From: Tetraselmis striata | Lineage: Eukaryota; Chlorophyta; Chlorodendrophyceae; Chlorodendrales; Chlorodendraceae | Length of the DNA: 64,000 bases | Direction: 5' to 3' | Assembly: GCA_006384855.1 (NCBI GenBank) | Contig: VCJN01000322.1 | Coordinates: 124,001 to 188,000 of the forward strand | Part shown: positions 1 through 64,000 of the stretch, in pieces | How positions within the stretch are numbered: position 1 is the first letter of the stretch | Layout: each line of letters opens with the position of its first letter | Position numbers and translations under genes: made by a program | Notes under the pieces: model-generated | What the model saw: the letters and a program-made list of their open reading frames with translations, nothing else | Database searches by the model: none | Told to the model about the DNA's origin: nothing

Positions 1-3000
1 CCAGCCGGGACGCCTCCGGCAGGGGCTCAAACACGCGCGCCACCTCCGCCGCCGTCACCTGTGGGCCACACGCCAACAGTGGACTTACCTTTCAATGCCG
101 GGTTGAGTATTACGCCCGGCAGGCACGGCGTTTAGACAGCGCATAATTACACGTGCTGATGGCCGCGTTTCCTTGAGACCGAGCAAATAGTGACCGCATC
201 GATCAACACGACCTATGGCCGCGCGGCTCAGAAGCCCCCCAGGATGTTTGGCGTCCACACTACACGTCAGCCAATAGCGACCGACCGCACAGCCTGGCAC
301 CAAGCGCTGAAGCACGACTACTTCAAAGGAAGGCCCAAGGAGAGCAGGCGCAACCCCGGTGTAAACCCAACATGGTTTCTATGTCCTGTAGCCCCAACAC
401 GTGGTGCCGGAATGTACAGCAATTCCACCCGATTGCCCCGAGAGCCCTTGTTTATTCACATGGCCCGTCGCCCGCGATGGATTTCTTGATAGGGCGTGCG
501 TGATACCGACTGACTCGTAGAAATCCCCCCGAGCCCCGACAGGCACATCAAAGTTTTCGTGGTAATCGCACCCGTCCGCCGTCAGCTTGTGAGCGCACCT
601 CCCCGCACCACCACACACATGCCAATCCGGCCTTTAGGGCTTGGGGTTTTAGGGTTATGGGTAAGTAAAACCCTAAAGCCCTAAAAACCGCAAAACCACC
701 TCATCCGCCCTGAGCCTCACGCTGCCCGTGCGCCATCTACACACCGCCTACCAAGTGACAGGGGGAGGGGGAGGAGAGGGGCGGGGGATCGCGGCTCGTA
801 CAGACCTCGGAGAGGCTGCGGTGCATCCAGCGTGGCGCGTTGTCCTTCTCCACCAGGACGGCGCGCACCCCCTGCACCACCAGAGCCCCGTCGTCAGCCG
901 TGGAGCGCCCAGTGGACGATGGCAGCCGTCAGCGGGGTTCCCAGTCACGTGGTGCACCGGCAGCACTCAGGCACGGCGCCCACGACTGCTGGGACGCCTC
1001 TAGGTCCTATCGTCCCCCATCCCAATATATACAGTAGCGCAAAAAGCCAACGTGAGGGGACCCACATAACACCACGTTTTCGGGTTAAGGGCTAGGGTTT
1101 TACACTAAACCCTAAAACCCTAACCTCTGCCCCTGCGAGTACACGAAGGCATTCTTGGGCTGACCCAGCCTTCATAGGGCTTTCATTACTGGGCCTACTT
1201 ATGCGGGTTCGTGACGCCGGGCCGTGAGATAGCTGGCCTGTTCAGCATCAAAGGCGAAGCAGGAACAACGTTGCAAGAAATGTCAAATTTCAAATTTCTC
1301 GGGCCGAGGTTCGCGTCCAATTGGGTTCTGGTGACACGGCATGGCCTCCGCGATCGCAGCCGGTGCTGTGCAGGCGTCTGTGCGTCGCCTCTCCTGACCC
1401 AGATGTCAGTCCTGATGATTGAGTCTGGCGCGGACATTGCGAGGGCAGGAGCGGGGAGGAAGCGGTCCATCAAGGGAGCCGTGACCTCGGCAAAGTCGGT
1501 CGCCTCCCGCACAAAGTAGTTCGCCATGCCGTGCTCCATCTCGAGGCACTCCGCGACGGACATGCGCCTGCCGCGCCGCACCTGCAGCGCCGTGCCGCCG
1601 CATGCGCCACGCCCTCAGCCCCGCGCTGCCGGTGCGCCATCGACACGTCGCCCGGAGGGCAGCTTTGCGCGCACCTGCTCAAAGGCGACGTGTGCGGAGA
1701 AGGGGGATCCGCGGCGGAGCGCATCCAGCGCCTCCCTGTTCCGCGACACGCCGCGCTTAGCAGAGCGACGCGCGACGAGGGCGATGTGCGCCGCTCCCCG
1801 CCCGAATGCCCCCCCCCCCTCCCTCCCCCGCTTCATGCCATGCACCCAGCCTACCCGAGCCTCACCTTGCCAAGCCGCTCCCCTGCCCAGCCTGCTGCTC
1901 CAGGCTGGCCACCACCTCCAGCAGGCTGTCCCGCCCAAACGCCTCGTTGATCGCTGGCAGCGACTCCATCAAGCCTGCCGGCCAGCCAACCCGCCCGCCC
2001 GCCGCGCCATCCCCCGCGTCAGTTCCAAGCACTCATTCCACCGGGCGCCCCGCGGTCCACCTCCCCCCCCCCCCCCCCTCCCCTCCGCTGCGGCCCCCAG
2101 CAGCGCGCTCACGCACCTGACGGCGGCGTCGACGTGTCCTCAAAGCGCCGCAGCTCCGCGTCCACCCGGCAGTGGTCGGCAGCGGCCTGATGCGCCCGCC
2201 CGCGCCCCTCTCAGCATCAGAAACACCCGCCCACCTCCGCAGTTCCGAATCGCAACGACATGTGCTTGCGAGCATTTGGGATGCTTTTAGGTCAATGATG
2301 TGGCAGTCATAGGATAATGTGCCAATGAATAACTGAATAGATGATTTGGGATGTTATTTATTATTATGGCAAGTGGAGAATCAGGAAACAGGCCTTCAGC
2401 GATGTATCTCTGCGTCCTGGGGTGGAGGGGGTGAAGAGTTGGGTCGGGGGAGGGGGTGGGGGGGGGGGGGGGGGGGGGGGGCACCTCCCCCAGCTGGCTC
2501 AGCGCCTCCTCCACCGCAGGCAGCGCAGCCGACGGCACATAGTGCGTCGCGATGCCCGCCTCCTTGGCTTGGATGCCTGGCAGGGAGTCAGCACACAAGG
2601 GGGAGTCCGCATGAGGTGCCATGAGGCAGCCCGCCCCGGGGTGGCCGCCCGCGCCGTGACCCCTCGCGCAGGAGGCATCCGCCGCACCTTTCAGGCGCGC
2701 GCCGGTGAGCGCCAGGTACATGCCCAGCTCGCCCGGGAGCCGCGGCAGGAAGTAGGAGCCGCCGACGTCGGGGAACAGCCCGATGGCCAGCTCAGGCATG
2801 GCGAAGAGGGTCCTGCCGGTGCGGGACAGGCTGTGTGAACGAGAGTCCGACCGAGCCGGAGGTGTCGGACCGTGGGCGGATATACGGGTGCGAACTCATC
2901 GCCTATGTAAGAGCCGTTGGTCCTTGTCCGCTCGGTCAAGCGGTGCGGTCTTATCCAAGAAGTCCCGAATGCGGTTGCTGGTCAATAGCCCTTCGGGGTT

Positions 3001-4008
3001 CGAATGAGGCAACGGTCGAAGAGCTATGCCAGGCCTACGGCTGCAGTTGGCACACGAGGTCCAGTGCTGGGGCGGCATTGGCCGATGCCACGGGGCGAAC
3101 TTTATGTCTACTTTTCCCACGCGCGGCATCACCCGAAACGGCATTTGGGTGAGCTCCGAATAGGACTTTGTAGCGCATCCGCATTACTCTCTGGTTGGTG
3201 TGTGGGAATGGCAATGGGGCAGGGGGGAGGGTGGTGTTCATAGGGCAACAAAACCGGGGAGGGATGAGGGGCAGATGACCTCGAGGGGGAGGCGGGGGGG
3301 GGGGGGGGGTTAACAGCAAACAAACGGCGTGTGCCTGGGAAGGGGGGAAGGGGAGGGAGGGAAGTCGCTGCGCACCGCTCCGTCGCGACCCGGAAGGCGC
3401 CATGCACGCTGACGCCGACCCCGCCGCCCATGGTGACGCCCCCGATGAGCGCCACGTGCGGCTTGGGCAGCGTTGCCAGCGCGTAGTTCAGGCGGTACTC
3501 CGTCGCGAAGAAGCTGCGCGCCGCAGCCGCAGCCGCCCCCGGTGTCAGAGAAAAGTCCAGGTTCAGGGGGTGCCGTAACACGCCTAAACTTGATTGCCCC
3601 ATCTCTAGTTGAGCTCCGCCTCGCAAAGTGACGGCGGTAGGGTTTCTGCACGCTTACATGGATAAGCAGGCTGGAGAGGCCGACCCACGTGAATGAAAGC
3701 AACTTAAGGAATAAAAACAATCGTCTTGCAGTTGGAACGTTTCCCGGGCCGAACACCGGTACGTGGTAGGCCACATTTTGGCTCAAGCCTGGCAATACCT
3801 AAGGCTGCAAACCTGAACCGTAGCATGAGCACGGCAGGTAAAGGTCCTCGGCTCGGGATAGTTACGTCCCCCCCCAAAGCAGCTTCTTTATATAATACAA
3901 TGACAGTAATATAGTTGAGTCGGCTTGCGGGAGTGAAACAACATAACTTTGGGAGGGGTGCGTGAGTACATGCGCACAACCGTGCTTGGGAAGGCAGGGG
4001 AAAGAAGA

Positions 4009-4042
<34 letters not shown>

Positions 4043-5487
4043 CACTCCGCCGCCGCCTCGTAGCTGCCGCGGTGCTGAAGCTCCACAACGCCACGCACGT
4101 CGCCGCCCGCGCAGAACGCCTGCAGCCCGGCGCGCCACGGCGGCTCAGGGCGCCTGCGGGCTGTGTTTGCGCCCTGCCGAGGCTTTGTGGCGATGACGTG
4201 CTCGGGCGCTCAACGGCCACCACGCGCGCCCTGGGGGGCTGTGCACGTCAATGGCCGAGATGCGCATCTGCGCTTATCCTGGTAAACACGGCCACTGAAA
4301 GATACCTTCTTCACACACCCTATCGACTGGTATATAGGTATGTACATATATATGTACATGTATGTATATCCATATATACCTACCTTTATATGCATATATA
4401 TATATATCAGCAAAACCAAGTGGGGGCGCTCTAGCGACATACTCAATTCGCCAGCCAGGAACTCTTCGAGTCTTTGTATCTTTGGTGTCGGACCGAAGAG
4501 TCCTCGGCGAGGGAAGCTATTGCCCCGAGCTCGCCCCAGTGTTTACGCATGCTTGGCGTGCACGCATGCATGCAGCACGCTGAGGGTGGCTCGCATGGTG
4601 GGCGGGCGCTGTCGGTTTGTAGGGCGGTTTGTCGCATGGTTTGCAGGGCGGTGTTTTTACCCGCTATATACATGACTCGATACATACTATATACCAGCAA
4701 CCAAGCGTGCGGTGAGGAATAATCCGGTACACGTTCACAGCAACACAGCAACCAGCTGGTATGGGTAGCATGGTCCTCTAGAATAGGGGGGGGGCGGGGG
4801 GGGGGAGCGCCTTGTCACCGGCGCCCTTCAGGATGACAAGCTGCGGGTCGCTTGTGGTCGCGCTCCACTCGCGGTACAGCGGCAGCATGCGCTGCACCTG
4901 CGCGGGCCGGCGGAAGAAGGCAGGAGAGGCCGAGACGAGGGGAGGGGGCGTAGGATTAGTCAGGGCTCCGCGCTACCGAGCATCTGCCACAGCACTCCAG
5001 GTCGGGGCATGGAGCGCGCGCACCATCGCCGTATTCAGCGCGTTGAGAGCCTTGGGCCTGCAGCGGGTCGGGGAGGGGGGGGGGGGGGAGGGGGGGTTGC
5101 GGGGCACCTTGAGTACCACACTGCGGCAGACGGTCGCGCACCATAACCAAGGGACACCCCCCCCCCCCCCCTTTCTCCCCCTTCACAGTCTGCCCCTCAA
5201 AGCAGACTCGGGTTTGCGCGTGACTGCACGAGTGGAGGCTGCTCATTGCGGCAGTGGGCGCACTGAGGCAGCTTGGTGGCTTGGCACCGGGATATCTGCA
5301 GGGAGCGGCCGCCGGACCTATTGAGGGTGACGACCACCGCGGCGCCACGGCGCTGCAGCAGCACCTCCTCCGCTCCGGCTTGCTCGGCCGCGGTGGACAT
5401 CGTCGCGCTGGGAGCGGGCCGACTGAGCGACGACTGGCCCCGGATCAGCGTCGACGCAACCGACAGGGGCGTGCGACCGCGCAGCAT
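1..5487 (-). CDS. HIBCH: 3-hydroxyisobutyryl-CoA hydrolase (HIBCH), 3' end outside window
   Basis: Crotonase-fold hydrolase of valine breakdown that releases 3-hydroxyisobutyrate from its CoA ester. Thirteen phase-consistent exons: 5487-5318, 5057-5024, 4897-4811, 4119-4046, 3513-3376, 2812-2688, 2576-2485, 2186-2117, 1974-1866, 1735-1675, 1581-1486, 871-806, 58-<1. This gives about 393 residues so far, close to family length. The start at 5487 is chosen because the first ~30 residues ([17 protein letters not shown]...) look like a mitochondrial presequence, rich in Arg and Ser without acidic residues. Visible motifs are [36 protein letters not shown] (oxyanion hole) and [14 protein letters not shown], where the Glu after Pro and the Asp of PDVGG (about residues 175 and 183) match the catalytic pair. 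C-terminal [14 protein letters not shown] and [15 protein letters not shown] are typical of HIBCH rather than generic enoyl-CoA hydratase. Intron 3 appears to use a GC donor (AAG|GCGCTC). Confidence 0.93.
637..700. repeat. Telomere-like TTTAGGG repeats in inverted orientation
   Basis: Degenerate TTTAGGG-type units on one strand are followed after about 12 bases by CCCTAAA-type units, so the block can fold on itself. It lies in the last intron of the HIBCH gene (between exons at 806 and 58). It is an interstitial tract, not a chromosome end, because coding exons flank it on both sides. Confidence 0.7.
1083..1125. repeat. Second telomere-like inverted block
   Basis: A GGGCTAGGGTTTT segment is followed by ACTAAACCCTAAAACCCTAA, so TTAGGG-like and CCCTAAA-like units again face each other with only a few bases between them. 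It sits in the intron between the HIBCH exons at 1486 and 871, about 400 bases from the first block. Confidence 0.65.
3056..3120 (+). repeat. Dispersed repeat copy, partner at 26318-26382
   Basis: About 65 bases in a HIBCH intron resemble 26318-26382. Both contain a core reading AGTGCTGGGGCGGC, then GGCCGAT, then CGGGGCGAACTTTAT. Similarity weakens outside this core. A GGTTCGAAT box resembling a Pol III B box lies about 60 bases upstream (2995-3003), so a tRNA-derived SINE is possible, but no tRNA fold was found. Confidence 0.5.
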
Positions 5488-6051
5488 GCTCCGAGAGACC
5501 GAGCTCCACCTGTCTGCTGAGCGGTGGCAGTGACTGCGTCGGTGGTGATTATTAATCGAAGATAGTATCTGCGCAGACAATATAATACGCGCCCGTGTCG
5601 ACGGCCCAACGGCGTCACACCCCACGTCCTCACGATCTCGCTTCAGCGACTGCGATGCTATCGGGTGCTACCAGTCGGTCAGTGGTCCCACTCGCGCTTC
5701 AACGGGCTGGACTGCAGAGCTGGCAACGCCAGCTAGCGGCGACGGGTGCGCTCTGGCAAGCAATAGCACCGCGACGAGCAGCCTGCTGCTGCTGGGTGCT
5801 GACGCCAGCGCTGACTCCGCAGCACGCGAGTATAGTAGGCAGCAAGGCGAATATATCAGGGGGGGCGCGGGGGTCGTCAAAGAGGACCATTAACATCACT
5901 TAAATTTAGTATTTTTAATATATATTTACAATATAAAGCGTTAGTACCACGTTTACGTGGTTTCGGAGCCATTTTTGCACGTACCCATGTTAACTCTTTT
6001 TTGTCGACTGATGCGCCTGAGGGAAAAGGATTAGATCCTGACGAGCAGGAG

Positions 6052-6054
<3 letters not shown>

Positions 6055-6134
<80 letters not shown>
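6055..6134. repeat. (TA)n microsatellite
   Basis: About 40 uninterrupted TA dinucleotides. The open frames across it (alternating Tyr-Ile) are artefacts of the repeat. Confidence 0.98.
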
Positions 6135-6138
<4 letters not shown>

Positions 6139-7264
6139 CCCAGCAGCACCAAGGATTACTACGATCCAGCTATCTACTACGACTGAGTGGGCTCTATACA
6201 ATTTGTATCTCATGGGCTCATGGCAAACAATAAGTCAGAAGTGTGTCATGATTAAATCCGAAATCGATCTCAGACAAATGGTGTATGCTCCATACCAAGC
6301 ACCTGATTAGAATTATATACGAATGAAAAATCCACAAGTGGTAATTAATCTACCCAGGTTGTGCCATCAAAGCAACAAAAAACGCTCGAGCCAATTCGTC
6401 ACGGACAATCTATATATTGTTAATTATTCATCTTTCAGTCAAACAATCTGTTTCCGGGCATTGGCCACTAGGCATGGGCGTTCAAAGCACCAAATGTAGC
6501 ACCATCTACGCAGACGATGGAAAGCGTCATGCGTGATGATGACATAGACTGATGCTGAATTTCCAGCCCCACAACCATGTGAATACATATTGTAGAGTTG
6601 TAAGGTAAAAATGATTTGTACTAACAATCATTTGTTACATGTTCCCTACACTTACAATGTGTACCTGTGACTACGAGTATATGTACTGTATAATGCTGCC
6701 ACGTGGTAAGCGTTGTGATAAGCAATAATTATTGGGTATTCTCAAAACACTGTAGCCTCTCGCCTTTGCACCACCACTGCACGCCACCTTTGTTTGTCTT
6801 TGAGTCTCTATCCGGCTGAGACTGTCGCAAGCTCCACGCCATCCATTCCCAGGATGCGCCTCCAGCAGCCCCTATCATGATAGCTCATGCCCCGCGAGTC
6901 TGCCCCCGATACATGTTACCCATGTGGTGCAGAATGTCACGCCCGAAAGTACTCGGAGCGCTACGTGTGGATACAACGCCCGGACTCTGGTAACGGTACG
7001 CCCTAAAACCAGGTAGGGCATGGAAGAAGAGCAAACACGGCGTCGATAATACATACTAAGACTGTGATGTAATGCGTCAATATATCAACATGTGCATATG
7101 CAATAACTTTAATAGCTGAGAAAATGAGCATTTACATTAAGCATATTTTACCTTCGTCGGACATAGCATGCTAAAGTACCGCCCACGACGAGGTCGTCCG
7201 TTGCTCCATCAATGCCTTCCTCCTCATCGCCCACCAGTCTTGTCTTGCTGACGCCGCGAGCAAG

Positions 7265-7564
7265 ATGGCACGCAACAGTGCCAAACTTGTTCATGGCAAG
7301 TCGACTCGCTCTAGTCTCACTCGCCTCATAAGAACTATTGAGCGCGAGAGACATCTCCTTCGCCACTTGCAACTTGTTGACTTATATATATCGTATAATG
7401 AGTACATCTCCCTCCTAACACGTTTCGCGGAACTTTCCGCCTCATTTTCCCAACTAGTCGACGCCATGGTTGCCAAAAACGAGCGATGTCACAACTCACG
7501 CACACAACTACTTGCTACTTGCAATGTGCATCGACGGAGCAATGTGCTACTTTTCGTTTGCTAA
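7265..7564 (+). CDS. Short hypothetical ORF, 99 aa
   Basis: An ATG-initiated frame whose translation is rich in Arg, Leu, Ser and Glu and looks helical (for example LIRTIERERHLLRHLQLVD). I recognise no family, and no neighbouring exon with matching phase was found. It lies in the AT-richer spacer. It may be a fragment of a decayed gene or chance; kept only because its composition is protein-like. Confidence 0.2.
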   Translation: MARNSAKLVHGKSTRSSLTRLIRTIERERHLLRHLQLVDLYISYNEYISLLTRFAELSASFSQLVDAMVAKNERCHNSRTQLLATCNVHRRSNVLLFVC

Positions 7565-7759
7565 TTAAGTCGCTGCTAGTTTTCACCATGAGTAGTATAC
7601 CGACACAATACGTCACGCCCGCTAGCATAATTCCATATTAGTATATAATATACACAAACTTGGTATAATTACGCTTCTCTTTGCGGTTCCACGTCGCGTT
7701 CACAAGCATGCATGTCACCCGGGTTGTACAACGAAATGCATATGTCATTGTTTACGTGT

Positions 7760-7905
7760 TGAATTCCGAAAAGGCGTTATCTTCCTACCGTACACTCGCG
7801 GAATATTTCATAATACAAAATACACATTTGTCCAGCAGATACGGACAACCTTCGTACGGGCGTAACCAGAAGCGTCGATGAGGCTAATATTTTGTTTTTT
7901 AATCG
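7760..7905 (+). repeat. Dispersed repeat copy, partner at 27535-27672
   Basis: The segment aligns by eye with 27535-27672. Shared blocks include TCCGAAAA(A/G)G, ACACTCGCG(G)AA, ACGGAC or GCGGACGACCTTCGTACG, GTAACCAG(A/T)AGCGTCGA and a TTTTGTTTTTT run. Both copies are intergenic, in the same orientation. The element class is unknown; no terminal repeats are visible. Confidence 0.6.
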
Positions 7906-10266
7906 CAATACAGCATCCCACAAAAGTCACTGCATTTTTATGGGTGTGATTTGGGTTTGGTCGCTTCTGGTCGGTAAACCCATGCATAGTCTACGCCATT
8001 GCAGCCATTGCGAGGATAACCATGAAAGAGCGTGCACATGGTGTGCTAGGGCCAATGCGACGGCGCGCGCGGCGCGCGCCCTTCTGTTATGCGGCACAAC
8101 CAGTGTAACAAGTGCTGCACGGCCGGGCTGTGAACGGTTTGAGCGCACGGCACATTTGGACATAAAGAACCGTTTTTCCTCCCATGGTCGCCGAGATACA
8201 TGTGTTGGCCACCTACCCCATGCCGCGCGGCGCATGGTTTGGAGTACATGGTCAGCTAGCGGGCTGCATGCGACATTCGAAATTTGGCTGCTCGCCCTGC
8301 AAGAAGCAAAAATATTGCAATCACTTTTTCATTCATAGCATTTCGAAGTTTTATCAGATCGAGTTGATGTAAATTGCCGCGACGAAAAGCCCGTGGCTTG
8401 GGCTTTCTAACGCACTAACTTACAGCCAGTCTGATAAAACGTTGAAATGTTATGGCCTGTCAAAGTTACCCCCCTGTTCTGGTAGCCCAGCCAGCCCATT
8501 CACTGTGAGTGGGGGCGCATGATGGGGGCATGTAATGTGCCCTTCCACGCAAGCTCCCAGGCGCGAGGATCCCTTGGATAAGTCTCCACGTCGCGCGGGC
8601 CCCGTCATCATTTTGGCTTTTCCCCTTGGATGATGGGCGACATGTGTTAAAACATACGCGCAGACCTGTGCAGCAGTTGCGACATTGTTGTCGAGGGGGC
8701 CAGCCCGCGCTTAACCTACGGTGCGGGCGGTATAAGCATGCACCTATGGAATCGAAGTCACTTATGTGTGCTACTTTCACCCAGCGAGGCGCGGGCAGCG
8801 GCGCTTATCTTGCAGCTTGGAAAATTGTAGGATGACTGCCCCCATCACGACGGCGGCATTACTGGCACACTCTCATGGAAATGCCATACATTGCATCGGT
8901 AGCGTGCATGGATTGGGCTCAAGCTCGGTCGTCTTACAGCGCATGCACAAGTCCACCCACCACCGGTAGAGCGCGGGCATATATGCGACGGATGGTAGCT
9001 ACGCCGCCAACAATTTGCCCCCTATTCATCGCCAGATTTTTTGTGGTTTTAGCCATGTGCCAAATAATGCCATTGCCAAGGAACACTTCTAAAAGTGTGA
9101 TAACCGGGAGAAACGGCTGCCTCCTTGGCGTAGGAGGCTTGCATACACTGGATAAAAAGGCTCCATGGCCCCGTGCCCCCATGGCTTGGGCACCAAGGCC
9201 GCGATACGCGCGGATTTCTACGTGCAAAGACTTTTGTGGGCTGCTGTACAACGACACTTATACCCGATCATTTATGACTATGAATCATTCATATAATTAG
9301 TGGATATCATGATAGTGACTATAATAATATTATCATAGCCAACGAGCGCCCTATCGCATTCATGGACCGTTATCCGGATATATGCACTGATGAGCATGGT
9401 CTCCTTCTGCATTAATGCATACACGTATTGGGGCCGCGTATTGGTATGCGCAGGGTGTAACATGAGAGGATGAGCTCACTGCTGCTGCGCACAGGTATAG
9501 CGCTATGCAATGTGTGTCGGTAGTGTCAAATTGACTAATACTCTTGAAGCAAAGCAAGTGGCAGGGCGGCACAACTGTGTTACCTTTGCAGCATACACAG
9601 CTAACCTACACAAAAGGTGTTGGCGGCCGAACCGCAGAGGTGGACAAACATGGGCGTTACATGGAGGTGCAGATTCGATCATCGTGATGGCAACAATGCA
9701 GCACGTACTAACCGAACCGAAGCTGCGGACAGTGCAGGCACTGGCAACTTAAACTAGCAGGCTTAACCATATGGCGGTGTTCAGGAAGGCAATGTAAACA
9801 GTGGGAGCCTCTAGTACCAGCTGGTGCGCTCAAGGTGGTGTGTCAACTCCTCTGGCATCGGATGAGGCAGCAGTGTCTTCCGGAGGGGAGTCGTCGCGGC
9901 GGATATGGTAGGCACGAGCCTGAAGTCACGTGTTGGGTCGGTCGGGCCATAGCAGGGAGCATGTCTCGGCTTCTTGGGGCGTACTGATAGATCCTTCTCC
10001 CCCACACAGAGTAGAATTCTTGAAGGTAGCAGGACGGTCGGCAGGTGCAAGCGGAATTGGGATGTGTATAATGTGCTTGAAACGCAGGAATACACCCCAT
10101 TGGGAGCGCCAATAGAGCCGCATGTCATGCTTGCCTGTGGATGTAGAGGCTGCATAGTGTTTCAGCTGGGCGGCTATGCGAGGTCCAATGAGAGCGGGAT
10201 GTCAGCGTCCGCCCTCCTCCCTCTCCCCGCCACTTGGCTGGAGGAGGTGGGGAGTGTAGTCAGCCG

Positions 10267-13200
10267 CTATGACGGCGATCGCAGAATCTGCAGCGCCTTG
10301 GCCCTCTCCATCTCCGCTTGCTCCTCCGCCAGCAGCCAGATGGCGCGCTGCTCCAGCTTCAGCATCGCCTGCAGCCGCGCCTCCGCGCCTAGGCCCAGGC
10401 ACGCCTGCCAGGTGGCAGTGGGAGGGCAGCTCAGCGCGCCGACTGACGCATACGCAAGGCTACTAAAGAGGCTGCAGCAAAGCATGCCTGCCATAGCCAT
10501 GCGGACCCATATACAGGGCATCTACAGAGCATCTCCAACCATTGGGGTGGGGCATGCAGTGTTACAGATCATTACAGTGAATCACATGTGTACTAAGCAC
10601 AAATACATGTAAAGGTGTGTCCATTATCCATAACCTATATAATCCATATATACACGATTATATAGACGTTCTATATAATCCACGGCAGCATCAGCTGCAC
10701 ATCAGAAAAATGACACTCACTGGGGAAATGACACCTGATGATGGAATCCTGCCGCGGAGGTGTACAAAGTGGGGCCCAAGCAGCAGGCCTACACGCGGCG
10801 GTGATGCGTCACCTGCACGGCGTCACCAGCTCGTCTGTCACACTCCTCGAGGTACGCGTTCAGGCGCTGCATTCTCTCCTGCCAAATTACAAACGGAAGC
10901 ACGGGGGCATTAGGAGATAGCACCTCCCCCCGCCCCCTTTATTCTTGCCTGTGCCAGTCTCCATGGATCACGTCTTCCGTCACCCGGCGCCCCGCACCCA
11001 CATCTTCCCCTACTAAGTATGACGCAAATAGCTCGAGGAGCGTTCATGAGCAAATGTTGGATACAACAGCGAAGCAGGTCGGAATGCCTGGAAAAGCTGC
11101 TCATTGCCACAAATTGGGCCCCTGAGGCTGTGCGTTGCCGGGGGCTCCACCTGAAGCTGCCGGTGTTCGCTCCTGAGCGAAATCTTCTGCCTACTGGCGT
11201 GTGCTGCGCTCTGCGGGAGGTGGAGAGCATGCGGGAGGGAGGGTAAGCACCGTGGGCGCGATCAGTAGCCGTCAGCCTCAGGTGCATGGCCACGTAGTAT
11301 GGTAGCGGCATACGTCAGCGCGCTTGTGTGATGGACGGCAGCCCGCTGAGAGCATGGATGCAGCGGTCTCAAGGCAGGCAGAGCTCTATGCGGAAGGACG
11401 GCTATCAGTCGTCAGATGTACACGACCACGCATTACGCTTCCGCTTGCTGGAGCTAATAGGAACACGTTTTGCGACACGATATTGCTGAGATGTTTCATG
11501 TCTTGTTGAGCCAGGTTATATCTTGCCACTGTAAAGAGATGATATTGTCAGTGCCGCACCTGGATACACTCAGAGTTGAACACTGGTTGATGCACAGTCA
11601 CTGACACCACGCACGAAGTTGGGGGCAGGGGCGGCTGGCTGGCTGTCGAGCGCCTTTCTACTCCATGTGCACGCTTTGCTGCGGCACTGTCCAGAGCACA
11701 GCAGCCCACAGCCTGCAGAACAGCAGACGAGGCCATCAGCAACATCAAGTTGAATTGGAATGAAGAGGTGTCGAAGGGATACTTGTCTGCTCTTGAGGGA
11801 TTGAAGTCATGGATAATCAGTGCGCCGTTACATTGCTTTCTATAGTGCGTTTGATATATAGCTGACCGGGATCATAATGAACAAATGATTCACAGGAATC
11901 GACAGGTAACTGATCGCGCCTCTGCATACCTGTGGCGATGGCGGGCTGAGTGGCACGGGGCTGCCCTTGCGGGCAAACACAGGGAAGACCGGCACCGACA
12001 CAGACGAGGATTCGGAAGTCTCGTCTCCGATGCCGCCGTCGTCTGAGCTGACGTGTATGTAGTCATCGGCACGGCTGTCGACGAGGAGCTTGCGTGTGTG
12101 ACTGAACCTTGCAGATTCCGGCTGTCGGAAACGTCGAGATGGCGCCGGCGGATCTGACGAAGCGAGTGCAGCGCAAGGGGAGGCTCGACGACACCGCGGC
12201 ACTGCCAGCTGCGCATCGCAGTAGCAGCGCCGGCCTTGCCGGCTGGCCAGCATTAGCCCCTTGACAGGGGAGTCATCCAGCGGCTCGTCATCCAGCACAC
12301 CTGCTCTTTGAAATAGACATTGAGTAGAAAACAATGCAGAGTCGATCAGCATTGAGGAGTATCATTTCCAGACCGTGACGTCTTGCGTGCCGAGTAGTTT
12401 ACATGGCCCTACTGCTGCGGCATGCGCAAATCAACCCCGGCACCTACAGTAGATACGATTTAAAACTGGGGCCGCGCAACGCACACAGTTTGGGTCTGTG
12501 GTGGTATGTGCGCGCTTAATTCGCCGAGACAAAGAATACAGGCATATCGAGGTGGCTCCGCATTATATAAAAGTTCGAATCTCGGAATGTGGTAATTGGA
12601 AGAGTAGGCGTCGGTGTGTGCGGCGACGTTGAAAGGAAAAGATGGGCGCGACCAATATATCATCACATGCATGCCATGCTCGCAAGCACGCCCACGTGCA
12701 CACGCGAAAGCAAAAAACACGCGAACACTGCATGGATACCATTTATCTAGACTATCGCCGGTAGCAAACTGCCGTGAGTATTCGAGCATGGTATTTGTTT
12801 GATCGGCCTTCGCCAATACCGGCAACGTTGATGCGCATGCAACCGCTAGACATGTCACAATGCGGCAGTGACAAAATCATATATAACGCCCCCCCCCCCC
12901 CCCCCCCCCTTCAGCATATGCCGTCTGTAGTAGCAGAAGTCATGCTCCAATAATCAATGCTGCGCCGTACTCGTCATTCGCAAATCGCGACAGTCCCCGG
13001 CGACTCCTCGACGACGAGCGGAAGGATATTGTGAATACCGCTGATTGTGCATCGGTTGGGTGCCTTCTGACATGACTCGGATTCTAACGACTAGTAGTGA
13101 TGAATGTGTGAGCGCTCAATGGCACTTGGGTAGGGTGGCACGAAACGAGCGCAACTTCAGACGACAGGTCAGCAAAGAACCAGGATGGTTGGTAATTGAT

Positions 13201-13886
13201 AAGCTTTGGAGCCTTGTGGCGTATATATCGAGTCGGCAACTTCCCATAGCCGCGCCGCTGCGGATATGTACAGCATTATACATGAGTAACTCGAATGATC
13301 GGGCCCCCGTGAATATAATGATCATTCGAATCGCGCATAAGAAACGGTGCGCAGCATGTGGGCAAACTTGGCAGATTTGCAAATGTGCAGTGTGCGATGG
13401 GATCATTCGTCATGTGAAACTTCGACAATGCGCCATTCAACGCGCCGCGCTACCTGACGACCTATGATACCATCCCTGTATTAGGTAGAACGTGTACATG
13501 CATTGGTGTTTCACCCTGCTGACAGTAAACAGAATCGCTACGGATCGTTTCGCTCAGTCGTGATCGAGGCGCCGGTGTATATAAGCGACGGTGCGTGGGC
13601 AAGACTGCGCACCTGGCGTCGAAGGGATTTTGCAGTGAAGTTGGCGTGCGGAGACTACCGGCTTTGAGCCTCCGGGCCTACTGGCCTCACGAGGCTGCTG
13701 CTGAGGTGAGCCGGACGTCGAAGCGGACACGAGCGTACTCGGCCCCCGATACGGACGAGCCGCCTGCCGACGATGGTCGCACACGCAGTCCGCATCGCAT
13801 GCTGGTGCATCCGCTGGCCGCTTAAAACCTGCTGACGAGGACGCCCGGCCTGACACCTCGGTAGTTAGCGCTGCACCAGCTCTCAT
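10267..13886 (-). CDS. Uncharacterised protein, about 282 aa, helical C-terminus
   Basis: Model of four exons with matching phases: 13886-13613, 12300-11930, 10878-10813, 10404-10267. It starts at an ATG (MRAGAALTTEVSG...) and ends at TAG. I do not recognise the family. The first exon is Ser/Pro/Arg-rich and probably disordered. The second holds LDDEPLDDSPVKG, a Cys-containing stretch and an acidic-serine run (SSDDGGIGDETSESSSVS). The last two encode helices, ERMQRLNAYLEECDRRAGD and LEQRAIWLLAEEQAEMERAK, which could form a coiled coil. Splice sites are conventional GT/AG. A further exon around 11250-11040 is possible but not required by phase. Exon 1 to exon 2 is the weakest join. No operon or partner is implied by the neighbours. 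Confidence 0.5.
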
Positions 13887-15139
13887 TGTAGCTAGCTCAC
13901 AGGTTTCTCGCCGATATCCTGTCACGAGTTTGCGATATGAGATCGGAGTCGTCACAGCTTATTGTTTCAAATGCAGAGTAGATGGCCGCCGCGGCAGCGT
14001 CGCCCACAGGAATGCTTTGTCGGAAGCACATCGAACAGCGACAGTGATAAGAACTTAATACTGGTGGACTAGCCTGCGAGATTTCTACCGCCGGCGGCAT
14101 TGTTGCGACAGGCATCATCGCCACATCAATGACAAATCGTACAGGTATTGGTATCTCCGGTGGTTTACAGGGCCACGAACGCCCATCTGGGCCGATTTAT
14201 TGGACCACTCCAGTAATTCCCGCGCCGGGCGCCATCGCAGGGAATTGTGTATAGCACTATATACAGGACGCACGGTTGGCTCCTCCCAGCGAGTCGTACG
14301 CAGCTGCGCAGCAGCAGCAGCGGGTGCATCGCGCGGCACATTATGAAGCGATGCTGGGCTTCAAATTCAATGATGACTGTGATTTCCAGTACTGTATAGC
14401 GATATACAAGATATCGACAATATATGTCGTATTATTGGCACATGGCACATGTGGCGACTCACTGTAGTAACCAAGCATCGCGTACGTACGTGTCGGCGGC
14501 GATGTCCACATTGAGAACTTATTTCATCAGCAGTGGCTATGTCTGCGCTCAGAAGAGGCAGCAATGTTGCGATAGCGTTTCTTAGCAGCCGAACCGAAGC
14601 GGTAGGATACCCGCAGCATCAAACCCGATTGGTCCTGTTTCTCAAGCTGCGAGACGACGCCAAGCTATACGCCTAGCCGCATCACGATGGTACGACTATC
14701 GGGGCACATATACGACGCGTGCTCTTGTCGGTGTTTTCAAGCATTCTATATCTCCCGATCATGAAATATCGGAAGGTGAAACAGTATTGTCAGGTAGCAT
14801 CGACGATCGTTGCGAACGACAGCCGCGCGCGGGCGGTGATCAGGCGATGAGTACTGTACTGATCAATTAAAGTATACAGCGCTGCCAAATCTTACCCCTT
14901 TCACCTTATTTTAGTTGAGATTGCTCCCTGCACGGCGAGGGCTAATCGCTTGCTTGATTTCGGCCGCAGAATTATTCAAGACTTTCGCATCATGCTCTCC
15001 ACTTCGGCGAGCAGCGCTCTGCGCATCTGATTGCCCCACAGTGCTGCGTCTGACTCGGCGCGCCATAGCAGTGTGACAGGGCTAGGCAATACAAAGGCAC
15101 ATACGATGCGACACATAGCTGCTGCTCGACGAAGGGTCA

Positions 15140-15230
15140 AGGGGAAGTCGGAATCGGAGGAGCTCGCGATGATGCCCACATCGGCGGCCACCTTGTCGAG
15201 ACTCTGGACTTCACCGTCGTCGAGCCCTGC
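15140..15230 (-). pseudogene. Decayed copy of the COG1 3' coding end
   Basis: On the minus strand the translation LDKVAADVGIIASSSDSDFPL parallels SDKAAEVANIASSSFVDFPSL of the last COG1 exon (16362-16213). At DNA level, GGGGAAGTCG, then GGAGGAGCTCGCGATG, then GCCAC-TCGGC-GCC-TTGTCG are shared. The flanking COG1 exons are not present here, so this is a partial duplication rather than a second gene. Whether it is transcribed cannot be judged. Confidence 0.6.
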
Positions 15231-15791
15231 AGAGCAGCACATTCCGTTGCCCCTGCCTCCGACATGCGCGCGCTCGTACCCTGCAGGATAATTCCACACT
15301 GCTTGCCAGCAAGGTGCAGCTTGCCGTGCAGATGAATGACATCGAGCGCAGGCCCGCATCAGCGCTGGCCCCAACCGCAACCGTGCTTGCATACCATGGA
15401 GCATGCATGGCTATATACTGTGTCGTACCCCCAAAACATTTGTACCAGGTATATTCTTATTAATCGCAATGGCTGATGACATAGCTTAAAATAATCGAGC
15501 TTTCTACCAATAATAATATAAAGGACACAGCTCATGTGTAGATACTTCACGACCGCCATTGTCTGCAAGTATGCAACGGATGGACAGAGTCAAACCCCCT
15601 CTAGATGCATGTGCAAATTGTCAGCAAATAGACTATGCTGCTGTAGGTGGCAGAGCGTTTGTGCTGTCTGCTATTGGGCTGTCGAGTGATTATTGAGTAG
15701 TAGGGGAAGGCTACTTGCCAAGATCATGGCGGTATCATATTATCTCGCGGAGCGACTTGTTGCTGCCGTCGAGCGAGACAGCTCAATAATT

Positions 15792-16124
15792 TCAGTACTG
15801 ATTGCCCAGCGGGCAATCCCCAAGCCAGTAATAAGCCCAGCCGGGGATATGATGGCGCTGTCGGAAGTCCGCGCACTCAAAAAGCTGCCGCGTGAAAACC
15901 TGCGTTACTTGAAAAGGCTTCGAACGTTGGTTACGGCTGGCAGCGGACATCAACACGATCCAAGGCGGCGGCGGGACAGCGACTAAGTGACTCGTAGTAG
16001 CGGCTGCCTTCTCCCGCTCGTGATACATGTCGGCGTACACACGACGCATGCCATCGGGGATATCCTTGTGAATTTGTGATGGTTTGCTTGGATGATTACA
16101 CCATCGCTCGCGCGACTTTTGCAT
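15792..16124 (-). CDS. Hypothetical ORF, 110 aa
   Basis: ATG-initiated frame (MQKSRERWCNHPSKPSQ...) containing a charged stretch DIPDGMRRVYADMYHEREKA. No family recognised. It starts about 90 bases beyond the COG1 stop on the same strand, so it may be part of the COG1 3' UTR or chance. An open frame also exists on the opposite strand over the same bases, which lowers confidence. Confidence 0.2.
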   Translation of the reverse strand: MQKSRERWCNHPSKPSQIHKDIPDGMRRVYADMYHEREKAAATTSHLVAVPPPPWIVLMSAASRNQRSKPFQVTQVFTRQLFECADFRQRHHIPGWAYYWLGDCPLGNQY

Positions 16125-16212
16125 CGCTGCCCCCCCCCCCCCCCTGCGAGCAGAATCCTCCTCCGGCCTACCCACGACGACGCAGCCGACTGCCTCGGCG
16201 CGCCGCTGCGCT

Positions 16213-17785
16213 CTAGCGCTTGGCGCTGGAGAAGGCGCTGGAGAAGGCGCTGGTGAAGACGTTGCTGCCCGACGACAGCGAGGGGAAGTCGACAAAGGAG
16301 GAGCTCGCGATGTTGGCCACCTCGGCAGCCTTGTCGCTAAAGATGGAGCCCAGCACTGCGCCCTGCGGAGACAGCACACCGAGTCATGGCCGCCGCCTCC
16401 GGCAGCCCGAAGCGCGCACCGTTCCGGGGCAGCAGGGGCGGGGGGCAGCGTGCCTTGGAGGTGATCCTCGAGCGCAGGTCTGCGAAGGCGCTGGCGTCCT
16501 CCGGCGCGCTCATGGCCGATGCGCTGGGCAGGCTGCGCGAGCCGAGGTCCGCGAAGGAGTAGCATTCGTCCAGCGCGTCGGCGCGTGGCCTGGCGGTGCG
16601 CGCGGTTGGCCCGCGGCCGAAACCGTTGTGCTGTGGGGAGCGCACGGCAAGCGGCACGCGCGTCAGGGGCCAAGGCGCCCCGGCCAGCGGCTTGGCTCGG
16701 CAGCCTGACGTGGGCTGTCCTCTCGGCGTAACCTGCTGCTCCCGCCGCTGCTGCCTTCACTCTCGGCTGTAAAAGTAACACCGATTTGCTGATGTGTGCG
16801 ACGTCGGCGCACATGCAGTAGTTTTCGCACTGTGTTCCAGCACGACTGTGCAGATTCCAACACAGGGGCACACACACAATTCTGCTACCCTCGGCTATAT
16901 ATATACTCTCTCAGTCCCTTGCCCCGGATGCCGCCGACGCACCCCTATGACTCCTTACCATAAATCATCCTCAAATTGGGCCTGCATACAACTTTTAGTA
17001 CATTCGATACTCTTCCGCTCTAGATTTACCTCTGGCAGGCATGGTGGGCTGTCATTCGCAGTGTTCTTACATACAATAATACAATCGGTTGTTCTATTTT
17101 GTAATATGTATTAGACAGGTTCAGCCCCCCTGCTCCCCTGCGATTGCTGCGCCTGCCATGTAGGTCGCTGCAACGGTGAGTGATCAGAGGGGGGGGGGCG
17201 GGGGGGGGGGGGACACGCACCTTGGGGCGGTCGCCGACCTGCGGCTGGCTGATGGGCAGGTACGCAAAGCGCGGCAGCGCGGGCGACACGTTCATGGTGT
17301 TGGTCTCCGCGCTTGCCGGCAGCTTGCCCGAGGCGCCGGCGTGCAGCGGCTGCAGGCAGCCCAGCGAGCCCGCGAGCACGCCGGCGCGCTGGTAGAAGCA
17401 CGCCTCGTTGGCCCACAGGTACGGCTCGTAGGTGGCCCAGTCGATGGGGTCCAGCCGGTCCTGCCGAGGGGCGCGGTGTCGGCCGTTTGGTTGCAACCTT
17501 CTAATCACCCAGATTACTCATGCCTTTGTACTTGAGGTAACATAGGGTAAGGGAGACCACACAATAACTTTCATGTTGTGCTTTACAACTTTTGAGTTGG
17601 GTACAACAGGCCACAAACAACACGGTTATAGTTGCTTGCCAGCGAAAGACACAAGTGAAAAAAGTACATTAAGGTGGTCTGCCCTATCTAAAGCCTCGGT
17701 ATTGGTACTTTTGGCAACCAAGGCAATCATAATTCAATGAGCCATTCCGAGGCGGTACCGAAAGCGCCCACTGATGAAGGGAGTT

Positions 17786-17819
<34 letters not shown>

Positions 17820-20800
17820 GGAGTTATTCGGGTTTAGAGTGGCATTTCAGTGCATAGAGTGAAAGAGGGAGGGGAAGCCACCTACACCGCTACGCTAAAT
17901 CGCGATGGCGCAAACAAGACTAATCCCTAAAATGGCAAAAGGGCGGATTCAAAGGGAAGGGAGGGGGTGCCCTTTGAGGGTCGGTCATGCAGAGGGTTGC
18001 CCAGGTACCCAGGTGCCGGGAGCGCACCTGCAGCATGGACTCGATCTCCACCTGCGCCTTCTTGCGCTGCGCCAGCGCCGCGTTGAGCGCGGGGTCCACC
18101 GTGCCCGCCCCCGGGGGCGCGGCGCTGGGTGGCCCCGACGGCGCGGGCCGCCCGCCCGCCAGCACGTCCATCAGGTAGCGCGCGTCCAGCAGCAGCTGCA
18201 GCACGCCCTTCTCCGTGACCGCCGCCTTGAGCCGGCTGTCCGGCCCCTCCAGCAGCTCCGCCATGGCGCTGATCACCGCCTCGCCAAGCTCCCACTCGAA
18301 GATCTGCAGCCCACTGTTGCTGATCTGCAGACGCACCGCGACATGTCAGCGTATGCCGCCTCGCAGGTGGGAATAATAATACCATTGGGCGGCAGCGTCG
18401 ACACATGTAGTTTGCGCAGGTGTCGTGACGTGGCAGTTTGTTTATACTTACAAATACAGCCCTCTCCTCGGAGCGGAGGGGTCAACAGCAGCGTCGCTAC
18501 AGGCCCCACCAAGTCACTATGTGATACATCGCAGTCATGCACACCAAACACCACGGATTTTGGTACCGAACAGCTCATTCGTTAAGATCGCCAAAGATGT
18601 GGCGGAAGAATCGCCAGTCGATTTGGATTCAGTTGGAAGTCTACGCGAGCATTGAGGTTGACACCACGGCACTATCCGCAGTTATCTCACATATGGTAGG
18701 GGCCATCTCAGCCGAGGCATTTGAACCTGCCACTGATGCTGATGGCAGGAGCCCCTGGAGGCGAGACAAGCTCCCCGTGCTCGCTGTGTCAATATGCACA
18801 CGAAAGTAGCGATAGCATCATGGTCATTAATGCGGAGGGGTACGCGTTGGCCACTCAATTGGTCCCCGAGCACGGGGACGGGTACGTGACGGGACGGGTA
18901 CCACATGGCAGAGCGGTCAGGGAGGCTGCCCTGTTGCGCGAGGCAGCCGGCCGGATTCCGCGCGGGCGTGTTGGGGGGGGGGGGGGGGGGGCGTTGACCC
19001 CGGGGCGGCCGTACCATGTGACCGCCGGCGCGCTGCAGCTCCCGGCAGGAGCGGAGCAGGAAGAGCATGCTGGCGGAGGTGGGGCACATGGGCAGGCTGA
19101 ACCGCATCTCCACGTCGCTGACGCTGTCCTCCTGCGGGGTTCAGCCATCCGGATTCAGCGCTCAGCACTTCCCCGTGGCGCTAAGGCAGCGTGGCGGCCA
19201 GCTGTGACTGCACCCCTCTGGAGGCAGCCGGCTGGCGGGCATCCAGCTGCTGCAGTGCTTAGGACGTTAGGGTTTGACCGCGGGGGGCCGCGGGGGGGGG
19301 GAGGGGGCGCGCCGCACCTCGCCCAGCACCGTCTCCTGCCAGTTGTTGAGCTGCGTGGTCGCGGTGAGCGCGTCCTCCTGCAGCAGCCCCGCCTGAACCC
19401 ACAGAGCCACGCCTTAGATGGCGCGCGAGCCCTCGCACGGGAACTAGAGGGGTGTTATGTACCACGCTCGACTGCGGGCATTGCTCGAGTACAATACGGA
19501 GCACGACCGGACAGCGTGCAGCGCAGCAATCGACAGATGTTGGTGTGCAGGTGCATTGGTGTGTGCGCGGTAGTAAGAACACTGCAAACTAGAACCCGCC
19601 CTGCCTGCCAGCGGTCAACATAGAGGAAACCAGAGCGAACGTTCGTATAGGCTGCATGCAAAGATCGATCTGCGGCCTACAGTAAGGGTTGTTATGGTAA
19701 GTGAGTCGGCACCCGTAACTTGGCGTAGTATCGGTGTCACAAATATGGACAGAGTATTGCTCGGAGTTTGAGCGCCCCACTTTGGGGGGTCATGTGACGC
19801 CCACGCGAAATTATCATCCTACAGACGGTGTATATACTACACAGACGGCAGCAGTAAGTATTCCAAACCCGTAAGGCGCCATGCCACTTGAAGACGAAGC
19901 AGAGGATTCCTGGGCCGCAGTTATATCCCTCCAATTCAAAATGCTGCGAATAAGAGCCTGCCAGAGGTCAAATGTAGACGAACCTACATTACAGTCCATG
20001 GTGTTCTGAGTTGCATGCAAAGCCCAACGTAACGCTTGAAATGAGGGTTGCTAGGGATAGAGAGAGGGAGAGAAGGAGAGGGAGAGGGAGAGAGGGAGGG
20101 AAGGGAGAGGAAAGGAAAGGGGGGGGGGGGGGGGGGGGGACCGTAACGTGGAGCTGTAGGTGGTTGGAGGGCCTCACGGCATCCTCCCAGTTGGGTAAAC
20201 TGCTAAGCCGTTCAAGGGTTGTTGATATGTTATATATAACACTACTAGGTGTATACATCACGTTGTTAGTCACATCTGACCTCTAGCGTCAATATACATT
20301 ACGAGTTGTTATATATACTTTATGTTATTGTGTTATGTACATGTCTGTCTGTCTGTCTGTCTGCGTGTGTGCGCGCCGGCCAATGCAGCCCAGGCGGCGC
20401 AACTGTTGGCCAGGCGGGGGCCACCTTGAGCTCCTGCTTGAGCGAGGCGGCGGCCCACGCGGCCCACAGCGCGTGCGCCTGGTGCCCGATGCCGGTCAGC
20501 TTGGCCTGCAGGCCCGTCAGCTGCGCGGAGCCGCGCTTGAGGTACTCGCGGCCGCGCACGCCGCCGCCGCTGTTGGACTGCATGGCGTACCACTCCTCCG
20601 GGTTGCCTGCGCGCCGGCCAAACCGCAGCGGGGGTCAGTGCGTCAGTGCCAGCAGGCACCTACTGTGGGAAAAAACATCAATCATTGCGTTAACTGTGTT
20701 CACGGTATGTTGTTTACAGGTGCCGAAGCGGCAAATAAGAACCTGCCCTACTTGTTAGGGGTCAAGTATAGACGAAACTGCCCGAATGCTCGCGTACAGT

Positions 20801-23615
20801 ACACTTAAACACGGTCCGCAGGGCCAAAAATCAACGAATTATTTTGCACCTTTGCTTTGGAACATTCGTTGTCTATTCGTGCTGCACTCTCACATATTTC
20901 ATCGTTTTAATATTTTTTCCTCTTTCCGCCGGGGGGGGGGGGGGGGGGGTTAAAAAACGTCATTTCTCCATGAACCGTTGGTGTTTGTACGGTAGGTTAA
21001 GCCCAGTTGAAGCTTGTAAGAAGGGATCTTATAATAAGCGACTCGGCATCCGTATCCGCATGCTGTGGGGTAGGGCTCAAGTTCGCAAGAGGTGGCGTTA
21101 CGGCGGCATGGGCGCGGCGGCGGGGGCGGCCTCACCCAGGATGACGCGCAGGTAGTGCGACCCCTCGCCCAGCGACAGCGCCAGGCGGCCGATGAGGAGC
21201 ACCTGCTCCACGTCCTGCACGCACGTCTCCGGGGTCACGCGCTGCGGCAGCGCCGCCAGCTTGCCGCGCAGCCGCTCCACCAGCGCCTGGATCGCCTCCC
21301 CGCAGCGCGCCTGCGAAAGCGGGCGGCGCCATCGGGACGGCGCGGTGTCAGAGGCAGAAGTGGAGCAGCCGCGGGGCATGGCCAGGGGAGGGGCGGCCAA
21401 GGTAAGGATGAGGGTTCGATAGGTCTTCACGCACTATACCTAAAACACACCAAACGAATCGCCAAGCACATCCCCAGGATTCTCACGACCTCCAGGTGAT
21501 TTGGAATGTCGTGATGCTGAAGTGCTCGAAGAGTGAGTGCTCGAGGTTGGCCGCCCAGCAAGGGGGGTGGGTTAGGGCGGGGGGGGGGGGGGGGGGGGGA
21601 GGGCGATGGACCTGCACGTATGGCTCCAGCTCTGTCACGCGGCCACGCTTGCGCACGGTGCGGTGCGACAGGCTGCGGCGCAGCGAGTCGAGGCGCTCGC
21701 CGGTGGGGGCAGAGATGGAGGGGTCCACAAGCAGCGCCAGGCAGCCCTGCAGAGGGCGGAGCAGATGTTGGGGGGGGGGGGGGGGGGGGAGGGGGAGGGG
21801 GAGGGGGGGTCAGCACCTGGCCCGGCATCTCTCCTAAGCGCGGAAGAGGACATGCATGCTAAAGGGTCGCTCCATTCAGACCAGAGAAGTCCACATAGAG
21901 CCTCGGGGCACCATCAGCTCTTCTTATGACGAGAGGTCTGGTAAGTGATCCAAGCTCATATCGTCTAGAACCGACAAATCCAGCTTCGGGAACAAAGCCC
22001 AGTTGATGGTACAACTCAGTGCGCTCAGTGGGGGAGGCCGCCCGCGCACCTCGAGCGCGTCCTTGAGGTGCTTGTCAAAGTCCTTCTTCAGCGTGGGGAT
22101 CATCTGACGCCAGGAGACCGCCGCCTGGGACAGGTCGCCGGCAGAGGCGTCGCCCTCCTTGTGCGGCGCGTCGTACGGCCAGGCCGCGGAGGCGAGCTGG
22201 CCGGGGCCCTCCACCTGCGCCTCGCGCACCTCCAGCAGGCAGCCCTCCAGCGGCGCGCTCAGCACGGTGCCGACGGCGGAGAAGGTCTCCGCCACGAGCT
22301 CCTTGGCGCGCGTCATGAAGGGCGCCTCAAACAACAGCTCCCTGGGGGCGCGCAGGGAGGGGTTGAGGGGGCTGCCTCCGGGACATCGCTGGCTCACTCG
22401 CAGCAGGCAGTGGTTCGGGGGCCCGGCGCTCCACCGCTCCTACTGGGCAAGGCTTTGGCGGGAACCAGCTCCCACACAGCTCGATATAGCCTTGATTCAC
22501 CCCTATCCCGACGCAGAGGAATATCGCTGCGTGCCAGGAATCATTAGCTTCCAATGGCGGCTTGACTTTGGCTATTTAAAGTCCGAAAAGCGAGTTTCAT
22601 GCCAGCCCATCCACTCGCCAGCGGGGCGCCTTTCCAGGCACCGCGAGCCTCCGGTGCGTAGTCCTCCCAAAACACACCAGCCATGCCGTATTCACAGAGC
22701 GCAATCGGCCGTCCGCCCGCACGCCATGGGGGGGGGGGGGGGGGGGGGGGCTCGCCAGAGGTCCAGCTGCCGGCCCAGCACCCAGTCGCACACGCCCTGC
22801 CAGTTGAACTCCCGCCCGCCGTCCGCGCCCTGCAACGCCGCCGATCCGCCCAGCGGGGCCGCCGGCGCTGCTGCCGCCGCCGCGCTGCGGCGCCCGCCGG
22901 TCGCGGCAGCCGCGCCCCCGGGCCGGGCCATCAAGCGGTCTGCGCTCGCGTTGCTCCACGCCTTCATCGCGCCGCGCACCTGGACCTCCACAGCGCTCAG
23001 CTCCGCCGGGGTCTGGCACTCGCGCAGCAGCGCCAGGCTGCCCTCCTACAGGCGCGCGCCCAGCCGCCAGCACGCGCGGTCAGCACCCTGGAGAAGCCAC
23101 CAGTGCACCGCCCCAGCAGGCATGGCCGGTGCCCAACCTTGAAGGTGCCCGCCACCGCCTCCAGCCACTTGCTCGCCGCGCCCTCCACCTCCTGCGGCGG
23201 CATCGCCACCAGCTGCGCGCGGATGCCAGCCAGGGTGGCCACCCATGCTGCAGACTCGGCGCTGGGGGAGCCGTCCGAGGTGCCCTGGGACACGGGGACA
23301 CGGGAGGCGCAGGCCGGCTCAGCCGCGCACACCTCACCGCTCATCTGACCGCCCTGACTGCCCCGCGCCCCTTGACGCTTGCACAGAGGGAGGGGGAGAG
23401 CGCTCCTGCATGAGTGTGCCTGTGAGGCGCCGGCACGCGTCCAGCTGTATATCCAACCTGCTGGCGCTGGGCCGGTCCTCCGGAGGGGCTGTGGTTGGGG
23501 GACAGCCCCCCCCCCCCCCCCCGCCCCCCCCCCCATCACCAGTGCGCAGCCACCACCAGTTCATTTTCATGCCCGGCTTCGAGGCGGAGCAGATGCAGAT
23601 GCGGCGCTTCAGTTG

Positions 23616-23646
<31 letters not shown>

Positions 23647-25127
23647 CCCCCAGGCGGCATCTGTCCGAGCAGGTCAGGTGGCCGCCGAGGCACTTGCCTC
23701 AAAGATGAGCTCCGACGCCGCGAGCTCGTCCTCGTCCGCCACGGTCGCCTCCAGCATGGGCGGCGTCCCCTCGTACGCCGACCGCAGGAACAGCTCGCCA
23801 ATGTGGCAGACGCTCAGCTGCGCCGGGCCCCGGGCTCAGGAGCTCAGCAGGCGGAGCGATCCATAATCGACAATGATATTATATTGCCGTACTCAATCGC
23901 ATCATTATCACTTTTCCAATGGAATACTACAGGTGCCGACAAACCTTTAAGAGCCCTTAATTATACGCCTGAAATTGGGCTTTCATGCAATCAATAAGAA
24001 CATTCGCCGTACGTTCGACTGCATTTGACCTCTGATAGGTAGGGCGGGGTCTTTTCGCAGTGTTTTATTGCTGCGTCGGGGCCCTTAGACGGATCAAGGC
24101 GATAAACCTCCAGAGAGTACCAAGAACTCCTGGGGGGGGGGGGGGGGGGCACCTGCAGCGCGCCCGCCACCTCAGCCAGGGTCGCCGCAACGCGCTCCGG
24201 GGCGCCGTCACGGCCCGCCTCCGCGCCGGCGGCGCCCAGGTGGCTCGCCACCCAGGCGCGCCGGCGCTCCAGGAAGAAGGCCAGCGCCGCGGCCGAGTCT
24301 GAGCCCTGGAGGGAGGCCGCGGCCGCGATCGCCACCGCCGCCTCGTGCGCGCTCAGCGCCGCCTCGCTGCTCAGGCGGTGCGTCACGCGCGTCACGATCT
24401 GAGACCTGCGAGAGGCGGAGGTAGGCCGTGCACCCGCCGCCATTTCAGTCAGTCTAACAGTCAGTCTGGCAGTGGTCCTGCCATTCCAGCGCCGGCATTA
24501 TCCCTCTCATTTCAGGTGTGGGTGTCAGACAGGCGACGGCACGCGGACAGGTCGCTCCCAGGGGGCCCGCAGCGTCCTGCCGGGGGGCGCTTGCCTGAAC
24601 TTCTCCACGGTGGGCCACTGGTGGCGCAGCAGTGGGAAGCGGCGCATGAGGCCGCTCTTGACGTAGCTCCCGGACGGGCTGGTCAGCAGCTTGTGCACCT
24701 CCAGAGCGCGCAGGTAGCGCCACGCCGCCTGTGGATCCACGGCAAGACAGGGCCGTGAGAGGGGGGGGGTGTCAGTGTCAGGGTGAGGCGCGAGGGGGTA
24801 GGGAAATGGGGGAGAGGAGGTGGTGGGGAAGGGGGGGGGGGGCTGGAGCGGCGTCCTCACCTCCAGGTACTCCAGCGTGTCGAGACAGCCCCAGATCTCC
24901 TCTGGCGAGTCCACCAGGTACTTCATCCTGCCACCAATGGCTGTGGCAGAGGGAAGATAGGGGATGGGGGGTTCAGACAGGAGAGGCACCCCCTCTGCTC
25001 GGGGGAGGCGCGGCATAGGGGTGGGGCACACCATGCAGCTCCTTGCGGTTGCCACTGTGCTCGGGCTCGATGTCGGCATTGTCGGTGTGGGTGGCGCAGC
25101 GCGAGAGCTTGGCAAAGGATCCCTGCA

Positions 25128-25161
<34 letters not shown>

Positions 25162-25918
25162 AACGGGCGGTCAGACTGGCAGCAGCGAACTCGGGCTCTG
25201 GGGCTGACTGGCCTCTGCCTGTGATCAAGAGGGGGAAGGGGGGGAGCACGAACCTGCATCTGCCCGATGTTCCGCACGACGGTGTTACATGCGTCCGCCA
25301 TCTGCATGATCGTGTCCGCGCTCGCGATGAGGTCCCTGCGCGGCGGAGGGCGGAGGGCGCACCCCTACTTAGCAGCCCCCACCGCCGCTCTGACGCCCCT
25401 TCCATCCCAGCTCCCAAATCCCCACCTCCCCCCCTTCCTCCTCGCCAAGCTACCTGTAGGAGTCGCCAACCAGCTGGCGCAGCGCCACCTTCTTCCCCTC
25501 GATGTCCCGCCTGGTGTTGCTCTCCACCTGCCGCGTCACCTGTGTCAGAGCTGCCGCCACGCAGGGACCACCGCCAAGCACACCAATACAGCTAGGTGCT
25601 TGGACGTGTGCCTATCCCTGGAGAGAAGGGGCCGCTGGTCCGGGGCGGAAGGGGGGGACCCGCTTCCTGCCGACGGTTGACCCCGCCCGACATTCCCCCC
25701 CCTCCTCCTCCCCCCCCCTCTCCCCCCCTTGGGCACCGCACCACCACCGCTTAGCAGCAACCAGGGCAGAGGCGGGTCCGCACCGTGCGGATCTCCGCGA
25801 CGCTGCGCGTCTCGAAGAGGCTCTCCGCGGCGCGCTGCACATCGCGCCCAACGCTGGCGGTGAGCGCCGCCTCGGCCGGCCGGCCAACCGGCTGCACGGA
25901 CGGCGTCCGGATCACCAT
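16213..25918 (-). CDS. COG1: Conserved oligomeric Golgi complex subunit 1
   Basis: Subunit of the COG tether that captures retrograde vesicles at the Golgi. Twenty phase-consistent exons give 1085 aa, close to plant COG1: 25918-25784, 25539-25454, 25335-25254, 25122-25032, 24940-24861, 24728-24595, 24405-24153, 23817-23698, 23284-23138, 23045-22756, 22341-22050, 21746-21612, 21310-21136, 20606-20425, 19392-19318, 19131-19015, 18323-18027, 17460-17221, 16630-16454, 16362-16213. Diagnostic segments are RRDIEGKKVALRQLVGDSYR and DLIASADTIMQMADACNTV (N-terminal coiled coil), MKYLVDSPEEIWGCLDTLEY, AAWRYLRALEVHKLLTS, FPLLRHQWPTVEKFR, and near the C-terminus EKGVLQLLLDARYLMDVL and DRLDPIDWATYEPYLWANE. 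Four introns (after 24595, 23698, 22756 and 16454) appear to use GC donors; two fit the GC-donor consensus well (AG|GCAAGC, GAG|GCAAGT). Many introns contain C tracts in the sense strand. Confidence 0.93.
16950..17075 (+). repeat. Short dispersed repeat, copy 1
   Basis: Carries the family's core CCTCAAATTGGGCCTGCAT, a CATTCGATAC block, and the tail TCTGGCAGGCATGG followed by TTCGCAGTGTTCTTA. It lies in a COG1 intron, opposite to the gene's strand. Confidence 0.7.
19557..19745 (-). repeat. Short dispersed repeat, copies 2 and 3 region start
   Basis: Reverse-complement copy: read on minus it has AACCCTTACTGTAGGCC, GCATGCAGCCTATACGAACG, CTGGCAGGCAGGGCGGGTTCT and GCAGTGTTCTTACTA. It lies in the COG1 intron between exons at 20425 and 19392. 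Confidence 0.65.
19930..20055 (-). repeat. Short dispersed repeat, further copy
   Basis: Read on minus: AACCCTCATTTCAAGCG, TTGGGCTTTGCATGCAACT, then TTCGTCTACATTTGACCTCT, GGCAGGCTCTTATTCGCAG. Same COG1 intron as the previous copy and in the same orientation. Confidence 0.65.
20720..21065 (-). repeat. Two partial copies of the short dispersed repeat
   Basis: Positions 20720-20800 match the tail (minus: TCGTCTATACTTGACCCCT, AGGGCAGGTTCTTATTTGC). Positions 20985-21065 match the head (minus: GCCGAGTCGCTTATTATAAG, CTTCAACTGGGCTTAACC). Together they could be one element split by the G-homopolymer region at 20931-20949. Confidence 0.5.
23928..24070 (+). repeat. Short dispersed repeat, complete-looking copy
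   Basis: Begins GTGCCGACAAACCTTTAAGA, continues with CGCCTGAAATTGGGCTTTCA and AATAAGAACATTCGCC, and ends with GGTAGGGCGGGGTCTTTTCG CAGTGTTTTATT. About 140 bases, in a COG1 intron. Confidence 0.7.
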
Positions 25919-26317
25919 ATTATCGCGCTGTGGGTCGCCCGGATCTGCGCGGCGTCGCTCCCGGCGTCGAGGCGGTCAAGGCGGATGACCGCCGCTGCTG
26001 GCTTGGCCGCGGTGGCGAGGGGAAGCGGAGGATGTTGCCCGGCAATGCGTTCCCAGGCAGGTGTGCTGGCTGGTCCGTCAGTGGAGGGCACACGCCAGCG
26101 GGGTTATCGGGCGAGCCCGTGGGCGGACTCGTCGGCGGGTAGGTCAAGCCTGCTGATGATGGCGCGGTCCACCGCGTCAGCACAGACTCTGAGCACCACC
26201 CGGATACAGGGTACCCTAGTCGTTGTGGAATAACCCTGATTTATACCCTAGTTTTTCACCCAATGCGGTCCACCATCGGTCGCGAGTACAGGGTTGTGAT
26301 GCTGCGACTTAGAGCAA

Positions 26318-26382
26318 GAGGTCAAGTGCTGGGGCGGCTTCGGCCGATAGCCCGGGGCGAACTTTATATTTTACTCTTGGGG
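26318..26382 (+). repeat. Dispersed repeat copy, partner at 3056-3120
   Basis: Matches the HIBCH-intron copy over GAGGTC-AGTGCTGGGGCGGC, GGCCGAT and CGGGGCGAACTTTAT, in the same orientation relative to the window. Confidence 0.5.
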
Positions 26383-27534
26383 AAAGCCCATGTTGCCTGT
26401 CGCGGAGTGAAACCTTTCGGGACGGCGGATGGTGTGCGATATAATCAGGAGTGCGATGTATCCGATGTAAAGACTATACAGGTGCAACAAAAAAGAAAAA
26501 ACGTGAGGGAGGGCCCGCGCGCCGATGCCGTAACTAGAATAAATCCCCTTTCCCAGTCAAATCCAGGCAGGGCAGCATGAAGGGAGGGTGGGACCCCGCC
26601 GCAGATAGTAAAGGCAGTAAATTCTCGGGTCTTCACGCAACCTGATTACCGCCTGACGACTACCAGTCACTTTGGATTACAGATGCTAATGGATTCCCCC
26701 TTAGTCCGGAACTCCGGAAGTGACGACCGACCCAAAATTACAAGATTTACAGCGGTGAGAACTCCACCGGCCCACCGTGGACACTTTACCGAATTGTGAT
26801 GCTCGATTGTCTCAGATTCACTCGCTGATCCTACTGCACGCAGGGCACTGTTCCCTACTCCTGCTGCTTTGCTCACCCCTAACTCTGCTGCTACGAGTGC
26901 GTGTACAGGGTACTGGTACTGGTACTGGTACAGCCACATGGCGCGCGTGGCTGCTGCCCCAAACATTCGGATTCACAAAGGTTGCGAGTACGGCAAAAGA
27001 ACGGTTGGGCCAGAATGATATGTTTGTCCCAATAAAGAGAATTGCCTTCAAAAGCTGCGAGCGTGTGTTTCCCTATAAACACACTACTTGGATTATATAT
27101 CCCATTGTCACCCTGTAACATGTAGTTGCCTTCATGCGTCTGCATATATATGGTTTCACGGTGGGGGTTGCAAAGAAGAACCAAAAATGTCGCTACCGCG
27201 CTCTTTGCACATCCTCATTGGTAAGCTACACACCCGTAGTGAGCTACACACCAAGTGTGATGATACTGCCAGGACATTGCCTAAATGCCATATTGCAAAA
27301 AATGGCAGATTCTAGAAAACGCCCCTGCATGTTCAACTACACTGTCCCTGCAGACAGCCAACCTACAATCATACCATGTAGCCAAGATCTAGGATGTAAT
27401 GCTGGCTGCATGTGTGCAACTGCATCCATTCCGGCACATATCGAGCCAATGCCCACACTCCGATTACGAGTATATTGATTGACCTGATACCCGACACATG
27501 ACACATCACAAACTCTATACGTTACTGGTTACAT

Positions 27535-27672
27535 GACTCCGAAAAAGCATTATCTCCTTACACTCGCGAAATATGTTCATACGAAAATTACGATATCCAA
27601 ATGCGGACGACCTTCGTACGAACGTAACCAGTAGCGTCGACGGTGATGTTTTGTTTTTTGTTATCTTAATCA
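27535..27672 (+). repeat. Dispersed repeat copy, partner at 7760-7905
   Basis: Shares ACACTCGCGAA, GGACGACCTTCGTACG, GTAACCAGTAGCGTCGA and a TTTTGTTTTTT run with the partner copy. Confidence 0.6.
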
Positions 27673-28241
27673 AATGACAATCTTACCCGATCAATCTTAC
27701 CCGCTTTGCACAACCTGCTGCGACAAGACGCACTCAAGTCTGCAAATGTGCCGCCAGACGCGCTCGCACCTACTGACGGGTAGGATTACTATGCAGTCCC
27801 CCAGCATGGGCAACGTCCGGGACAGCAGCGCCCCCTTCCCTCCTGGGCAGCCCGCTGGATGGATGCCCATGCACCCTGTCACTGCAGCATCACTTTGCTT
27901 GCCAGGTGCAAAGTAACAAGCAGGCTGACAAAAGCCGCAGAGACAAGTGCACGCGGCCCCGCCCTTTCCAGCTTGGCCAGCAGTGCGGCATATATATTAT
28001 TACTTGGGGCAATCCTGGCCTATCCTTACTGTAGGATTGCGGTGCCCGGCCGCCGCATGCCACCCCGGCACTCTTATTCGCCACCTTGTGAAGAAGGCGC
28101 CTCAATCCCTCCTCTGATCTGTGTGCCCCCCGCCCCGCTGTGGGTGGGGCTAGGCGCCAGCTGCAGCCTCACTGCGACGCGTCCCCCCGGACAGGGCAGG
28201 GCAGATGGCAGCGGAGCGTGACACACCCAGAGCTCCCCCTG

Positions 28242-30273
28242 TCACTCAGAAGGGCGCCTGTTCGCACGGGACAGCAGATCCGCCAGCTGCTGCTTCAGCA
28301 GCCGGTTCTCAAGCTGCAGGGCAATCAGCTGCTGCTCCACACCTGGCCAGAGCAAAGCAGCGGGAGCTCAGCCGAGCACAGCTTGGCGTCCACCAGCGGT
28401 GTCCCCCATTGTCTGCGGTGATGCGGAGGCGGAACGGAGGCAGCACGAAGGACACACCTGGCTGGGTGCACTTGACCATCCGCAGCCGCTGCTCAATGCC
28501 GCTGACGCGAGGTGCTGCCTCCTGCCACAGGGGCGCCACCTGCAGGGCGGAGAGCCGAGTCGGAATGGGCAGTGGAAGGCCCTCATGCCTGGGCGGGTTC
28601 CCCGTTGGCGCGCGATGAAGCGCCGCCGTTCCCTCTCGCAGGCATGCGGCATCAGTAGCAGGGGCGGGCCGCACCTGGGCCAGCGGCGGCTCCCTCGCCA
28701 ACGGGGATGCTGCGGGGTCAAACGAGATCGGGGTGTCGACCACCACATCGTATGACAGCGTGGGCGTGTCGCGCCGCGAGATGGCGTCCAGGTCAAAGCC
28801 CGAGAAACTGCCATCCAGTATCATTGTCGAGTTCTGCGCGGGCAGTGCGAGCCACGGCTGCCGGTGAGTATACCAGCACGCCATTGGTTGTCATCCGCTG
28901 CGTGTCTGCTATCATTGAACGAGAGAATAGAGACATAGCGATGGGTAGGTATGCGCCCTCAGGCGGGCGGCTTTTCCACATGTTGTAGGAAGTCTACAGG
29001 TGCTGACACACCTGTAAGTATGCATCATATAGGCCTCAAATTGGGGGCACATGCTACCCATAGGAACATTCGTTTTAGTCGCGCTATTGATTCCTCTATA
29101 TATCTGAAATCTAAGAGGCAGCGCAGGTTCTTACTCGCAGTGCTGCCATTATAAACACGCCAGAATCTGTAGCGCTCGTTGGGTGTGCAGGAGAGGAGAG
29201 GGTGGGAGAGATGGTGGTGGCGGCCTCTGCTGTAGGAGCCGGGAACGTGTACATGCATGCCTGTCTACCGGCCTAGCCTGACTCCCGGGGAAGCGGCCCC
29301 CCAGGGCAGCGCCGCCATGCGTTGCGCTCTCAAACAGTGCCCACAGGAGCTGCCTCGTAGCCGCCCAACATGTCGCATGCGACCAGGTGATCCCCACAGA
29401 CGAGACGCGTGGTGAGGAGGTCGGACTTGAGGATGAGGTGGTCAGGGCCCCGCACCAAAGAGATGTCGAACGGCATGTCCACGGACGACTGATCTGAAAA
29501 TTCAAGCTCCTCCGCACCACCTGCGACCTCCGCCGAGGCCAGCCCCTCGCCGCCGCCCAGCGAAACCTGCACCGCGCGTGAAGACGCCGGGCCCGGCTCC
29601 CCTGGCACGATGATGGGCGCAGGCTCCATGCTTCCCTCCGGGCTATGCTGCGGCAGCATCGGAAAGTCGATTGCCTCTGGCGCAGGCATCAAGCTGCTCT
29701 TCCGCGCAGGCTGTGGCGGTTGGCATCGGCTGTCAGCTATCCCAGGCTGCTCAGGAATGACTTCCACTCAGTGGAAGGATGGAGCAGGAGAGGATGGGGG
29801 GTAAGAGGGAGGGGGGGGGGGGGGGTCACCTGCCGCTGCTTTGTGGGCGACTGCACCAGGGTGCTGTCCGCCTGGAGCCAGTCCATGGTGAGCGAGTCCT
29901 GCCGCCCCAGACCGGCTTCGCCGATGCTGAAGGTGCGCGAGGGACGCAGCACACGGGGCGAGCCCAAACACGGCGCCTCCATAGGTGCCTCCGCCTGCCT
30001 GGCCTGCCGCCCCCAGCTGATGGACGGCGAGGGCGGCAGCTCGTCCAGGGACGCCGCTGCATCCGGGGCCCCGCTGGTGTTGCCGGTTCTGATGCTGCTG
30101 CCCCACAGGGGTGGCGGTGCCGAGTCGCTCACGGTGTGCCTGCGCTGCGTTGCCGGTTGCAGCGTTGGGCTGGAAGGAGCTGCGCTGGGCGTCGGGGAAG
30201 GCTGACTATAAATAGATGAGTTCTGAGACCAGCGGAGCTGCGCGCCCTGCAATGGTTGGAAGGGGGCGGGGGG

Positions 30274-30304
<31 letters not shown>

Positions 30305-30814
30305 TCATGCCGCGGTGTCCGTGTTGTGCTGTAATTTGCAGCCATGCAAGACGATGCTGTGCACTTGTACCTGTATTGCTACAGCTTATCACAAAGTAGC
30401 CAGGTATCTATCACCTGAGGATATCGCCTGTATAGCATTACACACTCACACATGCAACCGTGTGATTGCGTGGTTGGTCCCTTAACCACTATGCACAGGA
30501 CAATGGTTTCAAGTATATAATGTCACACACATGCTACAACTCAACGTCTGCTTAACTCAGCAAACGTACTGGGAAACTAGTGGGGCCCTATATGCACCAC
30601 TTATAGCATGCGGAAAGCCCATCAGCATTGGGCCAGCCATGGTATACTGAGGAAGGGGGCGCCAGTACGGCGATAGGGGCGGGGGGGGGGGGGGGGGGGG
30701 GGGGGGCCTCGCCTGCGCAGTGGAGCGGTCGGGAGGGAGGTGCATCGGGCGGAACACCCGGTGGATTGCCTCCGGGGCGCGGTCCGGCAGGCCGTCGTGC
30801 CACATCGCCGACAT
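28242..30814 (-). CDS. Uncharacterised Ser/Pro-rich protein with C-terminal leucine zipper, 416 aa
   Basis: Six exons join in frame from ATG to TGA: 30814-30713, 30246-29830, 29710-29345, 28857-28675, 28539-28458, 28342-28242. I do not recognise the family. The N-terminus has MWHDGLPDRAPEAIHRVFRP. Residues about 35-260 are Ser/Pro-rich and probably disordered. A compact segment follows with FDISLVRGPDHLILKSDLL and VCGDHLVACDMLGGYEAAP. The C-terminus has GIEQRLRMVKC then EQQLIALQLENRLLKQQLAD, a heptad pattern that should form a coiled coil. Intron 1 begins with CAG|GCGAGG, an inferred GC donor directly followed by a long C tract. The exon starting at 28857 could instead start at 28833 in the same phase. 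The gene is transcribed divergently from the phosphate exporter about 1 kb away, so the spacer may be a shared promoter region. Confidence 0.6.
28995..29150 (+). repeat. Short dispersed repeat copy in intron of the 416-aa protein gene
   Basis: Contains GGTGCTGACACACCTGTAAG, GCCTCAAATTGGGGGCACAT, AGGAACATTCG and the tail GCAGGTTCTTACTCGCAGTG. About 155 bases, opposite to the gene. Confidence 0.7.
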
Positions 30815-31819
30815 CGCAAAGCAACGCACCTTGGGGACGGCGGTGCGACCCCTGTAAGCTGGCTCGGGGGCAGCGGGGGCGTGAACTTGTACGAGTTCTC
30901 CTCGCGCCCCGGTTTCCAACGGTGAGTGGGGCTTCGCTGGCGCGGCAAGAACGGACGCACTGGTCCGCGCTCCGTGCCGCTAGCTAGCGGCAGAGCGCGC
31001 TGGCGAAAAGCGACACGTCTCCGCGGCGCTGGCGCCGTGGCCTGAGTAAGTATGCGGGCGTAGTGGCAGGACCGAAGGCGCTCCCCCTGCAAGCAGAGGC
31101 AGTGCAAGTCTGCGGCAGCGCGGTCGGTACGGGTAGTATGCCGTTGCGCGATCGGCAGGGCGCAACGACGTGCGCACTATTGCTGCTCTCAGCGCGCGCG
31201 TGACGGTCATTGGGCGGTTGGAACCGGTCACCGGTGGTACCCATAAGGTAGTCGCTATTGAAATATGCTGTTAAATAAGCACGGAGGATAGTTTGTAGCA
31301 CGACACCGGTAGTCTAATTTTAAAATGCTCATTGACGTACAGTTTCTACATCAGTGGTGGCTGGTTTCAAATATGCGATATTATATCCGGCGCTGAACTC
31401 GCCAACGGTCAGAATCTTCGAACTACTACGACGATTAGTCGGTAATATAATTGTTTGCATTTAGCGCATCGTCCGCGGTTTATCGAACAAGAAATGACTG
31501 AACTCGTTCGGAGATGGCATGCAGTGACGCGCGGCGAAAAGTTGACACCGACGGGTAGTAAGGATTAGCTTAGGTTACCCGGTACCGTACCCCGGCGGTA
31601 CCTATACCAGAGCAGTATCGGGCGACGACGATGACAATGATCGACTATGCCATCCCGCGGCGCTATTATCAGCCTCCACATCAACGCCCCTCTTCGGGCA
31701 GGTTCCCTAAGCGACGCAGCTGGGCACAAGCATACCTCCCTCACCTGCTTGATTCCCTCGGCCAGTTTCGATCGGATTGTAGAACCGGGCGACTGCCGTT
31801 GGTGCCCGCATCGCCCGGC
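30815..31819. promoter_or_regulatory. Divergent intergenic region
   Basis: Separates the starts of two genes pointing away from each other (30814 minus, 31820 plus). It must contain both 5' UTRs and promoters. No TATA-like or other element could be assigned with confidence. Several in-frame extensions exist upstream of the exporter ATG (to 31631), so its true start could be earlier. Confidence 0.4.
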
Positions 31820-34800
31820 ATGGCGGAACCCACAATGCAGCAAGTGGCTGACGCGGCCGCTGCCGCCGCCGAAGAGTCGCGTGTCGCCGCGGTGCACCTC
31901 CAGCGCGCGTTCCGCGAGCGCCAAGCGCGACGCCGCGAGGCCGCCAGGCACTTGCGTCACCTGATATTCGGCCGGGCCTCGCCCACCGACACGATCACGT
32001 ACGTGCTGGAGGAAATGCGGAGCACTGATGACGTCGTGGATGGCCCACGTCATCCGCCTGGCCAGCCCGGCTTCAAGTGGACACCCGACAACGACTTCCG
32101 CGAGGTGCTGGGCACCAACGTTCTGGAGGGACACGAACAGCTGTATGTCAGGTGAGGCTGGGCGATGAGCCCCTGAGTCCAGGTTGCTGTGGTTGGCCGC
32201 CTTCTTTATTCGTGCCGTATTATGTATAAGAGTAGCGACTAGCAAATATACTATATCTACACCTAATAAACAGCTTGTGTCACCCTCCGTCACCCCTCAT
32301 CGCGTTCCATCGGTGCTATGTATACCGCATAAACGCACTCCGCAAGTGCCACACACCGCCAGCAGCTGCTGGACCGGGCACACAGTGCGCCGGCGCCACC
32401 CCTCTCACCCTCCCACAGTGTTATTTCGTGGCACGGGGAACCTCGACGCACCTCTACTTACTCCGTAATCCAGGAGGACAACCAAAACCATAAGCCATCG
32501 CAACCCTATTGGAGCAAGTGTCCGAGGCACCTGGCTGCATGCTGATGAGCTCACACGGCGCGGGGGGCTGCCATTCAAGGGACATCGTCATCATCATCAT
32601 CATCATCATTATCATTATCATTATCATTATCATCATCATTATTGATGATGATGTCATTGCCACCATGTATTGCCATCATCACATTCACCTGGTGGAATGG
32701 TCTGGTAAAGCTAGTGAGGAGCCAGGGAAGGGAAGCAGTATTTTTGAGGTAGTCTGTGGATGTGCTGGTCGTCTCTACCTGTAGCCACCATGGTCCAGCA
32801 TTCCTAACCAGTGACTCGCACTCCGCGAAACGACAGACCCATGGCTGTCATGTTGCTCTTATGCCCTTTACGCATGCCATTCTTCTGCGCGTGCGCTTTC
32901 TAAGGATGTGCTGCACAGGTACGCCGTGCTGGAGGAGGCGATTGCTCGGCAGAATGGGGTGGCAGGTGACGAGGAGCGCCCGCCAGCGAGGCAGAGCCTG
33001 CTGAGCTGGATTACTCGCGGCGCGTTGGGTTCCGGGGAGATGGTGTTTGTGCAGTGCATCCACGACATTCGGGAGGAGCTGGAGCGCCTGGATGCGGAGT
33101 TCAAGGTCAGCATCGCCGCGCTGACGTCCACGGTGGACAAGCTGAAGGAGGAGGCGACGCCCAGGCCGGTGCTGGGGCGCGGGGTGTACGAGCGCGAGAC
33201 GATGGAGATTCTGCACAAGGGGCGGGTGCGCGGGCTGAAGAACGCGCTGAAGGATGTGTACAAGAAGACATTCATCCTGATCCAGGTGACCCGGAGGGGC
33301 AGCGGCCAATGCGGAGGCCGGCCGGGCCTGCTGCGCTGCGCCAGCCGTGCTAGACGGGTGATGCGGCAGGCGCAGAGCGGGGACAGCGCCAGCCCGGCCA
33401 AGCAGCTGCTGGCGGTGCTTGGCACTGGAGGACTGCTGTACAGCAGTATGCTTAGCAACGACGGAACGCGATGAGGGGAGCCACTGGGAGACGCAAGCCG
33501 TTGCTTAGGGTTGAATCTAATGTATAGAGTTGTAGCTGGGTCCCGGAGGGTGTTGACACGCTGATTCAACGCCCCGCCCTGACTGGGTCCTGTGTCTCTA
33601 TGTGTCACTCTTGCAGGCGAGCAGCCTGAACTACGTGGGCCTCCGCAAGCTCCAGATTCGTGCGCAAGAAAAACTTGGCGCGGACTTGGCCGCCAAGGCA
33701 GCGCTGCCCAGCCGGGAGGAGCTGCGCCAGCGGCCATTCTTCCTGCAGAGCTCTGACTCCGCCCCGCCCTCAACCCAGGCCTTCTTTGACGCCATACATG
33801 TGAGCGCCCTTCGATGCATTGCCAAGCGACTAACACACGTGGACATGGGTGCTCACCTGCGTCCGACATTTTCTGTATACACACTCTTGAGCCGGGATGC
33901 TGCCGGCCGCAAACGGCATGGCGCTTGCAGGAGGTAGAGAAGATCTACGCCAACATGTTTGAGCTGGGCGATATGCAGAGGGCCCGTGGATACCTGCGCA
34001 GCTTCCGCGAGGAAACCGCGGACAAGCCCCAGGTCCGTATCTGTAGAAAAACAATATGCTGGCCTGTCTTTCTTCTCAGGGCATGGATGCCCGCAAATAC
34101 ATAGGGTCAGCAGCCCCTGCCGCCCTGGAATGCATTTGCATGAGTGATGTCTCTCAGGTAAATCAAAATAATCTACTCCGGAATAAGTTCCACTATTAAT
34201 ATGAACTAACTTGACAGTTGAATCAGCGATGCGTCGATTTTTCAGAAAATTTTAAAGGAACGGGTTCTATATCACTGGCCTACAGTTCCATGAATTGCAT
34301 TGCCAGCGCTTTGAAGTACCAGAGTTTTTTTTTCCATTACCAGCAGCGAGTAGCGAGTACCAGTCCCAGCAGCGAGTAGCGAGTACCAGTACCAGCAGCG
34401 AGCGTTTGCATTGCCAGCCCTTTGAAGTACCAGAGTTTTTTTTCCATTAGCAGCAGCGAGAAGCGAGTACCAGTACCAGTACCAGCAGTACCAACAGTAC
34501 CAGCAGCGAGTAGCGAGTACCAGTTCCAGCAGCTAGCGTTCGCATTGCCAGCGCTTTGAAGTACCAGAGTTTTTTTTTCCATTACCAGCAGCGAGTAGCG
34601 AGTACGAGTACTCATAGCCTCCCAACCGTGAGATCGTAATCGGACGGCTGTGTAATTAAGGACCGTGGGCGGGCGGGCGGGTGGGCGGGTGGGTGGATTA
34701 TAGTACTTAGTATTACATGCCGGTAGATAAGCGCTTTAGTCATGCACCTGTAGGCCCGATCCGCTGCACTGTACGGGTACCCGTACGGCAATAAAGCTGA

Positions 34801-35710
34801 CCGCCGAAAAACCGACGCTTCGCTGGATTATATATTTTTTCTCCTGCCTCTGCTTTGGGTTCTGTCCCGATGGTCTGAGCTGAATAGCATGGCCGACGAC
34901 GCGCATGTCCTCCTTCCAATGTCCATGCCATGTGCCCTGGTCGGCATGCAGGAATGGAACTATGTGTAAGGGGCACCCCGTAACGTCGCCCACTGCCTCT
35001 GCGCTTGTGGCAGGTGTTTGTCATGGGGCTCCAGATGGGCGCCAGCCTGGTGCTCCTGCTATGGGCCGTCTGGCTGATGGCGATGCCGTTCTACGCCGAC
35101 CTTGACTGCCCTTACTGCACGCAGTACCTGTCCGCCACGCTGCCCGTGTTCCGCATCTTCCTGGTCCCGGTTGCCGGCTACTGGGCGTGGTGCTTCTGCG
35201 TCCGAGTCTTTGAGAAGCAAAACATCAACTACATTGTGCGCCGGCCCTCACCACGCGCTCCGACGCCGTTCACTCCCTGCAGCTTCCACCCCCATCGGTC
35301 GTGGCTACCCCCCTCCCGACATACACGCATTGCCCAAATTGCAACCGACTTTCCCAACGTCATCGACTCCCATCTGCATGAGATGTTTCCGGCCCGTTTT
35401 AATGATAACATCCCTTCGTTGTTGGCGGGTGTCCGTTAAGAGCGAGTCCCGGGTGTGGCTCCACTAGTCCCTCATTATCACAACGCCGTAACGAGTGGGC
35501 GCTGGCCACGCAGTACGTGCTTCACATCAGCGCCTTCCGCCACAAGAGCAGTTTCCGCCACTTCAAGGGCGCCGTCAACAGCCTCACGGTGTGGCTGGCG
35601 GCATTTGTGCTGTACGCGGCGGGAATCCGCACTGGCGTCTATCTGGTGCGCTGCCTGGCGCTCCGTGGTTTGTATCTTTGCTCGAGCCCCCCATCCCCCC
35701 CACAAACACA

Positions 35711-35759
<49 letters not shown>

Positions 35760-38137
35760 TGTGCCAACGCCCTGACAAGGGTGTGTCTCTTTGCTCCGGG
35801 CAAGTGAACCGAGGCTAACACATACGCTGCGTGCTCCTGCAGCTTGTCCCGCCCACAGTGTATCCCCTCGCTCTCGTCATTGCAGCGACTGTGTACATCC
35901 TCTGGCCGCCCGGCGCCAAGAGCCCAAAAAGCTACTTCTGGCCTGCTCTGGCAAACACCGTCATCCGACCTTTTGGCAAGCCGGTGCCCCCCCTCCCATG
36001 CTTCATGGACGAGCGCCTAAGGGCGGGCCTAACCTACACGTCCCGCGCCGTTGCCGTTGTTGTATGCATGTGCATTGCGCTGGTGGGGAGCCCGCGGGTC
36101 CTGCCTGATGTCTTAACCACCCCCCCTCCCCACCCCTTGTACTCCAATATCTGCCCTGCAGGTGACTTTTGCCGAGAATTTGGTGGCCGACATGTTGACA
36201 AGCGCCGTCATTATCCTGCGGTGAGACCCGTTTGCCTCGCGTGTCTTGCGCCCCAAGTTTCACTGTCAGCCTGTTCACGCGCAGGCGGGGCAGCCTGCGA
36301 GGGGCTGAGCAGCAAACCGTGCCTGACTGACCAAACGTTTCCTGCGTCTCAGTGACATGGGCACGACCATCGTCTTCTACATTTACGGCGGGCTCTACGA
36401 CATCCCCACCACTGGTGAGCGCCAACTCCACCATTGCTTGCAAAAAAAATCTCGGTGCCCAAAAACGATGTCATTCTTCAGGGTGTCTGCGGTGATGCCA
36501 CACGCCGATGACACCGCGAGTGCTATAATAAGCTGCGTTGCCAGAAAGGAACGCGGCGCTGTGGCCAAATCAATAGGGTGCGCCGATACAACGCTGATGG
36601 CGGGCCTGAGAATGGTGGTGATGTGTGTGCGATCGTGGCAGACCCGCCAGGATGGTTGAAGGAGATCCAGGGCCCACTGATCACGATGCTGCCCTACTGG
36701 TGAGCCCCGCTAGCGTGTCACCGCGAGCAGAAAGCCGCCTTGAAGCCTCGGCCGCTCTGGCCCGCTGACGCCATGCTCGGGCCGCGCAGGTGGCGCTTCA
36801 TGCAGTGCCTGCGCCGCTGCTATGACGCGCCTTCCTTTCGGGATGCCATCCCGCAGCTGATTAACGCCGGCAAGTACGCCATTTCCCTGGTCTCCATCAC
36901 CATGGCTGTCATCGGCTGCGAACACGGCTGCTCCCACTTCTACACGGACAAGGTAAGCCTAGGCGCTTGCTTGGCTTGGCCTTGGTCGCAGTCCCGCGTA
37001 CACTGCCATGTCGCGCCTTGCTGCTTGCCTCATGTTGTCCACATTCGCCCTCGGCGGACGTGCATGGTTGTCCTGCAGGGACAATGGACACTGGGGCGCT
37101 GCGTCTGGTTCACGGCCCTGGTGTGTGGGACCATCTACTCGTACATCTGGGACATCACCATGGACTGGAGCCTCTTTCAGAAGGTACTCGTACCAAAGCG
37201 GAGCATCCCCGCATGGTCCTTATCACACCTGTGTGCTGCCTTCTTCAACGCCTCCTGACACACACGTGCTGTGCCGCAGTCACCGGACGGGCGGCGCTGG
37301 TGCTGTGGCTTGCTCCCAGTGCTTCAGCTCCGGCAGAAGCGCGGATTCAAGTGGGAATGGTTCTATTACTGGGCGGCTGCCTCCAACCTCGTGGGCCGCC
37401 TGTCCTGGGCGCTGTCCATCAACCCAAACTCGATCACCGCCCTGAGCAAGAGCACGCCCCTGCTGACCTCCCCTCAGGTATGCACCACCCTGCCCTTCCC
37501 GCCCCTGCATGTGCAACACAATACATTGCCGGCAGACATAAGAGGGGTACATGCTCCGTGAGTCATAAGCGGTCCAATGCGTATACGGCCACGCAGTTCG
37601 TCCAGCAGTGATGCCTTAGTCCCACCTGTACGCTTGGACATCTATGCTACGTATCGAAGCAGTGAGAAATGTATGTATGTCGCTGCAGTGTCAGACAATG
37701 TTATACCTACTTTCAGATGTGCACCGTTTCGTATGCCCACGTGATAATGTTGAGGTCACGGCTATAGCCTTGTCTACGCTGACGGCGTTGTCTATACATC
37801 CGCATGTCCGTTCTTGACCTGCGGAATGAATGCTCCGCAGGTCCGCACCACCCTGGTGGCAGTGGTTGAGGTGCTGAGGCGCGGGCAGTGGACAATGCTC
37901 CGCGTGGAGAACGAAGTCCTGGGCAATGTGTCGCACTACCGCGGCGTCAACGACGTGCCCATCATGATTACATTCGCGGAAATGACTATTGGCAAAGCCA
38001 ACATACACGCTCAATCCCTGAAGCGCGAAGCGCGTAGGCTTACCACAAAGGACGCGCTTGCCGGCGTGCTGGCGATACTTGCCGCCGTCGGAGCTGCTAC
38101 TGTGGTGTACCTTGCGGTCACCCAGAATCACGGGTAG
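31820..38137 (+). CDS. SPX-EXS phosphate exporter (PHO1/XPR1/SYG1 family)
   Basis: Membrane phosphate exporter, 803 aa. Fourteen GT-AG exons with consistent phases: 31820-32151, 32919-33285, 33617-33799, 33931-34032, 35014-35235, 35514-35645, 35843-35983, 36162-36220, 36353-36414, 36651-36699, 36790-36952, 37079-37183, 37280-37477, 37841-38137. The N-terminal ~300 residues form a divergent SPX-like region, with FVQCIHDIREELERLDAEFK and SSLNYVGLRKLQIRAQEKLG. Before it lies an IQ-like helix, HLQRAFRERQARRREAARHL. The EXS domain follows from about residue 328: EKQNINYIYVLHISAFRH, several hydrophobic segments, PYWWRFMQCLRRCYD, QLINAGKY, YIWDITMDWSLFQ and near the C-terminus VEVLRRGQWTMLRVENE, then a last hydrophobic segment. 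These motifs identify the family firmly. The usual MKFG-type SPX start is missing, and the Lys cluster after the NYxGxRK motif is weakened. Confidence 0.92.
32586..32650. repeat. (ATC)n-type trinucleotide repeat
   Basis: About 20 ATC/ATT-type units in intron 1 of the phosphate exporter gene. Confidence 0.95.
34209..34828. mobile_element. MITE-like element, copy A, in exporter intron 4
   Basis: About 620 bases nearly identical at both ends to 39780-40313. The left end carries ATCAGCGATGCGTCGATTTT. The reverse complement of the right end reads ATCCAGCGAAGCGTCGGTTT, so the ends form imperfect terminal inverted repeats of about 24 bases. The interior has several copies of a subrepeat containing GCATTGCCAGCGCTTTGAAG and GTACCAGAGTTTTTTTT, then TACCAGCAGCGAG. 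No protein is encoded. A 13-base stretch ACTTGACAGTTGA left of the inverted repeat is also shared with copy B, so the true left boundary lies slightly outside. Confidence 0.75.
35713..35758. repeat. (CA)n microsatellite
   Basis: About 23 CA units in the exporter intron between exons 6 and 7. Confidence 0.97.
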
Positions 38138-38255
38138 CGGTGCTCCTTCTGCATTGCTATGCCAGTCGCCGTCACAGAGAAAATGGAGTGATCCCAGTCC
38201 AAGCATGTCCTATTGATGCCCCCCCCCCCCTTCTGGCTTTTAAATTAATCGGCAA

Positions 38256-38260
38256 TGTAA
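38256..38260 (+). terminator. TGTAA, possible polyadenylation signal
   Basis: TGTAA occurs 119 bases after the exporter stop codon. TGTAA is the usual polyadenylation signal of chlorophyte algae. A five-base match alone is weak evidence. Confidence 0.4.
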
Positions 38261-38625
38261 GCAACTGGCTACGCGACTCTCCGTGCCGGTTTGGTGGTGC
38301 CCCGCCTCTTGTCAGCCAGCCATCTGGCAAGCAATCAGGGCCATTAGGGTGCCAGTAGCGACTTATTTTTCATTTTTCAAGCACGAGGCGCGGTCCGCCG
38401 GGAGGCCTCCAGTTATCCCGTACAAGTACTTCTCCATCTGGCATGGTGACGCACAGCGGACGTACGGATGAGAATTACAAACACGGATGGTGAGCTGGGA
38501 GTGGTCTTTGGTCTCAAAACAACCCGTGACCTTGCACGCAACTGGTTGAGGGACAATTGATCGCTGTGTGGAACACAGCGAAACTGGAAGATGGCAGGTT
38601 CAGCTGTTGCGCTCCTTTTATGTCT

Positions 38626-38661
38626 ACCCGTCGCTGCACACGAACCGGCGCAGCGACGGGT
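38626..38661. repeat. Perfect 12-bp inverted repeat
   Basis: ACCCGTCGCTGC at 38626-38637 is mirrored by GCAGCGACGGGT at 38650-38661, leaving a 12-base loop. It lies about 490 bases beyond the exporter stop. Confidence 0.8.
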
Positions 38662-39124
38662 GAACAAATAGCCCGTACCACTTAGCAGCAACTGTAGCCA
38701 GAAAGCAGATAGGAAAGGAGGAAACCCCATAAACTAGTTTATATCATACGTGAGCAGTACCCGTACGTACTATGGATCGGTTCGATGTGAGTGACCGCCA
38801 ATACTGTTCGCGAGCGTGAGTGCCTTGGGTGGATCTGGGCCTGAATCCCGTTCGATGCCACGGGGATGCGTGGGGCATCACGCACTACATGTCCAAGAGC
38901 GAAAGGTCAGACGCTCGACAAGATCCTAAGAACCAACCTACAGGTGGGATCGTTGAAGTCCCAGGGGTCGAATAACGGTGCCTGGCCTGTGCCATGTGCT
39001 CGCCCATCCCTCCGCCCCCCCCCCACCCCCGGCGCACCAACTGCCGATGCGTCCGCATACTTGGTGCAACATGTGTGCACTCTTCCTTAGCGCTAACTGA
39101 AGCGACTACACTTGCTATCAGCTT

Positions 39125-40455
39125 TTTGATTGAAAATACATCCGCCGACTAAATACACACTGGCCAAGCAGCTAAAGTAGCAGCACTGTCACCTTTGTGA
39201 CCGAAAATATACCCGCCCACAAAATACGTCCGCTTACACAAAGCAACAATATCTCGCATTCCTATTTGAAATACACCTGCCCACAACATACACATGCGTA
39301 AGCAACAGGTCGTGTCGCATTCCTGATTGGTGCGGAAGCACACCCACCCGTAAACCACACACCTGCGTAGCCAAAGCAGCACTGTCGCCTTTGCGATTGC
39401 TGTAAATGATACACCCACCCACAAAATACAACAGGTTCACATAAGCAGCGTTGTCGCCTTTCTGACTGCAAAACACACCAAACCGCAAAATACACACCTG
39501 CTTAGCTAGACTAGAAGCCATGTCGCATTCCTGACTGTAAATACACCTATCCACAAATACAGATGCTTAAATCGACTAATGCAGCAGCAATTGTCGCATC
39601 TTGATCGGAAATACACCGTCCCGCCTGCAAAATACACACCTGCTTGGCGTTGAAGTAGCACTACTGTGGCGTTCCAAACCACAAAAAAACACCCGCCGAC
39701 AAAATACACACATGCTTGGCGCTTAAGCGACACGATCGCCTTTCTGACTGTAAGTAATCCCGCCCACAAATATTAAGTTACTTGACAGTTGAATCAGCGA
39801 TGCGTCGATTTTTCAGAAAATTTTAAAAGAACGGGTTCTATATCACTGGCCTACAGTTCCATGAATTGCATTGCCAGCGCTTTGAAGTGCCGGCAGCGAG
39901 CGTTTGCATTGCCAACGCTTTGAAGTACCAGAGTTTTTTTTTACCATATTACCAGCGAGTAGGGAGTACGAGTACCATTACCAGCAGTACCAGCAGCGAG
40001 TAGCGAGTACCAGTACCAGTAGCGAGCGTTCGCATTGCCAGCGCTTTGAAGTACCAGAATTTTTTTTCCATTACCAGCAGCGAGTAGCGAGTACCAGTAC
40101 TCATAGCCTCCCAACCGTGAGATCGTAATCGGACGGCTGTGTAATTAAGGACCGTGGGCGGGTGGGCGGGTGGGTGAGTGGATTATAGTACTTAATAGTA
40201 CACGCCAGTAGGTAAGCGCTTTAGTCGTGCACCTATAGGCCCGATCCGCTGCACTATGCAGGTACCCGTTCTGCAATAAAGCTCACCGCCGAAAAATCGG
40301 CGCTTCGCTGGATAAATACCTGCTTAAGTAAAGAAGCACTGCCGTCATCGCCTTTTGGACTGGAAATACACCCGCCCACAAAATACACACCTGCTAAGCT
40401 ACAGTAGCAGTGCCGCCTTTGTGACTGAAAATATACCCGCCAACAAAATACATCC
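39125..40455. repeat. ~72-bp minisatellite array interrupted by a MITE-like element
   Basis: About twelve diverged units. Each has a core like AATACACCCGCCCACAAAAT ACACACCTGCTTA, then AGCAGCACTGTCGCCTTT and CTGACTG. Spacing of the CCGCC core is about 69-76 bases. The array runs to about 39775, stops at the MITE-like insertion (39780-40313) and resumes at 40314-40455. Confidence 0.85.
39780..40313. mobile_element. MITE-like element, copy B, inserted in the minisatellite
   Basis: Same element and orientation as copy A. Left end carries ATCAGCGATGCGTCGATTTT; the right end, reverse-complemented, reads ATCCAGCGAAGCGCCGATTT. AAATA occurs on both sides (CACAAATA before, GGATAAATA after) and may be the target duplication. 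It is shorter than copy A because it has fewer internal subrepeats. Confidence 0.75.
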
Positions 40456-41430
40456 ATTTAGACGGAACGAGTTGGCGATGCCCAATCGTTGCGAAAACGA
40501 AGCGAAAACAGTACTTAGGCTGTCCGGATCTTTATGGGCCGCTGGCCGCATTTCCGGAACAATAACAAACAGCCAAATAGCGGGGTGGTTCATTGGTTTC
40601 GGAGCAGCAGGATTTCTGCTGCATGCACCGCGCCGCCTTTGCAGCGTTCACATCGTACTTGCGCTGTTCGAACGCGGCGAAAATGAACTGAAATCAACAT
40701 TCAGGCTGTCCGGAATTTTCCGGATTGATGTCAAAATATCCGGATATATATTACAAACAGCCAAGTAACGGGCTGTTTTCCTGGTTTCGGAGCCGCAGGA
40801 TTTCTGATGCATGCACCGCGCCGCCGCCGCAGCGTTCGGAGCGAGCTTTCGCTGCCTAGCCAGTGCAAAACGAAGCAAAACGATGCTAAAGCTGTCCGGA
40901 TCCTTTCGGATCGACGGCAGCATTTCCGGACTTACATAACAAACAGCCAAATAACCGGCTGTTTTACTTCTTTCGGAGCAGCATGATTTCTGCTAGATAC
41001 ACCGCGCCGCCGCCGCAGCGTTCGGAGCGAGCTTTCGCTGCCTAGCCGGTCCGAAAACGAAGCAAAACAATGCTGAACCTGTCCGGATCCTTTCGGATCG
41101 ACGGCAGCATTTCCGGACTTATATAACAAACAGCCAAATAACCGGCTGTTTTACTTCTTTCGGAGCAGCATGATTTCTGCTAAATGCACCGCGCCGCCGC
41201 CGCAGCGTTCGGAGCGAGCTTTCGCTGCCTGGCCAGTGCATAGCGAAGCAAAACAATGCTTAGGCTGTCCGGATCCTTTCGGATCGATGGCAGCATTTCC
41301 GGAGTTATATAGCAAACACCCAAGGAACGGGCTGTTTCACTGGTTTTGGAGCCGCAGGATTTCTGCTGCGCCGCGCCGCACCGCGCTGCGCCGCAACGTT
41401 CGGAGCGTGCTGGCGTTGCTCACTGATTTT
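40456..41430. repeat. ~187-bp satellite, five units
   Basis: Unit anchors (GCAGCGTTC or variant) are at 40641, 40829, 41015, 41202 and 41393, spaced 188, 186, 187 and 191 bases. Each unit contains GGAGCGAGCTTTCGCTGCCT, GCTGTCCGGATCCTTTCGGA, AGCATTTCCGGACTTATATA and CAAACAGCCAAATAACC. The middle units are most alike and the outer ones decayed. No conserved protein is encoded. Confidence 0.9.
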
Positions 41431-42770
41431 TTTGCTTGGATGAAAGCATGACAGGGTTGATTCGCTTATTCAACCTGTGCCGTTGCAAACAAGGTCGATA
41501 GCACAGGCATAGCTTGTCCACAAATTAGACTTGTATTGACTTGCACAGAAATCTTTGCATATTGATTGACCTAGATTGTTTCGGAGACCACTGTTTTTCC
41601 TTATAAATGGAAGTACGACGGGATTTGTTCATTAACCGGTGTACAACGGGGATGGATTCATGGAACGAACTCCCTCGGCACGAGGAAAGACTTGTACACC
41701 ACGCATTATGGCTGGAATGATGACTAGGTCGTACATACGAGATAGGTTGGTATGAATTCATATTGACTTGTGGTCCGCAACGAACTAACACGACAATCGA
41801 TTTAGTTTAGTCGTTTCAATTTTGTCGGATCTAAATATGGTTTCGGAGGGATGCAGAATAGGAGTAAAGGTTTGGGGCGGAACGCTGAATCCTCGTTTTG
41901 AAGGGGTCAAGTCCCTTAACACCATAACCATGCATGTTACGAACAACTTGACAATTTCTGTGAATCATCGCTGTCGTATCTGAATTGTTATTAGTAGTAG
42001 CCAGCGCAGAACGAATCTGGCAGCTGGCAGCAGCAAGCCATCATTACGCATCATCGTCGCTGTCATTTCCTTTACCCATGCGGAAAAAGATGCTGAAAAT
42101 ACTGGCTGTTGTGAGGAACAGACCCGGCTGCCCCCCTAGTTTCTAACAAGCGCACCGCGTTTCTAGACAGTCCTGGAGGCAGCCCCATGCCTGCTGGCAG
42201 TTTGGTCCCCTCACGGATCCAACTACCAATTACTAATCATTGTAACTACTACTCATTGTAACTATATCTGTTTCTTGGTCTTGAGCTTCTGCTGCCTCAT
42301 CCTTCATCTCTGCAGAAAACCGGTGTGGCCCTGGCCCACAGGCCACCACCAAAACATTCCGTTTGGGTGTGCTCAGTGTGTTTTGCAGGACAATCATTTT
42401 CAATGAATGAAGCAAGCACATGGCTCACATGCAGGTAATCCTCGCGTGGATTAGAAGCAGACGCACATCGCGCACATGGTGTTTGTGTGTGCCTGTGCAA
42501 GTGCGCCTATAGGGGGAGAGTGAGAGAGAGAGGAGGGAGGGAGAGAGGGAGGGAGCAGATGCCTTTGTGTTGCTGCCTGGGCTACATGGTATCAGCCTGG
42601 CACGTCGTATCCTGCCGGCTCTGCTGCTGAGGCTGCTACATGTACCAGCTGGTGCTAGGCATGCGACAACCTCGGAATGACACAACCAGCTGCTGGTTCA
42701 GTGGCAATGGGATGGAAAGCAATGAGGCGTGGAATTAATAACCACCAGATTGTCACACTCTGCAGAGCTA
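41431..42770. other. Intergenic, nothing recognised
   Basis: No conserved ORF, RNA or clear repeat other than a GA-rich stretch near 42518-42555. The right end is the 3' flank of the deiodinase-like gene. Confidence 0.5.
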
Positions 42771-42819
42771 CTCAGGTGCGCAGCCGCCAAACGCCTTGGC
42801 TTTCAGCTGGCACAGTCAT
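42771..42819 (-). promoter_or_regulatory. Candidate SECIS element
   Basis: In the 3' UTR, 50 bases after the TAA of the deiodinase-like gene. On the minus strand it begins ATGA (42819-42816). Twelve bases later comes AAA (42803-42801), and the 3' arm ends TGAG (42774-42771). The arms pair as GTGC/GCAC, then AGCTG with CGGCT, with one small internal loop. A GCC-AA-GGC mini-hairpin sits in the apical loop, as in type II SECIS elements. The quartet (ATGA/TGA), the apical A's and their spacing follow the eukaryotic SECIS consensus. Found by eye, not by a covariance search. Confidence 0.55.
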
Positions 42820-42869
42820 GTCTTTGCTCTGCAGAGCGGCGAGCAACTGCCTTAATGGCAGCCGCCCGC

Positions 42870-44644
42870 TTATCCTGTCCCAATGGAGTGTTGCGGTACA
42901 AGCGCCGCCAGCGCCGCCTCAGCTTCTTCCGCCAGAAGATCCACACCGCCAGCGGCGTCAGCGCGCTGCAGGTGCACCAGCAACCCATCCTGGATGATGA
43001 AGAGGCGCTCGGGCCAGGCGGCGTAGGCATCCCGCACGACGTTGGCCATGCTGTCCACGACCACCGGCACCGCCCCAGCCAGCCCCTCTGCCTCTACCAT
43101 GGCGGTCGCCGCCGCGCAGCGCTCCTCTGCGATCGCATTGGCAGCACCCAAACAGCGCGTCAGCAGGTGAAGAGATCGCTGCAAGGCCGTCTTCATCCCA
43201 GCCACAGGCCCGCGCGGCAGATGTGCTGCGCCCTTGGAACCTTTGTCATCGCCTGACCACACCGTGCTGGGTTTGAGAGCCATGTATGGCAAATGCCGAG
43301 ACCTGCTGCGCTGCTGGCGTTGGGCCCATCCCAGCGGTGTCACCTTCCCGCCTTGGCGCCACTTGCAAGGATAATTATAGTTCCATTTTCAAAGACGCCC
43401 TTCGCAACAAATGAAACGCCACCGCACAGCCCCACCACCTATAAGCAATCGACTGGAGCGAGCCTGCTGCCTCCCCCAATGTGCAGCACACTGCCATCAC
43501 ATGCCGGCCAGCACAACCCAGCTGTTGCTTCCAAATTATGACAGTATTTTCGCAGTACGGACAGGTCATAGACACAGCCTGCGCACTGTCGTATACACAG
43601 CTCTCTTAGGTTACCATCCTCCTGAATGGCCATTTCATTATCTTTGAGAAATAGTTTGGTATCTGCTCGCAATTGGTAAGCAACCCACAATTAGGGTTAT
43701 CAATATATGCAAAATTATTTATCAGATAAAGTGACAGTTCCGATAAATCAGCCGTCCAAAAACACACAGCATCCCGGTGCACAAGCAGTGGCCGCCGTTC
43801 GCGGGGCTGCAGGCAGGGGGCTTTGATATCGTGCGCGCATGCGCGGGCGCATGTTTGTGTGTGTGTGTGGTTGTGTGTGTGGGTTTGTAGGGGGAAAGGG
43901 GGGGCGCACCAAGGCTCCGGTGCTGCCTCCGCGTGGTCACAACACTGCCAAGTCTCCAACCGTCAGTGGCGTGCGCCTCGGAGATGTACACCAGCAGGAA
44001 GTCCGCCACGGCCGACCACCGCAACACCAGCCGGGCGACGCCAGACATGGAGAAGCGGAACGGGGGTCAGCTGTAGCTGCCTGCGGCCACTACCAGTGGC
44101 CGGCCTGGGCGGCAGCGGTCCAACAGCCTGCCGGCAGGCGCTCCGTCGCGGTAATGCGCCAGTGGGGCGTTGGGGGCCACATCGCCCGCGCGCAGCCGTA
44201 TCGGCGCTCGAATGTTGGTGCGGGAGAGGTACACCACGCTCTGCGCCACCTCTTCGTCGCCCACGTAGAAGTCGCGCACGCGCCAGTAGGCTGCCAGGCT
44301 GGCGTCGCAGGTGCAGAAGCCGGCGCGCTCCAGCACGCCGCGCTGCAGCTGACGCTCGAGCGCCTCGGGCGCCGGGAGGTGCTGGGAGTGGTAGACATCG
44401 TACGCAGCCTGAGTTTCAGCGCTGTCGCGGGCTGTTTGCTCCGCTCGCAGCAACGCAAGAACGGCGGCGCGCGGGGTGATGGCTGGGTCAAACGGCGCCG
44501 CTGAGTGGGGATATCACAGCAGCCGCTGCAGGGCGGCCTGGCCCTCGCCGTCTGGCGCCGCCAGGAAGGGCGGCGACAGCGCCAATGCCACAAGCGTGCC
44601 TTGTGTGTCCATCCGCACCTCCGCCACCACGGGAATGGGGCCAC
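42870..44644 (-). CDS. Iodothyronine-deiodinase-like protein, probable selenoprotein (5' end unresolved)
   Basis: Thioredoxin-fold selenoenzyme family that reductively removes iodine from thyronines in animals; the substrate in an alga is unknown. The main exon runs to 43910, and a last exon (43126-42870) joins in phase (RSL|EER). Family motifs in order: APNAPL, RPLVVAAGSYS-TGA-PPFR (animal enzymes have GSCT-Sec-PPF), WSAVADFLLVYISEAH, DGW, QHRSLEER, VVVDSMANVVRDAYAAWPER and LFIIQDG. The TGA at 44069-44067 falls exactly on the catalytic selenocysteine, and the frame continues as conserved protein on both sides. Upstream the frame is open to 44644 but has a second in-frame TGA (44516-44514). 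No Met codon lies between the two TGAs. The N-terminus therefore needs either dual recoding from the ATG at 44612 or an intron, for example GTGATA...GACAG (about 96 bases), which keeps phase. A SECIS-like hairpin follows the stop. Confidence 0.82.
44067..44069 (-). other. In-frame TGA, probable selenocysteine codon
   Basis: Located between GSYS and PPF, the position of the catalytic selenocysteine in iodothyronine deiodinases. Conserved coding sequence continues for about 50 residues after it before the next splice donor. Confidence 0.8.
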
Positions 44645-44861
44645 CTGCATGCAGGCATCCAGTGAATCACCCGCCTGCTGACGATGCCATAGCAGCAGTG
44701 GTTTTGCGGTAACAATGACAAACAGGTGGCCCATAGCGACATAGGGGACCGAATATCTATTTATAATCACAATTACATACCGGTAAGGGTAATGGTTTTA
44801 TGTATGTGTGAAGCACATGATATGTGCCGGCGACAAATTTGCAAAATATAAACAATGACCA

Positions 44862-44894
<33 letters not shown>

Positions 44895-45718
44895 TGTGTG
44901 CAGCTAAATGCTGGCGGCAATGAACAAGCTGTGGTGGCTGTACCCATCCACCTCATGTTCATGAGCAACTGTAATAAGAGTGCAACAATTGGAACATGAA
45001 AACCCCTGGGTGCTCCACGCACTGACGCAGGCTGCCAGGTCAAGACAGACTGCGCGGCAGCCGCACCGTTATGAAACATGATCAGATGTGTATGGACAGC
45101 CCAGTGACATATGTTTGCTAGGAACAACATAGGCATGGACACCCCACACTTAGAGCTGTAGTTCCGGGAGTTACAAATCTTCATCATCGTCATCATCATC
45201 AGGCAGGCAGGCAGGCAGGCAGGCAATTCTACATTGAATTTGTACATATCAAATACTCTCGGGGATCAATAATTTCTGCACGGCATCTTCTATGATAAGC
45301 GTGCTGATTGATACTCTGGTTATATATGCGGAGATAATAAGTTTCCTCAAAGATTACATATATGAGGGAACATGAAGAACAGTATATGATTCCAGAACGA
45401 ATATGTAACTATCCGAATCACATATAAAGGAATCACTATGAGCAATACTGCACAATACCTGCAAATCTCTGATGGTGTGACAATGGATAGATACAGCCAC
45501 GGACAACCTGCCAAGACCTGCGTAATACTGCTCTGTACCGTTATGTTACTGGTGTTTTTTCCACATCTAGCACCGAAGCTATTTAGAATTAAGCCCCCTT
45601 GTTCAAAGTATCGAGCTGTTAACGGTTTGATGAATGCCGTGCGCGAATCCCTGTGGCAATCAAGTATTGTGGCATGGTCCGATGGATGTGTGTAGTACGG
45701 CATGGCGCTCAGTGGACT
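44645..45718. other. Intergenic region with simple repeats
   Basis: Holds a (GT)n tract at 44863-44892 and a short (GCAG)n run at about 45203-45225. No coding sequence recognised. Any further 5' exon of the deiodinase-like gene would lie here, but none was identified. Confidence 0.45.
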
Positions 45719-48700
45719 TCATGTGGGCGGCTCGAGAGGGATGACCTCACCATGACTGCTCTCAGGGATAGCTGGATAAAGGTTGACGTGGCCCTGCCGA
45801 ACGCCATCCAGTGTGAGGACTGCGCGGCGGCCGCCACCGGCGATCCCGACCCCAACCACGCTGCCCTGGGTGGCAGCCGGTGGCGAGATGGCGGCCTCCC
45901 CGCAGCCCCGTGCCAGCGACCTGATGCTGAGGGTGCCATCACCACTGGAGTACTCCACCAGCGAGGTGGCGTTGGGGCCGCAGCTGCGGAAGCCCAGTTG
46001 GACGGTAGCGCCCCTTGGCAGACACAGGATCTTGACTTCAAAGTAGGCGCCCTCGCAGCCCACGTCGAACGGCCTGTTGGATGTGGCGCTCACGCTGCGC
46101 GGCCTGGCCACACAGCAAGCGGACAATGCGAGCAGGAAGAGGCAGCGGGCTCAGCATGGCTATGTGTGCTTTCCGTCCGCACATGCAAACCAGAAACCAG
46201 GCGCACGTAGGCGCTAGCGCAACTGCAACCTGCCTTATGCGACGCCAAAGTCACAGATGCAAATGTTGAAGTTTGGCTGAAGCCAGCTTATCAGCGTCAT
46301 GGATACAGACGATGAGCATGCACACATAGCGAACGCGTTTCAGATACCAGATAAATCCGATGTGTGTGTCAATTGCACGGTCCCACGCCCTGCCGCTACG
46401 CATGATGGCAAGTATCGATATCGTTTGGATCGGTGAGGGAGATCGAAATTTGTAGCCCGGGCAATATAGTGCCACGCAATGCTGCTGTTGATGTGTCAGC
46501 CCGGGGTGGGGTAGGGGGGGGAGAGGGGGGGGGGGGGGGGGGGGGGGACAGCTCATCACCATGCAAACATTGAGATGGCCAATAAAAAGGCGGCGCGCAC
46601 CTGCTGGCCACACACTCCACTACGTTGGCAAAGATTTCGAGTTCGCTTGGGCTGGAGGTGACCATTCGTAGCTGCCCCCCGCCACTGCCTGGCAATGGTC
46701 CGGTAGCATGGAGGTCCTCGGAGCCATCTCCGTTAGGCGACTCAGGTTTGAGGCTGCTCTCTAAATCGCTGCTCCCACTTTCCCAAGGCTTATTGTGGTG
46801 ATGAGAGGCAGCGGTAGGCTGACCGGGGTGGTTGTGGTCACCCAGACGAAGCGCATCCAGCGCCTCCCTAGGTGCCCGAGGGCGCTCAATGCAACGGAAC
46901 AAGTCCCTTGCCCACACCTGCCCCGCAGACTGGGAATGGCATCGCTGGCAGAGGTCAAAGTCGCGGCGGTCGCGTGACTGGAAGCGCGGCCCGATGATGG
47001 GGTCCATGTCGCAGTTGTCACAGGCAATGCCATGGTGAACGGCCAGCGCACTTCCAGAACCTGGGCAATCGTTGGGCCTGGGCTCCTCCGGGCTGCTGCT
47101 CGCCACATCCATCCTGGTCGCCCAGGGTCCATTGATGTCCGCTCTGTTCAGGAAAACCTGTGGGCTGCTACTCGGCACATCCATCCTGCAAACTGGGCTT
47201 GAGTCTAGCGACCATCTTTGGGCTTCTTCCAGGAAATCCTCCGGGCTGCTGCTCGCCACACTCATCCTGGTCGCCCAGGGTCCATTGATGTCCGCTCTGT
47301 TCAGGAAAACCTGTGGGCTGCTGCTCGGCACATCCATCCTGCAAACCGGGCTTGAGGCTAGCGACCATATTTTGGCTTCTTCCAAGAAATCCTGTGGGCT
47401 GCTGCTTGCCACACTCATCCTGGTCGCCCAGGGTCGATGGAGGTCTGGGTTACCCAGGGAATTCCATGGCCGCCTGGCTGGAACATCCAGAAGCTTGCGC
47501 CTCTGCTCGTGCTGCAGCAGCTCATAGCACACGTTGCAGGGGCAGCCGTTGGAAGGACCACAGCGGCCATCACAGCCTCCGCACCTGTGCGGCAGGGGGG
47601 GTATGTTGCATGAGTTAACATGTGACAAAGTCTTGGCATGAATCCAATTGGGCTACCCAACGTCGTCGTATCACTAGCAGCCTGGGATCGGACAATAAAG
47701 TACGACCTTAGACTCCGACCTTGCTGTATTGCAGTGCAGAAATGTGCCAAATGTGTGAGATGGCGAACATCAGAAAACGCTGGCCACAGCTAGCTTTCGC
47801 CTTCGAAGTTGTCTTTCTCAGTGTCATGCAATTCAAGAACACCAGAAATATCAGGTCGATGATGTGCGCCCCCCACCCCCCCTGCCCCTGGGTCTGTAAA
47901 TACATAGTAATGGTAAGTAGCTAGATATATCGTAATTACTGGTTTACGGCACCTAAAGATTTACTCGATTAAATCGACCCCCTCCCTGGCTGGCCTCCCT
48001 GGCGCGCTGCGCGCGGAGCACGGGGTGTCTCCGTGCTCTAAAACTCTCGTACGGGTGCTTGCAGTACTGTAGATACAACTTGCTGCACACCGCGGGGAGG
48101 CGGCGCGGTGCGTGTTACTAACGCTACTGTCGCTGCCGGCGGCGGCATCGCGGCGGCGGCTATTTCAGCGGCGGGAGGGTACCCGTAGCTAGTGGGGTCC
48201 AGCCACAGGCCCACAGCACAGCGCCCTAATCCCTCGCGATAACGACCCGCGCTGGGTAGATGGAGTAGTGCCCGTGTCGATGCAATACCGTGATAATATT
48301 CGAATCATTCACGAAACGGGCTATTCCCTCCCACGCGATGAATGTAATATTGCGCGGTCGCGCGGTCGTCGAGCCCATGCGACTGCGGCGCTGATGAGCG
48401 CGCAGCGCACTCGGATACCTCGCCAACTACCTATCCTGGAAGCACTTCCGCCACCCGCCGGTGAGCCGGAGAGCGAGTTGCGAGCTGCGGCGATCGTCAG
48501 TTTGATTGTCACATCCACACGATCAGTGGCAGTTCGAAGCTGATACCAGGCAGTCCGAAATGACTGCATATCTATTAACCCTTTTTCCGGGGGTTATGGG
48601 GGAGGGAAGCGGCAACCAAGGTGGTTTTGACGCCGATCTGCTGCCGATCACAGCGCTTTGCCGGCGCAACTGGGGGGGCGTGCTCGCGGCGGTAGTCATA

Positions 48701-49921
48701 TGTGCACGGAGTATCAATATCAAACATAAACAACTCAATATCAACCACCAATCTGTGGGTGTGGTTCTCGACTTTTTGTTCCCAAGCAGGTGCGCGGCCA
48801 TCCACACCTTGCCAGGCCACAGTTACATCTTGTGGTGCCTGCCGGGGGTCTATCTGCCGCGCACCTACTTGGGAACATGGCGTTCTGTCATGGCGTGGGG
48901 TCACTCCGAAATAACCCCGACAACGGGCCTTACTCGGTAGATTCCATGGGCTGCACTGTTGTAGGTAATGTGACTGTTGCCACAACAGGTTGCGTAGTGC
49001 GGCGCCTCGGCCGCTTCAGGGATTAACTTGTAATTGACCCACTGGCACCGCTCAACACATTAGATAATAACCGCGCGGGGGGGGGGGGGGGGGGGGGGGG
49101 GTAAATTACTGCAGTAAATGCGGTTTCCGTACATGAGCCTGTGTGTTTGTACGGGTAAGCAGTAACTCTCATCCTAGATCAGATGGAAGGTCGTGCGCGT
49201 TGGAGGTCAAGGGCAGTCAAGTAGTCAAGCGGGAGTCTGCTTGAAGCGTGTGTGCTAATATATTGCAATACCTGCACTGCTGCTTCAGCTTCCCGCAGTA
49301 AAACACCTCTGCTGCAGGCAGGCCGGTGAAGCCGCCGCGGCCTCGATCCGTGCGGCCCTTGCTCACGACATCCCCTGCGCTGTTAATCACTTTCGGCGGC
49401 TCGCCGCCAGAGTCTGTCACACTCATGTCGGCGTTGCGAAGTGCCACTCGTGACACTGCCACCGCTTTCTCAACCTCGCGCTGCAGCAGCTCAAAGCAGT
49501 CGTCGCAGGGGCAGCCGTTGGAGGGGCCGCAGCGGCCATCGCAACCGCCACACCTGCGTGGCAGGTTTAAAGCACACCCCGGCAGCGGCGTGAACGGCGC
49601 GTGAAGACTATATATATGGTCGCGAAATCTTTGCCAGGCAGCGTAGTATTTCACGACATGTCAACAGTATACATTTGCGGGTGTAGTGAGAAGTGGCACG
49701 GCCATTATCTGCGTAGCGCAGGGTCCGGCGGGGGCCGTTTTGATGGAATCACAAGCGGGTCATGTCACGCTCGGCTGCCGTTCGCACCTGCAACGCCCTT
49801 TACGCAGCTTGCCACAGTACCAGACCTCTGCCGCCGGTAGTCCGGTGAAGCCGCCGAAGCCACAGTGCCGATACGCCTGCCCCTTCTTGACGGCACTCCC
49901 TGCTGAGTTCACCGCCGCCAT
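45719..49921 (-). CDS. Cys-rich / ZZ finger / SPRY protein, 594 aa
   Basis: Four exons form a complete frame: 49921-49788, 49553-49272, 47584-46601, 46103-45719. Start is the ATG giving MAAVNSAGSAVKKG. Residues 1-60 and about 105-155 are two copies of one module: NSAG..V.KG, then GGFTGLPAAEV-YCGKL, then CGGCDGRCGPSNGCPC. Each copy is split by an intron at the same codon (C-R|C-G-G-C), which indicates exon-unit duplication. Residues about 185-305 hold a 51-aa tandem repeat (SSPVCRMDVPSSSPQVFLNR...). A ZZ-type zinc finger follows at about 322-360 (HHGIACDNCD, FDLCQRCHS), with Ser where a Cys is usual after GPRFQ. The last ~110 residues are a SPRY/B30.2 domain (GAYFEVKILCLPRG, VVGVGIAGGGRRAVLTLDGV, LYPAIPESSHGEV). 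ZZ and SPRY modules suggest a protein-interaction or ubiquitin-linked role; the function is inferred only. The last exon could instead start about 24 bases later, in the same phase. Confidence 0.8.
47116..47430 (-). repeat. 153-bp coding tandem repeat
   Basis: Two full units and the start of a third begin at 47116, 47269 and 47422. The period is exactly 153 bases (51 codons), so the frame is preserved. The units are nearly identical at DNA level, which points to recent expansion inside the large exon of the ZZ/SPRY gene. Confidence 0.9.
48778..48876. repeat. 99-base imperfect hairpin in an intron
   Basis: GTTCCCAAGCAGGTGCGCGG (48778-48797) pairs with CCGCGCACCTACTTGGGAAC (48857-48876) with one mismatch in 20. 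A second inner stem (AGGC-CACA with TGTGGTGCCT) continues towards the loop. It lies in the long second intron (49271-47585) of the ZZ/SPRY gene. Its size resembles an intronic microRNA precursor or a short palindromic transposon remnant. Confidence 0.65.
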
Positions 49922-51839
49922 AACATATGCTCCGCCGCGGTGGCGGGCAGCGGGGGAACTGCCAGAGGCACGCCACGGGGAATTGGGCCACTCTGCCGAC
50001 CTTATCGAGTTACAGTTGTTTTAGGTGGCGGCGGCTCTCATGAAAAGGGGGGCGGGGGGGGGGGGGGGGGGGGGGGGGCGGCGGGATACACCCTTGGGGG
50101 GTGTACATGGCTGAACACCAAATCAGTACTTACGCCGCCGTTATGGCATTACCTATCGCATCCGAAAGCCCTAATGTAATGTACAGGTATACATATCGCA
50201 TCCGAAAGGGCCAGCGGGATGCGACCGCCCTAGCGGCCGCCCGCATATAGCGGCCCTCCTTAGGCGGCCGCCCGCATATATACGCGCATTTACGAGTATA
50301 AACCGGTGATGTTCACAAAGTACTAATAATATATGCCAGCCTGCTGCCAGGTATGTGGATAAAACGTACCGTAACGGTATATAATGAGAGAGCGGTGGCA
50401 CTACAGGTACTGTACGAGTAGCGCGGATACTACTGGAGCCGGGCCGCCGCCTCCTGTATCCAACTTAATGCATCCCCTGAGCCCACCCATGCTCCCCAGA
50501 CGGCCCCCTCCTTCGCATGCCCTCCGCACGTGCAACTAGTTCCCTTGTCGCAGCTCCGCTCTATCGTGCGAGTCGCGCGCGGTACCCCAAAACCCGAGCC
50601 AGCAGCGCATCTCGCGATTCGAGAGCGTGCGCTCTATCGCCTCCCCAACTACTTACGCATTTGTTTCACTCGCGTTACATCACCGCGCCGCCGCCGCCAC
50701 CGGCATTTTTCCCGCCCCCGGGACAGAACTAGCAACCGTTTTCGCCACCGGCATGTCGGGCCACGCAAGGGCAAGGGCCCGGCCAAGTTCAGCCAGCACC
50801 CGCCCGGCCGAGGCGGAGGACAGGCCAAGTTCCGTATGCAAGGACACCGATTTCCACGGCCGGCTTGGAGGCCGCACCGCTCCTTCCGCGTCGCGTCCTC
50901 ACACGAGGCTCACGTGTACGTGTTGTGGTTTCTCGACAACGAACCATCATCACCTCCTACCGCACTACATCCGGGTTTATCAGGTCAACCGCGCAGCGTT
51001 CGCCCCGGACCACACTGCAAGCAAACTCTACATAGGCAACGCTATCATTCGCTCACTGGGCAAGAGGGGGCGCAATTGCACATGGCTGGATGATGGCGTA
51101 CGCTGCTACATGTGCCTTCACACGGACAAGCGTGAGGACACCGGACCCGACGACGCCTGCTATCTACTCACCCTCGTCCGTGCAGCCCTTACCCATGAAG
51201 CTCACTTGGGTAGCATGTCGGCTTTGACCGAGCACGCAGCCAGCATCAAACTGTCGGGCCTCATCGCCCCTGCCGCGACGCACTAGGTAGAGTTGCGCAC
51301 GGATTGGTTGGCCCTACTCCCCACCCTGCCCCCCGGGCGCGCTGCACCCCCTGGAGACCTCTCGTACTACGAGCCGCCACCCCAGCCCCTACCGCGGCCC
51401 CTCTCGCACCCCGCCAAGAGTTCTTCCAATAGGCCGGCGCCGCTCACTCCCGCCCTCCCCCCCCTTGCGGCCAGCCTATGCCCATCACACATATGTCTCC
51501 CAACTGAGCCTTGCTCCCACTCACCAGACCCAAGCCTATGCCCATTGCGGCGCCTTCACCCCGTCCCCATCATCACGCATCGTCCCAGTTAGGCTCCCCC
51601 TCCCGCCCACAAGAACCAACGCAACAAATTGGCGCCGCAGATTGCAACATGCGCCTAGACAATGCGTTTTCCCCCGAGCGCACGCCGCCTCCCCCGGGCG
51701 CAGGGATTTCCGGTGGCGGCCAACTTCACCGCGGCTCTGCTTGAGCCTCGTCTTCAGCGACACCACCACACTACGGACTCCAACACCCTCCATCCCTCAA
51801 ACGCCCGCACGACGTTGACCTCGCCTCCGCTGATCCGGA
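49922..51839. other. Upstream flank of the ZZ/SPRY gene; repeats and unassigned open frames
   Basis: Contains a long G homopolymer (50051-50078) and two adjacent copies of a short GCGGCCGCCCGCATATA unit near 50230-50285. An open plus frame ends at 51286 and encodes YIRVYQVNRAAF and RSLGKRGRNCTWLDDGVRC. I do not recognise it; it may belong to the retroelement debris to the right. Confidence 0.35.
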
Positions 51840-52960
51840 TAATACCTTGGAAGATGTTCTAGAGGCCGGCATGCCGCCCTTTGGTGTTAGCGCAGCGGCG
51901 CCATCACCGTTTGGCCATGCGCACCAACCTCCTCCTAATACCCTTGCCAAGGCCCAAACCACACCAACTAGAGTTCCAGCTGTTGGGAGGCATGTTGCTA
52001 GAGATCCAAAAGCAGATGGCCACCCTGAAAAAGCTCTCGTTGCGCTATGCGCGACGAGATGGCGGAGAGGCGCCGCGAGACCTCCCACCTCAATAACGTC
52101 GTCACCAGACTCCAAGCAAGCCCCCCCCCCCCCCCCTCCGAAATGCCCCCGGCCCTCCGACAATGCGCATGGAGCCTCCGAATTTCCTGGAGATGACATG
52201 GACGCCGGCGGCCCCCATGTCGATGTCCCCCCCCCCCCCCCCCCGCCTCCATGAAAGCGCCCCCGGCGCGCACGAGGGGAGCGTGGCGCCGGAAACTCCT
52301 CGCCCCACCCCCAACCCTACCTCGTCGGACCGCCCCTTCAACCCTCGTTGCACCTCCTCCCTATTAATCACCCACAATGACGCTCCGGTGCCCTCTCCCG
52401 GAGTGCCCCTTCGTGTGCGACACCGCTACGTACGCACCTGGCTGAGCACTTCCGAAGCACTCCGGCCGGCACGGATATGAACCAGCGGGTTATACACTTG
52501 GCCCTTATTGAGATGAACAACCGGCTCGATGCGTCATCCATCAACGCCTCCAACGCATACGGTATGACCGACCGGCGCGCCATACGCATGCGTTTGGTCG
52601 CCGACCCCGCTTTGCATTCCTTGCTGCCCCTCTTCGACATGAAGCGGCGCGCGGGCGAGCATGATCGACCTGCCGACCACATACCGCGGATAAGGGGCCG
52701 GGGGGGGGGGGGGTTGGTGCTCGCCTTTCTCCCTCTTCTCCTCCTTGGGGATCCTACCACAAGAGCTCAAGCGGAAGAGATGGAGGCGCTATTGGCGGAC
52801 CGCGGTTGGGGCCGGCGGACCGCCAAAGCCGACACGGCGTGGCTATAAGTACTGCGACCTGCGGGATATTTTCAGCGATGGCGGCAAGTGGAGCCAAGAT
52901 GCAGCACGACGACCGAAGACTGTGCGGTGCCAGTGCATATTACCGATGTACAAGATATAA
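51840..52960 (+). pseudogene. Possible retroelement ORF1-like fragment
   Basis: Plus-strand frames interrupted by C runs encode MLLEIQKQMATLKKLSLRYA and later MNQRVIHLALIEMNNRLDAS, then LHSLLPLFDMKRRAGEHDRP. Length, composition and position next to a retroelement cluster fit a gag-like ORF, but no diagnostic motif is present. The stretch 52961-53060 shows nothing. Confidence 0.25.
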
Positions 52961-53060
52961 TATTTTTAGGCGGAGCACATAATGTATTCGCAATCCCCTT
53001 AATGCCAATTAGCGGTAGTCACTCGAACTGGCGACCGCCTCTAATATGGAAATAACACAG

Positions 53061-53513
53061 CTACTGATCACCGGATGGAAGAAGGCTTGGTTTGGAAACG
53101 GAAGGTATAAGATGGCCAAAAGCTTGAGCTATAATTACACTATATGTGCTCCTTGCTATGGTTAGCGATGGCAAACAGCACGAACAACTCGATATGGGTG
53201 GTGGGGAGTAGCAGACTCGCAAGTTGTACTCATTTTCGACCGTCGTGGCCCGTAAGGGCTCGAGTCCCTGCTCGTCGCGAAACTCGAGGTACCGCCAGAC
53301 AACGCTGCTGCCGTAGTTGTCGTAAGTCTTAGGCGCCATGGAGCTAGCGAGTAGGTCTAGTACTACATGGGTGCCAATGTCGTTAGTGCCCACAAGTGCG
53401 CGGACGGGCGTGGACATAGATTCCGCCCACGGGGCGCGTTCCTTGGGCTCCAACAGCCGAAACTGCACCCGCACGCAACGCTCGCTCCTCCTCCGGTACT
53501 CGCGCGGACACAT
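53061..53513 (-). pseudogene. Tyrosine recombinase fragment of DIRS-like element
   Basis: LDLLASSMAPKTYDNYGSSV and VWRYLEFRDEQGLEPLRATT match the start of the core-binding domain of DIRS-type recombinases (ASS-AP-T--NY pattern). The catalytic domain with its Arg-His-Arg-Tyr residues is absent: the frame decays near 53150, so it cannot be functional. Confidence 0.65.
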
Positions 53514-53639
53514 AATGTACCCGCCGCGGGACCGGGACTAGTACTCGCCTGCGCGCTTTACACGGCTGCTTTGCGCAGGGGGTTGGCCACAGCTGACTTG
53601 GCAGGATTTTGCGTCGATCGGGTATAGCCATGACGGTAT

Positions 53640-54640
53640 GGGACCCGGAATGCCGCCACGCTCTCGCGTGGCGGCCCTACGACCTTGTACTCCCCGGGCT
53701 TGCCGGGCAAGAAGAGATCCCGCGCGGACGGGTATACGATTACTTCGTTTGCTTGCTCGGAATGTAGTTACCAACACTATTTGCCCGGCTAATGCGGGGC
53801 GACATCGGTTGATGCCGCCCCGTTGTGACGGAGTTTGCGTATGAGGTCGGGTGGCAAGCTGCACGGTGGGTTGCACCAGTTCACTTCTCGTCGCCAGTCC
53901 GCATCCGGTAAGTGCATGTTGTCCACGGCCACGCACCGCGGATCCCGCCGCCACCGCGCGTTGAAACGTTGGACCAGCTGGGAGTTGGACATCGTGGCGA
54001 AGCGGTCCACCGTGTGCTGCCCCTAAAGGCCGTCCAAATAAGCGACAACCCTGATGGGTTGGAGTCGCCCGTCGTCCATGTCCGTGTCCTGGGAGAGCCG
54101 ATCAGCCCAGTCGTTTGCAACGGACCGGATGTGGCGCGCCCGTATGCCGTTGGTGTCCAATACCTCCCAAAGCTTTTGCAGCTCATCCATCATGGCGGGC
54201 AAGCGGGAGGTGTAGTGACTGAGGATTGCTACTACCGCCGGGTTGTCCTCGTGCCGGAGAACATGGCGGCGGAGCGGCAAGAAGGAAGCGGCAAGAGGGT
54301 TGCGAGGCGAACCGCCTTCAACTCCTTCTAGGTGATGTGTTGATGCACATCCGGTTGTTGCTAGAACCCCCGCGCCTCGCTGTTGTTGTTGAGCACTGCG
54401 ACCCAGCCATACCCACTGCTGTCGCAATGCATGTTCGCGGACTCCAAGGGCGAGAAGATGGAGCGGTCGTTGTTAGCCGTCAAGACGTCGACCCACCAGC
54501 GGAGGTCGCGCCGCAAGTCATAAGTCATAAGTGGCAAGTGATAAGTCATCTCCACCCGCCCGACCCAGCCCTCCCGGCGGGTAGCCAACACAAAGTGCAG
54601 CTCGCGCAAGTAGAGCCGGGCAGCGGGGATCGCGAGGCAG
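53640..54640 (-). pseudogene. RNase H and downstream domain of DIRS-like element
   Basis: Segments in shifting frames: DLRWWVDVLTANNDRSIF, HCDSSGYGWVAVLNNNS, LPAMMDELQKLWEVLDTNGI, ARHIRSVANDWADRLSQDTD, then DRFATMSNSQLVQRFNARW and REVNWCNPPCSLPPDLI. This order (RNase H, then the DRFA...WCNPP region) is typical of DIRS pol. At least two frame changes occur. Confidence 0.65.
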
Positions 54641-54799
54641 CGGTATATATTGCGCCTTGCCGGCCTGGCGAGCGGGTAGCCAGCGTCGGTCTGCCGCGGC
54701 TCGTTGTAGCATGCCCGATGCCAGTCGGGAGAGCGTCGTCAACTTCGCTTCCGGTGCGCGGAATTCGCCGCGGACCTTGTCAATCGTGAGGCCTCGGTG

Positions 54800-55570
54800 T
54801 TTGCACACTTAGATCGGCCGCCGGCCGCCCTTGTCCGGGTTCCGGCGCAGGCCCAGCCGGTCGAGCAACACCGCCGCGCGGTCGTGTAGTGCGAGCGCCG
54901 CTCGCTCCCACTCCGCTATTAAAAAGAAGTTCACATAGGGCAGCAGCCGCGCCCCCTTCTGGCGCGTGTTCGGAACGTAGCGGCGTGACTGTGGGGCGCT
55001 TGGGCAGAGTAGGGCGAGCCGGTGAGTAGCCGGCGGGGTTGGACGGCGCGGGCGGCTCCACCGCGCGTAGATGTCGGACGAAAACCTCGGTAAGCTTGCA
55101 AGAATAGTACCTGCTGCAGCGCCGGCCCATGGGCAGGCTCACGACCATGTAGAGCGTCCTGCGGTAGTCCACCGTGAAGAAGTCTCGGCCCGCCTCGTTG
55201 ATGCCGAGGGCGTGGTACGTAGCCGTCTGCCAAATCGAAGGATACCATCTAGTCGCCCTCGGGTCAGGTTCTTGAGATGCTTGAGTGTCTCGTAGCTCAA
55301 CTCGCGCTCCTTGCAGTAGCGGTTGAGTTGTCGTAGGTCGATGATAGGCGCCACTTGTTGGTGCCGGGATTTAGCTCTAGGAAGAGTCACGAAACCCACC
55401 GTCGTGAGTGCCCTCTCCCACGCGCCGGTCTTGAGGAAACGCGGTAGCTCGCCGGCCATGAAGCTGATTTGGTGCGGCTTCGCGTCTTGCATCGAGACGC
55501 CATGGTTCAAGGGTGGTGGCCGTTTGTTGTTGATGAAGGGGATACGGACTCCATGGCGGATCTGTCCCAA
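54800..55570 (-). pseudogene. Reverse transcriptase of DIRS-like element, catalytically dead
   Basis: Blocks VAPIIDLRQLNRYCKERELS, YETLKHLKNLTRG, MVSFDLADGY, GRDFFTVDYRRTLYMVVSLP, MGRRCSRYYSCKLTEVFVRH match DIRS reverse transcriptases. The frame changes after FDLADGY. Where the catalytic Y-x-D-D box is expected, the sequence reads PYVNFFLI, so both aspartates are lost. Confidence 0.75.
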
Positions 55571-55615
55571 AACTTGCTCACTCGTACCGATGTCGGCCCA
55601 CTCGGGCGCTTGCCT

Positions 55616-56130
55616 CTACACGTTCTGACGCATGTAGAGAGAAGCGGGGTTGCTAGAGTCGGGGCCGCGGCGGGACACACCATCATTGCTTCGACGCGGT
55701 CGGCGGCTTCGTGGGCTTCTTGGGGTCGGGCTTGAGCTTGGGGTCGGGTTTGTTGGGGGTGACCTTGACGAACGCTGCTCCGGCTGCGGCCTTGGCGCTC
55801 GCCATGAGAGATACCTCGAGCGTCTTGTCGACGAGGGCTCGCTAGCTGTAGCGCGTCGTAGTTGGAGGAGGCGACTGGGGCTTGGGCTTGAGGAAGCGGT
55901 CGTAGGCGAAGTTCGCGAAGACTCGGTCCGTTTCCGACGTCTCCCCTCCGCCCTTGGTGTGTCGGATGCAAGATACCCGGACACGGGAGGCCTCTTCGAT
56001 CGCACCGTGGGTGGGACGGCACTCACGTATGTAAGATTGCGAGCGCAGCAGAGGCACTACGAGTCTACCGCCACGGTGCTCATCATCCCTGAGTGTATCG
56101 ACGCATCCTACAAGAAAGCTCATTAACCAC
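55616..56130 (-). pseudogene. Gag C-terminal fragment of DIRS-like element
   Basis: Contains VFANFAYDRFLKPKPQSPPP, followed in another frame by a Lys/Pro-rich tail (KPDPKLKPDPKKPTKPP). This low-complexity basic tail upstream of the reverse transcriptase fits a gag C-terminus. Identification rests mainly on position. Confidence 0.4.
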
Positions 56131-56399
56131 ACCTACACGCATAAACTGTGCGAGCTTCCCGCGGACCTCGCCAAATTCTGGTCCCCAGACCAACACATCA
56201 CACCCAAACCGCCCCGAACAACGACCTCGGCACCAAATGGCCGGCGGGAGTGTACTAGGTGGCTTCCGCCCCCTACCTCGCAAATGTCAACGCAACAGAA
56301 GCTTCAACCAAGGTTGCCCTCAAGGTCTTTTACCCCGGCCGCACGCCGCACGCCACACGCCGCACTTCCGCCTAACACCACCTAACGACCAATAGTAGG

Positions 56400-57850
56400 C
56401 TCCGACACAGCAAGAGCCGCAAGAACATGCCCACGTCTTTCCATACCCGCCGCACTAAAACTCCGCCCACTGACGACACCAATCCCGTCCATACAACCCT
56501 TGGAACGCTGGGACGACGCGAAACGCTTTCATACACCGACGGCTCCCGTATCCACCGCGGCGGAGTGGTGGGAATCGGCGCCGGGGTCTACACGCCGGGC
56601 AATAAACCCATCGCACTGGGAGCAAACGAACACGGAGTTCGCCGCACCATCACCAAAGCCGAACTGGCCGCCATATCGGTGGCACTCGAGTCTGACCTCC
56701 CGAAAGACATCCTCTCATATAGCGCCGTCTCCCTTCACCTAATAGAACGCATGATGTACCGGCCGGTCACCTTACGACGTCACGCTCACAAAGTACTACT
56801 CGAAAACACAGAACGCCAACTCCGACACCGAGCGGATTTGGGACTCCGAACCATCCTTTAGAAAGTCAAAGCCCATATTGGGGTCGAAGGCACATAACAA
56901 GCCGACACCGCCGCCGGCGAAGTAGCCAATCGAACATACCACCTGGCACTATCGTAACCGTAGGCGCAACTCCCGAAATAGCCGATGACGTGTGGCTGAA
57001 CCCATGCCAAGGCGCGCCGACCACCACTCACACACCCCACAAAAGTGAAAGCCGTCTGGAAACACGCCAACGCTACAGTAGGCTGCGACGCCTCCGACGA
57101 AACCCTACACTCCCACCTCATAGACCATGCGTTGGCCACATTTGTAATGCCGGAATTCGTCACCCCCGCGGACATTACCACCTCGGAAGGAATCCACAGC
57201 CTGAATTCATTTGGGGAACAAACTCAAGCCGAATGAGACGCAAGGGCAAGCCGTCCTTCACACGCGGGAAGTGCGTCCATATGGCAGGCAACTGCCCCTC
57301 CATGGCCGGCCTTAAGACATACCGACATAATGGCATGCTTAAACTCCTCCTCAACGAGCTGGAAGTCACGAATTGCGGTCGCTAGCACGTACTGTCCACG
57401 GACGCGGGCAACAAACCTGTGGTTCACTTATCCTCCCCCAACAGAGACACCTTGATCTCCGACCTAGCCGACAAAATCACACAAACCCACTCCCGTGCAT
57501 CAACATCCCCGGTGCCCAGCGGACGCGCAAGAAAGGGCAATTACATGTCCCTGCGCCGCCCCAGCTCCCACCCTGCTCCCCACGACCGTGCTAACCCCCC
57601 CCCCCCCCCCCTTCAGCCCTAGACACTGCAAAGCCGGACGCGGTTCGCATTGTCGGATTCGACTGGGACCCGGCCACCGAAACCATATCTCCTGATCCCA
57701 TAGCAGTCCAAAAAATACAGATGATAAAATTCAAATACTGCACCGATCTCAATCATGCCACCGTACACTCTCTCATCCGCAAAAAATACCAACACATGGT
57801 GAGCGCCCAACGTCGACAAGGCTAGCAATGCCCGATTGAAATCACCCCGT
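56400..57850 (+). pseudogene. LINE-type RNase H and 3' coding debris
   Basis: An RNase H domain is visible at about 56517-56860: SYTDGSRIHRGG, GIGAGVYTPG, TITKAELAAISVALESD, then a LIRxx-like segment. It continues as KVKAHIGVEG before a stop. Further pieces (AVWKHANATVGCD, LTDAGN-like and LADKITQTHSR) follow in changing frames to about 57850. The D-G-S and KAELAAI motifs identify RNase H of an algal LINE. No reverse transcriptase is present, so this is a 5'-truncated, decayed copy. Confidence 0.65.
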
Positions 57851-58269
57851 CACCCTCAGCCGCAGCGGCGCCATACACAAACTCACACTAGAAGCCATCC
57901 ATAGCCTCACGGTCCTCCGCCCCAAGAAGCAACCCTCGGGCAAACCCGCCCTCCGCCTCGCGGTGCCGCTGCAATCCGCCTCTGTAGGAAACTCCAAAGA
58001 CACTCAATCGGATGGCTACATACTCTCTTCCGCATATGCCGACAGTCCCTCAAACTTGCCATGTCCAACCCCAGTACCCTCCCACAAACCCCGTACGCAC
58101 ACGCACCGTTAACATACGCGCTTCCGCAGACCACCGTACACGACACCCCCGCCACGGCAGGGCCGGGGGGGGGGGGGGGCAATACCAAGCTGCATTGAAG
58201 GAGGAGGGGCGCTTGGAAAAAAGAGGAAGACCGGAAGCTGCATCCGTACTCCCTAGGGTTCCCACAACG

Positions 58270-59070
58270 GTTGGATAAAGCATGCCCTAAAAGCATCTCG
58301 GCTTGGGCAGTGGAGAGCAACAAGTAAGCATGTTGTAAATCAATTTCAAGTTCAATTTGCGAGCGCGGCCGCCGTAGACGGGTTCGCATGAGATGCTTGA
58401 ATCGCTTTACCCCACGCCGTGTTAGCTGCGCATGAGGCGTAAGCGGCGAGATACGCGACGTAGCGGTATTCGTCGAGGGCCCTCGGTGGCGGCATGCTTC
58501 CGGGCGGCGAGATGCCACTACATGTAATCGCAGGTGAGCGCGTACACCCGCGGCTCTTGGACGTGGTTATGGAGTAGCTTCAATCCCGGGGGGATATGGG
58601 GACCCCACAGCTCGGTGTCGACCTTCGATAGTCGGCTGGGGGTGGAAGGGGCGTCGGGTCGGGGCCAACGCTCGTCGAGCGTTTTCTGCGGCCGTAGCCG
58701 CTGCCAGCTCTGCGCCGTGCTCCTCGGGAGTAGCGTTACCACCCTCCGGCAACCCGTGTACCGGCACGAATGGCAAGATGGGTGCCAGGTGCGGGATGAA
58801 GAGTTGCGGCTACTTGGGCGGCTAGGCGAGCCCCGAGGTCGTCGGCAAACGCTTCGAAAGAGGCGAGTCCACGCGCTTCGAAAGTCGCTCGTCTAGCTCT
58901 ACTCTATCTGCCCGATAGGCGTTTTCCAGTTCGATTAGTTCCGTCGCGGCTGCACCGCAAGTCGATAATTCAGCTAACGCACCGGAAGCCTCGGCGTCGT
59001 GTGCCATCGTTCGGTCGACGTTGCTGCTCGAAACGGGAGGGGTAAGCTCTCTCGCTCGAAGTCGCATAGA
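58270..59070 (-). pseudogene. Gag-like fragment, probably of the DIRS-like element
   Basis: Frames on minus encode ELIELENAYRADRVELDERL, HGLPEGGNATPEEHGAELAA, then VAYLAAYASCAANTAWGKAI and LANLNLKLIYNMLTCC. The helical, Ala-rich pattern and the position upstream of the other DIRS blocks suggest gag. Frames shift at least three times. A G homopolymer (58165-58178) separates it from the LINE debris. Confidence 0.4.
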
Positions 59071-60689
59071 GGGCTTCGTAAGATGTCACCTTTCTCATCT
59101 GCTAGAGCTACGGTGGTCGTTGCGTGAGACTCAAATGGCGAGGTGGCTCTCTAGCCGGACGGGGGGCGCAAACATGGAAACAACAGTCGGTGCGGCACAT
59201 CGTGCGACGTCATGTAACGTCAGTACAGTAATACGCCTGCGGCCTCAAAAATACTAGGGTTGCCAAGCCCCAATATTTCCAAGACAAAGTATAAGCATAC
59301 AGTCCCCCTCGTAAGTCTTGACCTGTACGTATCTGTCCATATCGCCACTGCAGCACCGGCGGCGCCGACCGCCGAGTGGTACAGTGGCGCATTTTTATGA
59401 TATAATTAACTTAAAATATTAATCAACGGCTTGAGATAGGTGGCGGAGGGGGGGGGGGGGGGGGCTGCTTGTTACGCTCGTGATTCCGCTCTGTGCCGGT
59501 TCGAACCCTGCCGGGCTCTGTGCCCTGTTCGAACCCTCGGTGGAAATATAACCGAGGGGGGGTAGGGGGGGCCCGATGCAAATATTTTAGGTTCTCCTAC
59601 TAACAAACCCTGGTACAGTGGCTTGCCGCGCGACCCGCATCCCGATAAAAAGGCGATGTACTCGCCCCGCGCGGGCGGATTTTTCCCCGCTAGGGGCCGC
59701 TAGGCGCAGCCCAATAGCAGAATATGGGAGCGTATTGATGGCCAGCCCTACCACATACCCTGGACGATTCCCTAGCAGGTGACCATATGGACCCACCCGC
59801 TGACTCGGGGGCTGCACCCCTGCGCAGTATGGGCTGAAGCCCGGCTCTACCAAGGGCGCATTGAATGCGGGCAAAAGCTGTAGGTGGGTTGGCTTTGGAG
59901 CAAGCCTTTATCGCAGTATTGGCCGTTTTGCGGGAACTGCTCACTTGCTTGCATGCCGACGGTGGGTAGAGCGCGCCTTTGTGAATGTGCTCTACGATGG
60001 TAGAGCTAACTCTTGGCGTGCATCCGTACAGACAGAACGCACGTACGTGCGATATAAAATTCGTGCCCTCGTGACATTGGGTTATCAAATTCATTACTAA
60101 CCCTGAACAATGACACGCACACGTATGGCTTTTACAACGAAAGCCCAACAAACGCCACTTAGGGCTCCCCCCACGCATGATGTCGTGTTCACGTATGCCA
60201 CATGGAAGGGCGCGGCCGGAAACGAAGGTGAGGGGTCATAATGGGCCAATCTACAGTTGATGCTTGACAAGGGGGGCAAGAATTTTGTGGGCAGGTGTAT
60301 CACGTTAAACCGTGCTCTGCGCGCGAGCATTATTATTCAACGGATGGGACTGAAACTACGCCGCGCGCGGGGGCGTTGGCGCGTATCTCGTAGCGACTAC
60401 CCTGTAGTGATGGGTTTGGTTGGCCGGACTGGCGTTGGCGCGTAGTTTATCTTTTTGGTTACAGGGAGAGCGTCTGCACGGAAAGTACTTTGGCGCGTAG
60501 TCGTGACCCGAGAGGCATATATATGCACACCGCGATCGGTCCACGATCAGTTGTTATTGCTGACCTCTCCCCACTTCCTCCAACATACCCGCTCTACGCC
60601 ACCGCTCCCCAATCCCTCATCGCGCGTCGCCACCGAAGCTGGCGGCTCGCCTTGCGCAAAGCGGCCGCCGCGAGTTGAGCGAGAGCGTC
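59071..60689. other. Intergenic region upstream of the RING gene
   Basis: No recognised protein. Two boxes, GGTTCGAACCC (59498-59508) and GTTCGAACCCT (59526-59536), match the Pol III B-box sequence, but no cloverleaf could be drawn around them. A G homopolymer lies at about 59449-59464. The RING gene promoter should lie at the right end. Confidence 0.4.
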
Positions 60690-62463
60690 ATGCCGGCGAG
60701 GGGTGGTGGCCGGCGGGGTGGCAAAGCCGGCGGAGCGGCAGCCGCCGCTGCTGCTGCCGCCGGGGCGCCGCGCGAGCCGTTCGCCGACCCCGGCCTGCTC
60801 CGCTACGTGGGCGCCACGCTGGTGAAGCACTTCGACGGTGTGCCCTTTCGCGGCCGCGTCACCAAGCTGCACGCCACCTTCGGCTTCTACGTCGTCTACG
60901 AGGATGACGACTCGGTGCCCCCCCCCCCCCCCCCCCCGCCCCCACACACACCTAACACCCACATCTACCCGTTATCGTGCCGCAGTTGGGCAGACTAGTG
61001 CGGCGGCTTTGGCTCGGCCTCTTATGAGTTCGCAGCCCCGGCACAGTATCCTCTCTCCCGCGCTATGTGCGTGCGTGCAGTCCTGCATGCGGGGGCATGC
61101 TGCATTCATTCAGAAACACTCTCACGTCCACATCTGGACGCGCTCCACGGCGTGGAGCCGCCCCCCCCCCCCCCCCCCCCCCCCCCTCCCCCAAACATGG
61201 TAGCTGCAATTTCTTCATGTTGTATAGCGGCAGTTGCGAGGTTGCAGAAGTTGGGGCATCACCCGCACGGCACCCCTCCATTCAGCTTCCTCACTCCATC
61301 TGCCACGAGAGAGTGGAGGAGTGGCAGATGGGGGAGAGGGGAAAGGGAGGGGCGGAAGCGGGCTTGAGACGCGCTGCGCCTGGCGGGGATAAGGGGCTGC
61401 CAGGAAGGAGTGTGCCCCTTGTGGGCTACGCACATAGCGCCGCGCGATGCCTCTTGCGGCAGTGTGATGGGTTTTGTTGTGTCTGGAAGCGGCCGCCCTT
61501 GCGCACTGGGCAATGCCCCCCCCCCTCCCCCCGGGTGCCTTGCCCAGTCCCTGCCGTCGCTCATTGCGCTGCGCCTGGCAGGAGCACATGGGGCTGGAGG
61601 ACTTGAAGCGTTTCATCGTGGAAGGGGATGGGGAGGGGAAGGAGGCAGAGGCGGCGGCGCCCTCTGCCACGGCCCTCACCAACGACAAGCGCGCGCGCGG
61701 AGCCAAGCCCGCCGCGAGCCCGGCCGCCACCCCGCCCACCGGCCGCGGCAACAAGCGCGCCGCGCCGGCGTCGCCTGGGGGGCAGGACGGATCCGGCAAG
61801 CGCGGCCGCCAGGGGTCGCCGTCCGCGCCGCCGCGCGTGGTGCGCGAGGAGACGGAGGCGGTGGCGCTGGTGGGCGCGGAGGCGGCGGCGGAGGCGGCTT
61901 TCCGCGCGGAGCACGGCGTGAAGCTGGGCGCCGTGAAGCGGGTGCACATGCCGCAGCCGCTGCCGGTCATGCTGCGCCACCACGCGGTCTGCAAGTGCTG
62001 GAAGTGCAAAGCCGGCATCGCCCCCGGCAAGGTGGCCTCCTTTGCGCTCACAGGCGCATGCAGGGCGCAGAGCCCCCTCCCCTCCCCTCCGTCCTCCCCC
62101 CTTCTCCATCGTTCACCTTCTCCTCCTGTCATTGCCAGGCCCGCATGCCTGACACATCTGCATTGGCGCGCAGATCAAGGGTGGAGGCCGCAAGGACAAT
62201 GCGGGCAAGGTAACAAAAGCAGGTAGGCAAGTGGAGCGGTTGCTGGGGCGGGGTGGGGGGGGGGGGGGGGTGGGGGGGGTGGGGTGGGTGGTGCCGAGGC
62301 ACATATAAGAACCCTTCTTCTACGCCTCTAATTGGGCCTATGTGCAACATACAAGAACATTTGCCATAGTTCAGCTACAGTATCGATAACCTGTTACATC
62401 TGGCAGACAGGGCATGCTCTTAATCGCAGTGTCCGTATTACCGCGCTGGCATTGGAGATGGCA

Positions 62464-62494
<31 letters not shown>

Positions 62495-63283
62495 TCCCCC
62501 CCTCCCCCCCAACACACACCCTCCTCATTCTCTTTCTGCTCTGCGCTTTCTTCCCATTTTGGCTGCAGACGCAAACAACCCCGTGAAGGCAGCGCAGGCG
62601 GCGATGCGCCGCGCCCAGCGCGAGCTGGATGCCTGCAAGTGCGCCATCTGCAAGCTCGGCGCCGCGGCGCCGCTCGCCGCGCCCTGCGGCCATGCTTTTT
62701 GCAAGGCCTGCCTGCAGGCGCGCCCTCCTGCTGCTCTCCTCCGGGCCCCGTTCCATGCGGCCCCCTTTCTGCGGTGGCTCCCGGGCGTCATGCCGGGCTG
62801 CAGCGCGCTGACGGGCCGGGCTGTGCGCCGCTGGAGAGCAGGGCCACATGGAGGCGCGCTCGGCTGCTGCCAACAAGCCTTCGGCGCGCCCCGCGCGCCG
62901 CGCTGCAGCGGCCGGCACCCAGGTGCGCCGAGCCTGTCCCCTCCCTTTTGTTTCGCATGTATTGGTTACGCACGTGTGCATGGGCATATGTGTGTGTATG
63001 CATGTATCGATCTATCTATCTACGCACATACACATACATACACATACATACATACATACATACATGCATGCAAATATGTATACCTACATATGCATATCCA
63101 TATACATATATGCATATGGGCGCCTATGCACCTATGAGAACCCTTACTACAATCCTCTGCTTGGGCTTGCATGCAACTGCTACAAAGATTCGCTATAGTT
63201 GTGCTCTAGTTTCGTCTACATTTTGCCACTGCCAGGTATAGCAGGTTCTTATTTCCAGTGTTCTTGTGGCCTCGCCGCACCGG

Positions 63284-63315
<32 letters not shown>

Positions 63316-63372
63316 TATATATATTCACATATATATTCATATATAAGCACACAGATAAATAGATAAATATGA

Positions 63373-63410
<38 letters not shown>

Positions 63411-64000
63411 ATATATCTATAAATATTTATCTTCGTGTACATATATCTGTGTATGTATGTATGTATGTGTATACATAGATGTATATATGTACGTACGGGT
63501 TTTAAGGTTGGTGTACATCAACTTGTGGATTGTGGGTGGGATAATGGCGCCAATGACGACAATGCTGATACCGAGTGTTGCCTAGGTACCGTGCACACTG
63601 CTCAGCTCCCTCTCTCTCTCTCTCTCTCCCCCCCCCCTCCCCCCCCTCTCTCTCCCTCTCTCTCTGACTCTGTAGTTAACGTCACCCCTCCGGCCCGCGC
63701 AGCTGCCCTGCCCCAAGTGCGGCGAGAGCATCGCCAAGTGGTACAACTCGCAGCCAGGCGTGGACCCTAAGCTGGAGGCCGCCACCGCCGCCGCGGCCGC
63801 CGCCCTGGCAGCTGCGGAGGAGGCTCTGGCGGCCGCGCAGGCGGCGGCGGCGGCGCTCCTGTCCTTGGAGGAGGCGCCGCCCTCCCCGCAGCCGGCGGCG
63901 CCGCCCTCGCCCCCGCCGGCGCCGGCGGAGGACGAGTTTGGCAGCTGCGAGGAGGAGAAGGACCTGCCGGAGGACGCAGTGCTGGTGGGCGAGAAGTGCC
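60690..64000 (+). CDS. Tudor-like / RING-finger protein, 3' end outside window
   Basis: Exons joining in phase: 60690-60914, 61582-62031, 62174-62222, 62569-62717, 62842-62922, 63703->64000. After an Ala/Gly-rich N-terminus, residues about 35-90 (YVGATLVKHFDGVPFRGRVT, FYVVYEDDDS|EHMGLEDL) form a Tudor-like chromatin-reader fold. Then comes a basic, Ala/Pro-rich linker and a CKCWKCKAG segment. A C3HC4 RING follows: CAIC at 266-269, CGHAFCKAC at 281-289 and CPKC at 321-324, with a 31-residue insert before the last pair. This supports E3 ubiquitin ligase activity, probably nuclear; both are inferred. Intron 4 (CAG|GCGCGC) appears to use a GC donor, and intron 1 starts GTG followed by a C homopolymer. 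The third exon is taken to 62222, not 62209, because only that end keeps the frame into the RING. A poly-Ala and Pro/Ser-rich region follows the RING to the window end. Confidence 0.85.
62288..62450 (+). repeat. Short dispersed repeat copy in RING gene intron
   Basis: Starts GGTGCCGAGGCACATATAAG AACCCTTC, has GCCTCTAATTGGGCCTATGT and CAAGAACATTTGCC, and ends GGCAGACAGGGCATGCTCTT AATCGCAGTG. About 160 bases, sense orientation. Confidence 0.7.
63014..63110. repeat. ATAC/TATC-type simple repeats
   Basis: Runs of CTAT, ACATACAC and CATA units in the RING gene intron after exon 5. Confidence 0.9.
63117..63270 (+). repeat. Short dispersed repeat copy in RING gene intron
   Basis: Contains GAACCCTTACTACAATCCTC, TGGGCTTGCATGCAACT, AAAGATTCGCTATAGTTG and the tail GCAGGTTCTTATTTCCAGTG TTCTTG. 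It lies between two simple-repeat blocks. Confidence 0.7.
63283..63480. repeat. (CA)n, (TA)n and (TG)n compound microsatellite
   Basis: Alternating dinucleotide blocks in the last intron before the exon at 63703. Confidence 0.95.
63608..63665. repeat. CT-rich tract before a splice acceptor
   Basis: (TC)n with C runs, ending about 37 bases before the acceptor of the exon at 63703. It probably doubles as the polypyrimidine tract. Confidence 0.9.

Follow-up and report, generated by a model that had tools for sequence, protein, structure and literature searches.

Animal deiodinases remove iodine from thyroid hormone. The active site of the type II enzyme (Dio2) has been described as a proton relay of Ser127, Thr129, Tyr157, Glu160, His162, and His182 with a carboxylate site at Glu225-Arg226 (PMC11592359). 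In DIO1, Cys124, which is located two residues before the selenocysteine (Sec), bonds to Sec/Cys, and this bond is reduced by glutathione; Cys194, by contrast, could not be assigned a role (PMC9141512). Bacterial and Dictyostelium members of the family were reported in 2005, 2007, and 2008 (PMC1088965, PMC2375036, PMC2398784), and DIO is one of 42 algal selenoprotein families, with Sec in 80 per cent of its members (PMC7539508). In a review, the release of iodide from storage molecules has been proposed as the first job of DIO (PMC9571367).

Deiodinase-like selenoproteins of algae, Dictyostelium, and bacteria are already known; the additions made here are a member from the green alga Tetraselmis striata, a corrected gene model, an N-terminal helical domain, and the absence of the Cys partners discussed for the animal enzymes. 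With the algal DIO proteins of PMC7539508, the T. striata protein shares its family, its Sec, and its origin in a eukaryotic alga. The available main text of that paper mentions neither Tetraselmis nor Chlorodendr-, and its sections 5 and 11 describe no N-terminal helical domain in algal DIO. In the available main text of a paper on Archaeplastida (PMC6627142), Tetraselmis does not occur and deiodinase appears only in the title of a reference, and among the matches listed for papers mentioning both Tetraselmis and selenoprotein, no title concerns Tetraselmis selenoproteins.

The window (the whole 64,000-nucleotide stretch of T. striata DNA that was analyzed) contains, on its minus strand, a deiodinase-family gene of at least two exons (Table 1). 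Judging from its sequence, this gene very probably encodes a thioredoxin-fold selenoprotein in which Sec is decoded via a 3' SECIS and likely carries out reductive chemistry. The minus-strand frame at the Sec site reads ...PGRPLVVAAGSYS-TGA-PPFRFSMSGVARLVLRWSAVADFLLVYISEAHATDGW..., with GSYS-TGA-PPF at 44081–44058, as the first-pass annotation had recognized; this sequence agrees with the family pattern GSxx-[U/C]-PPF, in which Sec or Cys occupies the central position. Across the splice, the joined product reads ...RRQHRSL/EERCAAATAM.... The first resolved exon resembles the proteins P0014, P0015, and P0001 up to Sec, and its donor is consistent with P0002. The span originally given to the gene, 42771 to 44644, holds at its lower end, where 42771 corresponds to the final base of the SECIS-like element's 3' TGAG, but extends too far upstream, as conserved coding begins near the putative acceptor at 44501/44500. 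The conservation claimed for both sides of the TGA is present, and its upstream part consists of deiodinase-domain sequence plus an N-terminal domain that matches no Pfam family.

Table 1. Features of the deiodinase-family gene of T. striata (positions within the window).
Feature	Position	Strand	Remark
First resolved exon: N-terminal helical domain and first half of the deiodinase domain, Sec codon included	43910..44500	-	In the 281-aa joined protein, PF00837 begins at residue 97
Inferred splice acceptor, ...CCCCACTCAG/CGG	44501/44500	-	
N-terminal helical domain, approximately 90 residues	44220..44500	-	
Putative Sec codon, in-frame TGA in GSYS-U-PPF	44067..44069	-	
GT-AG intron, 783 bases, phase 1	43127..43909	-	Predicted; junction matches TSEL_004011.t1
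Last coding exon, carrying the remaining half of the deiodinase domain	42870..43126	-	TAA at 42872-42870
SECIS-like element, type II	42758..42837	-	
Second in-frame TGA, 5' of the inferred acceptor	44514..44516	-	Read as intron or 5' leader, not Sec

The 281-residue joined protein matches the T4_deiodinase family (PF00837) with an E-value of 1.6e-38 (132.8 bits; cut-off of 27). Only two PDB sequences match it at E ≤ 0.01, namely the type III deiodinase 4tr3 (E = 4.7e-28) and the type II deiodinase 9h48 (E = 1.4e-22), and in these alignments, of the kind proposed in the first-pass annotation, Dio3 and Dio2 align through the Sec site, with similarity running on past the TGA on both sides. The match to the NCBIfam model deiodinase_rel (80.7 bits) fell short of the cut-off (250 bits). 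In the T. striata genome (224,097,584 bases on 2903 contigs), PF00837 has two matches, both of them exons of this gene and the first with one internal TGA, and it has none in 14 control genomes. A search with the joined protein retrieved one relative, probably because public open reading frames terminate at the TGA. When the halves were searched separately, the second retrieved 11 proteins and the first retrieved four, counting the window's own or those of T. striata. The first-half matches are the window's own P0013 and three relatives, P0001, P0014, and P0015, which are 45, 65, and 35 per cent identical, respectively. In viral contigs, 13 stretches fit a pattern, and none of them encodes a relative.

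We infer that the UGA at the Sec site is read as Sec through tRNA-Sec and eEFSec under the direction of a SECIS in the 3' UTR. The relatives P0001, P0014, and P0015 end precisely at the residue before Sec (GSYS, GSYS, and GSWS, respectively), which is what gene callers would yield if a stop codon were located there too; in all three, this stop is presumably TGA. The eight outside proteins from the second-half search all begin after the Sec site. In bacteria, where the best 80 of 545 relatives were compared, 79 have an identifiable site; 73 of 81 sites carry TGA and the other 8 carry Cys.

If the TGA were instead a true stop, the gene would be decayed or truncated, and the downstream exon would be either a remnant or a separate protein beginning with a Met after the TGA. 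The public T. striata model TSEL_004011.t1 (EukProt; 131 residues) does begin with the first Met that follows the TGA and therefore lacks the catalytic residue and everything upstream of it. The same model, found in the second-half protein search, agrees in every residue with the product predicted past the TGA, junction included, from which it follows that the downstream exon, earlier described as clean, is real. We consider a true stop very improbable. Throughout the core, the residues encoded past the TGA match those of the animal enzymes, three relatives stop at the identical residue, the GPX and SelW loci of the same genome use TGA likewise, a SECIS-like element is in place, and a protein beginning after Sec would presumably lose the first strands along with the catalytic residue. 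Under the preferred reading of the TGA as Sec, the public gene model, which is missing the catalytic half, is corrected, and a Sec deiodinase homolog is placed in a cultured green alga.

Components of the Sec machinery, which had been proposed as a check of the first-pass annotation, are present in the same genome. Specifically, the Rfam tRNA-Sec family has six matches, two of them above the cut-off (74.9 and 59.6 bits), and ARAGORN, applied to four of the six, identified the top two as SeC (anticodon tca) and the other two as tRNA-Ser. Taken alone, the Rfam family also matches all 14 control genomes (above the cut-off in 5). Domain III of eEFSec is matched in two adjacent exons (E = 1.5e-10 and 3.5e-9) and in none of the 14 controls. 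Three other loci carry TGA at a Sec site, two of them GPX and one SelW. Among 11 GPX matches, two have one internal TGA, one has TAA, and eight have no stop; the GPX-TGA loci read ASA-U-GATRSNY, and the sole SelW-type match reads CGG-U-GF with TGA at U. The sole Sep15/SelM match has no stop. The highly similar GPX-TGA loci L009 and L010 (L022 and L023) are located on different contigs, have identical SECIS-like cores, and represent either a recent duplicate or two alleles.

The hairpin proposed 50 bases past the TAA lies where it was said to be, with exactly 50 bases between the TAA and an ATGA at 42819–42816; in the mRNA, this ATGA is 467 bases away from the first base of the Sec codon. The arms of helix I are at 42837–42826 and 42768–42758, the AAA is at 42803–42801, the 3' TGAG is at 42774–42771, and a mini-stem has 5 bp. 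Twelve bases separate the quartet from the A's and 28 separate AA from GA; both distances fall within the NTGA..AA..GA spacing rule of 10–13 and 15–39 bases (PMC2375036). The Dictyostelium protein described in that paper is likewise a Sec deiodinase homolog from an organism with no known thyroid hormones and has a type II SECIS with an unpaired AAA. In its pattern, spacing, and layout, the T. striata element corresponds to a 3' UTR SECIS, and we regard it as a candidate element.

The minimum-energy fold of 111 bases around this candidate contains helix I, helix II, and the 5-bp mini-stem, leaves GAAA unpaired, and is more stable than expected (z = -2.73; none of 200 shuffles as stable). In the same fold, the final A of the ATGA is paired and the core quartet, a feature beyond the reach of the energy model, does not appear; the centroid leaves the core open. 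A 76-base cut of the element is not unusual in its stability (z = 0.48; matched or exceeded by 135 of 200 shuffles). Both GPX loci have a similarly laid-out element 3' of the match, in which AA is 14 bases from the quartet, one above the maximum of the rule.

A scan of both strands of the window and 18 loci of the same genome (241,182 bases; GPX-TGA and SelW loci excluded) gave 20 matches with a helix II score ≥ 7, and requiring in addition a helix I of ≤ -15 kcal/mol left two, the deiodinase-gene element and an ATG microsatellite. In 1,600,000 bases of Markov-1 sequence, there were 42 matches, none of which satisfied the helix I requirement. The thresholds were set after the deiodinase-gene and GPX elements had been seen, and no element of that strength turned up at the SelW locus; for these reasons, we take the scan as support and not as a formal test. 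In the first-pass annotation, the lack of a SECIS hit above threshold had been named as a result that would speak against the gene. Rfam gave no SECIS at the locus, either at the gathering cut-off or at E up to 10, and because it was equally silent on the control GPX and SelW loci, this result carries little weight.

Upstream of the first resolved exon, 142 ATG–donor combinations within 3 kb fit the phase as candidate first exons, and none could be singled out. The nearest in-frame ATG upstream is at 44612, and the in-frame TGA at 44516–44514 stands between it and the conserved frame. Since the frame beginning at 44612 stays open across both TGAs, translation could start at this ATG and insert Sec at both codons (44516 and 44069), and a two-Sec protein, MSP, has been described from Chlamydomonas, Volvox, and Ostreococcus (PMC2375036). 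We find two Sec codons highly unlikely here, given that the acceptor-like CCCCACTCAG sits between the two TGAs, that the start of P0015 and the similarity to P0001 both begin just after this putative acceptor, and that the 30-odd residues of P0001 further upstream are unlike the frame around 44516–44514.

P0001, P0014, and P0015 share conservation with the alga over the approximately 90 residues ahead of the deiodinase domain, a stretch that matches no Pfam family. A profile search with the first half found, among candidates capped at 7994, only these three proteins and the window's own. The AlphaFold2 model of the first resolved exon has helices over residues 1–90 (block pLDDT of 66–93), and the rest is poor (mean pLDDT of 55.0); Foldseek found no PDB structure similar to this model at E ≤ 0.001. 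The Tetrahymena doublet microtubule structure 8g2z was matched by the profile in one chain (E = 0.32) and by Foldseek in another (E = 9.1), which we take as chance. Unlike the animal enzymes, the algal protein has this helical domain N-terminal to the core. No membrane anchor was seen in the part from 44500 on, which lies downstream of the putative first exon. In bacterial forms, no comparable helical domain was noticed by eye over the 75 residues that precede the motif. The domain may serve as an algal marker.

With animal DIO1–3 (4tr3, 9h48), the algal protein shares the PF00837 core, Sec-PPF, YIxEAHxxDGW, the relay His, and Glu-Arg. All relay positions (Ser, Tyr, Glu, His, and His) are retained, except that Ser replaces the Thr before Sec (Thr129 of Dio2). 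In contrast to the animal enzymes, the alga has Tyr at the proximal Cys position (Cys in DIO3, Ala in DIO2) and Val at the distal one. The proximal Cys at U-2 (DIO1 and DIO3) and the distal Cys (all three animal enzymes) are thus both absent from the alga; DIO2 itself has no proximal Cys.

With the bacterial deiodinase-like selenoproteins (PMC1088965, PMC2398784, PMC13188914), the algal protein shares GSY/FT-U-PPF, an aromatic residue at U-2, and the lack of a distal Cys (79 rows, from the best 80 of 545 matches). In these 79 rows, the proximal site is Tyr in 41, Phe in 32, His in 2, and Trp, Cys, Val, or Leu in 1 each. At the position of the relay His (Dio2 His182), which the alga shares with animals, 61 rows have Pro, 16 have His, and 2 have Ala. 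None of the 79 has lost Tyr, Glu, His162, or Arg, and these four residues hence do not discriminate between the alga and bacteria. The motif tabulated for the bacterial family, UxxC (PMC13188914), is absent from the alga and from most bacterial rows, which have U-PPF instead. The algal protein thus combines an animal-type relay with a bacterial-like Sec pocket. One relative (L033, from a Fimbriimonadia bacterium) has, in tandem, more than one deiodinase-like domain with TGA at the Sec site, and the bacterial deiodinase-like frames L041, L079, and L098 are preceded by stretches that look by eye like EF-hands.

In a maximum likelihood tree of 85 rows, the alga groups with DIO2, DIO3, and three environmental fragments (support of 99/91), apart from the 79 bacterial rows, which come from the best 80 of 545 matches to the algal query; the algal branch is long (1.1). 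Measured along the tree from the alga, the nearest row is bacterial (L028; 2.18), and DIO3 is at 2.42.

By its family, the product would be a thioredoxin-fold enzyme with Sec in GSYS-U-PPF, and this Sec would most likely act reductively on a small halogenated aromatic compound or a similar electrophile. In the course of this reaction, Sec would be oxidized to a selenenyl intermediate and then reduced directly by an external thiol, which would be needed because both Cys partners discussed for the animal enzymes are absent. Reductive dehalogenation of a small haloaromatic is our first choice for the chemistry, and we would give it an even chance. A quite possible alternative, though short of even, is that this family selenoprotein is a peroxidase working through Sec, or else a general thiol oxidoreductase, and not a dehalogenase. 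Thyroid hormone is not expected in algae, which counts in favor of such a role. In addition, deiodinases carry a peroxiredoxin motif (PMC11592359), a redox role was proposed by the authors who reported bacterial relatives (PMC1088965), and Tyr or Phe at U-2 is common to the alga and 73 of the 79 bacterial rows (best 80 of 545). However, the alga groups with animal deiodinases and keeps the relay His that most bacterial rows have replaced by Pro, although the minority that keep His weakens the latter point. A chemistry other than dehalogenation or peroxidase/thiol redox seems improbable.

More tentatively, and with a rather doubtful standing at present, we hypothesize that green algae possess their own deiodinase branch of soluble Sec enzymes, working as dehalogenases of iodo- or bromo-aromatics in hosts that lack thyroid hormone, in which a lineage-specific helical domain replaces the anchor, an aromatic residue replaces the resolving Cys, and the animal relay is retained. 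If true, deiodinase chemistry would be older than its hormonal use, and the internal Cys would be dispensable. Apart from this hypothesis, the T. striata gene provides a natural enzyme in which the animal proton relay is retained and both Cys partners are missing, and a single recombinant protein could address both the job of the family before thyroid hormone and the reduction of Sec without an internal Cys.

Elsewhere in the window, a neighboring open frame of 418 aa on the minus strand (46396–47652) contains a ZZ zinc finger (PF00569; E = 6.5e-09) and, at 47084–47489, a 153-base tandem repeat. Approximately 1.4 kb downstream of the SECIS-like element, a tandem array with a 186-base unit (4.7 copies) occupies 40490–41369, and the region at 56001–58000 has a strong local strand asymmetry (GC skew of -0.257 and AT skew of 0.256).
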